A DNA stretch of 50,711 bases from a virus: positions 1 through 50,711 of the IMG/VR virus record IMGVR_UViG_3300046460_000275; one strand, written 5' to 3'. The translations under genes were made by a program, and so were the position numbers. This document shows, piece after piece, positions 1 to 50,711 of this stretch. The notes under the pieces are model-generated. The model was not told where the DNA came from. It made no database searches and saw only the letters and a program-made list of their open reading frames with translations. How positions within the stretch are numbered: the first letter of the stretch is position 1; the number at the start of each line of letters is the position of its first letter.

Positions 1-1463
1 TCGTCTCGATGCCCGATGCCGGCGCCGTCGAGGCCGCGATCAAGGCTTGTCCCTTTGTCGTCGTCTCCGACATGTTCGCGGCGACCGATACCGCACGACA
101 TGCCGATGTGCTCCTGCCTTCGCTCGGCTGGGGCGAGAAGGACGGGACAGTCACCAATTCCGAGCGGCGCATCTCGCGCCAGAGACCGTTCCTGGCAGGC
201 GTGGAGGACGCGAAGCCGGACTGGTGGCAGATGACCGAGGTCGCGCGGCGCATGGGGTTCGCCGCCGCGTTCGACTATCGGTCATCTGCCGGAATCTTCG
301 CCGAACATGCGGCGCTCTCGGCGTTCGAGAATGACGGCGCGCGTGATTTCGACATCGGCGCGCATTCGGGAATCGGTGCCGCCGGGTATGATGCGCTGGC
401 CCCTTTCCAATGGCCGCAACCAACCGGAGAGACGTCCCCGACGCCCCGCTTTTTCGCCTCGGGGCGCTTCTATCATCCGGATGGCAAGGCCAGATTCATC
501 GCCGTCGACATGCCGGAAACGGAGCGGCGCGACGAGTGCTATCCCTTCACGCTCAACACCGGCCGCATTCGTGACCAATGGCACACGATGACCAGGACAG
601 GCAGAAGCGCTCGGCTGTCGGCGCATATCGCCGAGCCCTTCGCCGAAATCCATCCGAAGGATGCCGCCAAACTCGGTATCGCAAGCGCCGCGCTGGTGGA
701 GATCGAGAGCCCGCAAGGCCGCGCCGTCGTCCGGGCTCTGGTGACCGAGCGGCAGATGCCGGGCAATGTCTTTGCACCCATGCACTGGAATGACCAGTTT
801 GCGGCGGAAGCCCGGATCGACAAGCTTGTGCCTGATATCACCGACCCGCATTCCGGCCAGCCGGCGTCGAAGAATACCGCTGTCGCCGTCCGGCCCTATC
901 GTGCCAGCCATTATGGCTTCGCCGTCGTGGCCGATTGCCCGGGAGCACCGGAGGCAGCCTATTGGGCGCGCGCGCGGGTCGAGGGCGGTTGGCGTGTCGA
1001 GCTCGCCTTCGCCGAGGCGCCGCAGGACTGGTCTGCATGGTGCAGGAATGCCTTCGCGATACCTGAGGATGTCGAACCGCTCGGCTATGCCGACCGCCAC
1101 AGCGGCGACCTCCGCCTCGCTTTCTTCGATGGAGACAGGCTGCGTGCCGCGCTCTTCGTTGCGCAGCAGCCGGTTGCCGTCGCACGCAACTGGGCGGTCT
1201 CACAGCTTGCGGTCAGCCATGACGACCGACGCCAGCGACTGGCGCTGGTGGCCGGGCGCCCCGGCGGCGACAGGGCGGACCCCGGCGCAACGGTCTGCTC
1301 TTGCAATTCCATTGGCGTCAACCAGATCGTCGCCGCCATCCGCGGCGGCTGCCATGACGTCGCTGCCGTCGGCCGGGAAACTTCTGCCGGCACCAATTGC
1401 GGCTCATGCCGCGCCGAAATCGGCGGGATCATCGACGGGTGCCTCAGGGCGGCCGCTGAATAA
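1..1463 (+). CDS. nasA: assimilatory nitrate reductase large subunit, C-terminal part (partial)
   Basis: The 5' end lies outside the window; the reading frame is open from base 3 and stops at 1463. This is the cytoplasmic molybdopterin enzyme that reduces nitrate to nitrite for nitrogen assimilation. The visible part holds the molybdopterin oxidoreductase body (DMFAATDTARHADVLLPS, GEKDGTVTNSERRISRQRP) and the molydopterin-dinucleotide binding domain (NTGRIRDQWHTMTRTGRS). About 50 residues at the C terminus form a BFD-like [2Fe-2S] domain with the cysteine pattern C-x-C near the motif CSCNSIGVNQIV, then C-GSC. That extension is typical of NasA rather than of periplasmic NapA. No nitrite reductase or siroheme gene follows it here. 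Confidence 0.93.
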   Translation, partial: VSMPDAGAVEAAIKACPFVVVSDMFAATDTARHADVLLPSLGWGEKDGTVTNSERRISRQRPFLAGVEDAKPDWWQMTEVARRMGFAAAFDYRSSAGIFAEHAALSAFENDGARDFDIGAHSGIGAAGYDALAPFQWPQPTGETSPTPRFFASGRFYHPDGKARFIAVDMPETERRDECYPFTLNTGRIRDQWHTMTRTGRSARLSAHIAEPFAEIHPKDAAKLGIASAALVEIESPQGRAVVRALVTERQMPGNVFAPMHWNDQFAAEARIDKLVPDITDPHSGQPASKNTAVAVRPYRASHYGFAVVADCPGAPEAAYWARARVEGGWRVELAFAEAPQDWSAWCRNAFAIPEDVEPLGYADRHSGDLRLAFFDGDRLRAALFVAQQPVAVARNWAVSQLAVSHDDRRQRLALVAGRPGGDRADPGATVCSCNSIGVNQIVAAIRGGCHDVAAVGRETSAGTNCGSCRAEIGGIIDGCLRAAAE

Positions 1464-1863
1464 GCGATACCAAGGGGGAGGATACCGCTCTGCCAACTGT
1501 CTTGGATGAGGAGATGCAACGTCTGCATCTCCAAAGAGCTGTGGTAGAGTTCAAGCCCCATGGCCCGCGGTTTCGATCTGCTTCGGACGGTCGCGCATGA
1601 CGAAGATGAGGAATATGTCTGCGCCATAGTCCTCAGGTTGTTAATCTATTGGCGTCGGCCGGGCATGGATCTTCACGCGGCGCGCGATGCGAGCTGAAGC
1701 CCCTTGATGATGTAGCCGCCGCGGCGATCCTGGCCGCGAAGATGGCGGCCGGAACGCTTGGCATGCCCGGTATGCAGTCGCTCGGGCAGCGCGGTGCGAT
1801 GCCGGCGACCGCGGGCAAGAATGTCATGCCGGCGAGAGAGCCGGAGCGGGACGATTTGCTCGA
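1464..1863. other. intergenic stretch without a convincing gene
   Basis: About 400 bases between nasA and the RTX gene. Short open frames exist on both strands, but they are rich in Arg, Ala and Pro, overlap one another and have no clear ribosome binding site. The one distinct element is a perfect 9-bp stem with a 5-base loop at 1510-1532 (arms GGAGATGCA and TGCATCTCC). No T-tract follows, so it is at best a weak or factor-assisted terminator for nasA, or an RNA-stability hairpin. Confidence 0.4.
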
Positions 1864-2448
1864 CTAGACGAATTCGTAGTCGGGTGCGGTCAGAAGGCCG
1901 GGCATGATCATCCAGCCATTGTTGGCGCCGCCGCTGTACTCGAGGTACCATCCCATCGTGATGCTGCCATATTTTACTGGCTGGCTAATAGCAATGGACG
2001 TCCCTGCGGGAAGTTGAATTTTGTCGCCGGCAACACCCGCAACCTGTTCGAAGTCCGTAATCACGTCGACATTCGCCACACCTGGAACGGACTGCGCCCC
2101 TGGCATAAATTTGAAGATGTCGTCCCCTTCTCCGCCAGTCATGTAATCGCGGCCGGCACCGCCTATAACAGTGTCTTTACCCGCCCCGCCGCTTAGAACG
2201 TCATTGTCTTCTAGCCCGCTTAGCACATCGTTGCCGGCGCCACCGATCAAGTTATCGGCGCCACCGCCACCGGTGACATTGTCGTTGCCGATGCCGCCGT
2301 TGATCTCGTCGTCTCCACCGCCGCCGGTGATAATGTCGTTGCCGGCCGCCCCGAAGATAAAATCGTCGCCGCCAAGGCCAAAGATGGTGTCGTTGGACGA
2401 CTTTCCGAATAGGTTGTTGTCGTCGTTGTTGCCGCGGATTTTTGCCAT
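1864..2448 (-). CDS. small RTX (hemolysin-type calcium-binding repeat) protein
   Basis: A 194-residue protein. Residues about 5-110 consist of glycine-aspartate nonapeptide repeats (GGxGxD type, for example GGAGNDVLSG and GGEGDDIF), about eight in a row. Such repeats bind calcium as a parallel beta-roll after type I secretion. The C-terminal 80 residues (DVITDFEQVAG, then an aromatic-rich tail ending in YEFV) resemble the C-terminal secretion-signal region of type I substrates. There is no N-terminal signal peptide, as expected. The start is set by GGAGG seven bases upstream of the ATG. No ABC exporter or membrane-fusion gene is adjacent, so export would use a transporter encoded elsewhere. 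It has no catalytic domain; a surface or matrix role is inference. Confidence 0.85.
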   Translation of the reverse strand: MAKIRGNNDDNNLFGKSSNDTIFGLGGDDFIFGAAGNDIITGGGGDDEINGGIGNDNVTGGGGADNLIGGAGNDVLSGLEDNDVLSGGAGKDTVIGGAGRDYMTGGEGDDIFKFMPGAQSVPGVANVDVITDFEQVAGVAGDKIQLPAGTSIAISQPVKYGSITMGWYLEYSGGANNGWMIMPGLLTAPDYEFV

Positions 2449-2603
2449 TTCAAATCCTCCAATTCGGCTCGACCGAACGTGGTAAGCCTAACGTAAAGTA
2501 CCTGTCAAAAAGGCATTGCTAAAATAGCATCTGCCTGAGTCAACATGGAGTCAAACGACCCGCGCAAATGCATTTGCGCCTTGTCAAACCCAACAGGAAC
2601 CCC

Positions 2604-2729
2604 ATGAACAACAATTCCACGGCGCGGACCGCCGCGCAAAGGCTTGCCTATGGCCTCATCGCCCAGGACGTCCTCGCCGACACCATCGCAGACCGGCTGC
2701 CACTACGAAAATTTCGCACAACGCCGTAG
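2604..2729 (+). CDS. 41-residue orphan peptide, possibly a gene remnant
   Basis: A short frame beginning MNNNSTARTAAQRLAYGLIA, with AGGAA five bases before the ATG. The first 32 residues look like a soluble alpha-helical protein start, whereas the last ten (basic, no structure) look random. That suggests the 5' end of a longer gene that was cut or frameshifted. No family is recognised. The surrounding DNA between 2.5 and 3.9 kb shows other signs of decay. Confidence 0.3.
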   Translation: MNNNSTARTAAQRLAYGLIAQDVLADTIADRLPLRKFRTTP

Positions 2730-2794
2730 CTTAATGAACTTTGCCGAATACTCAGCGTTAAGAAGCTGAATTTAGCACGATGGGAGTAGATGCT

Positions 2795-2887
2795 ATGAGC
2801 CCATCGCAAGCGATGTTACTATCGTTGGAGCTCTCCGCCTTCGTATGGACTGGCCTAGTATATGGCCTCCTGTGGCTAATACAGTGA
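2795..2887 (+). CDS. 30-residue single-span membrane peptide, copy 1
   Basis: The frame encodes 30 residues with a central hydrophobic helix (LSLELSAFVWTGLVYGLLWL). GGAG stands seven or eight bases before the ATG. Its paralogue inside the prophage (35756-35848) has exactly the same length and matches in the motif FELS-x4-W-x-GLI/V-x-G-x-LWL. Two independent copies with the same length and a good ribosome site argue that this is a real gene despite its size. In both copies it converges on, and overlaps, a minus-strand gene for another small membrane protein. Function unknown. Confidence 0.55.
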   Translation: MSPSQAMLLSLELSAFVWTGLVYGLLWLIQ

Positions 2888-3085
2888 AGGCACGTCTATC
2901 AAGACGCCCAATCCTAATATGACAAGCCATCCTAGCAACAGTATCCAAACTGCAGTGAGCGCAAACACAACTGCGAAGTAAGCTTTGATCAATTTCCAGA
3001 TCTCCGTAGCCAATACAACACGCAAGGCAACGGATTGGTTCAAATCAGCAACTAATGCTGCGTTGTGTTCATGAGATGGCCGCAT
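2876..3085 (-). CDS. small membrane protein convergent with the 30-residue peptide, copy 1
   Basis: The frame is open from 3193, but the ATG at 3085 gives a more compact protein of 69 residues. One long hydrophobic segment (FAVVFALTAVWILLLGWLVI) follows a hydrophilic N terminus. The segment aligns with the minus-strand protein of the prophage copy (FAIAVGLTAAWMVLLAWLLV) along with the preceding Lys-Ala. The 3' ends of this gene and the plus-strand peptide overlap by 12 bases. The start is uncertain because no strong ribosome site is seen. Role unknown; see the finding on the paired module. Confidence 0.45.
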   Translation of the reverse strand: MRPSHEHNAALVADLNQSVALRVVLATEIWKLIKAYFAVVFALTAVWILLLGWLVILGLGVLIDVPSLY

Positions 3086-3300
3086 TGCGGCTCTCAACAC
3101 GGTCTGTCGTAGCTGGGATGGTGCCGGGCGGGTCTCTGCGGTGGAGTGGAATTCTGGGTCGAATTCGCCCGCCCGACTTCCGCAGAGTGCCATAAGCAGT
3201 TGCTAATTCAATGCGACATTGGCGGTATGCTTACCTCCTTTTGGCTGAACATACCCGACGCTGCCCACCGAGGCAGATTTTTCAATTTAGGAAAACTATG

Positions 3301-3842
3301 AACGCAGCATATTTCTCCCCGTTGTTTGGACCGTTATTTCAACCCCTAATGACGCCCAATTTGAGCGTCCGGATCGGCCTAACTTACGAGCCCGAGACCG
3401 AGGCCCTACTCGCCCGGTTTACGACTCCCCCGACCTCCGACCGCAAGTTTATCCGATCGTCCCCTCAAATTGGTACTGAGACTGGCGCCTACCAGAGTGG
3501 TAGCGGTACGCTGGTCAACATGGGTGGCGTCCATGGAATTCTCACGGCGGGCCATGTTTTTTGCGAGATCGAGCGCGACGGCCATTTCGTGATGCCCTCG
3601 GCAACTGGACCAGGTGACCGCGTAGATGCTCACAAGGTGGAAATCGAGCCAGGCGCCACATTATCAACTGGTCAGGCGAGGTCAGTCGTTTAGGACCTGA
3701 TATTGGTTTCACACGTCTGCCAAATGAAGTCAGAGACTGGGCGCTCCAAAACCTCGCATTCTATAATTACGCGGGGCAGACTAAGGCAAGATGGTGCAAA
3801 ATGCGGCAAACTACAGTGATCAATGCCACCATAATGCGTTGA
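3301..3842 (+). pseudogene. trypsin-like peptidase, frameshifted and truncated
   Basis: The first frame (3301 to about 3655) carries the N-terminal half of a chymotrypsin-fold protease, with GSGTLVNMGGVHGILTAGHV, in which TAGH is the catalytic histidine motif. Around 3650-3662 the homology shifts by one base. The other frame continues as NWSGEVSRLGPDIGFTRLP, where the aspartate of PDIGF is the expected second triad residue, and stops at 3842. The serine-containing third of the domain (GxSGG) is absent, so the gene is broken by both a frameshift and a 3' loss. It ends only about 45 bases before the tRNA. A sequencing error could explain the frameshift but not the missing C terminus. Confidence 0.6.
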
Positions 3843-3888
3843 TATGACGTAATATTTCGGAATTTTTGGTATGCCTACCTAAGGCTTC

Positions 3889-3978
3889 TGGCGGATGGGG
3901 TGGGATTCGAACCCACGGTACGGTTTCCCGCACGCCGGTTTTCAAGACCGGTTCCTTAAACCACTCGGACACCCATCC
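3889..3978 (-). tRNA. tRNA-Ser (anticodon UGA)
   Basis: Read on the minus strand, the acceptor arms GGATGGG and CCCATCC pair, followed by G and an encoded CCA. The anticodon stem CCGGT/ACCGG encloses the loop CTTGAAA (anticodon TGA). A long class II variable arm and a T arm with GGTTCGAATCC follow. The length of 90 bases is normal for tRNA-Ser. The 5' half of the gene (3940-3978) is part of the prophage attachment core, and everything upstream of it is now phage DNA, so its promoter must be supplied by the element. Confidence 0.95.
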
Positions 3979-3980
3979 AA
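3940..3980. repeat. attL core (41-bp direct repeat)
   Basis: Identical over 41 bases to 49338-49378. It begins at the 3' edge of the anticodon loop of tRNA-Ser (TTTCAAG on the plus strand) and extends to two bases beyond the tRNA 5' end. Flanking bases differ immediately outside on both sides. Host DNA with the tRNA 3' half lies to the left and phage DNA to the right. Confidence 0.92.
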
Positions 3981-4032
3981 GCATTTGAATTGGCTATGAA
4001 ATCTGCGTTTTCTGCTTCATTCAAAATCAGCG

Positions 4033-4052
4033 TTTGCTACCGATTTGCTACC
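4033..4052. promoter_or_regulatory. putative integrase arm-type sites, left arm
   Basis: Two direct copies of TTTGCTACC start at 4033 and 4044, eleven bases apart, between the att core and the integrase stop codon. The same word with the same 11-base spacing recurs next to attR at 49198-49217. Tyrosine integrases bind such arm sites with their N-terminal domain; the assignment here is inference from the symmetry. Confidence 0.65.
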
Positions 4053-4055
4053 AAT

Positions 4056-5210
4056 TCATTCGCGCGAGGTCTGTTTAGCAGCTTTGATAGCGGCGTCAAC
4101 TTGCTCTGCGGCGTTCGCCTGCATGCCGGGCATGACATGTGAATAGAGGTCCAGCGTAATGCCGACGGTGGAGTGACCGAGGCGCTCGCTGGCGATCTTC
4201 GGATGCACGCCCGCCGCCAGGAGTTGGGTTGCGTGGCTATGCCTAAGATCGTGGAACCGGATCTGGGGCAGGGTGGTCTTGCCGATCTGCCGTGTCCATT
4301 CGTGGGTGAGGGAAACTGGCTTCAGCGGGTTGCCATCGGCTTGCGCCACGACAAAAGAATCCTTGTCCGGTCTGAGACCAATTTTCAACTGCTCTTCAGC
4401 CTGGGCTGTCTTGTGTCGGCGCAGTTCCTCAAGTACCGTCGATGACAGCGACACGGTGCGCGCCTTTCCGGACTTCGTCTCCTTGTAGCGAACCTCTGTC
4501 CCTACCTGCTCGGCGCTCTCTGAGATCGACAAGGTTGCGGTCTTGAGATCGACGTGTCGCCAGCGCAAAGCGAGGATCTCGCCCCTCCGCAGGCCGCACA
4601 TTGAGGCCAGGAGGGCAGGTATGAGCATGCGGGTGGGCCGAAGCGCATCCAACATATCGGACGTCTCAGCGGCGCCATATGCGGTCATTGCCACGCGCTC
4701 CGTTTTCGGCGGCCTCGTGACAGCTACAGGGTTTTTCTTGAGAAGATCCCACTTCAGCGCCTGCTCCATGGCCGTCAGCATAACCCGCCGGCAATGGCCG
4801 ACCGTGCGCGGCGCGAGACCGCCTTTGCCGTCACGCCGGCCGCTTTCCAACAGCTTCGTCCAGCATCCGTCGATCTTGGCCGCGGTCAACTTGTTCAGCG
4901 TGATCGAGCCGATGACCGGTGCCACGTTCTTCAGCAGCAATTCCTCATAGCGGCTGTGGGTCTTGGGCGAGACGTTGGCCTTCTCATGCTTCAACCAAGC
5001 TTCGAAGAACTCGCGGACAGTCGTTTTAGATGGCTCAATGTAAGAGCCGCCATCCATCTCCGCGATGAGGCGGGCGCATTCGGTTTCCGCCTGGCGCTTC
5101 GTTCCTTTGAAAGTGTGCCACTTCCGGCGGCGCTTGCCATTTTCAGGGTTCGGAAGGTCGAGTACGATGGCCCAGGTGCCGGGCGAGCGTTCGGTGATGT
5201 GGCCTCTCAT
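4056..5210 (-). CDS. phage tyrosine recombinase (integrase)
   Basis: Catalyses site-specific recombination between attP and the tRNA-Ser attB. The protein has 384 residues, the usual length. It has an N-terminal arm-binding domain (about 1-60), a SAM-like core-binding domain (about 62-160, FFEAWLKHEKANVSPKTHSRY) and the catalytic domain (about 175-370). Catalytic residues are visible: R208 in CGLRRGEILALRW, a lysine near 246 in KETKSGK, H320 and R323 in HDLRHSHATQL, H346 in LGHSTVG and Y356 in LDLYSH. The start overlaps the stop of the upstream RHH gene by four bases, so the two are translationally coupled. A C-terminal segment (VDAAIKAAKQ) is nearly repeated beyond attR in a relict integrase. 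Confidence 0.97.
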   Translation of the reverse strand: MRGHITERSPGTWAIVLDLPNPENGKRRRKWHTFKGTKRQAETECARLIAEMDGGSYIEPSKTTVREFFEAWLKHEKANVSPKTHSRYEELLLKNVAPVIGSITLNKLTAAKIDGCWTKLLESGRRDGKGGLAPRTVGHCRRVMLTAMEQALKWDLLKKNPVAVTRPPKTERVAMTAYGAAETSDMLDALRPTRMLIPALLASMCGLRRGEILALRWRHVDLKTATLSISESAEQVGTEVRYKETKSGKARTVSLSSTVLEELRRHKTAQAEEQLKIGLRPDKDSFVVAQADGNPLKPVSLTHEWTRQIGKTTLPQIRFHDLRHSHATQLLAAGVHPKIASERLGHSTVGITLDLYSHVMPGMQANAAEQVDAAIKAAKQTSRE

Positions 5211-5725
5211 TTGCTCTTTTCCTTTCGTAACCGATCAACCTCGGCGCGCTCCATTTCAACCTGCATGCGATGCTTTGCTGCATCTCCAGCCTCTTGGTCC
5301 GCAGCATCAATTGCATCCCGCACGGTGGTTGCATGGACGACGGCATTCGTTTCATTTCCAAAATCACTGAATCTGTCATGTGCATCAAACACGCTGTGTT
5401 CGAGAGGGCCCATTGCATGGTGAATCATGGAATAAAATTCATAGGCATAGTATTCAATGTCTTTGGAATCTGGATGCCGATCGATAAGCACGCGCCATTG
5501 CTCATTGATGTGTGAAACCTGATCTGAGGCCCGATAGATGGCCTCCCCTAAGCCCTCCATATGCCGAAGACTCCTTAATCCGATCTGACATAAGCGGCGA
5601 ATTGCTTCTGACTTGGAAGCAATATGATTGGCGTGTTGCCACTCATTAATTGCCGTCAATTCGTCTTCAGTAATGACCATTTGGAGCCGCTTGCTATCGC
5701 TCTCGCCGAGTTTGGGCCGCGCCAT
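5207..5725 (-). CDS. ribbon-helix-helix-like protein coupled to the integrase
   Basis: The protein has 172 residues from the ATG at 5725, chosen because AGGAG precedes it with good spacing; an upstream in-frame extension looks non-coding. Residues 15-55 (LQMVITEDELTAINEW then SKSEAIRRLCQIGL) fit a ribbon-helix-helix DNA-binding fold: a short strand followed by two helices. The rest is alpha-helical and ends in a charged segment (MERAEVDRLRKEK). Its stop overlaps the integrase start. It faces the early operon across a 110-base region holding an inverted repeat, so it may act as autorepressor, integration control factor or directionality factor. The exact role is inference. Confidence 0.75.
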   Translation of the reverse strand: MARPKLGESDSKRLQMVITEDELTAINEWQHANHIASKSEAIRRLCQIGLRSLRHMEGLGEAIYRASDQVSHINEQWRVLIDRHPDSKDIEYYAYEFYSMIHHAMGPLEHSVFDAHDRFSDFGNETNAVVHATTVRDAIDAADQEAGDAAKHRMQVEMERAEVDRLRKEKSK

Positions 5726-5781
5726 TGGGTATAACTCCTTTTTTCTTGCCAAAAATACACACGAAACGTTGCGCGTCAATG

Positions 5782-5803
5782 AAAACCGGGATAGAACGGT
5801 TTT
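5782..5803. promoter_or_regulatory. inverted repeat in the divergent integrase/early control region
   Basis: Perfect 7-bp arms AAAACCG and CGGTTTT are separated by 8 bases, midway between the divergent starts at 5725 and 5836. A looser pair, ACACAC (about 5757-5762) and GTGTAA (about 5805-5811), brackets it. It suits an operator for the RHH or excisionase-like protein. It could instead be a weak hairpin, but no T-run follows the right arm beyond four bases. Confidence 0.5.
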
Positions 5804-5835
5804 ATGTGTAAGTTTGGCGTGAATGGAGCATGAAC

Positions 5836-6042
5836 ATGACTTTGGAAGAAGCATTAGCCCGGCCCACAATCCCCGTCCCAGATGCTGGGTCGGTCTTCTA
5901 CGGTATTGGGCGGAACGCGTCGTATGATGCGGCGAAGAAAGGCGACATTCCCACCGTGGAGATCGGCGGTCGTAAGATGGCCATCGTTTCGGCGATTGCC
6001 GTGAAGCTTGGGTTGAGAACCAGTTTCGGGGCAGGGGGCTGA
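5836..6042 (+). CDS. excisionase-like small DNA-binding protein
   Basis: The protein has 68 residues. Two in-frame ATGs exist (5830 and 5836); GGAG at 5825-5828 has the right distance only to 5836. The core (GIGRNASYDAAKKGDIPTVE then IGGRKMAIVSA) is the winged-helix pattern of excisionase/AlpA-type proteins: helix-turn-helix followed by a basic hairpin. It is the first gene of the rightward early operon and diverges from the integrase pair, which fits a role in excision or early control. Confidence 0.65.
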   Translation: MTLEEALARPTIPVPDAGSVFYGIGRNASYDAAKKGDIPTVEIGGRKMAIVSAIAVKLGLRTSFGAGG

Positions 6043-6046
6043 CGGG

Positions 6047-6307
6047 ATGGGGGATGAAAGCCTAACTGAAGCCCCTTCAAGGCAAGCTCGTTGGCGGGAA
6101 CGAAATCCCAAGAAACGCTGGTGCCATATGGCCCTCCAGAGCGCGCTCAATCGAGGTTTGATCGAACGCGGCACCTGCGAAGTCTGCGGTGACGCCGATA
6201 CTGACGGACACCACGACGATTACGACAGACCCATGGTGGTCCGCTGGCTTTGTCGCCTTCACCACAAGGAAGAGCATCACCGCCAGAAAGAGGAGTCCGC
6301 GTCATGA
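6047..6307 (+). CDS. small HNH-like zinc-binding phage protein
   Basis: The protein has 86 residues. It contains GTCEVCGDADTDGHHDDYDR and, near the C terminus, WLCRLHHKEEHH. The C-x2-C, followed by GHHDDYDRP and then C-x2-HH, is the metal-binding layout of a compact HNH or recombination-endonuclease-like fold widespread in phage early regions. It starts five bases after the excisionase-like gene and its end overlaps the next gene by four bases, so it is in the same operon. Nuclease activity is not proven by the motif. Confidence 0.7.
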   Translation: MGDESLTEAPSRQARWRERNPKKRWCHMALQSALNRGLIERGTCEVCGDADTDGHHDDYDRPMVVRWLCRLHHKEEHHRQKEESAS

Positions 6308-6567
6308 GCCGCGCTTCTCAATTGTCCGAACGTTCCGACAGTGTCGCGACGTCGCGACAAACCGTTGCGTCACGCGATGTAACGCATGTCACGCGTGACG
6401 GCGACGACCCTGTTACCCTCGCCGCCGTTTGGCTGGCTGAGCAGGATGGCACCATGGCCCGTCCGATCCCTACTCTTCAGCAGCGGTTCAACCTCACGGC
6501 GAAGCAAGCCTGTGACGCCTGCGCCCTAGCAGCGAGGATGCGGACTTTGCGGAGGGCGTTTGCGTGA
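6304..6567 (+). CDS. early-operon protein of unknown function
   Basis: The protein has 87 residues from the ATG at 6304, which overlaps the previous stop (ATGA). Residues 40-87 (DPVTLAAVWLAEQDG, then LQQRFNLTAKQACDACALAA) look helical and could form a small helix-turn-helix, as in proteins that precede phage initiators. The N terminus is polar and Ser/Thr-rich. It is coupled by overlap to the replication gene that follows. No family recognised with confidence. Confidence 0.6.
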   Translation: MSRASQLSERSDSVATSRQTVASRDVTHVTRDGDDPVTLAAVWLAEQDGTMARPIPTLQQRFNLTAKQACDACALAARMRTLRRAFA

Positions 6568-7655
6568 TCGAGATCGATGGGTCGTATCTCATTCCCACAC
6601 TTCCTGCTGCTTTGTCCGCGAAGCTCCGTGCCATGCCCGAAGAAATCCGGACGGATCGCGAGCGTTGGCCTGGCGATTTCCGAGAAGAGTATTTCCGGCA
6701 TTCCAGTGCCTTCACAAAGGCGGTCAACACCTATCGGCGATGGGTGCGAAAGGACCGCGATTCCAAGATGACATCGACCGTCAAGGAAATGATCTATTTC
6801 CTGCTCGATAGCCTCAATTTCGAGACGGCGAGATGCGATCCCGGTCATTTAGCGATCGCCGACGAACTTGGTGTGTCGGAGAGGACTGTGGAGCGGTTGT
6901 CAAAGGCTGTAGAGCCTTGGGTCGAAATCGCTCGCAGGGGTAAAACAAAGACGAACGCATATCGCTTCAGGGTGTCCGTGGAGCGTGTGGACGCGATCCT
7001 CCAGTACAGCGAGTCTCTGAAAGACCAGCGCGAAGCGGAGCGGAAGCGGAAAAGTCGATACGCGCCTTGGTTTAGTGACCCGACATCGATGACGGATCAC
7101 TTCGAAGGTGACCCGACATCCGTGCGGGGTAGTGACCCGACATCCATGACCGATCGTGACCCGACATCCATGACGGGTAAACTTAAGAAGGGAACATACG
7201 AAGAGGAACATACGAACCTATCCTCAGGCTCTGGAGATGGAGAGGATACCTCTAGAGGCGACGCGCAGGTTGCAGACCTCTCTGACGGCGTTGAGCTGGA
7301 GTGCAGTCGCCCGCTTCCAATACCGCGTGACGATGATGAAGCGCATCGTGTGGTCGATGCGATTTGCGAAGGCTACGATGTCCGGTTTGAGTTTCAGGTT
7401 ATCATGCTGGATCTGCTTATGCGCGGATTGCTTTCGCCCCATCTGGCTTCGCACCTCCTCGCCAACCAAAAGCCCTCTTCGATCGGGCCATCGACCTCAG
7501 ATTTTCCGGCGCGCGAGGCCATCCCCACAGACGAAGGAGAGTTCGGCCCGTGGGTGAGCGCGAACATTCCAGATCAGACCCGGCACCGTGACGCGCTTCG
7601 TTTGCTCCGCGAAAACAAGATGACCCCCGAGATACTTGAAGGGATGGCAGCATGA
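6564..7655 (+). CDS. putative replication initiator with in-gene iterons (lambda O-like organisation)
   Basis: The protein has 363 residues with a GTG start overlapping the previous stop. Residues 70-150 contain a winged helix-turn-helix (FETARCDPGHLAIADELGVS, ERTVERLSKAVEPW), the type found in phage initiators. Residues about 170-205 form a linker with the repeated peptide DPTSMT, encoded by four direct DNA repeats (7075-7178). A C-terminal helical region (about 255-363) could contact a helicase or loader. DNA-binding head, repeat-encoded linker with the origin inside the gene, then a helicase-contact tail is the layout known for lambda O. Function is inferred from this layout; no helicase or loader gene is seen nearby, so host DnaB would be needed. 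Confidence 0.6.
   Translation: MIEIDGSYLIPTLPAALSAKLRAMPEEIRTDRERWPGDFREEYFRHSSAFTKAVNTYRRWVRKDRDSKMTSTVKEMIYFLLDSLNFETARCDPGHLAIADELGVSERTVERLSKAVEPWVEIARRGKTKTNAYRFRVSVERVDAILQYSESLKDQREAERKRKSRYAPWFSDPTSMTDHFEGDPTSVRGSDPTSMTDRDPTSMTGKLKKGTYEEEHTNLSSGSGDGEDTSRGDAQVADLSDGVELECSRPLPIPRDDDEAHRVVDAICEGYDVRFEFQVIMLDLLMRGLLSPHLASHLLANQKPSSIGPSTSDFPAREAIPTDEGEFGPWVSANIPDQTRHRDALRLLRENKMTPEILEGMAA
7075..7178 (+). repeat. four iteron-like direct repeats, candidate replication origin
   Basis: The 13-base word GTGACCCGACATC occurs at 7075, 7108, 7132 and 7156. Three of the copies extend to the consensus GTGACCCGACATCxATGAC. Spacings are 33, 24 and 24 bases, all whole codons, so the repeats encode DPTSMT-type units. 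An A-rich stretch with the repeated word GGAACATACGA follows at about 7189-7218 and could be an unwinding element. Confidence 0.6.
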
Positions 7656-7831
7656 GAAAGCCCAATCCCGATCAAATGGATCTATTCGCATGGGCGGAAA
7701 CGAGGCCCACCGCCGAGATCATCGACATCACCCCGATCATCGTTCGGCTGATGCCTGACGTTGATCTGCAGTACCCAGAGCCGGCCAAGGTCATCAGCTT
7801 TGAAAACAAGCGGGAAAGGTCGGCGGCATGA
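7652..7831 (+). CDS. 59-residue early-operon protein
   Basis: Begins MRKPNPDQMDLFAWAE and is overlapped by four bases at both ends (ATGA with the initiator stop, and its own TGA with the next ATG), a sign of translational coupling. The sequence DQMDLFAW looks like a short linear motif; peptides of the type QxDLF in phage proteins can contact the beta sliding clamp, but that is speculation. No family recognised. Confidence 0.6.
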   Translation: MRKPNPDQMDLFAWAETRPTAEIIDITPIIVRLMPDVDLQYPEPAKVISFENKRERSAA

Positions 7832-8232
7832 TCGTCAAGCAGACCGACAACGGCGAATACGAGGTCGTAGCCCGGAACGGCGCCAAACGCTGGCAGGGTC
7901 ATCGCCATTCCCAAACGAGGTGCCGCATGAGGACGATCCACTGCGGCACCGCTCATCGTGCGTTGGCATCAAATCTGTTTAGAGCCGGCATCCTTGCCGT
8001 CGCTCGACCGCGACCGCTCGTTGACGCGATCGGCACCCTTGGCCAAATCAGAGCCCTTCTCGGCCTCGACCTCGCGTTCTTCTTCGCGCGTTTCCTTATG
8101 CAAGCCTCTGGCGGCTTCTTTGCCTGCCTCGGTCGGTGCGTTGTCAATTCCCATGAGTTCCTCCATCGCGGCCGTGATGCCGCTTCGGTCAACGGAGCCA
8201 GCAAACGGATTGTTCCAGGAGGTGAAGCATGA
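7828..8232 (+). CDS. early gene with plausible N terminus, probably truncated
   Basis: The first 25 residues (MIVKQTDNGEYEVVARNGAK) look genuine: AAGG precedes the ATG, the start overlaps the previous stop, and the pattern K-x-TD-x-G-x-x-E resembles the start of the protein at 8771 (NVTKTDEGKFEITDASG). After about residue 30 the composition turns Arg/Ala/Leu-rich and lies antisense to a better minus-strand frame. The real product may be a remnant cut off when the inverted island 7969-8696 was inserted. Confidence 0.3.
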   Translation: MIVKQTDNGEYEVVARNGAKRWQGHRHSQTRCRMRTIHCGTAHRALASNLFRAGILAVARPRPLVDAIGTLGQIRALLGLDLAFFFARFLMQASGGFFACLGRCVVNSHEFLHRGRDAASVNGASKRIVPGGEA

Positions 8233-8286
8233 CCTTCTTCCGTCAGATGGAGCCGCGCCACTTGCCGCTAGCCTTGGAGCGCTCAA
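7969..8286 (-). CDS. hydrophilic small protein, second gene of inverted island
   Basis: The frame is open from a TTG at 8286 that overlaps the preceding stop. Internal ATGs at 8165 and 8153 are alternative starts, the latter with GAGG upstream. The downstream half (GIDNAPTEAGKEAARGLHKE, then charged Glu/Lys-rich sequence ending in GKDAGSKQI) is strongly hydrophilic and probably disordered. It is coupled to the gene at 8283-8696 and runs against the surrounding plus-strand operon. No family recognised; start uncertain. Confidence 0.5.
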   Translation of the reverse strand: MSAPRLAASGAAPSDGRRSCFTSWNNPFAGSVDRSGITAAMEELMGIDNAPTEAGKEAARGLHKETREEEREVEAEKGSDLAKGADRVNERSRSSDGKDAGSKQI

Positions 8287-8696
8287 TCCCGTTTGTTGTC
8301 GTTCCTCGGAGGCATTTCGTTGCGAACGTCACGTGGGTCGATGCCAAGCTCGGGATTGCCTTCGATCTTCGCGCCATCACTTTCCCCGGGACCGAAACCC
8401 GGCACCGCCCTCGGATCGAGAGTGCCAGTACCGTCCACGGCAGCCATTTCGTCGAGGAGGTTCGGCTTCTGGGTGTCCGTGAAAGCGAGCAGTTCGATGT
8501 CCTCGGAAACGGATTGCTTCGTCGGCGGCAGTTCTCCAGAACCACCTGGGACCAACTCATCGACAGGGTCGGGATCCGGACCGCGCCATTCGCTCATATG
8601 CTCATGACCACCATGCGGATCGTTAGCGCTGCCGCCAGTCCGTCTTGCTTCACTATTGGGGTTAGAGCCTGGGTTGTTGATCGGTTCGCCTGCCAT
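8283..8696 (-). CDS. acidic, Gly/Pro-rich protein, first gene of inverted island
   Basis: The protein has 137 residues from the ATG at 8696, chosen because AAGGAG precedes it by eight bases on the minus strand. It is rich in Gly, Pro, Asp, Glu and Asn (for example GEPINNPGSNPNSEARRTGG), with a short more ordered part around ELLAFTDTQKPNLLDEMAAV. It is probably an extended or disordered protein. The strong ribosome site and the four-base overlap with the following minus-strand frame favour this strand over the long plus-strand frames opposite it, which are Arg/Ser/Pro-rich shadows. No family recognised. Confidence 0.6.
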   Translation of the reverse strand: MAGEPINNPGSNPNSEARRTGGSANDPHGGHEHMSEWRGPDPDPVDELVPGGSGELPPTKQSVSEDIELLAFTDTQKPNLLDEMAAVDGTGTLDPRAVPGFGPGESDGAKIEGNPELGIDPRDVRNEMPPRNDNKRD

Positions 8697-8770
8697 TTCA
8701 GAAACTCCTTCATCACTCGCACCAGAACTCGGCATCCGTCCGCCAGTTCCATCTTCTGCGGAAGCACGGC

Positions 8771-9184
8771 ATGACCCAAATCCTGAATGTGACGAAGACC
8801 GACGAAGGCAAGTTCGAAATAACGGACGCCAGCGGCCATCTTGTCGATGGGCCGTATGAAACCAACGCCGCTGCGTGGGCCGCGCTCGATCGTCTCGATA
8901 GCACTTCCTATGATGGTGCAGGGAAGAAGCGGAAGCCGAAGAGGGGTGAGGTCAACAAGCCCTCGAAGTCGAAGGCGAAGGCCGATCGCAAGATGAAGCG
9001 GGAAGCGGGTAAGGCCCCAGGCTGGATTCGGTCAGGAGCCGCGGCAAAATTCGATCCTCAGGCAAATCGGCAGTACCGGGATTACAGGCTCGGGACGTTT
9101 GGTCCGGCGTCTGAAGTCAAGCGGATCGACCCGGACGCCTATCTCGCGGAGAAGGCGTCTTTTCAGGATACAAAAAGGAGGTAA
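8771..9184 (+). CDS. basic early protein of unknown function
   Basis: The protein has 137 residues. The N terminus (MTQILNVTKTDEGKFEITD) probably forms a small beta-rich domain, with YETNAAAWAALDRLD as a helix, similar in plan to DUF2188-type proteins. The middle is very rich in lysine and arginine (KKRKPKRGEVNKPSKSKAKA), which suggests nucleic-acid contact. The stop is followed two bases later by the next gene. It resumes the rightward early operon after the inverted island. Confidence 0.6.
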   Translation: MTQILNVTKTDEGKFEITDASGHLVDGPYETNAAAWAALDRLDSTSYDGAGKKRKPKRGEVNKPSKSKAKADRKMKREAGKAPGWIRSGAAAKFDPQANRQYRDYRLGTFGPASEVKRIDPDAYLAEKASFQDTKRR

Positions 9185-9186
9185 GC

Positions 9187-9960
9187 ATGTCATCTGCGCA
9201 AAACTGCAGCTTCTTACTCTGGATACGGACGAAGCGGCGGCTGGATACGTATGCTGATGACGCGATCGACGATCTGACGCATCGACTGAACCATCCGGAC
9301 CGATTTACAAACATCGAAGTCGATGAGCCATTCGGTGGAGATGACCAGCTGCTTTACCATATCGAGTTTCTTGACGGGATAAGAAAGCTCGACGCGCTTC
9401 TTGAGCCAGCGATGCGGGACGACATGGTCTCAGATTGGTCGTTGACGAAGATTGGTGCAACCTTCTGCAAATTGCATGACGATGATATCGAGGTGGACGC
9501 CGACGGTGAGAAGTGGTTTCCAAGCCAGTATCTTCATCCGTTCGAGGGCTATGGCGCGGCCTTACTGGACTGGTCGCTCACGGACATGACCAGCAATTCC
9601 GCAGTGCTTTGGCTAGATCTTGACAGAGAGCGGCTGGACCCGCGCGACGCGGAAATTGATCGTGTTGCACGTGCACTTCCCGGAGAAGTACATCGAATGT
9701 GGCAAGGTCGGTCATCGATCGCGCTTGGATTCACATCCAGGCCGGAGCGAGATGACGCGGCCGGGCATGAAGCCAAGACTCTTTTGCTAATCAAATCGCT
9801 CGAACTAGGGTCGTTTTCTGACTGGCTGCTATTTCAGGTAGGCAACGAGAGCGTTGGCGGCGTCATCGAGGGGATAAACCAGATGCATAAGTTCATCTGG
9901 CGAAAGCCCCCATCGCGAAGCGCTCCAAGTAATCGCAACCGCACGGAGTCACATCATTGA
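9187..9960 (+). CDS. phage protein of unknown function
   Basis: The protein has 257 residues with an excellent ribosome site (AGGAGG six bases before the ATG). The sequence is acidic and looks globular (IDDLTHRLNHPDRFTNIEVD, LTKIGATFCKLHDDD, SSIALGFTSRPERDD). No motif or family is recognised. Its stop overlaps the TTG start of the NusG-like gene, so the two are likely coupled and could work together in the switch to late transcription; that is inference from position only. Confidence 0.65.
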   Translation: MSSAQNCSFLLWIRTKRRLDTYADDAIDDLTHRLNHPDRFTNIEVDEPFGGDDQLLYHIEFLDGIRKLDALLEPAMRDDMVSDWSLTKIGATFCKLHDDDIEVDADGEKWFPSQYLHPFEGYGAALLDWSLTDMTSNSAVLWLDLDRERLDPRDAEIDRVARALPGEVHRMWQGRSSIALGFTSRPERDDAAGHEAKTLLLIKSLELGSFSDWLLFQVGNESVGGVIEGINQMHKFIWRKPPSRSAPSNRNRTESHH

Positions 9961-10526
9961 AGTCAACATACAGCCCAGCGGTCAATAATGGCCGGGTTGC
10001 TCCGCTGGTCCAGAGCCTGGACTGGTACGCCTTGACCGTGCCGCCTCAGAAGGAATTCGCTGCACAGGAGATCATGAAGCGCCGTGGCTTCACGTCTTTT
10101 TGCCCGTTCGAAAGCCTGTGGCGCAAGAGATCGAGATATACGAAAGAAAAGGAGCTTCGGCACTTTCCATTGATGCCACGATACCTTTTTATCGGCTTTG
10201 CCAGCGAGCCGACTTGGTATGAGATTTTTCAGATCCCGCTGATTGTTTCGGTCGTCGGCCTAGAGGGCAAGCCGGCGAAGCTTTCCAACATGGCCCGCTT
10301 TGTCTCGAATTTCAGGAATGGGCTTCGTCGCCCGGACGCCGAGCGGCACATGCAGACACACCGCGAGTACACTATCGGAGAGACCGTTCTCGTCCTGGAT
10401 GGGCCGCTTGCCGAGCGCATGGTCAAGGTGGAGGATATCAGCGCGGGACATGCATTCTTCAAGCTCGAAATGTTTGGCACTGAGCGGCGGCTGTCGCTGC
10501 CAGTGGGGAGCTTGGCCGCCGCTTGA
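9957..10526 (+). CDS. NusG/RfaH-like transcription factor (NGN and KOW domains)
   Basis: The protein has 189 residues with a TTG start overlapping the previous stop. Residues about 20-110 match the NGN fold of NusG paralogues: WYALTVPPQKEFAAQEIMKR at the start, then FCPFESLWRK and the motif FPLMPRYLFIGF typical of the RNA-polymerase-binding domain. Residues about 138-180 (YTIGETVLVLDGPLAERMVK, VEDISAG) fit a KOW domain. NusG paralogues ride on RNA polymerase and act as pausing or antitermination factors. It sits at the end of the early operon and just before a 600-base non-coding region, so a role as phage antiterminator for later genes is a natural inference. Confidence 0.8.
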   Translation: MKSTYSPAVNNGRVAPLVQSLDWYALTVPPQKEFAAQEIMKRRGFTSFCPFESLWRKRSRYTKEKELRHFPLMPRYLFIGFASEPTWYEIFQIPLIVSVVGLEGKPAKLSNMARFVSNFRNGLRRPDAERHMQTHREYTIGETVLVLDGPLAERMVKVEDISAGHAFFKLEMFGTERRLSLPVGSLAAA

Positions 10527-10649
10527 TTTTTTCGTTTCGGATGTGTAATGATTACCGAAGGACGATTTGGGTCCCTCGACCTTTGGAGTCGATACCTGAA
10601 CCCAGGCGATCCATAAGCGATCGGCCGCGATGGCGACGTATGCCTGATT
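10527..10649 (+). other. non-coding leader with a strong hairpin
   Basis: Downstream of the NusG-like gene. It contains nested complementary arms: GGAC/GTCC (10560-10574), then TCGAC/GTCGA around the 7-base loop CTTTGGA (10576-10592), with outer GGGT and ACCC. The D-arm plus anticodon-arm geometry recalls a tRNA, but no T arm or acceptor follows. It may be an RNA element recognised by an antiterminator or a degraded phage tRNA. Confidence 0.35.
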
Positions 10650-10724
10650 TCCAAGTCTGGTAGAGCAGTGCTCATCGGCCTCATAAGCGGAAGGACGCGG
10701 GTTCCAGATCCCACCCCGCAACGA
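10650..10724 (+). other. degenerate initiator-tRNA-like element (CAU anticodon)
   Basis: The sequence contains GGTAGAGCAG, then CTCATAA (anticodon loop with CAT), AAGGACGCGGGTTC, ATCCCA and CCCCGCAAC. These match the order and wording of the 3' half of bacterial tRNA-fMet (CTCATAA, AAGGTCGC, GGTTC, CCCCGCAAC). However, the 5' acceptor strand CGCGGGG is missing, the anticodon stem has a G-G mismatch and the T loop is one base too long. It is therefore a pseudo-tRNA or tRNA mimic rather than a normal tRNA gene. Confidence 0.4.
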
Positions 10725-10730
10725 GTTCAG

Positions 10731-10808
10731 TCAGCCGACGAAATAGAGACCCAGGCCGCCAAACGCGGCAAGGGCAATGATAAATAGCGTGAGATTTGGA
10801 TTGTCCAT
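10731..10808 (-). CDS. 25-residue single-span membrane peptide
   Basis: The frame reads MDNPNLTLFIIALAAFGGLG, then five more residues, and is almost entirely one transmembrane helix behind an asparagine-rich start. The ribosome site is weak. It is kept because the sequence is an ideal membrane helix in an otherwise non-coding region and because several peptides of this size recur in the element. Function unknown. Confidence 0.4.
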   Translation of the reverse strand: MDNPNLTLFIIALAAFGGLGLYFVG

Positions 10809-11153
10809 TATGAAGTCCGCATTAGCTGAACCCCAACAAGGTCAGTTTGATTTGGTTCCCAGGACAGATTATTCAAAAATTGCGCCGGCACAGTTCTGCA
10901 GGGTGGTTCAGCCAGCCCGGTAGCTCGTGGCCTCCTGGCCACGGCCGCTAGAGAAGTATTACCGGATATTTGCAGCCGTGAGCGCCTATTTGAGCGAATA
11001 CAAGCCGTCGAAAATGCACGCCGCGCCGTGGTATCCGAAACAGCCTTTGCCCTCTGAGACCTAATTTGATGTCGCGCTGCCGTGTAGCAATTAATTAGAA
11101 ATATGACATATGATCGTCTTTGACCAGCGACGCGCCGATTCGAGGGTATTTCA
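10809..11153. other. non-coding region upstream of the ArsR-type gene
   Basis: No convincing gene. The last 70 bases before 11154 are AT-rich (TTAATTAGAAATATGACATA), with a TATGAT box near 11108, and probably hold the promoter of the regulator. A minus-strand frame covering this region is Arg/Ser-rich and looks like a shadow. Confidence 0.35.
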
Positions 11154-11456
11154 ATGTCAAATATAGCAACATACGCGACGGTATTGACGGCGATGGGTAA
11201 CCCGAAGCGTCTGGAGGTCCTTGAAATTCTACTCAAGGGAGAAATGAACGTAACCGACCTTGCCCTTGAAGTTGGCCTTTCAAAGTCCGCCCTTTCGCAG
11301 CATCTTTCGAAGCTCCGCGCGCGGGATCTGGTTTCGACTCGCCGGGAAGGACAGACGATCTATTATGCTGTAAAATCACCATTGGTCATTGCGGTGATAG
11401 ACGCCCTGAAAGCTGCTCAAAGCGCTCCCATGCCAGACCTGGCTGCAGCAGCATAA
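11154..11456 (+). CDS. ArsR-type winged helix-turn-helix regulator
   Basis: The protein has 100 residues. It contains LTAMGNPKRLEVLEILLKGE, then MNVTDLALEVGLSKSALSQH and LSKLRARDLVSTRREGQTIY: the complete winged-helix fold of the ArsR/SmtB family, with the recognition helix at about residues 46-58 and the wing at 62-72. The cysteine metal-sensor motif (ELCVCDL) is absent, so it is not a metal sensor of the classical kind. It stands alone behind its own AT-rich upstream region. In a phage without a recognisable CI repressor it is a candidate lysogeny or accessory-gene regulator. Confidence 0.85.
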   Translation: MSNIATYATVLTAMGNPKRLEVLEILLKGEMNVTDLALEVGLSKSALSQHLSKLRARDLVSTRREGQTIYYAVKSPLVIAVIDALKAAQSAPMPDLAAAA

Positions 11457-11484
11457 TTGGCTTCGGAAGGAATAGTAAGATCGC

Positions 11485-11745
11485 CTAGCGGCGGACGCCG
11501 AGCCATGGCGCGTGCACCTTGCTATAGCCTCGCTGGTCCCTGATCGTTCCGTCACCTTTATGAAAGATCGCGACCGCTTTACTGCCCTTGCGGATTTCTG
11601 CTCGACCGAGCCTGGCGGCTGCTTTCTCCGCCATCTTTTGCGAAGGGTAACGGCCCACAAGCCGATCATCCCGCGTGACCCTCCAAACATCGCCGTCAGG
11701 CTGAGATCGGAAAACGACGCGATTGGAATTTGGGTCATCCAACAT
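11485..11745 (-). CDS. DUF2188-like protein
   Basis: The protein has 86 residues. It begins with a beta hairpin (VVFRSQPDGDVWRVTRDDRL), continues as helix (SQKMAEKAAARLGRAEIRKG) and ends with a strand and the signature GDGTIRDQRGY. This is the pattern of the DUF2188 family: a small alpha/beta fold with W-x-V near the start and DG-x-I-x-D near the end. The start overlaps the stop of the 30-residue membrane peptide gene, so they form a two-gene minus-strand unit. Biochemical role unknown. Confidence 0.7.
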   Translation of the reverse strand: MLDDPNSNRVVFRSQPDGDVWRVTRDDRLVGRYPSQKMAEKAAARLGRAEIRKGSKAVAIFHKGDGTIRDQRGYSKVHAPWLGVRR

Positions 11746-11827
11746 AGGTCAGCCCATGAGCGGCCCATGCGACAAAGCTTGACAGTGTCGCGGTAGTGAG
11801 TAGGCGATAAAGCTGTTCGTCGGACAT
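11735..11827 (-). CDS. 30-residue membrane peptide coupled to the DUF2188-like gene
   Basis: The frame reads MSDEQLYRLLTTATLSSFVA, then ten more residues ending in LTYVG. AAGGAA precedes the ATG by nine or ten bases. Its stop overlaps the start of the DUF2188-like gene (ATG inside the last codons), which supports translation. One amphipathic to hydrophobic helix is predicted by eye. Function unknown. Confidence 0.5.
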   Translation of the reverse strand: MSDEQLYRLLTTATLSSFVAWAAHGLTYVG

Positions 11828-11905
11828 CGTCAGTGTTCCTTTGCGCGCGGACAGAAATGGTCTGCAGAGGCAAAGGTTCGATCGACCCAACTATAGGAGG
11901 CCGCC

Positions 11906-12184
11906 ATACCCGAATATCGCGAAGTGAAGAAACCGGCGGCGCTCGCCATGATCGCCCTGACTGAAGAGCAACAGGCTATTGTCGAAGCTGGCGGCAACGA
12001 GGCGGCGATCGGCACCGACCTCACCGACGCCGAGCACGGCACCCAGCTCGACTTGTGGTATCGGAATGGGCGTACGCTGGTACGTGCCGCCAGAGACGGC
12101 GTGACGGTGCAGGCATGGTCGTTCAGGGGTAACATTGCCCCGCACGACTGCAGGGAAAGGTATCTCGCATCGGTCAATAGTTGA
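11906..12184 (+). CDS. small protein with an apparent AUA (or lost AUG) start
   Basis: A perfect AGGAGG (11895-11900) sits five bases before ATA at 11906, and the frame then reads PEYREVKKPAALAMIALTEE and continues to 12184. Protein-like sequence clearly begins at this ATA. The first conventional starts are GTG at 11924, 23 bases from the AGGAGG, and ATG at 11954. The protein is about 92 residues, with a C-terminal beta-rich segment (LDLWYRNGRTLVRAARDGVT). It could be a gene that lost its ATG by one transition or a genuine non-canonical start. No family recognised. Confidence 0.5.
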   Translation: MPEYREVKKPAALAMIALTEEQQAIVEAGGNEAAIGTDLTDAEHGTQLDLWYRNGRTLVRAARDGVTVQAWSFRGNIAPHDCRERYLASVNS

Positions 12185-12189
12185 TGCCG

Positions 12190-12492
12190 TCAGTCATCAA
12201 CGCCGATATGTCGATAATAGTCGTCTGAATCGCCGATGATTGTCAGCCCTTCTAGCCACCACTCAACCGGATCTCGGGTGACCAGAACGACGTCCTGACG
12301 AGACTGCTTGGACAACAGCCCAGCCAGGTCCATTGCCTGATCGAAGGTATCGAAGCGTTCGCACCAGGGTCCGTGGCTGAGAGAAGGCGGGCAGTAGACA
12401 TAAACGTCTCCGACGCCTTTAGGTCGTGCGACAAGCACATGCTCGAAGGCTATACGACCTTGATCTTCATAGTAGTAGATCCGCTTGTTCAT
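12190..12492 (-). CDS. hypothetical protein
   Basis: The protein has 100 residues, begins MNKRIYYYEDQGRIAFEHVL and contains RFDTFDQAMDLAGLLSKQSR and a C-terminal acidic end (DSDDYYRHIGVDD). The plan of strand, strand, helix and strand, with an element like x-FDTFDQA-x2-LA, resembles small DUF2188-type or HVA22-like sensors, but no assignment is made. It converges on the gene ending at 12184 and diverges from the HNH gene. Confidence 0.6.
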   Translation of the reverse strand: MNKRIYYYEDQGRIAFEHVLVARPKGVGDVYVYCPPSLSHGPWCERFDTFDQAMDLAGLLSKQSRQDVVLVTRDPVEWWLEGLTIIGDSDDYYRHIGVDD

Positions 12493-12550
12493 GGGTCGCC
12501 CCCCTAATCGAACCGCCGGCTATAAAGTCGAAAGGTGGGATAGAGTTCCA

Positions 12551-12928
12551 ATGGCAGAACATCGCCCCAGTGCTCGCCAGCGCGGCTATGACACGAAATG
12601 GGAGAAGGAGCGCGCCGCCTTCCTCGCTCAGCCAGAGAACCAATTCTGCGAGCGATGCAAGGTGGTAGGCATCCTGAACGCGGGCCATCTCCGGATGGAC
12701 GGCTCGCCGCAGACGAACCCGAAACGGATGCACCTGGTGGTCAACCACCGCATCCCGCACAAGGGCGACAAAAAATTGTTCTGGGATCGGGGCAATTGGG
12801 AAGTCGCTTGCAGCGATCACCACGACATTCGGATCAAGCAGGAAGAGGCTGGCACGTTCAAGACCGGCACCGACGTCACCGGCCGGCCGCTTGATCCTGC
12901 TCATCCATGGAACGCAGTGAGGGCATGA
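12551..12928 (+). CDS. HNH endonuclease of the packaging module
   Basis: The protein has 125 residues from the ATG at 12551; an earlier in-frame ATG at 12491 is possible. It has zinc cysteines in FCERCKVVG, the HNH core in VVNHRIPHKGDKKLFW and CSDHHDIRIK. In HK97-like phages a HNH enzyme encoded just ahead of the terminase genes is needed for specific DNA cleavage at packaging, working with TerL. The position here, followed by two small genes and TerS/TerL, fits this. The start chosen begins at MAEHRPSARQRGYDTKWEKE, the usual N-terminal word of the family. Confidence 0.85.
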   Translation: MAEHRPSARQRGYDTKWEKERAAFLAQPENQFCERCKVVGILNAGHLRMDGSPQTNPKRMHLVVNHRIPHKGDKKLFWDRGNWEVACSDHHDIRIKQEEAGTFKTGTDVTGRPLDPAHPWNAVRA

Positions 12929-13005
12929 GGGCTTGCACAAAGCACTGGGGCGGCGGCAAGATGGAAGGCGCGGTCAGACTGACGGATAGGTATTGGTGCA
13001 GATGA
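12925..13005 (+). CDS. 26-residue coupled peptide or spacer frame
   Basis: The ATG overlaps the HNH stop and the TGA overlaps the start of the next gene. The peptide (MRACTKHWGGGKMEGAVRLT and six more) shows no fold. It may exist only to carry ribosomes from the HNH gene to the next start. Confidence 0.25.
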   Translation: MRACTKHWGGGKMEGAVRLTDRYWCR

Positions 13006-13226
13006 AGGTTGGTGAACTCATCAAGTTGCTGAGCGAGTTTGATCCTGAGCTGGAGGTCGTTACCCCCGGCTTCGATGAAATCGATTATGTCCCGCTATCG
13101 GTCGTGACATCCCCATTGGTGGAGCGCCCGGACTGGCTGGAGGCAGGCTACTATTCGAACGGCATTCTCGAAGAGCCCGACGTCGTGGAGGTACAGCGCG
13201 TCGTTTTGGTGAACCATGACAAATGA
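13002..13226 (+). CDS. small phage protein
   Basis: The protein has 74 residues from the ATG at 13002. The start MKVGELIKLLSEFDPELEVV is a recurring theme in small phage and rhizobial proteins: a helix, then a strand with an acidic turn. DEIDYVPLSVV and VEVQRVVLVNHD are strands. It overlaps the next gene by 11 bases. Function unknown. Confidence 0.65.
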   Translation: MKVGELIKLLSEFDPELEVVTPGFDEIDYVPLSVVTSPLVERPDWLEAGYYSNGILEEPDVVEVQRVVLVNHDK

Positions 13227-13536
13227 AGCAGTCCGGAATTTGATCGTAGAGCGGGTGATGAAGGCCATCGCCGAGAACTTGCCGTCGCCGTATGAGCAGG
13301 ACATCGTGTGGAAGATGGATGCCTCGGGCGCGCTGTTTGATCATCTTGAGGCCCTGAAGCACGATGGTTGGGATCGGGTCGCTCGTGCCGCTATCGCGGC
13401 CATGCGTCAGCCACCTGAGACCTTTGGTCAAAGGCTCGCCGAACGGTACGAGGATGGTATCGCAGGATGGGCCATGGATGACGTGGGGGAGGAGATCGCA
13501 TCCATCCTCGTCGATGAGGCGCTGAAGGGCGTTTGA
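13216..13536 (+). CDS. small phage protein
   Basis: The protein has 106 residues, is alpha-helical and acidic (NLIVERVMKAIAENLPSPYE, WDRVARAAIAAMRQP, VGEEIASILVDEALKGV). It lies in the same run as the HNH gene, upstream of a 142-base gap and TerS. No family recognised. Confidence 0.6.
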   Translation: MTNEAVRNLIVERVMKAIAENLPSPYEQDIVWKMDASGALFDHLEALKHDGWDRVARAAIAAMRQPPETFGQRLAERYEDGIAGWAMDDVGEEIASILVDEALKGV

Positions 13537-13560
13537 CCTCGATTGGAATAGTTTTCCACC

Positions 13561-13650
13561 AAGGGGGAGGGCGGGTCAAAACTCGGGGTTGGCCAGGGGG
13601 GCGGACCGTCCGGGGCAGTCATTCGCACTGGAATGATATTTCGCATGGGG
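13561..13650. other. G-rich non-coding segment before terS, candidate cos site
   Basis: The only gap in the packaging module. It contains G-runs (AAGGGGGAGGGCGGG, GGCCAGGGGGGCGG) and the small palindrome CGGACcGTCCG at 13602-13612. Phages with HNH-assisted HK97-type terminases cut at a cos site located just upstream of terS, often in GC-rich sequence. No cut position can be deduced from sequence alone. Confidence 0.4.
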
Positions 13651-13678
13651 GGATGATCGGATTTCGAGGGGTCCAGAA

Positions 13679-14116
13679 ATGGCTCAAATGACTGAGATTT
13701 CCGGCGGTGAAGGGGTTCCAAACGAGCCCGATTGGTCGTCGATTTATGCGGACGAATTCGATATCGCGGCAGCCCATGACGAGTGGGGCATCGTGACCCG
13801 GGAACTGCGGGCAGCCGTCACCCTGTCGGTGGCGAACGGCCACGCCATCCGTCGCCTCGTGGAATTCCGGGTCCAGTTCGAGCGGGCGTCGAAGCATGTC
13901 GCCGAACATGGCCCGGTGCTGAAGCCAACCAGCAAGAAGGCAAAGGTCGGGCAGTGGAATCCCTATTGGTCGGTGATGAAACAGGCGTCCGAATCCATCC
14001 GGGGTCTCGAAGCTGAACTTGGCATAGCGCCAACCCGGCGCGGAAATGCAACGAAGGTAAATCGTGGCTCGAAAAGCACCCGCGCGGCGGACACCTATCT
14101 CCGCCCGGTTTCCTGA
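13679..14116 (+). CDS. terminase small subunit (P27-like)
   Basis: The protein has 145 residues. Helices in the N-terminal half (IYADEFDIAAAHDEWGIVTR, LSVANGHAIRRLVEFRVQFE) and the late motif NPYWSVMKQASESIRGLEAE, ELGIAPTRRGNA, are characteristic of the P27 family of small terminases: the WxxxxQA segment followed by LGLTPxxR. It recognises the packaging site and loads TerL. It overlaps the TerL gene by 53 bases if the GTG at 14064 is the TerL start. Confidence 0.85.
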   Translation: MAQMTEISGGEGVPNEPDWSSIYADEFDIAAAHDEWGIVTRELRAAVTLSVANGHAIRRLVEFRVQFERASKHVAEHGPVLKPTSKKAKVGQWNPYWSVMKQASESIRGLEAELGIAPTRRGNATKVNRGSKSTRAADTYLRPVS

Positions 14117-15911
14117 CGATCCCACGAGCCAGTATGCGGACGACGTTGTTTGCGGACGGATCGTTGCCGGCGAAATCCAGATTGCTGCAGCTGAGCGCCA
14201 CCTTCGAGATTTGAAGGACGGGGGCAAGCGCGGGCTGGTCTGGCGCCCGGAGTTGGCGGGGCGGGCCATCGGGTTTCCGCCTGCGGTGCTGAGTGTCACA
14301 GCCGGCCTCGCTGAAGGGCGCCCGTTCAATCTCCTGCCCTGGCAGGTATTTTGCACCGGAAGCCTGTTCGGCTGGCGCAAGGATAGCGGCAGGATGCGGT
14401 TCCGCTCCGGATGGGTGGAGACAGGCAAGGGCCAGGCGAAAAGCCCATGGATGGCGGCGATCGGCCTCTACATGGGCGGGTTCTATGGCATACGGCGCGC
14501 CGAGGTCTATTCGATCGGTCAGGACCGGGCGACGGCGAACGTGCTGTTCAAGGATGCCGTGGCAATGTGCCGGGCGAATATCCCTGAAACCGAGGAAGAC
14601 GAAGAGGACTCGCTGGTCACCCGCGAAGAGGTTGTGATCCGAGGCGAGGGCGACAACGCCTGGAAGATCGAGTTCCCCAACACCGGGAGCAAGTTTCAAT
14701 CCCTTGCCAACGGTGAGGCTATCTCGGGCCCGCGCCCGGTCATGGTCGCGGCTGACGAGATCCATGAATTCAAGAGCAACACGTCAATCGAGACGTGGAA
14801 GCGCGCCATTGCCAAGATGCCAGGCGATGCGCTGATGCTGCTCGGGACGAACACGCCGGCCTCGTCGCAGATCGTCGGCACCGACTATTCTGAATTCTAC
14901 CAGAAGGTCGCGCGCAACGAGATCGAGGATGACGAAGCCTTCGCCTTCATCGCCCGCGTCGATAAGGCCGACTGGGAAAACGTCTTCGACAATGAGAACT
15001 GCTGGCCGAAGGCGCTTCCGGCGCTGGGCACGACGTTCCCGATCGAAAATATCCGCGGTGAAGTGAACACCGCCAAGGTGCTGCTATCGACGGCCTTCTC
15101 GGTCAAGCGCCTCTACATGGGCATTCCGATCGGCGCGACGGAGTTTTGGATCGCCGAGGAAGCTTGGTCGGAGGTTCAGGGCAAGGTTGACGAAGCGAAG
15201 CTGAAGGGTCGGCGCTGCTGGCTTTCTCTGGACCTGTCGCAGAAGAACGACCTGACCGCGCTCACGGTGACGTGGGAGGGCGATGACGGGACGCTCTACT
15301 GCAAAACCTACTACTGGACGACGCAGGAGCGGATCAAGGAACGCGGCCTCGCTGACAATGCGCCCTACGAGCAATGGGCGGCACAAGGCCATATGACGGC
15401 GGTTCCCGGCGCGGTGATCGACAAGACTTGGGTTGCGGCACAGGTGCAGAAAATATGCGCCGAGCACGAGGTCGAGTTTCTCGCTTTCGACGTCGCCGGC
15501 ATGGCGGATTTCATCTCGGCCTGCGAGCAGATCGGCTTCCCGGTCTGGAAGTACAAAGGTCCGGATGAGCCCCTCGGCATCGGCCTGAAGCTCGTCAGTC
15601 ATGCCCAGGGCACGCGGGTCGTTTTCGAAGACAAGCAACTGTCGATGCCGCGCTCTATCGAAAAACTGGAGGATCAGATCCTCACCGGAAACATCGTGAT
15701 CGACGCTTCGCCGGTCACATATTCTTGCGCTGCCAACGCTGCGCTGATCACAGACGGCCAGAAAAATCGAGCATTCGATAAGGCCCGTTCCAGAGGCAGG
15801 ATTGACGGCATGGTGACGATCGCGATGGGCGTGGGTGCCGCGAAGAACGAGTTCAAGTCTGAGCCCGATATCAGCGAATTCCTCGCCAACCCGATCATGG
15901 TGGGTGCCTGA
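14064..15911 (+). CDS. terL: terminase large subunit
   Basis: The protein has up to 615 residues with a GTG start. The ATPase domain has a Walker A-like motif at about 119-127 (ETGKGQAKS), where the usual ETGRGxGKS is slightly varied, and Walker B VMVAADE at 226-232. The C-terminal nuclease domain shows the metal-binding acidic residues D390 (WLSLDLSQKNDLTAL), D476/D482 (FDVAGMADF) and a late Asp in RGRIDGMVTIA. It pumps DNA into the prohead and cuts concatemers. The portal ATG overlaps its stop (TGATG). Belongs to the Terminase_1 group of HK97-like phages. Confidence 0.95.
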   Translation: MARKAPARRTPISARFPDDPTSQYADDVVCGRIVAGEIQIAAAERHLRDLKDGGKRGLVWRPELAGRAIGFPPAVLSVTAGLAEGRPFNLLPWQVFCTGSLFGWRKDSGRMRFRSGWVETGKGQAKSPWMAAIGLYMGGFYGIRRAEVYSIGQDRATANVLFKDAVAMCRANIPETEEDEEDSLVTREEVVIRGEGDNAWKIEFPNTGSKFQSLANGEAISGPRPVMVAADEIHEFKSNTSIETWKRAIAKMPGDALMLLGTNTPASSQIVGTDYSEFYQKVARNEIEDDEAFAFIARVDKADWENVFDNENCWPKALPALGTTFPIENIRGEVNTAKVLLSTAFSVKRLYMGIPIGATEFWIAEEAWSEVQGKVDEAKLKGRRCWLSLDLSQKNDLTALTVTWEGDDGTLYCKTYYWTTQERIKERGLADNAPYEQWAAQGHMTAVPGAVIDKTWVAAQVQKICAEHEVEFLAFDVAGMADFISACEQIGFPVWKYKGPDEPLGIGLKLVSHAQGTRVVFEDKQLSMPRSIEKLEDQILTGNIVIDASPVTYSCAANAALITDGQKNRAFDKARSRGRIDGMVTIAMGVGAAKNEFKSEPDISEFLANPIMVGA

Positions 15912-17227
15912 TGGGCAGCCGATCGAAGAATCGTCGGCGGACGACGCCGGCCAACATGACGAGTCAGGAGCTCGTCGCGAAGGAACATCGGCTGAGCCTG
16001 ACGAATGGCCCCGGGTGGTCAGCAGCATTCGGCACCGGCAACTACGCCGGCAAGACCGTGACCATCAACACGGCAATGCAGCTTTCGACCTATTGGGCAT
16101 GCGTCCGGCTGACTGCGCAAGCGGTGTCCTGCCTGCCGCTGGCCATGTACGAGAAGCGCGGCGACGACGATCGCGTAAAGATTGGCATCGACGATGATCT
16201 CGCCGAGGTGATCTGCGACAGCCCGAACGAGGATCAAACGCCGCTCGAATTCTGGGAGACAATGGTCGCCTGGATGATGACGACCGGCAACGCCTACGCC
16301 GAGAGGGTCGAGACCGGCCGCCGTCTCAGCGCCCTGCAGCCGATGTCGTCAAACCACTGCTGGCCGTTCCGGGATGCCGATGGCGAGCTTCGTTACCAGT
16401 ATAGCGATCGCGGCAAGAGCGAGACGCTGCCGCGCGACAAGGTCTTTCACCTGAAGGGCTTCGGGTTCGGCGGAGACATGGGCCTGTCACCGCTCCAGTT
16501 CGGTGCGCAGGCAATCGGCGCGGCCATAGCGATCGACGAGGCGGCCGGAAAGCTGTTCGGGTCCGGGCTGCAGGCGAGCGGTGTGCTGACGTCCGACAAG
16601 ACGCTCGACGGCACGCAGCGTGCTGATCTCCAGAAGATCATGGAGAAGTTCATCGGCTCGTCCAATGCCGGCAAGCTGATGGTGCTGGAAGCGGGTCTGA
16701 AATACGAGCGTCTGGCGCTGTCTCCGGTGGATGCCCAGATGCTGGAGAACAAGCGGTTCAGCGTCGAGGAAATCTGCCGCTGGTTCGGCGTGCCTCCGAT
16801 CATCATTGGGCACGCCGCTCAGGGACAAACCATGTGGGGCTCTGGCGTCGAGCAGATCCTGCTTGCCTGGCTCACGCTCGGCATCGACCCGATCTGCGAC
16901 CGTATCGAGGCACGGATCAAGAAGCAGCTTATCCGGCCGTCCGGCAATCGTCGCCGCTATGCCGAATTCAACCGGGAAGCGCTATTGCAGATGGACAGCA
17001 CGACCAAGGCCGCGTTCCTCTCGACGATGACGCAGAACGGCTTGATGACGCGCAACGAGGGCCGCGCCAAGCTGAACCTTCCGAAGAAGGACGGCGGCGA
17101 TCAGCTCACGGCGCAGACGAATCTCGCGCCTCTCGATCAACTCGGGACAGCCAGCGACGGCAACGCCGCGCGCGCCGCGATGCGCGCATGGCTCTCGATG
17201 CCGGAACAAGAAAGGGAACCTGCATGA
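15911..17227 (+). CDS. portal protein, HK97 family
   Basis: The protein has 438 residues. Family words are present: TAMQLSTYWACVRLTAQAVS, CLPLAMYEK, GNAYAERVETGRRLSALQPM, FHLKGFGFGGDMGLSPLQFG, and the C-terminal RFSVEEICRWFGVPPIIIGH, followed by LAWLTLGIDPICDRIEARI. The dodecameric portal forms the DNA channel at one capsid vertex and docks TerL and the connectors. Its stop overlaps the protease start (ATGA). Confidence 0.95.
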   Translation: MGSRSKNRRRTTPANMTSQELVAKEHRLSLTNGPGWSAAFGTGNYAGKTVTINTAMQLSTYWACVRLTAQAVSCLPLAMYEKRGDDDRVKIGIDDDLAEVICDSPNEDQTPLEFWETMVAWMMTTGNAYAERVETGRRLSALQPMSSNHCWPFRDADGELRYQYSDRGKSETLPRDKVFHLKGFGFGGDMGLSPLQFGAQAIGAAIAIDEAAGKLFGSGLQASGVLTSDKTLDGTQRADLQKIMEKFIGSSNAGKLMVLEAGLKYERLALSPVDAQMLENKRFSVEEICRWFGVPPIIIGHAAQGQTMWGSGVEQILLAWLTLGIDPICDRIEARIKKQLIRPSGNRRRYAEFNREALLQMDSTTKAAFLSTMTQNGLMTRNEGRAKLNLPKKDGGDQLTAQTNLAPLDQLGTASDGNAARAAMRAWLSMPEQEREPA

Positions 17228-18078
17228 CCATCCGCAATCTGCCGGCGGTCGCCGCGTCCACTCGCCCGGGCATCCGGTCGGAAATATCGCCCGTCGCCCT
17301 CGAAAGGTGGAACCCGGACGTCCGGCAGGCATCCGACAAGGATGAAGAGCAGACGATCACTATCCTCGATGTCATCGGCCAGGACTGGTTCGGCGAGGGC
17401 GTGACGTCCAAGCGGATCGCGGCCGCGCTGCGGGCGATCGGCAAAAAAGACGCTACGGTCATCATCAATTCGCCGGGCGGAGACTATTTCGAGGGTCTCG
17501 CAATCTACAACATGCTCCGGGAACATCCTGCGAAGGTCACGGTCAAGGTCGTCGGGATCGCAGCGTCCGCCGCTTCCGTGATCGCCATGGCCGGCGACGA
17601 AATCCAGATCGCTCGCGCTGGCTTCCTGATGATCCACAATACGTGGGTCGTGGCCATGGGCGATCGTCGCGCCCTCCGCGATGTCGCCGACTGGCTGGAG
17701 CCCTTCGATGCTGCTGCGGTGGATATCTACGCCGCGCGCACCGGCATGAAGGAAACCGAACTCGCCAAGATGCTCGATCGCGAAGCATGGATCGGTGGCG
17801 CCGACGCCGTCGATAAGGGTTTCGCAGACAGCCTGCTCGCCTCCGACGAGGTCGAGACCAAGGCGAAGAATTCCGCAGAGGGCAAGCCGATGGTGGCAGC
17901 CCGGCGGGTTGAACAGCTTCTAGCCAAGGCGGGGGTCGGGCGCAAAGAGCGCGTCGATCTCGTCATGGCTCTGAAAGGCGGCCAGCGCGATGCGGCTGCA
18001 ACCGGCCTGCGTGATGCGGCCGTCGTCGCGGAGGTCACCGACCTCCTTGCCTCCCTAAAATCCATTCGAACCTCCTAA
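17224..18078 (+). CDS. ClpP-like prohead protease
   Basis: The protein has 284 residues from the ATG at 17224; the longer upstream frame is a shadow of the portal gene. ClpP-fold features are VIINSPGGDYFEGLAIYNML, catalytic serine in GIAASAASVIAMAG (S115), histidine in MIHNTW (H138) and a likely aspartate in LDREAWIGGADAVDKG. It matures the head by removing the N-terminal delta domain of the capsid protein. The C-terminal 75 residues are a non-catalytic helical tail. It lies between portal and capsid genes, as in HK97. Confidence 0.93.
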   Translation: MTIRNLPAVAASTRPGIRSEISPVALERWNPDVRQASDKDEEQTITILDVIGQDWFGEGVTSKRIAAALRAIGKKDATVIINSPGGDYFEGLAIYNMLREHPAKVTVKVVGIAASAASVIAMAGDEIQIARAGFLMIHNTWVVAMGDRRALRDVADWLEPFDAAAVDIYAARTGMKETELAKMLDREAWIGGADAVDKGFADSLLASDEVETKAKNSAEGKPMVAARRVEQLLAKAGVGRKERVDLVMALKGGQRDAAATGLRDAAVVAEVTDLLASLKSIRTS

Positions 18079-18091
18079 AGGAGCGACTTTC

Positions 18092-19399
18092 ATGAACATC
18101 AGAACCATGCCGCAGGTTAGCCTGGCGGCACTCCTCTCCGCGCGCCCTGCAGCTGTTCTCGGCACTGTCCGCAACGAGATCGACCCCGGCAAGCTCGAAG
18201 GCCTACTCATCGAGGTCAAGTCCGAGCTCAAGCGCGTCGGCGACGACGTGAAGAAAACCGCCGAAGACGCTCTGAAGCAGAGCGCGGACGCGGGCAAGGT
18301 CTCCGGTGAGGTCAAGGCAAAGGCCGACGAACTGCTCACCATGCAGGCCAAGCTCAACGACGCGCAGAACAAGCTGGAAGGCAAGATCGAGGCGCTCGAA
18401 ACGCGCAACACCGATCTGGAACAGAAGCTCTCCAGCCGTCGCGGCGGCGGCGGTGACGTCGTCAAGTCGCTCGGCCAGCAGGTCGGCGAAAACGACAAGC
18501 TGAAGGCGTTCGTTACCAACGGCGCAAAGGGCACTCTGTCGATCACCGTGCAGAACGCCATCACCTCGGCCGGCGGTTCGGGCGGTGCCCTGATCGTGCC
18601 GCAGCGCGATACCGAAGTCATCGGCATCCCGCGTCGGCAGATGACCATTCGTCAGCTTCTCTCGGTCGGTCGTACCAATTCGAACTCGATCGAGTACGCG
18701 AAGATGACCACCCGCACCAACAATGCGGCGGTCGTGGCGGAAACCGTTCAGAAGGCGGAATCCAACTACATCTGGGAACCGGCTGACGCTCCTGTCCGCA
18801 CCATCGCCCATTGGGTGCATGTGTCGCGCCAGGCCATGGATGACATCCCGCAGCTTCAGGGCGAAATCGACGGTGAACTGCGGTACGGCCTCGATTATGC
18901 CGAAGAGGTCGAAATCCTGAAGGGCGATGGAACGGGCCAGCATCTTGACGGCCTTGTCCATCAGGCAACCGCCTTTGCGCCTGCTTTCGCGCCGTCCGAC
19001 GAGACCGATATCGACACGATCCGCCTTGCTCTTCTGCAGGCCTCGCTTGCCGAGTACCCCGCCGACGGTGTCGTTCTCCACCCGACCCGTTGGGCGAAGA
19101 TCGAACTGACCAAGGACGGCGAGCAGCGTTACATCTTCGCCAACGTCATTCAGATGGCTGGTCCGCAGCTCTGGGGCCGTCCCGTCATCGCCACTCAGGC
19201 GATGGATGAAGACGAGTTCCTGGCCGGCGCCTTCCGCATGGCGGCGAAGATCTACGACCGCATGGACATTGAAGTGCTGATCTCCTCGGAAGATCGCGAC
19301 AATTTCATCAAGAACATGCTGACGGTCCGCGCCGAAGAGCGTCTCGCGCTCGCGGTCAAGCGTCCCGCCGCGCTGGTTACCGGCTCCTTCACGGGCTGA
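18092..19399 (+). CDS. major capsid protein, HK97 fold with delta domain
   Basis: The protein has 435 residues. Residues about 25-125 are a charged coiled coil (IEVKSELKRVGDDVKKTAED, MQAKLNDAQNKLEGKIEALE), the delta or scaffold domain expected to be cleaved by the protease upstream. The HK97 body follows: SAGGSGGALIVPQRDTEVIG, RQMTIRQLLSVGRTNSNSIE, the P-domain and LLQASLAEYPADGVVLHPTR, and ends with ERLALAVKRPAALVTGSF. AAAGGAG precedes the start by ten bases. It is the shell subunit and normally the most abundant phage protein. Confidence 0.95.
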   Translation: MNIRTMPQVSLAALLSARPAAVLGTVRNEIDPGKLEGLLIEVKSELKRVGDDVKKTAEDALKQSADAGKVSGEVKAKADELLTMQAKLNDAQNKLEGKIEALETRNTDLEQKLSSRRGGGGDVVKSLGQQVGENDKLKAFVTNGAKGTLSITVQNAITSAGGSGGALIVPQRDTEVIGIPRRQMTIRQLLSVGRTNSNSIEYAKMTTRTNNAAVVAETVQKAESNYIWEPADAPVRTIAHWVHVSRQAMDDIPQLQGEIDGELRYGLDYAEEVEILKGDGTGQHLDGLVHQATAFAPAFAPSDETDIDTIRLALLQASLAEYPADGVVLHPTRWAKIELTKDGEQRYIFANVIQMAGPQLWGRPVIATQAMDEDEFLAGAFRMAAKIYDRMDIEVLISSEDRDNFIKNMLTVRAEERLALAVKRPAALVTGSFTG

Positions 19400-19406
19400 T
19401 CCGAGC

Positions 19407-19432
19407 CGGCGGCGGTCGCCTGATCGCCGCCG
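19407..19432 (+). terminator. GC hairpin after the capsid gene
   Basis: Perfect 8-bp arms CGGCGGCG and CGCCGCCG surround a 10-base loop just behind the capsid stop. No T-tract follows, so it is more likely an attenuator or mRNA 3' stabiliser that lets capsid message exceed that of the downstream genes than a full terminator. Confidence 0.45.
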
Positions 19433-19477
19433 CTCTTCCCATCGTCTGATCCGCGCCACGGCGCCAGGAGAATTTCA

Positions 19478-19849
19478 ATGCGCAAGCTTACCATTCCGGT
19501 CACCACGGCCGCCGACGGTTCGGCCACCGTCTTCTCGCCCAAGGTCAGTGGCAAGGTCCACAGCATCCACTATCTGAAGGACGGCACGACCGCCTTTTCG
19601 AACGGCGTGGGTTTCACCATCACCGCCGAAGACACCGGCGAAAACATCTGGACCGAGGCTGCCGTCAATGCTGCGGCGGTTCGCTACCCCCGTGCGCCGA
19701 CCCACTCACAGGCGGGCGTTGCCTCGCTTTATGCGGCTGCCGGCACCGCAGTTCAGGACAAGGTCGCCGTGGCGAATGACCGCGTGAAGATCGTGATTGC
19801 TTCTGGCGGCAACGCCAAGAAGGGCCAGTTCATCGTTGTGGTGGACTGA
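19478..19849 (+). CDS. putative head decoration or head-associated protein
   Basis: The protein has 123 residues, is beta-rich with no cysteine and begins MRKLTIPVTTAADGSATVFS. It lies directly after the capsid gene, where lambda-like phages encode capsid-stabilising proteins. The AGGAG ribosome site is well placed. It has small-residue-rich strands (VSGKVHSIHYLKDGT, DRVKIVIASGGNAKKGQF) but no family word that would fix its role, so the call rests on position and composition. Confidence 0.6.
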   Translation: MRKLTIPVTTAADGSATVFSPKVSGKVHSIHYLKDGTTAFSNGVGFTITAEDTGENIWTEAAVNAAAVRYPRAPTHSQAGVASLYAAAGTAVQDKVAVANDRVKIVIASGGNAKKGQFIVVVD

Positions 19850-19854
19850 TCGAC

Positions 19855-20463
19855 ATGAACGTCCGCGTCGTCATCCCGCCGTCCCCGATCGTGGAACCGG
19901 TCCATATAGCCGGCTCTCACGCTGCGGATGACGCGGCCGTTGCAGCAATGATCCAGGCCGTCACGGAGGAAATTGATGGTCCTTCCGGATGGCTTGGTCG
20001 CTCGCTCGGAGCGCAACTGCTGGTACTCTCGCTGGAGTGCTGGCCGAGCAAGATCCGCCTGCCATACGGGCCTGTGACGGAAATCAGCAACGTCGAGTAC
20101 ATCGACGTCAATGACGAATATCAGACCGTCGAACCGGAACTCTATGGCCTGGCGGACGGCTATTTCTGGTTTCGTTCGGGATGGTCGGAACCCGCACTTG
20201 GTGAAGATCCGTTCCCCGTCCAGATCCTCTATAGTGCTGGCTACACCGGCGGTCTCTTTAATGCAGTGCCCGAGCGGGCGCGACAGGCAATCATCCTTTC
20301 CGTCCAGCATCTGAAGTCGCTTGCCGTGGAGAGCCTCTATCTTCGGGCCGATGAGGTCGAGGGCATCGGACGGCGCGAATACACCCTCTCCGATCAGGCG
20401 TCGAAGGTCGTGCAGATGACATGCGAACGGCTGCTGCAGGGCCTGAAAGTCTACTATCCATGA
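19855..20463 (+). CDS. head-tail connector protein (gp6-like)
   Basis: The protein has 202 residues. It contains VTEISNVEYIDVNDEYQTVE and FPVQILYSAGYTGGLFNAVP, followed by RARQAIILSVQHLKSLAVES: the YxAGY element followed by P-x-x-x-RxAI-x-L-x-x-xHLY is typical of the phage gp6 or gene 15-like adaptor family that binds under the portal. Its stop overlaps the next start. Confidence 0.8.
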   Translation: MNVRVVIPPSPIVEPVHIAGSHAADDAAVAAMIQAVTEEIDGPSGWLGRSLGAQLLVLSLECWPSKIRLPYGPVTEISNVEYIDVNDEYQTVEPELYGLADGYFWFRSGWSEPALGEDPFPVQILYSAGYTGGLFNAVPERARQAIILSVQHLKSLAVESLYLRADEVEGIGRREYTLSDQASKVVQMTCERLLQGLKVYYP

Positions 20464-20804
20464 CGCCAGATCAGGCACTTTCGTCGCTCGATAGCCAGCT
20501 CGCGGCGCATGGCCAGAAGATCACGCTTCGGCGCTACACGGCCCCGAGCGGCACGCCCCGGCCAAAGACGGAGTTGATCGACATCCCTGCGTTCGTCCGC
20601 GCGGTCAAAGCTGACGAGATCGTCGGCAATATCGACGCGACGTTTTCCAACGTGACCCTGTCGCCCACGGACATCATATTGCTCTGGCCCATCGTCAAGG
20701 GCGACAAGCTGGTGATCGATGGCAGAGAGCGAAACGTGGATCTCCCGAAGCCGAAAAAGCTGGGTGACGTTCTTGTCCGCTGCGATCTGGTGGTGGCCGG
20801 CTGA
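20460..20804 (+). CDS. head-tail joining (head closure) protein
   Basis: The protein has 114 residues from the ATG at 20460, which overlaps the previous stop; a longer upstream frame is a shadow. It contains QKITLRRYTAPSGTPRPKTE in the N-terminal half and LWPIVKGDKLVIDGRERNVD near the end, the layout of small beta-barrel head-closure proteins (SPP1 gp16-like). Position between the gp6-like and gp10-like genes supports this. Confidence 0.65.
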   Translation: MTPDQALSSLDSQLAAHGQKITLRRYTAPSGTPRPKTELIDIPAFVRAVKADEIVGNIDATFSNVTLSPTDIILLWPIVKGDKLVIDGRERNVDLPKPKKLGDVLVRCDLVVAG

Positions 20805-21436
20805 TGGCATCGACGTTCAACATGTTCGATCGCGAAATCAAACTGGCGACGGCCGAGCTTGAGCCGGCTGCGATCCAGCGGGCGCTTGCCGCATTCGCAA
20901 GAGAAAGCGTGGCTGACGTGATCTCGAAAGGACAGGCACCGGCGCGCTATGAGCGCGTGGTCAACAATCGGACGGGGGTTTCGGAAGACGCCGTTCAGTT
21001 GCCGGGGCCTATCGTCTACCTCTTCACGAACTGGGCCCTCGCAATCGGGACCGCAATCGCAGAACTCGAAAAGCGGTCACCTCGTCGATCGGGGAAATAT
21101 GCCGGCTCCTGGCTTGTGGTTTCTGGAAATCGTGTGGTGACCGACTATCAGAGCATCCCTGCCGGCGCCGAGGTCATTATCCTGAACTACCGCCCATACA
21201 CCCGCAAGATCGAGGTCGGCGCGAACCGGACTGGCAAGCGCCACGTCGATCTGTCCAAGGCCGCATTCAACCGACGCTTCGATCAGGCTTTCAGAGCCGA
21301 AACGAGGTTCGTGAACGCGGCGAGCGGCCTTCATCCATCCATTCCCTATTTGCTGAAGCGCAGCCAAGGCAAGCGGAAGGATCGGCAGGCAGGTCTCCCA
21401 ATCACGTATCCCGCAATGGTGATCAACGCCCTCTGA
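20804..21436 (+). CDS. HK97 gp10-like neck protein
   Basis: The protein has 210 residues. It contains IAELEKRSPRRSGKYAGSWL, the motif (P-x-x-TGxLxxS-like) of the HK97 gp10 family of tail-completion proteins, and EVIILNYRPYTRKIEVGANR. It is longer than the usual 130-150 residues because of extended ends (a helical N terminus and a basic C terminus, KRSQGKRKDRQAGLP). Stop and start overlap by one base with both neighbours. Confidence 0.75.
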   Translation: MASTFNMFDREIKLATAELEPAAIQRALAAFARESVADVISKGQAPARYERVVNNRTGVSEDAVQLPGPIVYLFTNWALAIGTAIAELEKRSPRRSGKYAGSWLVVSGNRVVTDYQSIPAGAEVIILNYRPYTRKIEVGANRTGKRHVDLSKAAFNRRFDQAFRAETRFVNAASGLHPSIPYLLKRSQGKRKDRQAGLPITYPAMVINAL

Positions 21437-21858
21437 TGTCCAGCACAATCGCCTATGACGCGTTCCATGACCGCCTGACTGGCGCTTGGACGGCAACCCC
21501 GCTCGTGTTCGAAAACGAAGGATTCGCCTCGCCTGATGAACCGGCGCCGTTCGTCTTCGTCGAGATATTCGGCGACGAGTGGACGCAGGAAAGCATGGGC
21601 GCTCCGCAGCAAAACATGTTCCTCGAGACTGGCGTCACCTACCTGCATGTCATGGTCCCGGATGGCACGGGATCGCGGGACGCTCGCTCGCTTGCCACCG
21701 ACCTTCTGAATCTCTTTCGAGAGCAGGTCACGGGTGGCGTTTTCATTTCGGAGATGTCGATCGGCGCCGGTGAGCCCGGCCAGGACTTCCCGAATTACTG
21801 GGCGCTCGCCGCCACCCTGCATTGGTATCGGCGGGACATCACCGTCATCAACATCTGA
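21436..21858 (+). CDS. tail terminator protein (DUF4128-like)
   Basis: The protein has 140 residues. The pattern FHDRLTGAWTATPLVFENEG, followed by FVFVEIFGDEWTQESMG and a long strand-helix segment (RDARSLATDLLNLFREQVTG), is that of tail terminators, which form a ring capping the tail tube and joining it to the head. Position before the tube protein fits. Confidence 0.75.
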   Translation: MSSTIAYDAFHDRLTGAWTATPLVFENEGFASPDEPAPFVFVEIFGDEWTQESMGAPQQNMFLETGVTYLHVMVPDGTGSRDARSLATDLLNLFREQVTGGVFISEMSIGAGEPGQDFPNYWALAATLHWYRRDITVINI

Positions 21859-21873
21859 CATGGAGAAAAGATC

Positions 21874-22806
21874 ATGGCCGTAGCTGACGGTTCGCAAACC
21901 CGACTGGGTTTCATCGCCGAAGTCACGCCGGGCACTATCCCGGCCACCCCTGCATGGCAGACCATGCGCTATCTAAGCTCGGACGTCCGGGTCAACAAGC
22001 AGACCGACATTCCCGACGAAATTCGCGGCGACCGCAACATCGCCTCGATCACTGACGTGGGTCGGTCGGGCCGGGGCAGCATCAAGACGAACCTGTCCTA
22101 CGGCACCTTTGACGACTGGCTCGCCATGGCGCTGTGCTCGGACTGGGCTACCAACGTGCTCAAGAACGGCATCCTCGACAAAACGGGCGCACTGGAGTGG
22201 ACGTTCGAGCAGGGTGCCACCGACAGTTATGTTCGCGCCGCGGGCTGCCGTGTCGATACGGTCGATTTGCGGCTGAACGCGCGCCAGTCGGTCGAAGCGG
22301 ACTTCGGCATTATGGCCCTGTCCATGCCGACGCCGACGAACGCCATCATCTCCGGCGCCACTTACACCGCAGCCACCACGACCCAGGTCATGAACGCGGC
22401 GCTTAACGTGGCCTCCCTGGCAATCACCGGCGTGACCAATGCGCCGAAGCTGCAGTCGCTCTCGCTGAGCATCAAAAACAACATCTACCAGAATGACATT
22501 GTCGGCCAGTACGACCCCTACAGCCACGGCAAGGGGCGCTTCGAGTTGTCGGGATCGATGAACACCTACTTCGAGAACCTCGATACCTACAACGCCATCC
22601 TGGCGCATTCCGATATCGGTCTGGCCTTCACGCTCGGTTCGGTGACCCTGCAGAAATACAGCTTCAGCATTCCGAAGATAAAGCTGATGGACGGCGGCCC
22701 TCCGGTGCCCGGCAACGGCAAGGCGGTCATGCTGGAAGTGCCGTTCCAGGCCTATTTCGACAGCGGTATCGGCGCGGCGTTGCAAATCACGAGGGCAGTG
22801 GCATGA
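21874..22806 (+). CDS. major tail tube protein
   Basis: The protein has 310 residues with GGAGAAAAG before the ATG. The start ADGSQTRLGFIAEVTPGTIP is the standard opening of the phage tail tube family (TP901/lambda-like). The middle holds the duplicated beta-sandwich (NAPKLQSLSLSIKNNIYQND, DPYSHGKGRFELSGSMNTYF). Polymerises into the hollow tail tube around the tape measure. Confidence 0.85.
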   Translation: MAVADGSQTRLGFIAEVTPGTIPATPAWQTMRYLSSDVRVNKQTDIPDEIRGDRNIASITDVGRSGRGSIKTNLSYGTFDDWLAMALCSDWATNVLKNGILDKTGALEWTFEQGATDSYVRAAGCRVDTVDLRLNARQSVEADFGIMALSMPTPTNAIISGATYTAATTTQVMNAALNVASLAITGVTNAPKLQSLSLSIKNNIYQNDIVGQYDPYSHGKGRFELSGSMNTYFENLDTYNAILAHSDIGLAFTLGSVTLQKYSFSIPKIKLMDGGPPVPGNGKAVMLEVPFQAYFDSGIGAALQITRAVA

Positions 22807-23105
22807 GCAGTATCTCTGACAAGGAAGCACGGGGTGTCATCACACACGCTCCCGATAATTCGGCGCCGGTCATCCCGGCTGAACCTTCGGACGGTGCGAT
22901 CAGCACCACTTCGCCGTCTCCGATCCCCGAGGTGGAAGACGCCGAGCACGACTTCCACTCCGGACGCATGACGAAGTTCACGCCGACCGTCACTTTCGAC
23001 GGCTATCCGGATGGCAAGACCAAGACCTCGTATGTCACCGACGAAGAGGCCGAGGCACCCGCAAACTACGTCAAGCTTCTGAAGAAGAAGGGCTTGGCGA
23101 CCTAA
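22803..23105 (+). CDS. small tail-module protein of unknown function
   Basis: The protein has 100 residues, overlapping the tube gene by four bases. The first half is Pro/Ser/Asp-rich and probably disordered; the second (FTPTVTFDGYPDGKTKTSYV, then ANYVKLLKKKGLA) looks folded. Such small genes between tube and chaperone are frequent in rhizobial siphophages; the role is unknown. Confidence 0.6.
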   Translation: MSSISDKEARGVITHAPDNSAPVIPAEPSDGAISTTSPSPIPEVEDAEHDFHSGRMTKFTPTVTFDGYPDGKTKTSYVTDEEAEAPANYVKLLKKKGLAT

Positions 23106-23212
23106 TCCATCTCCACCGACAATTCCCAATCGCCGGCACCCTCTCCGCCGGTGACCGGGTGGCTGGCGGTCGGGCGCTGGTCACCCATCTTTCCCGACAA
23201 AGGATATCAAAC

Positions 23213-23632
23213 ATGGCTGTAAAACTTTCCTCCCTCAAGGCCGATCTGGACCGCGAAACCAAGGGCGACTGGATCGAGTATGAGGAATGGCCCGGAGTGG
23301 CCTTTAACGTCTCCTCCCTTCATCTCCCCGCTTACCAGACCGCCCGCGATCTGATGTTCAAGCGGCTGGGCAGGACCTACAAGGGCACGATCGTGCCGCA
23401 GACGGTCATGTCGGCAGAGCTGGGAAAACTCTATGCCAAGCACATTCTCCACAACTGGCGCGGCTTCGATGAGGTCTATAGCGCTGACGTCGCCCTCGAA
23501 ATGCTGAGCGACCCAGAATATCGCAGCGTCGTGGCGGCCGTCGAATACTGCGCCGGCAAGGTCTCGGATATCGACGTCGAATTTGTCGAGGAAGAGGTAA
23601 AAAACTCCGGAAAGCCTTCCGTTGGCGCGTAA
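23213..23632 (+). CDS. tail assembly chaperone, short form (lambda gpG analogue)
   Basis: The protein has 139 residues from the ATG at 23213. It has an alpha-helical body (LHLPAYQTARDLMFKRLGRT, YAKHILHNWRGFDEVYSADV, ALEMLSDPEYRSVVAAVEYC) typical of tail assembly chaperones encoded ahead of the tape measure. Near its end a slippery A AAA AAC lies in frame and the -1 frame continues to 23991, so a longer fusion form is expected, as with lambda G and GT. The chaperones coat the tape measure and recruit tube subunits. Confidence 0.8.
   Translation: MAVKLSSLKADLDRETKGDWIEYEEWPGVAFNVSSLHLPAYQTARDLMFKRLGRTYKGTIVPQTVMSAELGKLYAKHILHNWRGFDEVYSADVALEMLSDPEYRSVVAAVEYCAGKVSDIDVEFVEEEVKNSGKPSVGA
23599..23621 (+). 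promoter_or_regulatory. programmed -1 ribosomal frameshift signal
   Basis: Heptamer A AAA AAC at 23599-23605 is in the correct phase for tandem slippage (codons GTA AAA AAC in frame 0). Two bases later comes the hairpin CGGAA-AGCC-TTCCG (23608-23621). After a -1 shift the frame reads LRKAFRWRVKRSAAGELRTW and runs straight into the downstream chaperone frame ending at 23991. Confidence 0.8.
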
Positions 23633-23991
23633 AGCGTTCGGCGGCGGGCGAACTCCGAACGTGGATGGATGAGATCGCGTCCGAGTGTCCGGATGAGGCG
23701 TGGCTTCAGCCGACAGAGGACCAAAGCGCCGACGGTATCGAATTCCAGCCTTGGCATGGACTGTATTTTCGAGCCTTCGATGCCCTGCAATACGATCGCT
23801 TCCACGGTGCCCAGGGCGGGCAATATCCCATCTTCTACACCGCGCTCAGTCAGTACGCACGCGATCACGGCATCGCGGGCGACGACCTATGGAAATTCCA
23901 CACCTTCATGAACGCCGTCGATGCTGAGCACCTCGCCATTATCGCCGAGGATATCAAGGCATTGACCGACAAAGGAAAGACCGATGGCTGA
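23605..23991 (+). CDS. tail assembly chaperone, frameshift extension (gpT analogue)
   Basis: This is the -1 frame C-terminal part of the fused chaperone: about 128 residues translated after slippage, with LRTWMDEIASECPDEAWLQP, IEFQPWHGLYFRAFDALQYD and a final helix LAIIAEDIKALTDKGKTDG. An internal ATG at 23665 exists but lacks a good ribosome site, which favours expression only as the fusion. It overlaps the tape measure start by eight bases. Confidence 0.75.
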   Translation, partial: LRKAFRWRVKRSAAGELRTWMDEIASECPDEAWLQPTEDQSADGIEFQPWHGLYFRAFDALQYDRFHGAQGGQYPIFYTALSQYARDHGIAGDDLWKFHTFMNAVDAEHLAIIAEDIKALTDKGKTDG

Positions 23992-26900
23992 AGTGCAGCT
24001 GCGCACGCTCCGTGTCAGCGCGGAGCTTGATCCGTCCGCCTACAAGGCCGGCATGGATACCAAGATCGCCGCCGACCGGGCGGGTGCGGCATCCGCCGTC
24101 CAGGTCGGCGCGGCAATTGCCCAGACTGATCAGAAGATTTCTCAGTCGGGAGACGTGCTGCAGCGCCTATCGAGAACCTATGTCGATGGTTACGCCTCGG
24201 CGCAGCGATTCCAGTCCGCTCTGGGCCAGTTGGAAAAGGGCGTGGAGAGCGGCAGGATCGCGATGACGCAAGCCGGCGCCATCCTCGACGGGATCTACCG
24301 CAAATACAACATGACCGCCGACGCATCGGCCCTCGCTTCCCGTGGCCAGAACGAACTTGCAGCGGCGGTAGAGCGTGCCAACGTAAAACTGCTCGCCCAG
24401 GCAGCGATCAAGCCCCCGGCATTCGACGTCAACGCCCTTCGCGCCGCGCAGACCGGTACGAACTTCACCAGCGACCTGAATACCCGCCTTGGGGTTGGAG
24501 GCCAGGCAGCATCGGCGCGCGCATCCGCAGCGGTGTTCGAGGAGGCTGCACGCGAAGCCGAGCGCTATGCACAGCAAGCGGCCGCTTTACGTGCCGCCAT
24601 CGATCCGGTCGGCGCTTCGCAGGCACGGTTGAATGCCGAGATCGCCGAATACACTGTGCTGCTCAACCGCGCCGAGATTAGCACGACGGAGTTCGCCCAA
24701 GCTGAAGCACTTGCACGCGCACGGCACGATCAGTTCGCGGCCAGCCTGAACAAGACGCCGGTCGCCGGCAACGACAACAATGCCCAGTTCCGCCGGCAGA
24801 ACCTCGGCTATCAGCTATTCGACGTCGGCCAAATGCAGGCGCTGGGTCAAAGTCCGGCGATGACGCTGATGCAGCAGGGCCCGCAGATAGCACAGCTTTA
24901 CGCGGGGCAGGGTGGCTTGAAGTCGGCGCTGGGCGACGTCATGGCAATCGCTGGCGGCGTGGCTGCTTCTCTCGGGCCGATCGGGCTTGCTTTTGCCGGC
25001 ATCTCGGCCGCTGCCGGTGCGTTCTATCTGTTCACGCGCACCGAAACCAAGACGACAGACGCGATCTTGCAGGAGCACCGCGACAACATCCGCGCGCTGG
25101 GTGATGCCTATGGCGTGGCCGAGCAAAAGGCACTGTCTTTTTCCACGGCAGACAGGGCGCGGGCGGACGCGGCAGCGCGCGCGAGCAGCAAGGAACTCGC
25201 CGATCGCCAAAAGGAAGCGATCGAGGATGTCAGCCTGAAATTCGGCCAGTACGGCGGTTATCGCGGCGCTCCGCCGACGTTCGGCATGAAAGGCGGATAT
25301 GCTCCGTTTCAGGAGGCTTTTACTGACCTCAGAAAATCCGGCGACGTCCCGCAATTCATCGAGCAGATCCGGGCGATCGGGAATGAGAAGGGCCTGCAGA
25401 CCCAGGCCGACCGGATCATCAATTTCTCCAAGGGCACGGCCGAACTCAATACCGAGCTTGAGAAGACCGACCGTCTGCTTCGCGAGATCTCGAAGGACAA
25501 GGGACCGACGGGCTTCCTGCGTTCGAATGGCCCCACCAACCGCGACGATGCCGGAAACCTGGCCGCGTTTCATGAGCAGCAGCGTGTCGCGGCCCAGCGC
25601 TCGCGTGCGGCGTTTGAGGCCCAGATCGCGGAAGTCAACGCCCGCTCACCCGAAGAGAAAGCTGACGCCGCCCGATCCTCTGCCGCCGCGCAATACAATG
25701 AGACCGAGACCCCTGCAGCGCGGGCGCAGCGCATCGAGCTTGCCGGAAAGCAGGCGCTCATCACAGCTGAACATGAGCTTCGACTGGCGCAGGAAGAACG
25801 CGCCCGGTCCTCTGACGCCGCGCTGGCATCCGCTCAGAACGAATTGTCGCTGGTAGGAAGATCGATCGAAGAACGAAACCGTCTCCGGGCCGCCTATGAA
25901 GCTGAGGCGCAAATCCGCCAGGCGGCCGCAACGGCGGGTATCAACGCGGACGAGCAGGAGATCGCGGCCGCGCGTGCGAAGGCGATAGCGCTGGCCGACG
26001 TGAACGCAAAACTCGCCGCAGCAAATCTGCTGAGAGATCAGGGTGACCAAATTGAGCAGTTGCAGCTCGAAGCCCGGCTGATCGGTGCCAGTGCGGATCA
26101 GCGTGCACGCGCCACCGCCGCACTTCAGGCCGAACAGCAGCTCCGCCAGCAGGGGATCAGCCTGCTTTCTCAGGAAGGCCAGCAATATATCGCCAATGCG
26201 CAGGCGATGGCACAAGCGCGCCTGGAGATCGAGCGCCAGAACGCGGCTTATACCAGCCTCCAGCAGGCGGGCGGCTCGGCGATCGACTCTCTCACCGTTG
26301 GCACGGGCAGTCTCAAGGATCGCCTCAAGTCCGCAGCCGACACGATGCTGCAATGGGTTCAGCAGATGACGATCGCCAACCCGTTGAAGAACGCGATGCT
26401 GGGCACGAACCTGCCGACCATGGGTGATCTGTTCTCCGGTCGCCCCGCCGTTCCCGGCGCTCAGTCCACGGCGACGATGACCGTCACGGCCGGCACCGTT
26501 ATGGTCAATGGCGGCGTCACAGGCGCGCTTAGCGGTGCATTCCCTTCCTCGCCTACCGGCGGCACGCTCAGCGGCGTCCTTGGCCTCCCCACGCCTGCGA
26601 ATAGTAACATCGCCAATGGCGTCCGCCCCGACCTTATGGCGAACGGCATCGTCAACAGCCCTGTCTCCGCCTTGACGCCGACCGATCCGACGTCCCGCGC
26701 GATGATGTGGCGACAGGGGATTTCCCAGATCGAAAGCGGCTCCTTCGCCGGCAATTACAACGCTATCGGTCCGATGACCCGCACGGGCGATCAAGCCTAT
26801 GGCCGCTATCAGGTCATGGGGGCAAATGTGCCGTCGTGGTCGGAGAAATATTACGGCCAGCGCCTCACGCCCCAGCAGTATCTTGCGAACCCTGCGGCTC

Positions 26901-27592
26901 AGGACAAGGTTTTCGACGGCGAGTTCGGCTCCTACGTCTCGAAGTATGGCGAGGGGCCAGCGGCAAACAAGTGGTTCACGGGCTCGGCCGTTTCGCGCGG
27001 TGCTACCGACGTCAACGGCATGAGCGATACCCGCTATTCCCAGCAGTTCACCTCGAACATGCAGAAGCTTTCGCAGACCACGGCGTCCACGTCGAAAGAC
27101 CTTGGCACGCTCGGGGACACGTCCACCAAAGTCGGCACGCAGATCACCGATGGACTGGGCAAGTTGACCACTCCGGCTGTCACGACGCAGGTTCCCGCCG
27201 TCACGCCGACGGCGCCGGCCGGCGGCAATATCTTCTCATCGCTCTTCGGTGGATTCTTCAAGCTGTTCGGGTTTGCGGATGGCACCGACTATTCGCCCGG
27301 CGGCACCTTCATGGTTGGTGAGCGCGGTCGTGAGCTTGTCACCCTGCCGCGCGGCAGCCAGGTCACGCCCACCCACAAGATCGGCCCTAACAGCGAGCAG
27401 CGCATGGGGCCGCGCTCTGCCAGCTTCAATTACAACATCACTGTTGCTGGCAATGGCGACAAGGAACTCATGGAGCGAATGCGGGTGGTCGCTGCGCAGA
27501 CGGTCGGAAGCGGGCTTGCCGAGTATCACGGGAGACTTCCCGACTTTATCGAGGAATACCGCCAGAACCCTCATAATCGCGTGGCGGCCTGA
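23984..27592 (+). CDS. tape measure protein with lytic transglycosylase-like domain
   Basis: The protein has 1202 residues; its length fixes tail length. The N-terminal 700 residues are mostly helical and Ala/Gln-rich. Hydrophobic segments lie around 310-350 (MAIAGGVAASLGPIGLAFAG), expected for a protein that can enter the inner membrane during DNA ejection. Residues about 907-1020 form a transglycosylase-like domain: QGISQIESGSFAGNYNAIGP with the probable catalytic Glu917, then AYGRYQVMGANVPSWSEKYY and GPAANKWFTG. The C terminus has FMVGERGRELVTLPRGSQV, common at tape measure ends. The muramidase part would open peptidoglycan locally during infection. Confidence 0.92.
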   Translation: MAEVQLRTLRVSAELDPSAYKAGMDTKIAADRAGAASAVQVGAAIAQTDQKISQSGDVLQRLSRTYVDGYASAQRFQSALGQLEKGVESGRIAMTQAGAILDGIYRKYNMTADASALASRGQNELAAAVERANVKLLAQAAIKPPAFDVNALRAAQTGTNFTSDLNTRLGVGGQAASARASAAVFEEAAREAERYAQQAAALRAAIDPVGASQARLNAEIAEYTVLLNRAEISTTEFAQAEALARARHDQFAASLNKTPVAGNDNNAQFRRQNLGYQLFDVGQMQALGQSPAMTLMQQGPQIAQLYAGQGGLKSALGDVMAIAGGVAASLGPIGLAFAGISAAAGAFYLFTRTETKTTDAILQEHRDNIRALGDAYGVAEQKALSFSTADRARADAAARASSKELADRQKEAIEDVSLKFGQYGGYRGAPPTFGMKGGYAPFQEAFTDLRKSGDVPQFIEQIRAIGNEKGLQTQADRIINFSKGTAELNTELEKTDRLLREISKDKGPTGFLRSNGPTNRDDAGNLAAFHEQQRVAAQRSRAAFEAQIAEVNARSPEEKADAARSSAAAQYNETETPAARAQRIELAGKQALITAEHELRLAQEERARSSDAALASAQNELSLVGRSIEERNRLRAAYEAEAQIRQAAATAGINADEQEIAAARAKAIALADVNAKLAAANLLRDQGDQIEQLQLEARLIGASADQRARATAALQAEQQLRQQGISLLSQEGQQYIANAQAMAQARLEIERQNAAYTSLQQAGGSAIDSLTVGTGSLKDRLKSAADTMLQWVQQMTIANPLKNAMLGTNLPTMGDLFSGRPAVPGAQSTATMTVTAGTVMVNGGVTGALSGAFPSSPTGGTLSGVLGLPTPANSNIANGVRPDLMANGIVNSPVSALTPTDPTSRAMMWRQGISQIESGSFAGNYNAIGPMTRTGDQAYGRYQVMGANVPSWSEKYYGQRLTPQQYLANPAAQDKVFDGEFGSYVSKYGEGPAANKWFTGSAVSRGATDVNGMSDTRYSQQFTSNMQKLSQTTASTSKDLGTLGDTSTKVGTQITDGLGKLTTPAVTTQVPAVTPTAPAGGNIFSSLFGGFFKLFGFADGTDYSPGGTFMVGERGRELVTLPRGSQVTPTHKIGPNSEQRMGPRSASFNYNITVAGNGDKELMERMRVVAAQTVGSGLAEYHGRLPDFIEEYRQNPHNRVAA

Positions 27593-27594
27593 CC

Positions 27595-28242
27595 ATGCCG
27601 CTCAGCTTTCCTTACTCGCTCGCGTCCTTCGCGGATGTTCTGCGCATGTCCACCGTCCGCATGCGGCTGGTCGCCGACCAGCAGATTTCCGGCATGGGTG
27701 GCGGCAAGATCATCGTGGCCGACATGTCGCCCAAATACTGGGAATTCGAAGTCACGCTGATCAACATGGAAAACGCGCTTGCCCGCCGGGTGCAGGCGCT
27801 GATCGAGGCGCTCGATGAGAGCATCAACGATTTCTACCTCTATGACCCACGCGCAGCCTATCCGCTATCTGACCCGACCGGGGCCATCCTCGGCGCGTCC
27901 ACCGTCCAGATCAACACGCTGAACGTCAACAACAAGGAACTGACCTTCAAGGGTCTGCCTTCGACCTTCATCAACAGCGTCGGCGACTTCTTCGCCTTCG
28001 ATTTCGGATCGCCGACCAAGCGCGCGCTTCACCGGATCGTGGTCGGCGGCACCGCGACGGGCGGCATCAGCCCTAGCCTTGAGGTGCGGCCGCACATTCT
28101 GCCCGGCGCCGCCGTGAACGCCGCCGTGACGCTGATCAAAGCCGCCGCGCGGGTGAAGATGATCCCCGGCTCATTCGACCCCGGCACGGCGTGCCAGATG
28201 ATGACGACGGGCATGTCGTTCAAGTGCAGGCAGGTGTTCTGA
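27595..28242 (+). CDS. distal tail / minor tail protein
   Basis: The protein has 215 residues, two bases behind the tape measure. Features are RMRLVADQQISGMGGGKIIV, PKYWEFEVTLINMENALARR and a late beta-rich part (LEVRPHILPGAAVNAAVTLI). Position (tape measure, then this, then a baseplate-type protein and a peptidase) is that of the lambda M/L/K-like tail-tip genes. Its stop overlaps the next start. Confidence 0.7.
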   Translation: MPLSFPYSLASFADVLRMSTVRMRLVADQQISGMGGGKIIVADMSPKYWEFEVTLINMENALARRVQALIEALDESINDFYLYDPRAAYPLSDPTGAILGASTVQINTLNVNNKELTFKGLPSTFINSVGDFFAFDFGSPTKRALHRIVVGGTATGGISPSLEVRPHILPGAAVNAAVTLIKAAARVKMIPGSFDPGTACQMMTTGMSFKCRQVF

Positions 28243-28907
28243 TGGTGATGACCGTCCCCGTCAATACCCTTGACGCGCTCACGAACGCCTCCACCCGAGG
28301 CATCGTCCCGCGCGACTTCGTTTGGATCGCGGCGCTCAACACCACCACCGACGAGATCGAGTATATCGGCCTGTGGAGCGGCAATGTCCCGGTAACAGTG
28401 GACGTCATCCGGCCGAGCGATGGCGCGACCGTCTCGCGGGTCTATCAGGGCATGGCGGACCTGATGAAGGTGCCGCCGATCCCGATGTCGATGAAGCTGG
28501 AAGTCCGTTCGATCAAACTGGTTTTCTCGAACCTGTCGCCCGAGGTCGTGAACGCCACCCTGGTGTTCAATCCGAAAAGCCAACCGATCCAGATCCATCG
28601 CGGCCTGCTCGATCCTGCGACGATGAATCTCGTCGATCCGGCGCGTTGCCGCTTCGACGGCTTGACCAACCGCGCACCGTTCAAGCGGGCGAAGGCCGGC
28701 AATGACGGACAGGTGATCCTCGAATGCCAGTCACATGCCCGCACCCTCGCCAAGGGCAACCCGGCCAAGCTTTCCGACGAGTTCTCCAAGCGCCGCAACG
28801 GTGATCGCTGGGGCCGCTATCTCGACATCGTTCCGAAGATTGTCTGGGGCCAGGAGGACGTCGTGCACGAAAAGAAAAAACGTCCCAAGGACAAGTGGAT
28901 CAGATGA
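28242..28907 (+). CDS. tail tip (lambda gpL-like) protein, DUF2163-like
   Basis: The protein has 221 residues from the ATG at 28242. It contains RDFVWIAALNTTTDEIEYIG, VYQGMADLMKVPPIPMSMKL and PIQIHRGLLDPATMNLVDPA. The C-terminal part (LECQSHARTLAKGNP, then DEFSKRRNGDRWGRYLDIV) carries the H/R/K-rich end typical of baseplate hub proteins in alphaproteobacterial phages. Overlaps the next gene by four bases. Confidence 0.7.
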   Translation: MVMTVPVNTLDALTNASTRGIVPRDFVWIAALNTTTDEIEYIGLWSGNVPVTVDVIRPSDGATVSRVYQGMADLMKVPPIPMSMKLEVRSIKLVFSNLSPEVVNATLVFNPKSQPIQIHRGLLDPATMNLVDPARCRFDGLTNRAPFKRAKAGNDGQVILECQSHARTLAKGNPAKLSDEFSKRRNGDRWGRYLDIVPKIVWGQEDVVHEKKKRPKDKWIR

Positions 28908-29353
28908 AAATCCATGAATTGCATCCCGAGGCTCGACTGCGGCTGACGCAGTGGGTTCGAGAAAGCATGGCCATGCCTTTCGAATGGGGCAGGCACGATT
29001 GCGGCATCAGCGCTGCGACGGCGGTTCAGGTCCAGTTGAAGGACAGGCTCGATCTCGCCGCGGACTTTCGTGGCAAGTATTCGACATTCGAAGGCGGGCT
29101 GAAGCTGCTCCGCAAGGCCGGTTTTGCCGACCATGCCGCGCTCGCCGCGTCGGCGCTTCCCGAGATCCCCGTTGCCGAGGCCCAGATCGGCGACATCGTG
29201 GCCGTGGATTTCGGAGAACAGGGCGTGACCCTGATGCTGGTGGCCGGCCACCGCATCATCGGCCCCATGCCGACCATGGCCGGAAATCTTCCCCTCACCC
29301 AAGCCTGCCGCGCCTTCGCCGTGGGCCGTGATCCCGAAAGCGCCGATGCTTAA
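28904..29353 (+). CDS. NlpC/P60-like tail peptidase (DUF6950 type)
   Basis: The protein has 149 residues. The motif WGRHDCGISAATAVQVQLKD carries the nucleophilic cysteine (DCG), and the histidine element would be in VTLMLVAGHRIIGPM. In this tail position (lambda gpK-like) such enzymes cut peptidoglycan peptides during entry. The start is the ATG overlapping the previous stop. Catalytic activity is inferred from the Cys/His pair only. Confidence 0.72.
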   Translation: MKIHELHPEARLRLTQWVRESMAMPFEWGRHDCGISAATAVQVQLKDRLDLAADFRGKYSTFEGGLKLLRKAGFADHAALAASALPEIPVAEAQIGDIVAVDFGEQGVTLMLVAGHRIIGPMPTMAGNLPLTQACRAFAVGRDPESADA

Positions 29354-32300
29354 GAAGCTCCTCCTCGCCACCACAGCGCTGTTCACGCTGTTCGTCGCAC
29401 CGGCACATGCTGGTCCGCTGGCGGCCGGTATCGGCGCGCTTCTGTCTACCAGTCTTGGCGCCGGCATTACCGTTGGATCGATCGCGCTCGGATTCGCATC
29501 GATGGGAGCGCAGTGGCTGATCAGCATGCTTCTCGCTCCGGAAGTCGAGCAGAAAGGCGTCAAGACCAAGATCGATACCGGCGGCGACAACCCGCCGTCG
29601 TTCATTCTCGGCGAGTATTGCACAGCCGGTCAGCTGATCTATGCCAACGTCTTCGACAAGTCCGGCTATAATATCGAGAACGCCTGCCTCGTCTATGTGA
29701 TCCAGCTTTCGTGCATTCCGGTCAATGGCCTGTCGAACACCGTCTATGCCAACAACGAGAAGGTTACGATCAACCCCGGCCCCAGCTGGCCCGGCGGTTT
29801 CATGCAGGTTGACGAGTATGTGAAGGGCGCCAGCGGGGGCGGGTACTTCCTCGTCAAGTTCTATGACGGGACGCAGAACACTGCGGATTCCTGGCTGCTC
29901 GACAAGTTCGGCAGTGACCCCGACCGGCCGTGGCAGAACGACATGATCGGCGAGGGCTGCGCCTATGTCATCGTGCAGGCGTGGTATTCCAATCGCGGCA
30001 TCTGGACCGGAATTCCCGATTTGCGATGGGTGGTGCAGGGAGCCTCCCTTTACGACCCGCGCAAGGATTCCACCGTTGGCGGCTCAGGCTCCCAGCGCCG
30101 CAACAATCAGAGCACCTGGACTTTCAGCAAGAATGCGAAGGTCATAGAGTACAATACCCATATCGGCATCCGTTACGATGGCGAGCACCTCTGGGGCGGC
30201 GACGCCGAGGCCTATCGCCTGCCGCTGGATTACTGGTTCGCGGCGATGAACGTCTGTGACGAAAACGTCGGCAAAGCGGCCGGCGGCTCGGTCAAGCGCT
30301 ACGAGGTCGGCTGCGAAATCCATCTCGACGACAAGCCGATCGACATCGTCACCGAGATCAACAAGAGCTGCAGCGGCTACACGACCGAGTTCGGCGGAAC
30401 CTACAAGACCTGGTGCGGCGGTCCCGGCCTGCCGGTCGGCTCGATCACCGACGACGATTTCCTGATCACGGCCGAGCAGGAGACCAACAAGTTCCAGAGC
30501 CAGCAGGCCACCTATAACACCGCCTACGCGACCTATCCCGAACCCAGGCAGCAGTGGGAGCCGAAAGACGGCCCACGCTATCAGGATGATGACGCGCTGG
30601 AGGAAGACGGTGAAGAGCTGGCGCTCGACATGACGCTGCCGTTCGTTACCGAGAACAATCAGGTGCAGCGGCTCATGCGTGCCGCGATCAAGGACAGCCG
30701 GCGCCAGGTCACCCACGAAGGCATCCTGCCGCCGATCGCTTGGGTCTACGAGCCCTTCGACTGCCTGACCTATTACAGCGAACTGTTTGGATACGGCCCT
30801 AGCGGCAAAGACGTCATCATCGGATCGAAAGATGACCTTCCCGACGTCAACCAGCGCGTCCTCCTGCGAGAGGTGAACGCCAACGATCAGGGATGGCTGC
30901 CAGCCTACGAGCAGGATTTCGATACGGCGCCGCTTGTCATCGTCACGCCCGGCACCCTCGTGCTTGACGTCACCGTCGCCGCCGATCAGGTGGACACCAC
31001 TGTTGGCAAGGACAAGCCCGCGATCCGCGTCGATTGGACGTGGGGAACGACGGAACTCGCGGTTCAGCGTCTCAAGTGGGAGATCCGATATCCTTCGACC
31101 ACAAAGGTGATCGCCGAGGGCACGATCAATAATCCCGACGATGGAACGGCGTTGGTCGCCAACGATATCCTGCGCTTCGGAAAGGCCTATGAAATCCGCT
31201 TCATGGGCATCCCATACGCTACCCGCGATGCGGACTGGACGGGCTGGAAATCTGTCACCTGTGTGATCGTGGACGTCCCGGCAGCGCCGAGCCTGACCCG
31301 CGTGTCAAAGCTCGGCAGCGACGGCAAGCTGAGCTATTTCGTCGATGTCGCATGGACCCCTGTGTCTCAGGAGGCGACCTACATCGTGCGGACGATCGTC
31401 GATGGCCAGAACGTCCGATATCCCGCCGACGGAACGCCGCTTCGCATCCCGGTCGCCGCCGGCTCGACCCTCGTGGTCGATGTTGCCGCGTTCGGCGCCG
31501 AGACCACGCGCGGCAATTTCTCTTCCACCACCTCGATCACTGTCACCAAGAAGAACACCGCTCCCACCGCGCCTACCAGCCTCACGGCCACCGGCAAGAT
31601 CGGCCGCATCGACCTCAAGACGAACAAGAACCCGGACAGCGATTTCGACCATTTCAACCTCTATGGGTCGAATACCAACGATTTCACGACGGCTGTCCTG
31701 CTCGACGATCCAAAGTCGATCCGGTTCCAGGAAGGCGACCTCGGCAATGCGGTGACCCGCTATTACTGGGTAACCGCCGTCGATAGTTCGGGCAATGAGA
31801 GCACGAAGTTCCCCGTCTCGAACACCGCTGGCAGGACTGCCACCACCGCAAGGGTCGGTGCGGCCGACATCGACGACGGCGCGATTACGGCGCCTAAGCT
31901 CGGCACTCAGTCGGTAACGCCGGTCAAGCTCCTGCGTGGGGCGGACAGCAGCAACATCGTCATCGACAACGATATGTTCGAAGGGGCGGCCTTGTGGTCG
32001 CAGGGCAGCGGTGGCGGTGTGCCGACCCGTGTCCGCAACAACTCTGCCGGTGGCTCGTCCGAGTGGGCGCTCAACCAGGCCCAAACGACCGGCATCAAGG
32101 AAATCTACTCGGTCCAGTTCCCGGTGAAGGGTGGCAAGACCTATGCCGTGGCGGCCACGCTCGGCCCGCTCACCGCCGTTTCGGCAACGATGACCTTCAT
32201 CATCAACTGGTACTCCCTCGACGGGTCCGGGGCTCTGGTGTTCATCAGCAGCGCGTCATTGAGCTGGACCGGCACGACGCAGGATTACAAATCGTTTCTG

Positions 32301-35132
32301 GCCAAGGCGCCGGCTGGCGCTCGTCGGTCGCAGCTTATCGCGCGTATCGCGGCGGGCCCGGACGTCGGCCTCTGGTATTCCGACCCCATGGTGCGCCGCG
32401 CCACCGAGGCGGACTTGCTCGCCGCCGACGCGGTCACCGATGACAAGATCGTCGCTCGCGATCAGTCGAACATGATCCGCAACGCGAATGCGGACATCCT
32501 CGCGCTGTGGACTGGCACGGGGGGGACGCTCGCAACTACCCCCAGCGCTGACGTGTCGGAAAGCGCCAACACGCTCTCGATTCCGGCCAGCACCGCAGCT
32601 CTGACGATCTCGACGCTGTCGGACATCCCGGTCAAGGCAGGGAAGGCCTATTACATCGCAGGCGTCCTCGGGCCGTCCAACGGCGTGAGCTGCGATACCT
32701 ATCTACAAGTCCTGTGGTTCTCGATGAACGCGGCGGGGGTCCAGACGTTCATCAGCTCCAACAACACCGCGATCGTGACAGGCACGACGATCAGCGAGCG
32801 TGAACGGATATTCACCGCGCCGGCCAATGCACGTCGCGCCATTCTTCGCGCCGGCAAGAACACCAGTGCCAGCGCCGCCGATCTCGCTTTCTATGGTCCG
32901 ATCTTCCGGAAGGCGGTTGAAGATAGCCAGACCGACCAGACCGCCCCGACCGCCCCGACCGTCGCGCTCGCCGGCTATGGCGCGGATTTCGATCAGGACG
33001 GCACGCTCGACGCCGGGATCACGATCACCGCGACCAATCCGAACATCGGTCGCGAGATCAAGAGCTACATTGTGGAGGTGCAGCGCTCCGACACTGTCGG
33101 CGGCACCTATACGAACTGGCGGCGCTTCGCCTTCGACGCGGAGGACGCTGCCGATAGCCTGACCACCGTCTTTCAGTTGCCTGCGAACCGGAAGAAATTC
33201 TACCGAGCGCGAATCCGGTCTGTCACGGGCAACGCAAAGAAGAAAAGCACTTGGAGCGGCTACACCTCGCCCGGCATTCAGCCTTCGGCGGCAACGGGCT
33301 ACACCGGCGCGGCAGCCAGCGCTCCGTCTGTCGCGCAAGTCGCTGGCGGCTTCCGCATCGGCTGGGGCTTTGGTGCACTTGATACGTCGATCTACAAGGA
33401 GACCGAAGTCTTGGTCGGCGGCGTGACCGTCATCAGGACCTCGGGCACCGAATACGTCGATATGACTGCCCGCACCATCGGCAGCACGTACACCTTCACC
33501 GTCAAACATTATGACAAGCAGGGTGGCGTCACCAACGCTTCCACGGGTGTTGTCTCTCCGGCCTATCGCGGCCTGCTGAGTGCAGAGCTCGGAGCGGGCC
33601 GGGGCACGAATCTGCTGATCAACACGAATGCCAATCTCGGCTTGAATTACTGGGCAATCGGCGTTGACATCAACAGCAACAATACGTTCCAGACCGCCCT
33701 TGTCGGCGGCGCCGGGGCTTCCTGGGCACCCGTCGGTGAAGACTGCTTCCAGATCTTCCAGGGCAATGACGGCATCACCGGAGGTTACACGTCCGTCTAC
33801 CAGCGAGACGCCTTCAACGTGGATCATCGCAAGATCCCGGTTAAGGCCAACCAGCGTTACGAGATGCATCTCCTGACCGGCTGCCACCGCTGCACGGGTC
33901 GCGCCTTCATCATGTGGTATAACGCGGCAGGCACCAACCTTTCGAACTCGGTCACCGACGACAACGCGGGCACCCAAACTGGGGGTCAGTTGCTAACCGG
34001 ATACAAGCAGATCGGCGTCTTCGCGACCGCCCCGGCGACGGCGGCTTATGCCATCATCATGGTGCGCAAGCTGAACACGACGCTGACGACGGACACGTCC
34101 AGCTACCTGTTCTTCACTCACATGTTCTTCGGCGAGGCTGGAGCCAACCAGACCGAATATTCTCCGTGGGCCGAGAACGGCAACCTGATCGTGACCAATG
34201 GCATCACGGATCAGACGCTACGCGCGGCTCCCACCGGGATTTCGCTCACTCAGGCGAACAAGGATGTTGATCTCGACGGTTCCGTCGATATCGCGCTCCT
34301 GGCCACCTTCAGCACGGGAGTGGCCGGCGCTGCGAATTACGAATTCGAACTCTCCCGCTCGACGACGTCCGGCGGCACTTACTCTGTCATAGAGACAAAG
34401 CCGTCACCGACCGGAAAGGTCTGGTTTCAGGCTAACACCCAATATTTCTACAAGGTCCGTGTTCGCTCGATCAATTGGGACGGAACGCCGGGCACGTGGT
34501 CTTCGCTGGTCGGGCCAGTGCAGCCTACCGGTGTCACGAGCGCCCCGGCCGTGCCGACCAATACCATCCTTATCGGTTACGGCTTGTCATGGCTCGTCGT
34601 ATGGGACATGCCGCCTGAGCTTGATTATGACCACACCGACATTGCGATCCTCGCATCCGCCGGCACGCCAAACCCGTCAACGGACATTATCGACGTCGTG
34701 ATCGGTGAGCGCGGATATGTAGCCCAACCCTTCGATCAACCGCGCTTCGTCTATGCTCGACATGTCAACACTTCGGGACAGGCCTCGGCGTGGCATCAGT
34801 TCAACCCGTTTGCGCTATCGCCCGGTGGCGTTACCTCTGTCGCGCCGTTCGCTGGCGGCAAGGCGGCGCTCAACAATCTTGGAACCTCGAATTCCGGCAG
34901 CGTGAATGCCGGAACGGGATCATCGACTTTGCTGACGCTGACATTCAAATGCACCTCAAATACGTCAGGCGTGACCGTCAACCTCGGCGGCTATTCGGTA
35001 ACGATGGACTTCGTCAATCAGGAGGTGAACACGATCACGACGACCGAGATCACCGGAGGGTCGTTCAGTTACTCAAAGACGGGCGGGGGCACAGTAAGCG
35101 GCGTGCAACTATCGGCGGTGACCCTCCCATGA
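29346..35132 (+). CDS. central tail tip / host-specificity protein (gpJ-like) with an N-terminal signal-like segment
   Basis: The protein has 1928 residues from the ATG at 29346. The first 25 residues (MLKKLLLATTALFTLFVAPA then HAG) read like a Sec signal peptide, followed by a second hydrophobic stretch (about 30-65). Residues about 70-560 are the conserved tip part (DNPPSFILGEYCTAGQLIYA, LRWVVQGASLYDPRKD, IRYDGEHLWGGDAEAYRLPL). The rest is a fibre of fibronectin type III-like modules alternating with at least three carbohydrate-binding-like jelly-roll modules (near 870, 1040 and 1420). It likely binds the receptor. The signal-like start is odd for a virion protein. Confidence 0.85.
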   Translation: MLKKLLLATTALFTLFVAPAHAGPLAAGIGALLSTSLGAGITVGSIALGFASMGAQWLISMLLAPEVEQKGVKTKIDTGGDNPPSFILGEYCTAGQLIYANVFDKSGYNIENACLVYVIQLSCIPVNGLSNTVYANNEKVTINPGPSWPGGFMQVDEYVKGASGGGYFLVKFYDGTQNTADSWLLDKFGSDPDRPWQNDMIGEGCAYVIVQAWYSNRGIWTGIPDLRWVVQGASLYDPRKDSTVGGSGSQRRNNQSTWTFSKNAKVIEYNTHIGIRYDGEHLWGGDAEAYRLPLDYWFAAMNVCDENVGKAAGGSVKRYEVGCEIHLDDKPIDIVTEINKSCSGYTTEFGGTYKTWCGGPGLPVGSITDDDFLITAEQETNKFQSQQATYNTAYATYPEPRQQWEPKDGPRYQDDDALEEDGEELALDMTLPFVTENNQVQRLMRAAIKDSRRQVTHEGILPPIAWVYEPFDCLTYYSELFGYGPSGKDVIIGSKDDLPDVNQRVLLREVNANDQGWLPAYEQDFDTAPLVIVTPGTLVLDVTVAADQVDTTVGKDKPAIRVDWTWGTTELAVQRLKWEIRYPSTTKVIAEGTINNPDDGTALVANDILRFGKAYEIRFMGIPYATRDADWTGWKSVTCVIVDVPAAPSLTRVSKLGSDGKLSYFVDVAWTPVSQEATYIVRTIVDGQNVRYPADGTPLRIPVAAGSTLVVDVAAFGAETTRGNFSSTTSITVTKKNTAPTAPTSLTATGKIGRIDLKTNKNPDSDFDHFNLYGSNTNDFTTAVLLDDPKSIRFQEGDLGNAVTRYYWVTAVDSSGNESTKFPVSNTAGRTATTARVGAADIDDGAITAPKLGTQSVTPVKLLRGADSSNIVIDNDMFEGAALWSQGSGGGVPTRVRNNSAGGSSEWALNQAQTTGIKEIYSVQFPVKGGKTYAVAATLGPLTAVSATMTFIINWYSLDGSGALVFISSASLSWTGTTQDYKSFLAKAPAGARRSQLIARIAAGPDVGLWYSDPMVRRATEADLLAADAVTDDKIVARDQSNMIRNANADILALWTGTGGTLATTPSADVSESANTLSIPASTAALTISTLSDIPVKAGKAYYIAGVLGPSNGVSCDTYLQVLWFSMNAAGVQTFISSNNTAIVTGTTISERERIFTAPANARRAILRAGKNTSASAADLAFYGPIFRKAVEDSQTDQTAPTAPTVALAGYGADFDQDGTLDAGITITATNPNIGREIKSYIVEVQRSDTVGGTYTNWRRFAFDAEDAADSLTTVFQLPANRKKFYRARIRSVTGNAKKKSTWSGYTSPGIQPSAATGYTGAAASAPSVAQVAGGFRIGWGFGALDTSIYKETEVLVGGVTVIRTSGTEYVDMTARTIGSTYTFTVKHYDKQGGVTNASTGVVSPAYRGLLSAELGAGRGTNLLINTNANLGLNYWAIGVDINSNNTFQTALVGGAGASWAPVGEDCFQIFQGNDGITGGYTSVYQRDAFNVDHRKIPVKANQRYEMHLLTGCHRCTGRAFIMWYNAAGTNLSNSVTDDNAGTQTGGQLLTGYKQIGVFATAPATAAYAIIMVRKLNTTLTTDTSSYLFFTHMFFGEAGANQTEYSPWAENGNLIVTNGITDQTLRAAPTGISLTQANKDVDLDGSVDIALLATFSTGVAGAANYEFELSRSTTSGGTYSVIETKPSPTGKVWFQANTQYFYKVRVRSINWDGTPGTWSSLVGPVQPTGVTSAPAVPTNTILIGYGLSWLVVWDMPPELDYDHTDIAILASAGTPNPSTDIIDVVIGERGYVAQPFDQPRFVYARHVNTSGQASAWHQFNPFALSPGGVTSVAPFAGGKAALNNLGTSNSGSVNAGTGSSTLLTLTFKCTSNTSGVTVNLGGYSVTMDFVNQEVNTITTTEITGGSFSYSKTGGGTVSGVQLSAVTLP

Positions 35133-35665
35133 TCCACTATTCCTTCATCTATCCTGAGACCGGCATCATCGATCAGAGCGGCTATTGCCCCGACGCGTCG
35201 TGCCTGCCCGAGCTGCCGGAAGGATGCGTCTTCAAGCTGGGCTTTGTTGGCAATCCGGAGGCCGAGCGCTTCGACGGCGACGACCTTATCCCCTACTGCC
35301 CCGACAAGACGCAGGAGGAGCTCGCCTTTCTGGTGGCGCTTGAACGCGGCCGCCGCCTATCGTCCGGCTTTGATTACGATTTCGGCGACACGCGCGGCGT
35401 CCACCATGTCGGCACGACAGAGGCCGACATGGCTGGATGGCGGGAGGTCAGCGATATGGCCTTCAAGGCGATTGCCCGCGACGACGTCAGCAAGGAAATC
35501 ATGATCGCGACGGACACCGGGCCAGCCGTCGTGACAGCAGCCGAATGGCTGGATGTTCTCGACGCTGCGGAAGCCTTTCGGCAGCCGATATGGACGGCCA
35601 GCTTCATCCTGCAGTCATTGAGCCCGATCCCGCAAGACGTTACCGCCGACGCGCTCTGGCCCTAA
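35129..35665 (+). CDS. tail fibre accessory protein (DUF4376-like region)
   Basis: The protein has 178 residues from the ATG at 35129, overlapping the tip stop. It has IHYSFIYPETGIIDQSGYCP and, in the second half, LVALERGRRLSSGFDYDFGD, followed by AEWLDVLDAAEAFRQPIWTA. The latter resembles the C-terminal DUF4376 module of tail fibre and fibre-assembly proteins. It closes the tail operon. Confidence 0.6.
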   Translation: MIHYSFIYPETGIIDQSGYCPDASCLPELPEGCVFKLGFVGNPEAERFDGDDLIPYCPDKTQEELAFLVALERGRRLSSGFDYDFGDTRGVHHVGTTEADMAGWREVSDMAFKAIARDDVSKEIMIATDTGPAVVTAAEWLDVLDAAEAFRQPIWTASFILQSLSPIPQDVTADALWP

Positions 35666-35755
35666 TTGGCGTTGTTCGACGTTTGTGCCAGGCCGAACGG
35701 CGACAGGCCCAGGAAAGATTAGAGCGCTAGGGACGGAAAACGTCGGAGGCAAGCG

Positions 35756-35848
35756 ATGAGCCGATTGCAGTCCCTCATTCTATTCTTTGAGCTGTCCGTT
35801 CTTATTTGGGCCGGCCTCATATTCGGCATGTTGTGGCTGCTCGACTGA
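35756..35848 (+). CDS. 30-residue single-span membrane peptide, copy 2
   Basis: Reads MSRLQSLILFFELSVLIWAG and ten more residues ending in GMLWLLD. GGAGG lies seven bases before the ATG. It is the same length as, and similar to, the peptide at 2795-2887 left of the prophage. It sits between the tail and lysis modules and is overlapped for 69 of its 93 bases by the minus-strand membrane gene 35780-35971. A holin-like or antiholin-like role is possible but unproven. Confidence 0.55.
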   Translation: MSRLQSLILFFELSVLIWAGLIFGMLWLLD

Positions 35849-35971
35849 CTCTGTCCCGAACAGGGTACTGAAGCCAAGGACGAGTAGCCACGCGAGCAGC
35901 ACCATCCATGCTGCGGTAAGCCCAACCGCTATCGCGAACGATGCCTTAAACATTTCTCGTCTCGCTATCAT
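35780..35971 (-). CDS. small membrane protein antisense to the 30-residue peptide, copy 2
   Basis: The protein has 63 residues from the ATG at 35971; a TTG at 35998 would add nine. The membrane helix FAIAVGLTAAWMVLLAWLLV is followed by a hydrophilic tail (GTESVEQPQHAEYEAGPN). The helix and the preceding Lys-Ala match the minus-strand protein at 2876-3085. The hydrophilic tail lies within the antisense overlap and has no counterpart in copy 1, which stops earlier. Function unknown. Confidence 0.5.
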   Translation of the reverse strand: MIARREMFKASFAIAVGLTAAWMVLLAWLLVLGFSTLFGTESVEQPQHAEYEAGPNKNGQLKE

Positions 35972-36142
35972 CCGGATTGAACGCGCTTCGCGGAGCAATG
36001 GTTCAAGAATCGGGCCCGATCAATGACGGACTGCAAGTAACCTTACCCACTAACCACTCCCTCACTTTCCACCGTAGCGTATTCAAACGCGCGGCGAGGC
36101 ATTCGCCCAAAACAGGGTGGGCGTGACCACCAATCCCATCAT

Positions 36143-36170
36143 GGCCGTCCATTGAGGCGGCCTTTTCTTT
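36143..36170 (+). terminator. rho-independent terminator before the endolysin gene
   Basis: Arms GGCCG and CGGCC flank a 10-base loop and are followed by TTTTCTTT. It lies only 16 bases upstream of the endolysin start, separating the tail operon from lysis. Late transcripts would have to read through it, so antitermination or a lysis promoter further upstream may matter. Confidence 0.6.
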
Positions 36171-36185
36171 GCAAGGAACATCACC

Positions 36186-36923
36186 ATGACAACGATTCTG
36201 GACATCCAGAAGCGCTTGCTTGCGCTTGGCTATTCGCTGGCGAAGTTCGGCGTCGATGGCAAGAAGAGCGAAGGCGGCGAGACAGACGCTGCGATCAGGG
36301 CCTTTCAGGCGGCCGTCGGTCTTTTCGTCGATGGCAAGGCGGGGCCGCAGACCCAGACCGCACTCGCGCGCGCCGTGGCCCCCGTCAAGCCTGGCAGGCC
36401 GGAACCGGACAAGTCGGCAATGACGGCGCCGCCGCCGCTGTCAAGCGGCGAAGGGCACGCTGCGGCACCACCGAACGTGGCGAGCCTAAAGCTTCTCGAT
36501 ACCGCCCGGCCGATCAAGGAATTGATCTGGCACTGCACCGCCACGCCCGAGGGCAAGGACTATACCGTCGATGATATCCGCGCCTGGCACAAGCAGCGCG
36601 GTTGGTCCGATATCGGCTATCACTACGTCGTCTATCGCGACGGGCGGATCATGCTCGGCCGCCCGGTGGGCCAGGTAGGCGCGCATGTCGAAGGCCACAA
36701 CACCGGAACGATCGGCTGCTCATATGTCGGCGGCGTCTCGGCCGATGGCAAGAGCGCAAAGGACACCCGCACCGCGGCGCAGCGGGCCTCCATGCTCTGG
36801 CTGACCCAGCAACTCCGAAGGAAGTTCGCCGGCATCGTCAAGGTGTCCGGCCATAACCAGTACGCCGCAAAGGCGTGCCCCTCCTTCGACGTCCGAAAGG
36901 ACGCTCTCGGCAAGATTATTTGA
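36186..36923 (+). CDS. endolysin: N-acetylmuramoyl-L-alanine amidase with peptidoglycan-binding domain
   Basis: The protein has 245 residues. Residues 1-65 are a PG_binding_1 domain (ILDIQKRLLALGYSLAKFGV, then AIRAFQAAVGLFVDGKAGPQ). A Pro/Ala linker follows to about 100. The amidase_2/PGRP domain (105-240) shows zinc ligands H116 (LIWHCTATPEG), H223 (SGHNQ) and C231 (KACPSF), and the Tyr of GYHYVVYRDGRI. It cuts the amide between muramic acid and L-Ala at lysis. No signal peptide, so a holin is required. GGAAC precedes the ATG. Confidence 0.93.
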   Translation: MTTILDIQKRLLALGYSLAKFGVDGKKSEGGETDAAIRAFQAAVGLFVDGKAGPQTQTALARAVAPVKPGRPEPDKSAMTAPPPLSSGEGHAAAPPNVASLKLLDTARPIKELIWHCTATPEGKDYTVDDIRAWHKQRGWSDIGYHYVVYRDGRIMLGRPVGQVGAHVEGHNTGTIGCSYVGGVSADGKSAKDTRTAAQRASMLWLTQQLRRKFAGIVKVSGHNQYAAKACPSFDVRKDALGKII

Positions 36924-36936
36924 AAGGACAGGCCCA

Positions 36937-37299
36937 ATGAAGATCTTCAACCCGCTCACCACGGCAACCTCCATCGGTGTTGCTATCCGTTACCTCATCA
37001 CGATCGCAGGCTCCCTTCTCACCATCCTCGGCATTGTGGGATGGCTCACGTCCGATCAGGTTCAGGAATTGAGCCAGAAGGTGCAGGACATCAGCGCGCA
37101 GCTGCCTGGGCTGCTGGCTGCGGCCGGCGGCATCATCGCACTCGTCATGCCGATCTATGCCACCATCACCAAGTCGAGCACCGACCGGGCCGCAGAGGTG
37201 GCAAAGGAAGTCGATAAACAGATCCCCGAGCGCTCACCAGTGGTTATCAAGACGCCGGCCGGAGTTCCCGACATCGTGGTGCCCGGCAAGGGGACGTAG
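36937..37299 (+). CDS. holin-like protein with two membrane segments
   Basis: The protein has 120 residues. Two hydrophobic helices are seen: VAIRYLITIAGSLLTILGIV (about 16-36) and LLAAAGGIIALVMPIYATIT (about 58-78), separated by a polar turn (SDQVQELSQKVQDISAQ), with a hydrophilic C terminus. Its position 13 bases after the endolysin and its topology fit a small holin that forms the inner-membrane lesion. Confidence 0.75.
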   Translation: MKIFNPLTTATSIGVAIRYLITIAGSLLTILGIVGWLTSDQVQELSQKVQDISAQLPGLLAAAGGIIALVMPIYATITKSSTDRAAEVAKEVDKQIPERSPVVIKTPAGVPDIVVPGKGT

Positions 37300-37364
37300 C
37301 GCGAACAGCTTGATGAGTGATCCCTAACGGATCGCGAACTTTCATCGAACATACAGGGACTGGC

Positions 37365-37583
37365 ATGGAGCTTGCGGCGCTCGTCGAGATGGTGGTGAAG
37401 AGCTACGGCCCGCAGGCGGCCATCTTCGCCATCATGCTCTACATCATCTTCGTGCTGGCCAAGAAGTACGAGGCGGTGATGACGGACCGCATCAAAGAGG
37501 GCGTGCAGATGGCGCTCGCCCTCCAAGACCTTACGAAATCGATTGAGGCACTCCGGGAACTGATCAGGGACCGCAAACCATGA
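37365..37583 (+). CDS. lysis-cassette protein, one membrane span plus coiled coil
   Basis: The protein has 72 residues from the ATG at 37365. A membrane helix (QAAIFAIMLYIIFVLAKKYE) is followed by a charged amphipathic helix (LALQDLTKSIEALRELIRD). This plan fits an inner-membrane spanin (Rz-like) or a XhlA-like lysis accessory protein. Its stop overlaps the next start by four bases. Confidence 0.65.
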   Translation: MELAALVEMVVKSYGPQAAIFAIMLYIIFVLAKKYEAVMTDRIKEGVQMALALQDLTKSIEALRELIRDRKP

Positions 37584-37777
37584 GGATCAGACGCATGCTG
37601 AAAATGCTGTTCTCCCCGACCTCGGAGCGGAACGATGAGGTGGCCGGCCTCGTGTCGGCGGCCGTTAACGCCACGGTCGATGCGTCTAACCAGTTGACGC
37701 AAACCATCCGGGAAATGATGGACGAAAACGACCGCGTGACGGGGAGAAAGAAGAATGCTGAGAAACATCATCGCTAA
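37580..37777 (+). CDS. small lysis-cassette protein
   Basis: The protein has 65 residues, basic at both ends (MRIRRMLKMLFSP, GRKKNAEKHHR) with a central helix (EVAGLVSAAVNATVDASNQL). It is overlapped by four bases upstream and 23 bases downstream. It lacks a lipobox, so it is not an obvious outer-membrane spanin. No family recognised. Confidence 0.55.
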   Translation: MRIRRMLKMLFSPTSERNDEVAGLVSAAVNATVDASNQLTQTIREMMDENDRVTGRKKNAEKHHR

Positions 37778-38246
37778 CCGGGTCGCCGGTGGCATGTTTG
37801 GCCTTGCTGCGCTGTTCTTCGGCCTCGTGGGCTTCACTAATCCGGAAAGCCTGATCATCGTGCTGAACGGCATTTTTGCCGGCTGCATGGTGGCCATCGT
37901 GGTGGCGTATCACCGATTGATCGTCGGCGCCGCTCTGGGACTCGGCGAATACAATCGCGTTCGGCAGATGACGATGGGCTTTGCAGTCGGGTGGATCGCT
38001 ATCTGTTTGTCAACCACAAGCTCGATTTATGCCCGATCCGAGGGAGCGCCGCTCACCGCGCCAACGCTCACGGCCGCCGTCCGATATCTCTTCATCTTGG
38101 CTGCCATCCTGCAGATTACGGCGCCGGACTTCGGCCTAGGGCTATTCCATGGCCGCGACCGAAAGACGCTCTGGCTCGGCTTCGTGATGGGAATGGTGAC
38201 CGCAATCGCGACGATCATCTTTCAAGACAGAACGCTGCTTTTCTAG
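37755..38246 (+). CDS. four-span membrane protein, possible holin or antiholin
   Basis: The protein has 163 residues with four hydrophobic helices: MFGLAALFFGLVGF, LIIVLNGIFAGCMVAIVVAY, MGFAVGWIAICLSTTSSIYA and the last two overlapping about 110-155 (LFILAAILQITA, LGFVMGMVTAIATIIF). Coupled to the preceding gene. It closes the lysis cassette and is the last gene of the rightward late block. Confidence 0.65.
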   Translation: MLRNIIANRVAGGMFGLAALFFGLVGFTNPESLIIVLNGIFAGCMVAIVVAYHRLIVGAALGLGEYNRVRQMTMGFAVGWIAICLSTTSSIYARSEGAPLTAPTLTAAVRYLFILAAILQITAPDFGLGLFHGRDRKTLWLGFVMGMVTAIATIIFQDRTLLF

Positions 38247-38381
38247 TGAAACTGACAGCAAAGTTTTTTAATCCATAATCTTGTCGCGCGTTGAGACCGT
38301 CGGGTGTTAAGGTGCAACCGTTCTCCTGAGATCTCGCTAAGTCGCCTCTCTTTGGAAGTTCATACTTCCACGGGGGATTCG

Positions 38382-38615
38382 GTGGTGATCAAATTTGAGT
38401 GCGGCAGCTACCAAGGCATTTCATGGGAACTACGTCGGAACGATAAATTGGTGTGTTTCCTCTCGTCCCGTGAAACCTGTGAAGCGACGGCTATAAGCTT
38501 TGCCAAGGATGCTGCAGCCCACGGCAACGAGGCTCATGTGCGTCTCATTGACGAAGGGGGAATAGTGGTCGACCAGTTGTTCCCGGCTGTCACTCGAAGC
38601 GAAGAACAGACTTGA
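38382..38615 (+). CDS. DUF2188-like small protein
   Basis: A GTG start at 38382 or 38385 is chosen because GGGGGA precedes it and the protein then begins with a strand (VIKFECGSYQGISWELRRND). This is followed by a helix (SRETCEATAISFAKDAAAHG) and a last strand (AHVRLIDEGGIVVDQLF). The plan strand-strand-helix-strand with W early matches the gene at 11485. The 3' ends of this gene and the minus-strand DUF6894 gene overlap by 26 bases. Confidence 0.55.
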   Translation: MVIKFECGSYQGISWELRRNDKLVCFLSSRETCEATAISFAKDAAAHGNEAHVRLIDEGGIVVDQLFPAVTRSEEQT

Positions 38616-38826
38616 AGGGAAGCGTGAAAAGTTTAGTGCCCATTTCGTCGTGGACCTCGAACTGATTGCCGTCGATGATATCGCCCCTCGCGAGTTTTTC
38701 AGAGAGAATCTCCCGCGCCGCCTCCTGGGCCTCTTCGAAAGCGGCCCTAGCACCTGACAACTCCACCCCCTCCACGTCTTTGATTGTCTCTTCGCCGTTG
38801 TGAATATCGAAGTAGAATGTAGGCAT
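38590..38826 (-). CDS. DUF6894 family protein
   Basis: The protein has 78 residues, beginning MPTFYFDIHNGEETIKDVEG. The FYFDI-x-NG-x-x-x-D-x-EG start, a helix with ARAAFEEAQEAAREILSEKL and a strand near the end define this small family, very common and multicopy in Rhizobiales. GGAGG lies five bases before the ATG. A second, more divergent member is at 40528-40767. Cellular role unknown. Confidence 0.8.
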   Translation of the reverse strand: MPTFYFDIHNGEETIKDVEGVELSGARAAFEEAQEAAREILSEKLARGDIIDGNQFEVHDEMGTKLFTLPFKSVLRFE

Positions 38827-38963
38827 CACGGCCTCCTTTTCGATCCAACTCTCGTGGCGGGATTTTGTTTCGCCTGATAAGAGTGCCCGCTCGCCGTAGG
38901 TGAGTTGTGCGAGCGGGCTTGCCAGCGACGGGACGGAAGCCGGCCTTAGCGCAGGAATGCCGA

Positions 38964-39095
38964 TTGCGCCTCGGCCAGATTATCACGCTTGCGACGGCTG
39001 TCCTGCTTGGTGCGGTAGCGTACAATCGTCCCAATTCTCTGTTTTTTGGACGCGAGTTGGAAACCGTTTCGCCAGTCAATGATTCCTCACCGTAA
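38964..39095 (+). CDS. 43-residue membrane peptide with a UUG start
   Basis: AGGAA lies seven bases before TTG at 38964. The product begins MRLGQIITLATAVLLGAVAY, continues NRPNSLFFGREL and ends shortly before the next gene. One membrane helix with a polar C-terminal tail. Supported by the ribosome site and an ideal helix; still tentative because of the rare start and size. Confidence 0.35.
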   Translation: MRLGQIITLATAVLLGAVAYNRPNSLFFGRELETVSPVNDSSP

Positions 39096-39117
39096 CTTTC
39101 AAACGATGGAGGAAACC

Positions 39118-39351
39118 ATGAAAGTCGCACTCACTCTCGCCGCAGGAATGCTTGCCGCCTCGTCAATGGCCTTTGCGGCCGATAACAATGGTGGCAAAAA
39201 CAACGGCAAGGACTCTGCACTCGACAATAGCAAGACCAACAGCATCAACAGCGAAGGTCGCACGATTTCGCCGGAAGAGCGGGAATTCTGCGTCGCCAAC
39301 CCGGGTGATTCGAAGTGCCAAGGTCTTGGCGGCGAGATGAATCAGCAATAG
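39118..39351 (+). CDS. small secreted protein
   Basis: The protein has 77 residues. GGAGG lies five bases before the ATG. A Sec signal peptide (MKVALTLAAGMLAASSMAFA, cleavage before ADN) leaves a mature peptide of about 57 residues, rich in Asn, Gly, Lys and Ser (NNGGKNNGKDSALDNSKTNS). Two cysteines near the end (EFCVANPGDSKCQG) could form a disulphide in the periplasm. Followed directly by a strong terminator. A prophage-borne exported protein is a candidate lysogenic-conversion factor. Confidence 0.8.
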   Translation: MKVALTLAAGMLAASSMAFAADNNGGKNNGKDSALDNSKTNSINSEGRTISPEEREFCVANPGDSKCQGLGGEMNQQ

Positions 39352-39363
39352 CCGCTGACGATA

Positions 39364-39395
39364 GGACGAGGGCTCCGGCCCTCGTTCCTGTTTTT
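39364..39395 (+). terminator. rho-independent terminator of the secreted-protein gene
   Basis: A 10-bp stem (GGACGAGGGC with GCCCTCGTTC, one G-T pair, loop TCCG) is followed shortly by TTTTT at 39391-39395. It stands 12 bases behind the stop at 39351. Confidence 0.75.
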
Positions 39396-39711
39396 GAGGT
39401 CAGCGTCTAAACCGCTCATGAACCGGTAGCCGCCCTCATCGTCCAAGTGGCGTTCGCTCGTCCGCAGGCGACACAATGTCAGAAACGGACAAATCAACGC
39501 GCCGGGGAACCGAAAGCTCTCAACGATGTTGAAGAAGCGCAGGCTTCTTTCGCTCCTGCACGCGAGGCCGCATTTGCCCGCTGATCTCGCAAGACAGGCT
39601 CCGTCGCGGATTACGGAGCCTGTTTTTTATTGGGAACTATTTTTATCGCCACTTGTTGGATCGAAGCAGGCTACCCCTGCATTCATGGGCCCTGACGGGT
39701 TCATGTCCCTC
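39396..39711. other. non-coding stretch holding a second terminator
   Basis: No gene is supported. The first 40 bases repeat, imperfectly, the sequence at 40137-40166. The open frame at 39526 is Arg/Pro/Leu-rich and runs through the terminator at 39595-39628, so it is rejected. Confidence 0.4.
39595..39628 (+). terminator. strong rho-independent terminator
   Basis: Perfect 10-bp arms CAGGCTCCGT and ACGGAGCCTG around an 8-base loop, followed by six T. No gene of matching orientation ends within 200 bases, so it may stop transcripts leaking through 39395 or mark a lost gene. Confidence 0.75.
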
Positions 39712-40047
39712 CTAAATTGGCCCCGTCCCCTCGGGGTCTTTTTTCGCCATTAGGTGGATATCCCGCCTGGCCTTGGAGGCGTCCCAGTAAATTTCGACGG
39801 CGTTAGCCGCAACTGCCGCACTGCTGCAGTAGCCCGCATTCGGCATGATGGGCGACCCGAACATGGGCTTCGGATAACTTCCCGCCCAGTGCCATTGACT
39901 CTTTTTCAGGTTTGATTCCTCGAAGCGGATTCTTCCAGCATACACCTCGCCATCATAGGCGGAGTAATCTTCGTGAGGCTTGCCATCGATACCTGTCTCG
40001 CCGGGCCATGTTCGGACCCAACGGTATTTCTTCTGCCAGTCAGTCAT
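39712..40047 (-). CDS. hypothetical protein
   Basis: The protein has 111 residues. The sequence WQKKYRWVRTWPGETGIDGK, VYAGRIRFEESNLKKSQWHW and the C-terminal NAVEIYWDASKARRDI looks like a small beta-rich domain with many aromatic residues and a final helix. It is similar in plan to small rhizobial proteins that occur beside phage remnants, but no named family is recognised. It is monocistronic. Confidence 0.65.
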   Translation of the reverse strand: MTDWQKKYRWVRTWPGETGIDGKPHEDYSAYDGEVYAGRIRFEESNLKKSQWHWAGSYPKPMFGSPIMPNAGYCSSAAVAANAVEIYWDASKARRDIHLMAKKDPEGTGPI

Positions 40048-40148
40048 TAATATGTTCTAATTCGCAGGTTGTCGCGTTGCGATGGTGCCCGCTCTCCGTG
40101 GTTGGATTATAAGGGGCGAGCAGTTGGCCCTCGTTCCCGTTTTAAGGG

Positions 40149-40376
40149 TCAGCGTCGGAACCGCTCGCGTGCCAGCTCGTGACTGGCCTCCAACAAGTCT
40201 AATTCTTTCGTCTTGCCGCGACGAAAAGCGTGCAAGACGAGAGCCGCGAGAGCCTCTCGATTTTCATCTGTGTCATCGAACCAGGTCTCACGTGCCAAGT
40301 CGTCAAAGACCGTCTGGATCAGGACGATCTGGTCCGGTTGAATTGCAGCATCGTAGTCGAAAGACGCGGACGACAT
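40149..40376 (-). CDS. hypothetical helical protein
   Basis: The protein has 75 residues from the ATG at 40376. It is acidic and helical: QPDQIVLIQTVFDDLARETW, DENREALAALVLHAFRRGKT and LLEASHELARERFRR. Its promoter region contains the palindrome at 40454-40469. A trace of a similar C-terminal end (ERFRR then stop) is found on the minus strand at 39400-39415. No family recognised. Confidence 0.65.
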   Translation of the reverse strand: MSSASFDYDAAIQPDQIVLIQTVFDDLARETWFDDTDENREALAALVLHAFRRGKTKELDLLEASHELARERFRR

Positions 40377-40453
40377 CTTCAATTCCCCAACGAGAAAACG
40401 GCGACATACAAAATGTAGAGAGATTTTTCGGGTGATTCAAGAGTTCGTCCGAG

Positions 40454-40469
40454 ATGTACGAAATCGTAC
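40454..40469. promoter_or_regulatory. palindrome TGTACGAaaTCGTACA, possible operator
   Basis: Perfect 7-bp arms with a 2-base centre, about 80 bases upstream of the minus-strand gene starting at 40376. The half-site GTACGA recurs in a second palindrome at 44426-44442 upstream of another accessory gene. A shared repressor is possible. Confidence 0.45.
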
Positions 40470-40527
40470 AAAAGTCTGCATGCGCCGGGCCCAAGAGCCC
40501 GTGACGACGTGGCTATCTTGCTCAACC

Positions 40528-40767
40528 CTATCGTGGGAAATCCGCCGGATCTGGCATAGCGACCCGTTCGAGGATATTCCCCGCCCGATCGCAGATGTGA
40601 ACCTTTAAGTTCGCGAACAAGCTCGGCTGCTGGAGCAGCCCGCCCACAATAGATGCGGCGACCCTGTGCGCCTCTACCAGAGCTGCCGCGAGATCGGGCA
40701 AGTCCAGCCCTCGGTGGTCGCCATACAACGAACTGCTATCACACACGTTGAAGAAGTATAAAGTCAT
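40528..40767 (-). CDS. DUF6894-like protein
   Basis: The protein has 79 residues from the ATG at 40767. It begins MTLYFFNVCDSSSLYGDHRG, matching the F-x-x-x-D-G/HxG-x-x-L opening of DUF6894, with the helix LPDLAAALVEAHRVAASIVG and a late strand (LKVHICDRAGNILERV). The upstream extension of the frame is Arg/Pro-rich and not counted. Related to, but diverged from, the protein at 38590-38826. Confidence 0.65.
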   Translation of the reverse strand: MTLYFFNVCDSSSLYGDHRGLDLPDLAAALVEAHRVAASIVGGLLQQPSLFANLKVHICDRAGNILERVAMPDPADFPR

Positions 40768-41001
40768 GGTCGCTCGCCATATCAATGGGGCGCAACCCGG
40801 TACGCGAGGTAAGGTTCCGAATGGACGAGATCTCAACCTGAGAATTGTTACGAAACGCCGCCGGATTTCTCGACGAGCGGGTAGTGCCGCTCCTGCTACG
40901 CCATAATCACCGCAATTTCGGCAACCTCACTGCGTTTTCATTTGAGCTTGACTCGTTTCCTATCCGTGAACAGAATAAGAACATTCACGAAGGAGGTCGT
41001 C

Positions 41002-41349
41002 ATGCTCGTCCAGGAACAGCCATACGCCCAAGACAACATGCCGCTCATGCGGTTCGATCCAAATAACCCGCGCATCGAGCTCCACATTCTCACCGACGAC
41101 GTTTTGCGTGCCGAGTATCCTCACCAGGTTATGCTCGAAGCGCATCTATGCACCGGAAGGCAGATGTACGAGAAGCGCCGTTTCAGCGACATTCTCGGGC
41201 TCGAACTTTGTCCAAAAATCGGGTCAACACGCGCCGACGATGTTCTCTATCGGATCTTCGCGTTCTCCAAGTCGCGGCATGCGCAAATCTTCAACGGCCG
41301 TTTCGGCGGAATTCGGCATGTCATGGGCAAGGCCGTTACAGCGGATTGA
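41002..41349 (+). CDS. hypothetical protein
   Basis: The protein has 115 residues from the ATG at 41002, which has AAGGAGG five bases upstream. It contains RFDPNNPRIELHILTDDVLR, RQMYEKRRFSDILGLELCPK and a C-terminal RIFAFSKSRHAQIFNGRFGG. It probably has mixed alpha/beta structure. The last 14 bases overlap the 3' end of the SRAP gene. No family recognised. Confidence 0.65.
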   Translation: MLVQEQPYAQDNMPLMRFDPNNPRIELHILTDDVLRAEYPHQVMLEAHLCTGRQMYEKRRFSDILGLELCPKIGSTRADDVLYRIFAFSKSRHAQIFNGRFGGIRHVMGKAVTAD

Positions 41350-42016
41350 TTCCCGGATTGCCTGTGAATTTGGAAGTGTTGACATCGCGGCTGACGCGAT
41401 GAAACTGCAGTTGGCCGTCAAGATGATGGTCGAGCAGTTCCATGGCATCGGATGTTGATGTCTCGGCCGAAAGCCATTCGTCGTAGACAGCCGGATCGAG
41501 GATCACCGGCATGCGGTCATGAAGCTCGGTCACCGGTCCCTCTGCATCGCGCGTAATGATCGTGCAACTGGTGACGCCGAGCTTGTCGTTATGCGCCCAC
41601 AGTCCTGCGAAGGAGAACGGCGCGCCGCCGGACAGATGGATAAACCATGGGTCTTTCGTCTTGCCCTTGGGATCTTCTGGCGCCAGCGTCCATTCGTAGA
41701 AACCATCGGCGGGGATCAGGCAGCGTTTGGATTTGAACGCGTCCTTGAAGGCGCCCGACGTGGCCACGGTTTCGATCCTGGCGTTGAACATCGCCTGCTT
41801 AGGCATTTCCTTCGCCCACCAAGGCACAAGCCACCAGCGGGCTTCCTCGGAAATCTCGTTGCCGTCCTTGTCGTTGTGCACGATCGGGACATTCTGCGTT
41901 GGCGCGATGTTGTAGCGCGGTGGCCTGTCGTTCCGGCCGGCAAAGGCGTCTGATGTCAGGCTGTAGAGCCTATGAAGTTCAGCCCACGACATCATCTGAG
42001 TGAAACGTCCACACAT
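41336..42016 (-). CDS. SRAP-domain protein (HMCES/YedK family)
   Basis: The protein has 226 residues from the ATG at 42016, set by AGGAGGA before it. SRAP enzymes crosslink to abasic sites in single-stranded DNA through the cysteine after the start methionine. All key residues are visible: C2 (MCGRFT), N78 (MFNAR), E108 (GFYEW) and H166 (LHDRMP), plus RYNIAPTQ at 34-41. In rhizobia several chromosomal copies are common; a phage copy may protect replicating or incoming DNA. It stands alone on the minus strand, convergent with the gene at 41002. Confidence 0.93.
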   Translation of the reverse strand: MCGRFTQMMSWAELHRLYSLTSDAFAGRNDRPPRYNIAPTQNVPIVHNDKDGNEISEEARWWLVPWWAKEMPKQAMFNARIETVATSGAFKDAFKSKRCLIPADGFYEWTLAPEDPKGKTKDPWFIHLSGGAPFSFAGLWAHNDKLGVTSCTIITRDAEGPVTELHDRMPVILDPAVYDEWLSAETSTSDAMELLDHHLDGQLQFHRVSRDVNTSKFTGNPGINPL

Positions 42017-42060
42017 GGCTCCTCCTTGCGCTTGCGAGACGGCTATCACATACTTCGATC

Positions 42061-42156
42061 ATGCCGGACCGTCGCTTCCCCACTGCATTTCACCTTGGAA
42101 TGGTTGCCGGCGCAATATGCGTGCTGGGCATCTACATCATCGTCCGTTGGGCCTAG
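42061..42156 (+). CDS. 31-residue membrane peptide
   Basis: Reads MPDRRFPTAFHLGMVAGAIC then VLGIYIIVRWA. One membrane helix with a basic N terminus. Lies between the SRAP and DUF982 genes, with its stop overlapping the end of the latter. Ribosome site weak. Kept as a low-confidence member of the tiny membrane peptides of this element. Confidence 0.35.
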   Translation: MPDRRFPTAFHLGMVAGAICVLGIYIIVRWA

Positions 42157-42548
42157 CTCTCGGAGCCAGCGTCCTTCTTGTATTTCTCGATGAGGGTCTT
42201 GATCGATTCCACCGCATCATGGTTGGCTTTTCGGAATGCGGGGCTATCAGTACCGGTCAACTGGTTGGTAGCGCCACCGCGCCTGGCCTGCTCTCGTGGA
42301 TCGCCAGTCGATCGAATGTGGACTTTAGCCGCCAGCGCAGCGGTAATGAAAGCTTCACGAGCAATCTCCGGCGTCGTCGTTCCTTCCAGCGCCTGGAGAC
42401 ACGCTTGCGAGGCGGCTAAATAGGCCTTGCCCTTACCAACTGGCCAATTCGCCAAGAGGCACCGCGCGGCGTCCTCGGTAGATTTCACCGTGCGATATCC
42501 ACCGACGCCATGAAGCTCCAACTCGACGCCCTTGCTCCAATTCTGCAT
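42153..42548 (-). CDS. DUF982 protein
   Basis: The protein has 131 residues. The DUF982 core is residues 8-80: VELELHGVGGYRTVKSTEDA then ARCLLANWPVGKGKAYLAAS and QACLQALEGTTTPEIAREAF. The family is nearly confined to Rhizobiales and its members are often plasmid- or phage-linked; biochemical role unknown. The C-terminal tail is charged (ESIKTLIEKYKKDAGSES). Confidence 0.85.
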   Translation of the reverse strand: MQNWSKGVELELHGVGGYRTVKSTEDAARCLLANWPVGKGKAYLAASQACLQALEGTTTPEIAREAFITAALAAKVHIRSTGDPREQARRGGATNQLTGTDSPAFRKANHDAVESIKTLIEKYKKDAGSES

Positions 42549-42640
42549 GATACGCGCACTCCTTGCTCAACCATCGCGAGTCAACGAGCACCATAGTCTG
42601 TGGGTTCATGTGACCAGACAAATTCCAGCGAAATCTACTC

Positions 42641-42670
42641 TTGTCAAAAGATTGTGGACCCTGTGATATA
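42641..42670 (+). promoter_or_regulatory. candidate promoter of the AT-rich membrane-protein gene
   Basis: TTGTCA at 42641-42646 and GATATA at 42665-42670 are 18 bases apart, a sigma-70-like arrangement, 17 bases before the first possible start codon. Confidence 0.4.
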
Positions 42671-42687
42671 CTCCTACAAGTTCACGG

Positions 42688-43590
42688 ATGGGGGCGCAGA
42701 TGGGATGGGTGGATCTTATCGGCGTCATCATCATTTGCACAGGTCTAGGCGCTTTCGTCGATTTCTGGATTGGCAAAAAGGGACAGCAACGCCTCCGCAA
42801 ATGGTCGGAGGACTGGTGGCTTCGCTTTGCCGAGGTCAAGCTAGACAATTTCGGACGGCGTGAAGCCGAATTTTGTCATCAGGTGTTGGTACGATTATTC
42901 GGAAAATTCTGGTCTCGTCAGAGATTTGATATTTGCTACTCAATATTCATGGTCGGCCTTCTAGCGGTGTTTCTGGGTATCTGGAGCGACCTGAGCGACG
43001 TCTGGAACCTCGGTGGGATCGTCGGTGCGCTGGTCCTAATATCCATTGAGTATAGTGTTTCTATAACAATAACCATGCAGATCGCGAAGCTATCCTCACT
43101 ATACTTGCCAGAAAAGAAGATATATACGCTTATTTCTGTGATAATAACTTTAGTTACGCAATATTACCTGATTATCTTTTTGGGTATCCTAGCATTAATT
43201 ATTACCTTCTTAATGGCAAATATATTTCTATTTATTGGACACCAACCTAGCGCAGCTTACGCTAAAATGGAGTTATTCCAGGAATTTTTTGATAGGAGCA
43301 CTTATAGCCCATACACTATCGTTGAATACTTTTTGTACGTCGAGCCAAAATTGGAAATACTATATTTGATACAGACTCTCACCCTTATGCTCGGCGTAGT
43401 ATCTCATCTTGGCCGGTTTTTGGTGTTGCTGATATTCGCATTTTCATTCCTCTTGCGGCCCGCCCAGTCGATTTTCTTGAAGATAACCGCGAGAATTATT
43501 GAGAGCGAGAAGCCCATTTTTACTATGGTATTTGGTGCCATCGGTGCTTTCGTAAAGGGCGGCTCAGAAATCTACAAACTGGTGAGTTAG
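42688..43590 (+). CDS. multi-span membrane protein of foreign composition
   Basis: The protein has 300 residues (or 296 from the ATG at 42700). About six hydrophobic segments are visible, for example LIGVIIICTGLGAFVDFWIG, FMVGLLAVFLGIWSDLSDVW, LISVIITLVTQYYLIIFLGI and a C-terminal LGRFLVLLIFAFSFLLRPAQ. A soluble loop with RREAEFCHQVLVRLFGKFWS follows the first span. The DNA is far more AT-rich than its neighbours (codons TTA, ATA, AAT abundant), indicating separate acquisition. Monocistronic with its own promoter. No family recognised; a superinfection-exclusion or conversion gene is a reasonable guess only. Confidence 0.7.
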   Translation: MGAQMGWVDLIGVIIICTGLGAFVDFWIGKKGQQRLRKWSEDWWLRFAEVKLDNFGRREAEFCHQVLVRLFGKFWSRQRFDICYSIFMVGLLAVFLGIWSDLSDVWNLGGIVGALVLISIEYSVSITITMQIAKLSSLYLPEKKIYTLISVIITLVTQYYLIIFLGILALIITFLMANIFLFIGHQPSAAYAKMELFQEFFDRSTYSPYTIVEYFLYVEPKLEILYLIQTLTLMLGVVSHLGRFLVLLIFAFSFLLRPAQSIFLKITARIIESEKPIFTMVFGAIGAFVKGGSEIYKLVS

Positions 43591-43682
43591 CGTGCTGGGG
43601 ATAAGTCGAATATCTGGGATAGCCGCTCCAAAGAAATTGGCTGGAGCCACGGACTCGCGTCAGATGCCGCTGGGGGTGCAGC

Positions 43683-44273
43683 ATGGATCTACGCCAACTC
43701 GCAATAAATGCCGCTTCCGCAGCGCGTGCTCGCAACCGCCAGCGCCAGGCGGGCTTTACAATCGGTGGGCACCGGCTTTGGACCGAGCACGAGCGACGGG
43801 TGATTGCAAAGCATAAGCCAAATTATGATCGCCTGTGCCAACTTTTGCCGCACAGGACACGCGGTGCCATAATTAAGGAGGCCTTGAGCCTTGGTCCAAA
43901 ACGGTTCGTCCGCCGTTGGACGGCGGCTGAGGTATCGAAGCTCAGGAAACTCTATCCGTCGGCGCCTGCTGAGGAAATCTGCGCCGCCTTTCCCTGGGCT
44001 TGTTGGATCAACATACGCCAACTCGCCCGGTATCATGGGTTCAGGCGGAAACAAAAAGCCTACAAAATTACAGGAATTCCCGCGTTGGACGATGTGAGGC
44101 GACGCTGTTTTGAAATCGGATGGTCCATGCGAGATCTCGACAGCGCAGCGAGGACGGGCAGGTATTTTTACTGCGGCGGCTGGAGCGGGAAGCGGATCAA
44201 TTATCGAGCATTGGGCCGGGCTATTGAAGCACTCGACGGTCAATTTAGGGTCCAGTGGAACGATGCTGCTTAG
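43683..44273 (+). CDS. putative DNA-binding protein with Myb/SANT-like repeats
   Basis: The protein has 196 residues with GGGGGTG before the ATG. Two tryptophan-led tri-helical units are seen: LWTEHERRVIAKHKPNYDRL plus CQLLPHRTRGAIIKEA (about 32-70), and RWTAAEVSKLRKLYPSAPAE plus EICAAFPWACWINIRQLARY (about 78-120). Such W-x-x-x-E-x-x-x-L units occur in Myb/SANT-like and GcrA/homing-type DNA-binding domains. The last 70 residues hold a basic-aromatic part (GRYFYCGGWSGKRINYRALG). Probably a regulator; target unknown. Confidence 0.65.
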   Translation: MDLRQLAINAASAARARNRQRQAGFTIGGHRLWTEHERRVIAKHKPNYDRLCQLLPHRTRGAIIKEALSLGPKRFVRRWTAAEVSKLRKLYPSAPAEEICAAFPWACWINIRQLARYHGFRRKQKAYKITGIPALDDVRRRCFEIGWSMRDLDSAARTGRYFYCGGWSGKRINYRALGRAIEALDGQFRVQWNDAA

Positions 44274-44659
44274 ACGCAAGCATCCACCCCCGAGAGGGTG
44301 TGCTTGATCATTTCAGCAAATCAGAACATGATGTCCGTGGGCTTGAGAACCCGGACTAGCGATAGCCGCTACCATTCCCTGCAAGGAATGCCCTGACGCC
44401 TGCAAGCGTTGGACGGCGGCGAAGTGTACGATTTTATCGTACGAACGGACGTGCTTGGCGGCACGGCTTCCGAATGGCGGATTTATACGCCGGGGGCTGT
44501 GCTGCTGTCCAGAGCGAAAGCTTAAAAAGCACAGGCTCGTCTCGCTGGCGAGTTCTCAAACCCCGGCTACCGGTCTGTCACCGGTGCAGGAACGTCGGCG
44601 CAATATTTGCGCTCACGTTCCCCCGCCTTGAGAAGCGGGTCTTACCAGCGAGTAAAACC
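44274..44659. other. non-coding upstream region of the Tat-signal protein gene
   Basis: No supported gene. It holds the GTACGAT palindrome (44426-44442), a small inverted repeat CATTCC/GGAATG (44374-44391) and a hairpin CCCGC/GCGGG around 44623-44640, close to the start of the next gene. The upstream extension of the following frame is Arg/Cys/Ser-rich and not considered coding. Confidence 0.4.
44426..44442. promoter_or_regulatory. palindrome GTACGATtttATCGTAC, possible operator
   Basis: Perfect 7-bp arms with a 3-base centre, 218 bases upstream of the gene at 44660. Shares the half-site GTACGA with the palindrome at 40454-40469, though the spacing of the half-sites differs (5 against 2 bases). 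Confidence 0.45.
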
Positions 44660-45040
44660 ATGACAAACCAAACACGCCGCGCCTTCCTTCGGAGTGCGCC
44701 CATTGCCGCCGTATCGATCGGCATAGCCGAGCCGGCTGCGGCCATGGTCGCCGAACGATCGGCAGCGCGAACAATCCAAGACCGGCTCACCGATCTCAAA
44801 GCTGCTCTCGAACAAGAGACCGGCATGGTCTGGGCTGAGATCTATGATCTTGAACGAGCCGGAATCGCGACCCTGATCAACACCGGGCGAGAGATCACAG
44901 TGAAGGAGTTTTCCAGACACCTCGTCGATACCATGGTTTCGTTGCCGAGGCGGGAGGCGGTGCCAAAGGACGTCGCCAACCGAGCGGTTGTCAACCACAC
45001 CGTCACGCTCTGGAACACCCATCCTGCGATGAAGGGGTGA
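44660..45040 (+). CDS. exported protein with Tat signal
   Basis: The protein has 126 residues from the ATG at 44660. The N terminus MTNQTRRAFLRSAPIAAVSI carries a twin-arginine motif (TRRAFLR) and a moderately hydrophobic stretch ending near EPAAAMVAE, with a likely AxA cleavage. The mature part is helical (IQDRLTDLKAALEQETGMVW, ITVKEFSRHLVDTMVSLPRR). The following gene overlaps its end by a few bases. Function unknown; export of a folded phage-borne protein suggests lysogenic conversion. Confidence 0.7.
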   Translation: MTNQTRRAFLRSAPIAAVSIGIAEPAAAMVAERSAARTIQDRLTDLKAALEQETGMVWAEIYDLERAGIATLINTGREITVKEFSRHLVDTMVSLPRREAVPKDVANRAVVNHTVTLWNTHPAMKG

Positions 45041-45708
45041 TGGCCATGAACATCCACACACCAGAATCACGCCTTCATTTCCGCGATGCCGTAGGCAAAG
45101 AGATTGACCGTCTCATTGCCATGCTCGACGACCTGGACGGCGATCCCGACCTTGAGGAGACGGGCGACGAACACGATACTGGAGTTGCCGAGGGCTGGCG
45201 CCAGCATCGGCCCAGTCAGTTTCTCGGCAATCCTCTTGAAGACGACGAGGACGACGACCCCGACGAAGACGACGGCACCTCAGAACCTTCTCTCGGTTCG
45301 CCCGAGCTTCGCGAATGGGATTCACAGAGTATGTGGGCTCAGGGCACTCGCAGCGAGCGGGAACTTGAGAACGAGCACGGCGGCAACGTCACCGACGAGC
45401 CTCATGATGACGGAGCATGCACCGGACCCGACTATGAGCACTCGCTTGGCTGGGCCAATCCAACTTTCCCTGGCGATCCTATCTGGACGCCGCACAGGTT
45501 TGTACCGGAAGGCTGGAGCATGACACCTGACTCCCACGATGGCCCGCTCGGCTTCACTGGCGAGGGTGGTCGTGCAGCCCACGCTGAACTCACCAAGCTG
45601 AACAAGGAGGGCAGGGTGCCGTATTCCGCCGTCAGGGCAACGGCATCATGGCAACATGGATTGGCTCCCGAGCCCGGCTCGCTCTTCCTGCGAATCCCTC
45701 AGAAATAA
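45040..45708 (+). CDS. very acidic hypothetical protein
   Basis: The protein has 222 residues from the ATG at 45040 (ATG at 45046 is an alternative). The first 40 residues form a helix (RLHFRDAVGKEIDRLIAMLD) and then a long Asp/Glu-rich stretch follows (NPLEDDEDDDPDEDDGTSEP). The C-terminal 40 residues (RVPYSAVRATASWQHGLAPE) may be folded. Proteins of this type, with an N-terminal helix and an acidic middle, recur near rhizobial prophages and plasmids. Coupled to the Tat-signal gene. Confidence 0.65.
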   Translation: MAMNIHTPESRLHFRDAVGKEIDRLIAMLDDLDGDPDLEETGDEHDTGVAEGWRQHRPSQFLGNPLEDDEDDDPDEDDGTSEPSLGSPELREWDSQSMWAQGTRSERELENEHGGNVTDEPHDDGACTGPDYEHSLGWANPTFPGDPIWTPHRFVPEGWSMTPDSHDGPLGFTGEGGRAAHAELTKLNKEGRVPYSAVRATASWQHGLAPEPGSLFLRIPQK

Positions 45709-45903
45709 CTCCGCCAATTTGAATCAATTGGACCCGGCTGTTTCGGTGGCCGGGCTCCATCAATAGCGGCGCTCACTCCTGTAGATCGATCAGTGACCAA
45801 ACCCAGCTCGATGCGGGTTGACGGTCCAGCCCAGCCACACCTAGTTTGAGACAGGAACGATCCCGCTCTGCTCCTCGGCCAGCTGGCCAAGAGTGCGAAG
45901 AGG

Positions 45904-46152
45904 ATGACCGACCGGCCGCGCCGTCGATGCTATCAGATGTTCACCCCTCGGGTGAGCAAGGGCAAGGGGAGCGAGTTTTGCACCAAGGAATGCTTTGGTG
46001 CGTCCTGCCGCAAGCCGGCGCCGATCCTGCAATGCCTCACATGCCTTCAGATCTTCGCCGGCAAGTCCGCGTCCGACAATCGCAAATACTGCTCCAAGCG
46101 GTGCAGTCCGTTCGGGCCGAAGAAAAGCCGGCTGCTTTGCGACGGAGTGTAA
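45904..46152 (+). CDS. cysteine-rich, probable zinc-binding small protein
   Basis: The protein has 82 residues. Nine cysteines lie in pairs: FCTKECFGASC, then QCLTCLQIFAGKSASDNRKY and CSKRC. The element C-x2-C-x-x-F-(x)n-RKYCS-x2-C is a treble-clef or zinc-ribbon theme often found in small DNA-binding or HNH-associated proteins. Basic ends (MTDRPRRRCY, FGPKKSR) agree with nucleic-acid binding. Overlapping frames on both strands are compositionally poorer. Confidence 0.55.
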   Translation: MTDRPRRRCYQMFTPRVSKGKGSEFCTKECFGASCRKPAPILQCLTCLQIFAGKSASDNRKYCSKRCSPFGPKKSRLLCDGV

Positions 46153-46235
46153 GCACCAGCTCTGTGATTATTGTGCTTGTCTGATTGACTCAGGGTTGCG
46201 TGCAATATTACTTACCCCTAACTGGGGGAACTCTA

Positions 46236-47378
46236 ATGTCGTTGATTCTTGATCCTGCTCTGCGTGTAATTGAGCCCGATCACCAGATATTCGTCTTACA
46301 TCCCGGCGACGGGAAGAAGTTTTATAGCGAATTTCTAGCTACAGCGACTGTATTTCTTGACATTCCCGGCATCACTTTCGAAAAAGTGCCCAACATAAAT
46401 GAAGAGGCAACGCGCCGTCTTTTACGTATGTCGAGGGCTATCGGCGGATGGCATAAGAGCGGGCGGCCGGCCACAAAGACGCCGGATAGGAAGCCAGACA
46501 CATATGCGGTTCAAATTGAGGGTCGTGACGCTCCGCGCTTCATGCTTGAGGTCAAGACGCTGTACGTTGACGCTAAGCCCGGTGATCTTATCGTCATACC
46601 AGGGCCAGGGTACAACTCCGCCGTCATCTTGGCAGAATTGATTGAGCCCTTTGACCCTTCGGTTCTTGTAGACATTCCTCGATACGGCACCGATCGCGTA
46701 CCTGCTCGCAAGGTCCGCTTCCTCGAGACTGGCCACGCAAAATATCAGTTTGGAAGACGTGCTATACAACTCATGCAAAATAGGCAGGCAATAATTCGCG
46801 TGAGCGAAGATACTGACCGGCATGAATTCTATGAGCACGCGTATGGAGATTACTCGCGAGGCGACGTTTCCGGCAGCTATATGGAGATCACGGAAAACGT
46901 GGTGGATCAGAAAGATCTCGCCGACGTTCTTTTCCTGACAAACCTGTATGGCGCAATGTACGGTGCGCTGCAGGCTGGAGAGTTGGAAAAGTTCTTTGAT
47001 CTCCCGCTACATAAAGCGATCAACACCTACTACAACCGAGAGCTTTTTGGCGATATATCAATTGAGGTGCACTCTCCAGGCTTCTTCGGTCGGCCGATGC
47101 GAAACAGTGCGCTCGCCGGTTTCGTCGGAGCCATGACGCTTCTTGCGGCAAACTGCGTAAGCGCTCAAGAGGCGGCCACAATCGTAGTGCAGAATTCTGT
47201 AAATGTCCGCGTGTCAGCCTGTGATCTCAAGTTGGAAGAGGACATTCGGTCCACAATGAAGTTCGTCACCAACGCGCAAATTTGGTGGGACGATGTGTGC
47301 GAACAGCAAAAGGCCGCTTCAGAGCGGGTTGGACTTAAGACAAACGCAACCATTATCGACAAACCTAAAAAGAATTAA
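46236..47378 (+). CDS. orphan 380-residue protein, first gene of a candidate conversion/defence module
   Basis: The protein has 380 residues from the ATG at 46236 (GGGGGA seven bases upstream). The first 230 residues look globular (IFVLHPGDGKKFYSEFLATA, MLEVKTLYVDAKPGDLIVIP, FGRRAIQLMQNRQAIIRVSE). A single hydrophobic segment follows at about 292-310 (SALAGFVGAMTLLAANCVSA), then a C-terminal domain with two cysteines (SACDLKLEEDIRS, WWDDVCEQQK) that would lie across the membrane. GC content and codon use are lower than in the late genes. No family recognised. The gene behind it (47419) is also membrane-anchored, so the pair may form one complex. Confidence 0.7.
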   Translation: MSLILDPALRVIEPDHQIFVLHPGDGKKFYSEFLATATVFLDIPGITFEKVPNINEEATRRLLRMSRAIGGWHKSGRPATKTPDRKPDTYAVQIEGRDAPRFMLEVKTLYVDAKPGDLIVIPGPGYNSAVILAELIEPFDPSVLVDIPRYGTDRVPARKVRFLETGHAKYQFGRRAIQLMQNRQAIIRVSEDTDRHEFYEHAYGDYSRGDVSGSYMEITENVVDQKDLADVLFLTNLYGAMYGALQAGELEKFFDLPLHKAINTYYNRELFGDISIEVHSPGFFGRPMRNSALAGFVGAMTLLAANCVSAQEAATIVVQNSVNVRVSACDLKLEEDIRSTMKFVTNAQIWWDDVCEQQKAASERVGLKTNATIIDKPKKN

Positions 47379-47418
47379 TACATACGCCGCCAACGTCTCA
47401 AACCCAGGAGGAAAGGAA

Positions 47419-47928
47419 ATGATAGCCGCTGTCGTTAACTTCTTCAGGCAGAACATCTGGGCGACATGTGTTTCAATCGGGCTGGCCGCAGCGTCGTCGT
47501 CAGCAACATACATTGTGACGATCCAGCAAAATCGTGTGGATCGTTTTGAGGCTAGCATGATTGCCGAATACCAAGCGGTCGCTTCGTCAAAGCGCGACCT
47601 GTATGCCGCGCTTGACCGTTTCTCGATGGCATTGGCTACAGGCAAAGCACCCGATGAGGCCCTGGTCATTCAGATGAACGATAAAATGGGCGACCTGCGA
47701 GAGCGTGTGGATGTTTTCAACGTTGGCCTCGCCGAGGATGATCGCGAAAAACTGCGCGCGGTCCGAGACGCATTAGCGGACATGAAAATTGAAATCTCAC
47801 GGGCTAAAACGAAATCTGATCTTCAATATGTCGCCGGCACAATGGCGGTATTCGAGGCCGCATACCAGAAGGCTCGACCGATTGTCGAGAAGAAGATGGG
47901 TGTGCCGATGGAGCTTCTTCAAGGATAG
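47419..47928 (+). CDS. membrane-anchored helical protein, second gene of the module
   Basis: The protein has 169 residues from the ATG at 47419, with GGAGGAAAGGAA before it. One N-terminal membrane span (NIWATCVSIGLAAASSSATY then IVTI) is followed by a long charged alpha-helical region (ASMIAEYQAVASSKRDLYAA, KLRAVRDALADMKIEISRAK), probably a helical bundle or coiled coil. It starts 40 bases after the previous gene with its own ribosome site. Function unknown; no toxin or effector motif seen. Confidence 0.7.
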   Translation: MIAAVVNFFRQNIWATCVSIGLAAASSSATYIVTIQQNRVDRFEASMIAEYQAVASSKRDLYAALDRFSMALATGKAPDEALVIQMNDKMGDLRERVDVFNVGLAEDDREKLRAVRDALADMKIEISRAKTKSDLQYVAGTMAVFEAAYQKARPIVEKKMGVPMELLQG

Positions 47929-47933
47929 CGACA

Positions 47934-48143
47934 TTACCCGTTAGTCGAGTTTTTCAACACCTTCAGCGATGTAAAGGGGAACACGCCACTATCCTTCTTC
48001 CATGGCGCCTTTTCCTGTACAAACCAATCGCACCAGGCATGCTGCTCTTTTGATAATTGAGTTGCGCCAGTCTGCGAAACGGTCATTCTCGGTCCGCCGG
48101 ACTTCAGTTGCACGACATCACCTGCTTTGATTTCTTCTGCCAT
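47934..48143 (-). CDS. DUF2158 (YodC-like) protein
   Basis: The protein has 69 residues from the ATG at 48143. The family pattern is complete: IKAGDVVQLKSGGPRMTVSQ, then CDWFVQ and GVFPFTSLKVL near the end. A small beta-barrel-like domain (SH3 type), common in gammaproteobacteria and rhizobia and on mobile elements. Role unknown. Convergent with the module at 46236-47928. Confidence 0.85.
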   Translation of the reverse strand: MAEEIKAGDVVQLKSGGPRMTVSQTGATQLSKEQHAWCDWFVQEKAPWKKDSGVFPFTSLKVLKNSTNG

Positions 48144-48172
48144 TCCACCCTCCACTTACCCCACTGTTTGAG

Positions 48173-48391
48173 CTATTCGTCAGCAATAAGTATTTCGTCG
48201 GTCATTACCAATTGATATCGACCGTCATCCAATAAATTGACGTGTTCACCCTCGGTGGTCACCAGGTCGATCGAACCTTTAGCCTTGCCATATCGCGCGT
48301 CATTGATGATCTTTTGCCGATAGACCACCGTGTATGTCCTGCCAGCTTCGCCCCGACATTTCACACGTTTAATCTCGACCAGCTGATTCAT
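48173..48391 (-). CDS. small beta-rich hypothetical protein
   Basis: The protein has 72 residues from the ATG at 48391, chosen because GGAGG stands nine bases upstream. It reads MNQLVEIKRVKCRGEAGRTY, RQKIINDARYGKAKGSIDLV and TTEGEHVNLLDDGRYQLVMT: a series of strands and turns. No family recognised. It follows the same orientation as the DUF2158 gene and may be cotranscribed. Confidence 0.65.
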   Translation of the reverse strand: MNQLVEIKRVKCRGEAGRTYTVVYRQKIINDARYGKAKGSIDLVTTEGEHVNLLDDGRYQLVMTDEILIADE

Positions 48392-48509
48392 CGAAATCAT
48401 CCTCCCGCTTTCCGCGCAACGTGACACAGCGCACGCTGGAGTCAAGAAGCCGGTTCTCGACATCCGCTCGCAAAGGACGCATAGTTACTCGAATACACGG
48501 GAGGTCGGG

Positions 48510-48716
48510 ATGAACTGGCGCGAGCAGTGTGAAAAGTCGATCGCCGACGAACAGGCAACGGTTGACTTTTTCACTACGACGGGAACGAAGCTCTTTGAAT
48601 ATGATGAGAGCGGCCGGGGTGGTGAGACAACCCAGACCACAATTGATGAGAGCCGCCGGCGCATCGAAATGTATGAGGGCATCATCCGACGGCTGGACGA
48701 GAAAGAGCGCAGCTGA
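48510..48716 (+). CDS. small helical hypothetical protein
   Basis: The protein has 68 residues: MNWREQCEKSIADEQATVDF, then a middle turn and a C-terminal helix (ESRRRIEMYEGIIRRLDEKE). Proteins with this helix-turn-helix plan (NWRE-x-x-E-x-x-I at the start, R-x-E-x-Y-x-x-I-x-R at the end) recur in rhizobial prophages. Ribosome site GGGAGGTCGGG precedes the ATG. Confidence 0.65.
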   Translation: MNWREQCEKSIADEQATVDFFTTTGTKLFEYDESGRGGETTQTTIDESRRRIEMYEGIIRRLDEKERS

Positions 48717-48750
48717 ACGCAAGCAACACCGTCCGGCGAGGTGTGCGACG

Positions 48751-48936
48751 CTAGGGCTTCGGCTTGAGCTTAATAGCTTCAATCAGAGCGTCAACATTCT
48801 GCCTGGTGAGGATCATCCGGTTGCCCATTACGTGGCATTGTCCGATCTCACGGGCCTTCTTGCGCAGTTCCCGCTCAGAGAAGCCGAAGTGATCAGCGAT
48901 TTCTTTCGGAGTAAAGACTTCGGGGAGGATGCTCAA
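48751..48936 (-). CDS. helix-turn-helix protein (excisionase/AlpA-like)
   Basis: The protein has 61 residues. FTPKEIADHFGFSERELRKK forms the helix-turn-helix and NRMILTRQNVDALIEAIKLK the wing and last helix, as in excisionase and AlpA-like domains. It lies near attR and precedes the right arm sites on the same strand as the integrase, so it could be a second recombination directionality candidate besides 5836-6042. Confidence 0.75.
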   Translation of the reverse strand: MSILPEVFTPKEIADHFGFSERELRKKAREIGQCHVMGNRMILTRQNVDALIEAIKLKPKP

Positions 48937-48945
48937 ACCTTCACT

Positions 48946-49107
48946 CTACCGCTGCTGACCGGCGATGACGTCCGAGGCGCAGTTTTTGCAGTAAATCTTA
49001 TCACCCACCGCCTGACCCTCGTATGTGTGAAGGCCTTGCTGGAACTTCAGGCCACACTTCGGGCACTGGTAGATCATTTTCCCATTATCGCTTGAGACTA
49101 GCTTCAT
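48946..49107 (-). CDS. zinc-ribbon protein
   Basis: The protein has 53 residues from the ATG at 49107 (GGGGC upstream); ATGs at 49140 and 49176 would extend it. It contains IYQCPKCGLKFQQGLHTYEG and KIYCKNCASDV: two C-x2-C knuckles of a zinc ribbon. It is ten bases upstream of the HTH gene, so the two likely form one transcript. Confidence 0.65.
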   Translation of the reverse strand: MKLVSSDNGKMIYQCPKCGLKFQQGLHTYEGQAVGDKIYCKNCASDVIAGQQR

Positions 49108-49197
49108 GTCTCGCCCCGCAGAATCAATCGTCTCATCCATGTTGCATATCATGTTGCATGGATTCGCCGCTGTCACGTGGGAACGGGCGCAGAACAG

Positions 49198-49230
49198 ATT
49201 GCTACCATTTTGCTACCCAACTCGGTAGCA
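49198..49230. promoter_or_regulatory. putative integrase arm-type sites, right arm
   Basis: ATTGCTACC (49198) and TTTGCTACC (49209) are direct repeats 11 bases apart, followed by an inverted GGTAGCA at 49224-49230. The same word and spacing occur beside attL at 4033-4052. Confidence 0.65.
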
Positions 49231-49337
49231 GCGATCGAAATGAAGCGGGACGGGGAGTGACGAGACGTCGCCTAAAGCCGTGAAATCTCGGGTATTCCCG
49301 GCATGGCTCGGTATGAGCAGGGATGCCCGGAACCGAA

Positions 49338-49378
49338 TTTCAAGACCGGTTCCTTAAACCACTCGGACACCCATCCAA
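49338..49378. repeat. attR core (41-bp direct repeat)
   Basis: Identical to 3940-3980. It represents only the 5' half of tRNA-Ser, fused on its left to phage DNA, so no functional tRNA is present here. DNA to the right includes a relict integrase end. Confidence 0.92.
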
Positions 49379-49454
49379 TACGCTGAGTTCAGGGCGCTTC
49401 CGGCTCTCGCCGTTCCGCAAGGCCCGGTGATATCAGCCGGTCTGTCCCCAACGC

Positions 49455-49511
49455 GCGTGGTCCGGCCTGTTTAGCAGCTTTGCTGGCGGCGTCAACGTCG
49501 TCGGATGCGTT
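49455..49511 (-). pseudogene. relict 3' end of a second tyrosine integrase
   Basis: The minus-strand frame contains NASDDVDAASKAAKQAGP, which matches NAAEQVDAAIKAAKQTS at the C terminus of the prophage integrase. At the DNA level 49467-49496 and 4071-4100 agree at 28 of 30 bases. The distance to the end of the adjacent att core is nearly the same (89 and 91 bases). The rest of the integrase is gone; the flanking 49512-49746 shows no gene. Confidence 0.75.
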
Positions 49512-49746
49512 GTGTCTCGCCCCGGCGACGTCCTGATTTCGGGGCGAGGGGCTGCCATTATGTCTGCCATGCGCCTGTATTAACCCTTGAGAAACCATAG
49601 CTCGCGAAATCCCGTCCAAGAACTGGAAATCATTCGCAATTCCGTCCCGTTATTGGCATGGTCTGAGCAAGTGTGGTTAATGATGTCGAAGATGCGCGGG
49701 CTCTGCCGGCCATCTTGTGGCCCAGAACAAGACAAAAGTATCGCGT

Positions 49747-50711
49747 ATGGCGGGTGACGGACGAATCTGGCGTAGGGCGACGCAATTGCTCGCCATTTCC
49801 TTGATGTGCGCGGTCGCGGCCTCATGCTCGACGACCAAGGAAACATCGACGACCAAGAAGCGCCGCAGCAAGGAATACTTTTCCGAGACCGAGTATGGCG
49901 TCAAGGCCTCGCCGCGCGTCGCCTATGGCCGCAACGTTCCGAAGGGCGGCGGGCGCGATCTGACGGGCAAGCCCTACAAGGTCAAGGGCAAGTGGTACGC
50001 GCCGAAGGAAGACAGGAATTACGACAAGAAGGGCCTTGCCTCCTGGTACGGCTCGGCTTTCCATGGACGTCTGACGGCCAATGGCGAGGTCTATGACCAA
50101 TATCATCTCTCCGCCGCGCATCCGACCTTTCCGCTGCCGAGTTATGCCCGGGTGACCAATCTCGAAAACGGGGATTCCGTCATCGTCCGCGTCAATGACC
50201 GCGGGCCCTACCATCCCGGCCGCATTATCGACCTGTCCAACAAGGCGGCCGAGATGCTGGAGGTCCAGAACAAGGGCACGGTGAAGGTACGCGTGCAATA
50301 TGTCGGCCGCGCCCGCATGGACGGCAGGGATATGCCGTTTCTCATGGCGTCCTTCACCAAGAAGGGTGACCGCATGCAACGCTTCAACCCCGAAGGCCAG
50401 ATCGCCACGGGTGTGATGGTCGCATCGGCAGACAAGAAATTCACCACTCCTCGCAAGGCGCATGAAGAGGACGCCGTCGAATTCAACCCGAGCGCGACCG
50501 CGCTGCAGTCGACCACGACACCGGCGGTGACGACCTCGTTCGAGCTGATGCAGGACTATGTCCAGCTTCCCGAGATCGGCCCCATTCCGCGCGAGCGCCC
50601 CTCGCAACTCGGCGAGGGCAACCTCCTGCTTTCCGCCTATGCCGAAACCCGCATCGAGACAGCCTCCGAGCCTTTCGAATATGTGCTCGACGGCGGCAAC
50701 ACGCTCGACGC
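49747..50711 (+). CDS. rlpA: RlpA family septal ring lytic transglycosylase, lipoprotein (partial)
   Basis: The frame is open to the window end (321 residues visible). The N terminus is a lipoprotein signal: basic start, hydrophobic LLAISLMCAV, then lipobox AAS-C. The RlpA double-psi beta-barrel domain is at about 95-190: LASWYGSAFHGRLTANGEVY, DQYHLSAAHPTFPLPSYARV, and VRVNDRGPYHPGRIIDLSNK with the aspartate of NDRGP. RlpA cleaves denuded glycan strands at the septum. A variable linker follows; the SPOR domain expected at the C terminus would lie outside the window. It is a core chromosomal gene and marks the return to host DNA. Confidence 0.92.
   Translation, partial: MAGDGRIWRRATQLLAISLMCAVAASCSTTKETSTTKKRRSKEYFSETEYGVKASPRVAYGRNVPKGGGRDLTGKPYKVKGKWYAPKEDRNYDKKGLASWYGSAFHGRLTANGEVYDQYHLSAAHPTFPLPSYARVTNLENGDSVIVRVNDRGPYHPGRIIDLSNKAAEMLEVQNKGTVKVRVQYVGRARMDGRDMPFLMASFTKKGDRMQRFNPEGQIATGVMVASADKKFTTPRKAHEEDAVEFNPSATALQSTTTPAVTTSFELMQDYVQLPEIGPIPRERPSQLGEGNLLLSAYAETRIETASEPFEYVLDGGNTLD

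Follow-up and report, generated by a model that had tools for sequence, protein, structure and literature searches.

The window studied here, the whole stretch of 50,711 nucleotides of IMG/VR virus record IMGVR_UViG_3300046460_000275, contains two homologous copies of a pair of tiny genes that converge tail to tail, one copy in host DNA and one within a prophage, and between the copies amino-acid conservation is confined to the frames of these two genes. We think that the best explanation, to which we would give an even chance, is that of a host-derived, selectively maintained module of two membrane peptides, coupled by overlapping convergent transcripts, the prophage copy being a moron.

Two copies on either side of a prophage boundary

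The features on which the argument turns are the following (coordinates are those of the window).

2795..2887, plus strand: copy 1 plus-strand peptide, 30 aa, single span, on the host side of attL; an ORF with GGAG upstream
2876..2992, minus strand: copy 1 minus-strand protein, 38 aa from a likely TTG start; supported by helix similarity and frame constraint
3889-3978: tRNA-Ser(tga), overlapping the attL core
3940..3980: attL core, lying in the 5' part of tRNA-Ser and reaching slightly beyond it; the 41 bp recur exactly, as a direct repeat, at 49338-49378
4056..5210, minus strand: tyrosine integrase, at the left end of the prophage (PHROG phrog_1 integrase, 3.3e-66)
35756..35848, plus strand: copy 2 plus-strand peptide, 30 aa, inside the prophage; an ORF with GGAGG upstream
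35780..35953, minus strand: copy 2 minus-strand protein, 57 aa from a likely ATG at 35953; supported by ORF, alignment and frame test
36186..36923, plus strand: endolysin (amidase), downstream of copy 2 (PHROG phrog_822, 5.7e-54)
36937..37299, plus strand: candidate holin, placed after the endolysin (weak match to Pfam Phage_holin_10, E 0.005, below the cut-off)
49338..49378: attR core, 41-bp exact direct repeat

The prophage is delimited by the 41-bp repeat, which overlaps tRNA-Ser, and its recognised genes are those for integrase, terminase, tape measure, tail fibre and endolysin. The original prediction had placed one copy of the pair outside and one inside a prophage, and the repeat (3940-3980 and 49338-49378) places them just so: copy 1 is about 0.85 kb outside, in host DNA without lysis genes, and copy 2 is inside, between a tail-region gene that ends at 35665 and the endolysin.

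The two ORF pairs were found where they had been predicted, at 2795-2887(+)/2876-3085(-) and 35756-35848(+)/35780-35971(-), each with a 30-aa single-span peptide on the plus strand facing a small single-span protein on the minus strand. The plus-strand peptides read MSPSQAMLLSLELSAFVWTGLVYGLLWLIQ (copy 1, 2795-2887) and MSRLQSLILFFELSVLIWAGLIFGMLWLLD (copy 2, 35756-35848), and the helices of the minus-strand proteins begin MIKAYFAVVFALTAVWILLLGWLVILGLGVLI.. in copy 1 and MFKASFAIAVGLTAAWMVLLAWLLVLGFSTLF.. in copy 2. All products (30 aa on the plus strand, 38-57 aa on the minus strand) have one hydrophobic stretch and are predicted to insert into the membrane; both plus-strand helices of the window carry a glutamate within this stretch and little positive charge. 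The antisense overlaps, originally given as 12 nt in copy 1 and 69 nt in copy 2, were confirmed, the longer one being due to a C-terminal read-through tail of the copy 2 minus-strand protein, antisense to the plus-strand peptide, which copy 1 lacks.

Amino-acid conservation in the frames of both genes

The DNA of the two copies can be aligned without a gap from before the plus-strand start, through the convergent junction, to about position 3010, just upstream of the likely minus-strand start, with an identity of about 65% in the plus-strand gene and about 61% in the minus-strand gene. At the protein level, the plus-strand peptides, of equal length (30 aa) and noted as alike from the outset, are 47% identical, and the minus-strand helices, which had also been said to align, are 45% identical across 38 columns. 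Substitutions at codon positions 1/2/3 number 11/5/17 in the plus-strand gene and 11/6/18 in the minus-strand gene, third positions of each gene's own strand being the richest.

A comparison of conservation frame by frame had been proposed as a check. We placed the same substitutions at random and scored amino-acid conservation in each frame; in this permutation test of one pairwise comparison, the plus-strand frame (p<0.0002) and the minus-strand frame (p=0.0006) are conserved, and the ten remaining frames show no conservation (p=0.29-0.97). Because conservation is confined to the two claimed frames, both genes are most likely coding and constrained in amino-acid sequence, a conclusion based on this one pair of sequences. 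A pattern combining both strands at fixed spacing matched the two copies and nothing else in the window, with no match in 100 shuffles.

The alignment also bears on the start of the minus-strand genes. In copy 1 the longest ORF reaches 3193 and the ATG originally chosen is at 3085; in copy 2 the alternative starts are ATG 35971 and TTG 35998. The shared frame ends just upstream of TTG 2992 and ATG 35953, where there is an indel, and since this indel breaks the frame common to the copies, starts at TTG 2992 (38 aa) and ATG 35953 (57 aa), giving shorter proteins than first proposed, appear likelier from the sequence. Upstream of the minus-strand gene, where the coding frame is not kept, the 8-bp TTGAACCA is kept in both copies (3036-3043 and 35999-36006, minus strand) and is a possible promoter element.

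In both copies the stretch where the genes meet lacks a terminator-like site, so that the two transcripts may overlap; no promoter was found there. The junction folds slightly better than shuffled sequences (z -1.5 to -2.9).

A Rhizobiaceae family of the plus-strand peptide

A profile made from the two plus-strand peptides matched loci of Rhizobiaceae (best L172, E 6e-6), several of them from one genus, and the family was built by iterating the profile search, new members being added at each round. It consists of single-span proteins of 30-49 aa that start with M-[ST]-x-R and have S-x3-W at a near-fixed distance; longer members have a polar, D..TAS-R/K-like C-terminal tail, which is absent from the window copies. 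The copy 1 peptide has P in place of the R of M-[ST]-x-R and otherwise agrees, by alignment, with the motif and the single helix. A profile from which the window copies were excluded ranks copy 2 first (E 2.5e-9) and copy 1 second (E 4.1e-8) among the ORFs of the window, the next one having E 1.7; the other members were themselves found by searches seeded from the window, so that this is a consistency check rather than a fully independent discovery. With profiles of late-found members alone, the two window ORFs still rank 1 and 2 (E 1e-4 and 0.01).

Family matches (E<=1e-3) are present in 15 of 395 Rhizobiaceae genomes, a sample of a larger set in which the very short queries lower the sensitivity. 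Members have unrelated genes in their vicinity, and several are on Rhizobium plasmids, unannotated or as "hypothetical protein" (e.g. WP_154677480.1). The family, the plus-strand peptide included, had no match above the cut-off in Pfam, NCBIfam or PHROGs. The original remark that this plan is unknown among named families is thus right for these three libraries, but the peptide does belong, on the profile evidence, to a real and widespread Rhizobiaceae family, so far unnamed.

Several plasmid members are near glycoside hydrolase family 16 (GH16), polysaccharide or exopolysaccharide genes. Members also cluster (L230, 2423-3292; L233; L229): they are in tandem in R. gallicum, and two are found within about 1.7 kb in both Rhizobium sp. 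CB3171 and Rhizobium sp. 007. A general-stress (EcfG-type) promoter, an idea that came from treZ/SDR neighbours, was not found upstream of family members. Viral sequences also matched the plus-strand motif and the two-strand pattern, but only by chance, in other proteins or in other frames, and these matches were set aside.

Pairing is rare elsewhere

The original prediction took homologues found only singly as grounds for abandoning the paired unit, and in the rhizobial genomes the relatives of the plus-strand peptide are indeed almost all single. The minus-strand protein of the window is absent at all of the approximately 25 other family loci, and pattern, protein and profile searches of viral contigs, genome contigs, phages, plasmids and the 395 Rhizobiaceae genomes gave no convincing relative of it. 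Weak matches (e.g. at L162 and L185) were in unrelated or antisense frames. We also considered that the minus-strand protein might be a diverged member of the plus-strand family, and rejected this, the minus-strand ORFs being absent from the results of the family-profile search of the window.

The only close convergent partner found elsewhere is of another kind, namely two paralogs of the plus-strand family that face each other in two species:

L227, 2501-2825, R. tumorigenes plasmid: convergent paralog pair, stops 26 bp apart
L231, R. rhododendri plasmid: convergent paralog pair, stops 15 bp apart

When these two species are compared, the block of two genes is more conserved than the sequence that surrounds it. 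This paralog pair indicates that convergent pairing has arisen more than once, yet it is not the rule, and since the other family members, with few exceptions, occur alone, the plus-strand peptide does not need the minus-strand partner. The proposal of a functional unit therefore stands in part: both members are constrained and the pair was inherited together in two contexts (as seen in the gapless alignment, the two-strand pattern and the frame test), but most relatives of the plus-strand peptide are unpaired.

On the phage side, neither member of the pair is present at 80 phage loci around relatives of the endolysin, nor at 31 phage loci with relatives of the gene that precedes the pair. The pair thus looks like an accessory element in this group of phages, and its absence from related loci favours moron-type cargo over a core lysis gene.

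Discussion

We favour, evenly balanced as our confidence is, a module of about 0.2 kb in which two tiny single-span peptides of the inner membrane would be encoded by genes converging tail to tail. The prophage copy would presumably have come from a host locus of the plus-strand family type and be carried as accessory cargo. By analogy with bacterial small regulatory membrane proteins, the peptides would most likely dock in the membrane, either with one another or with some larger membrane protein, and overlapping convergent transcription could link the expression of the two genes in an antisense manner, possibly with mutual control through the overlapping 3' ends. It should be kept in mind that the constraint on the minus-strand protein depends on two sequences. 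A bolder version, in which this would be a new kind of compact module, shared by rhizobial chromosomes and prophages, whose convergent tiny membrane peptides act on each other and whose mRNAs, through their overlap, exert antisense control on one another, seems to us quite improbable.

The alternative that we take most seriously, while still considering it unlikely, is that two unrelated small membrane genes became neighbours by chance, in a segment duplicated by phage-host recombination, and then evolved independently without any coupling. The scarcity of pairing among the plus-strand relatives and the lack of the minus-strand partner anywhere else agree with this, and the pairing could reflect historical hitch-hiking in a short segment rather than functional coupling. 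Against chance, the copies have diverged to about 61-65% DNA identity and yet both genes are open, constrained and identically spaced in each, and elsewhere in Rhizobium a convergent pair evolved separately. The resemblance to type I toxin-antitoxin loci, with a tiny hydrophobic toxin repressed by a convergent, peptide-encoding transcript through antisense pairing at the 3' overlap, is a more doubtful explanation. Small hydrophobic products (30 and 38-57 aa), location in a prophage and overlapping convergent 3' ends fit known layouts (PMC8309996, PMC5848175), as do the lack of a terminator-like site between the genes and the slightly favourable folding of the junction. However, the antitoxin of a type I system is an RNA, whereas the opposite strand here codes for a protein under selection (it may code and have an additional RNA function); the plus-strand family is dispersed and mostly single, with a polar C-terminal tail shared by its longer members; and a glutamate inside the helix with little positive charge does not suit this explanation.

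A holin/antiholin or another core lysis component of the prophage, as initially suggested, would suit two single-span products encoded, in copy 2, just upstream of the endolysin. We nevertheless consider this very unlikely: the lysis regions of related phages do not contain the pair (0 of 80 endolysin loci), copy 1, in host DNA, has no lysis genes near it, the relatives belong to hosts, and with the separate candidate holin after the endolysin, weak as its match is, the phage would not need the pair for this function.

Relation to known systems

CydX, AcrZ, KdpF and MgtS are small regulatory single-span proteins of about 30-50 aa with one helix in the inner membrane. The peptides described here are predicted to share this size, single helix and location, but show no sequence relation to them in Pfam, NCBIfam or PHROGs, and the convergent partner has no counterpart among them. 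The host-derived module that we prefer also resembles phage morons (lysogenic-conversion cargo) in being accessory, inserted between late genes, with one gene opposite to the late-gene strand, and absent from relatives; it differs in consisting of two convergent tiny genes, and the promoter and terminator that a classical moron has of its own were not recognised. The type I toxin-antitoxin loci bsrG/SR4 and yonT/SR6, which are in prophages and have a 3' overlap (PMC8309996, PMC5848175), are similar in their tiny hydrophobic peptide, their prophage location and an opposite-strand transcript overlapping the 3' end; here, in contrast, both strands encode constrained peptides and the plus-strand relatives are mostly single host genes. 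Finally, the plus-strand peptide is by profile a member of the unnamed Rhizobiaceae family (e.g. WP_154677480.1), from which the window differs in that other members are mostly single and many have the C-terminal tail.

The work defines a rhizobial family of small membrane proteins that is missing from the annotation libraries searched, and provides, in host and prophage, natural duplicates of two opposed tiny genes that are both under selection. It may serve as a test case of whether convergent pairs of micro-proteins are functional units, and of what phages gain from them.

The integration site and its surroundings

An att core usually takes in the 3' end of the tRNA gene; here it overlaps tRNA-Ser in its 5' part, and the integrase is also located on the 5' side. 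ORF 3211-3693, between copy 1 and tRNA-Ser, has no match in Pfam; it seems to carry on in another frame past 3693 and is possibly a decayed serine-protease-like gene. The nitrate-reductase-like flank has at most 74% identity to Rhizobium proteins. A terminator-like hairpin with a T-run is present on the plus strand at 36143-36162, after copy 2 and before the start of the endolysin.
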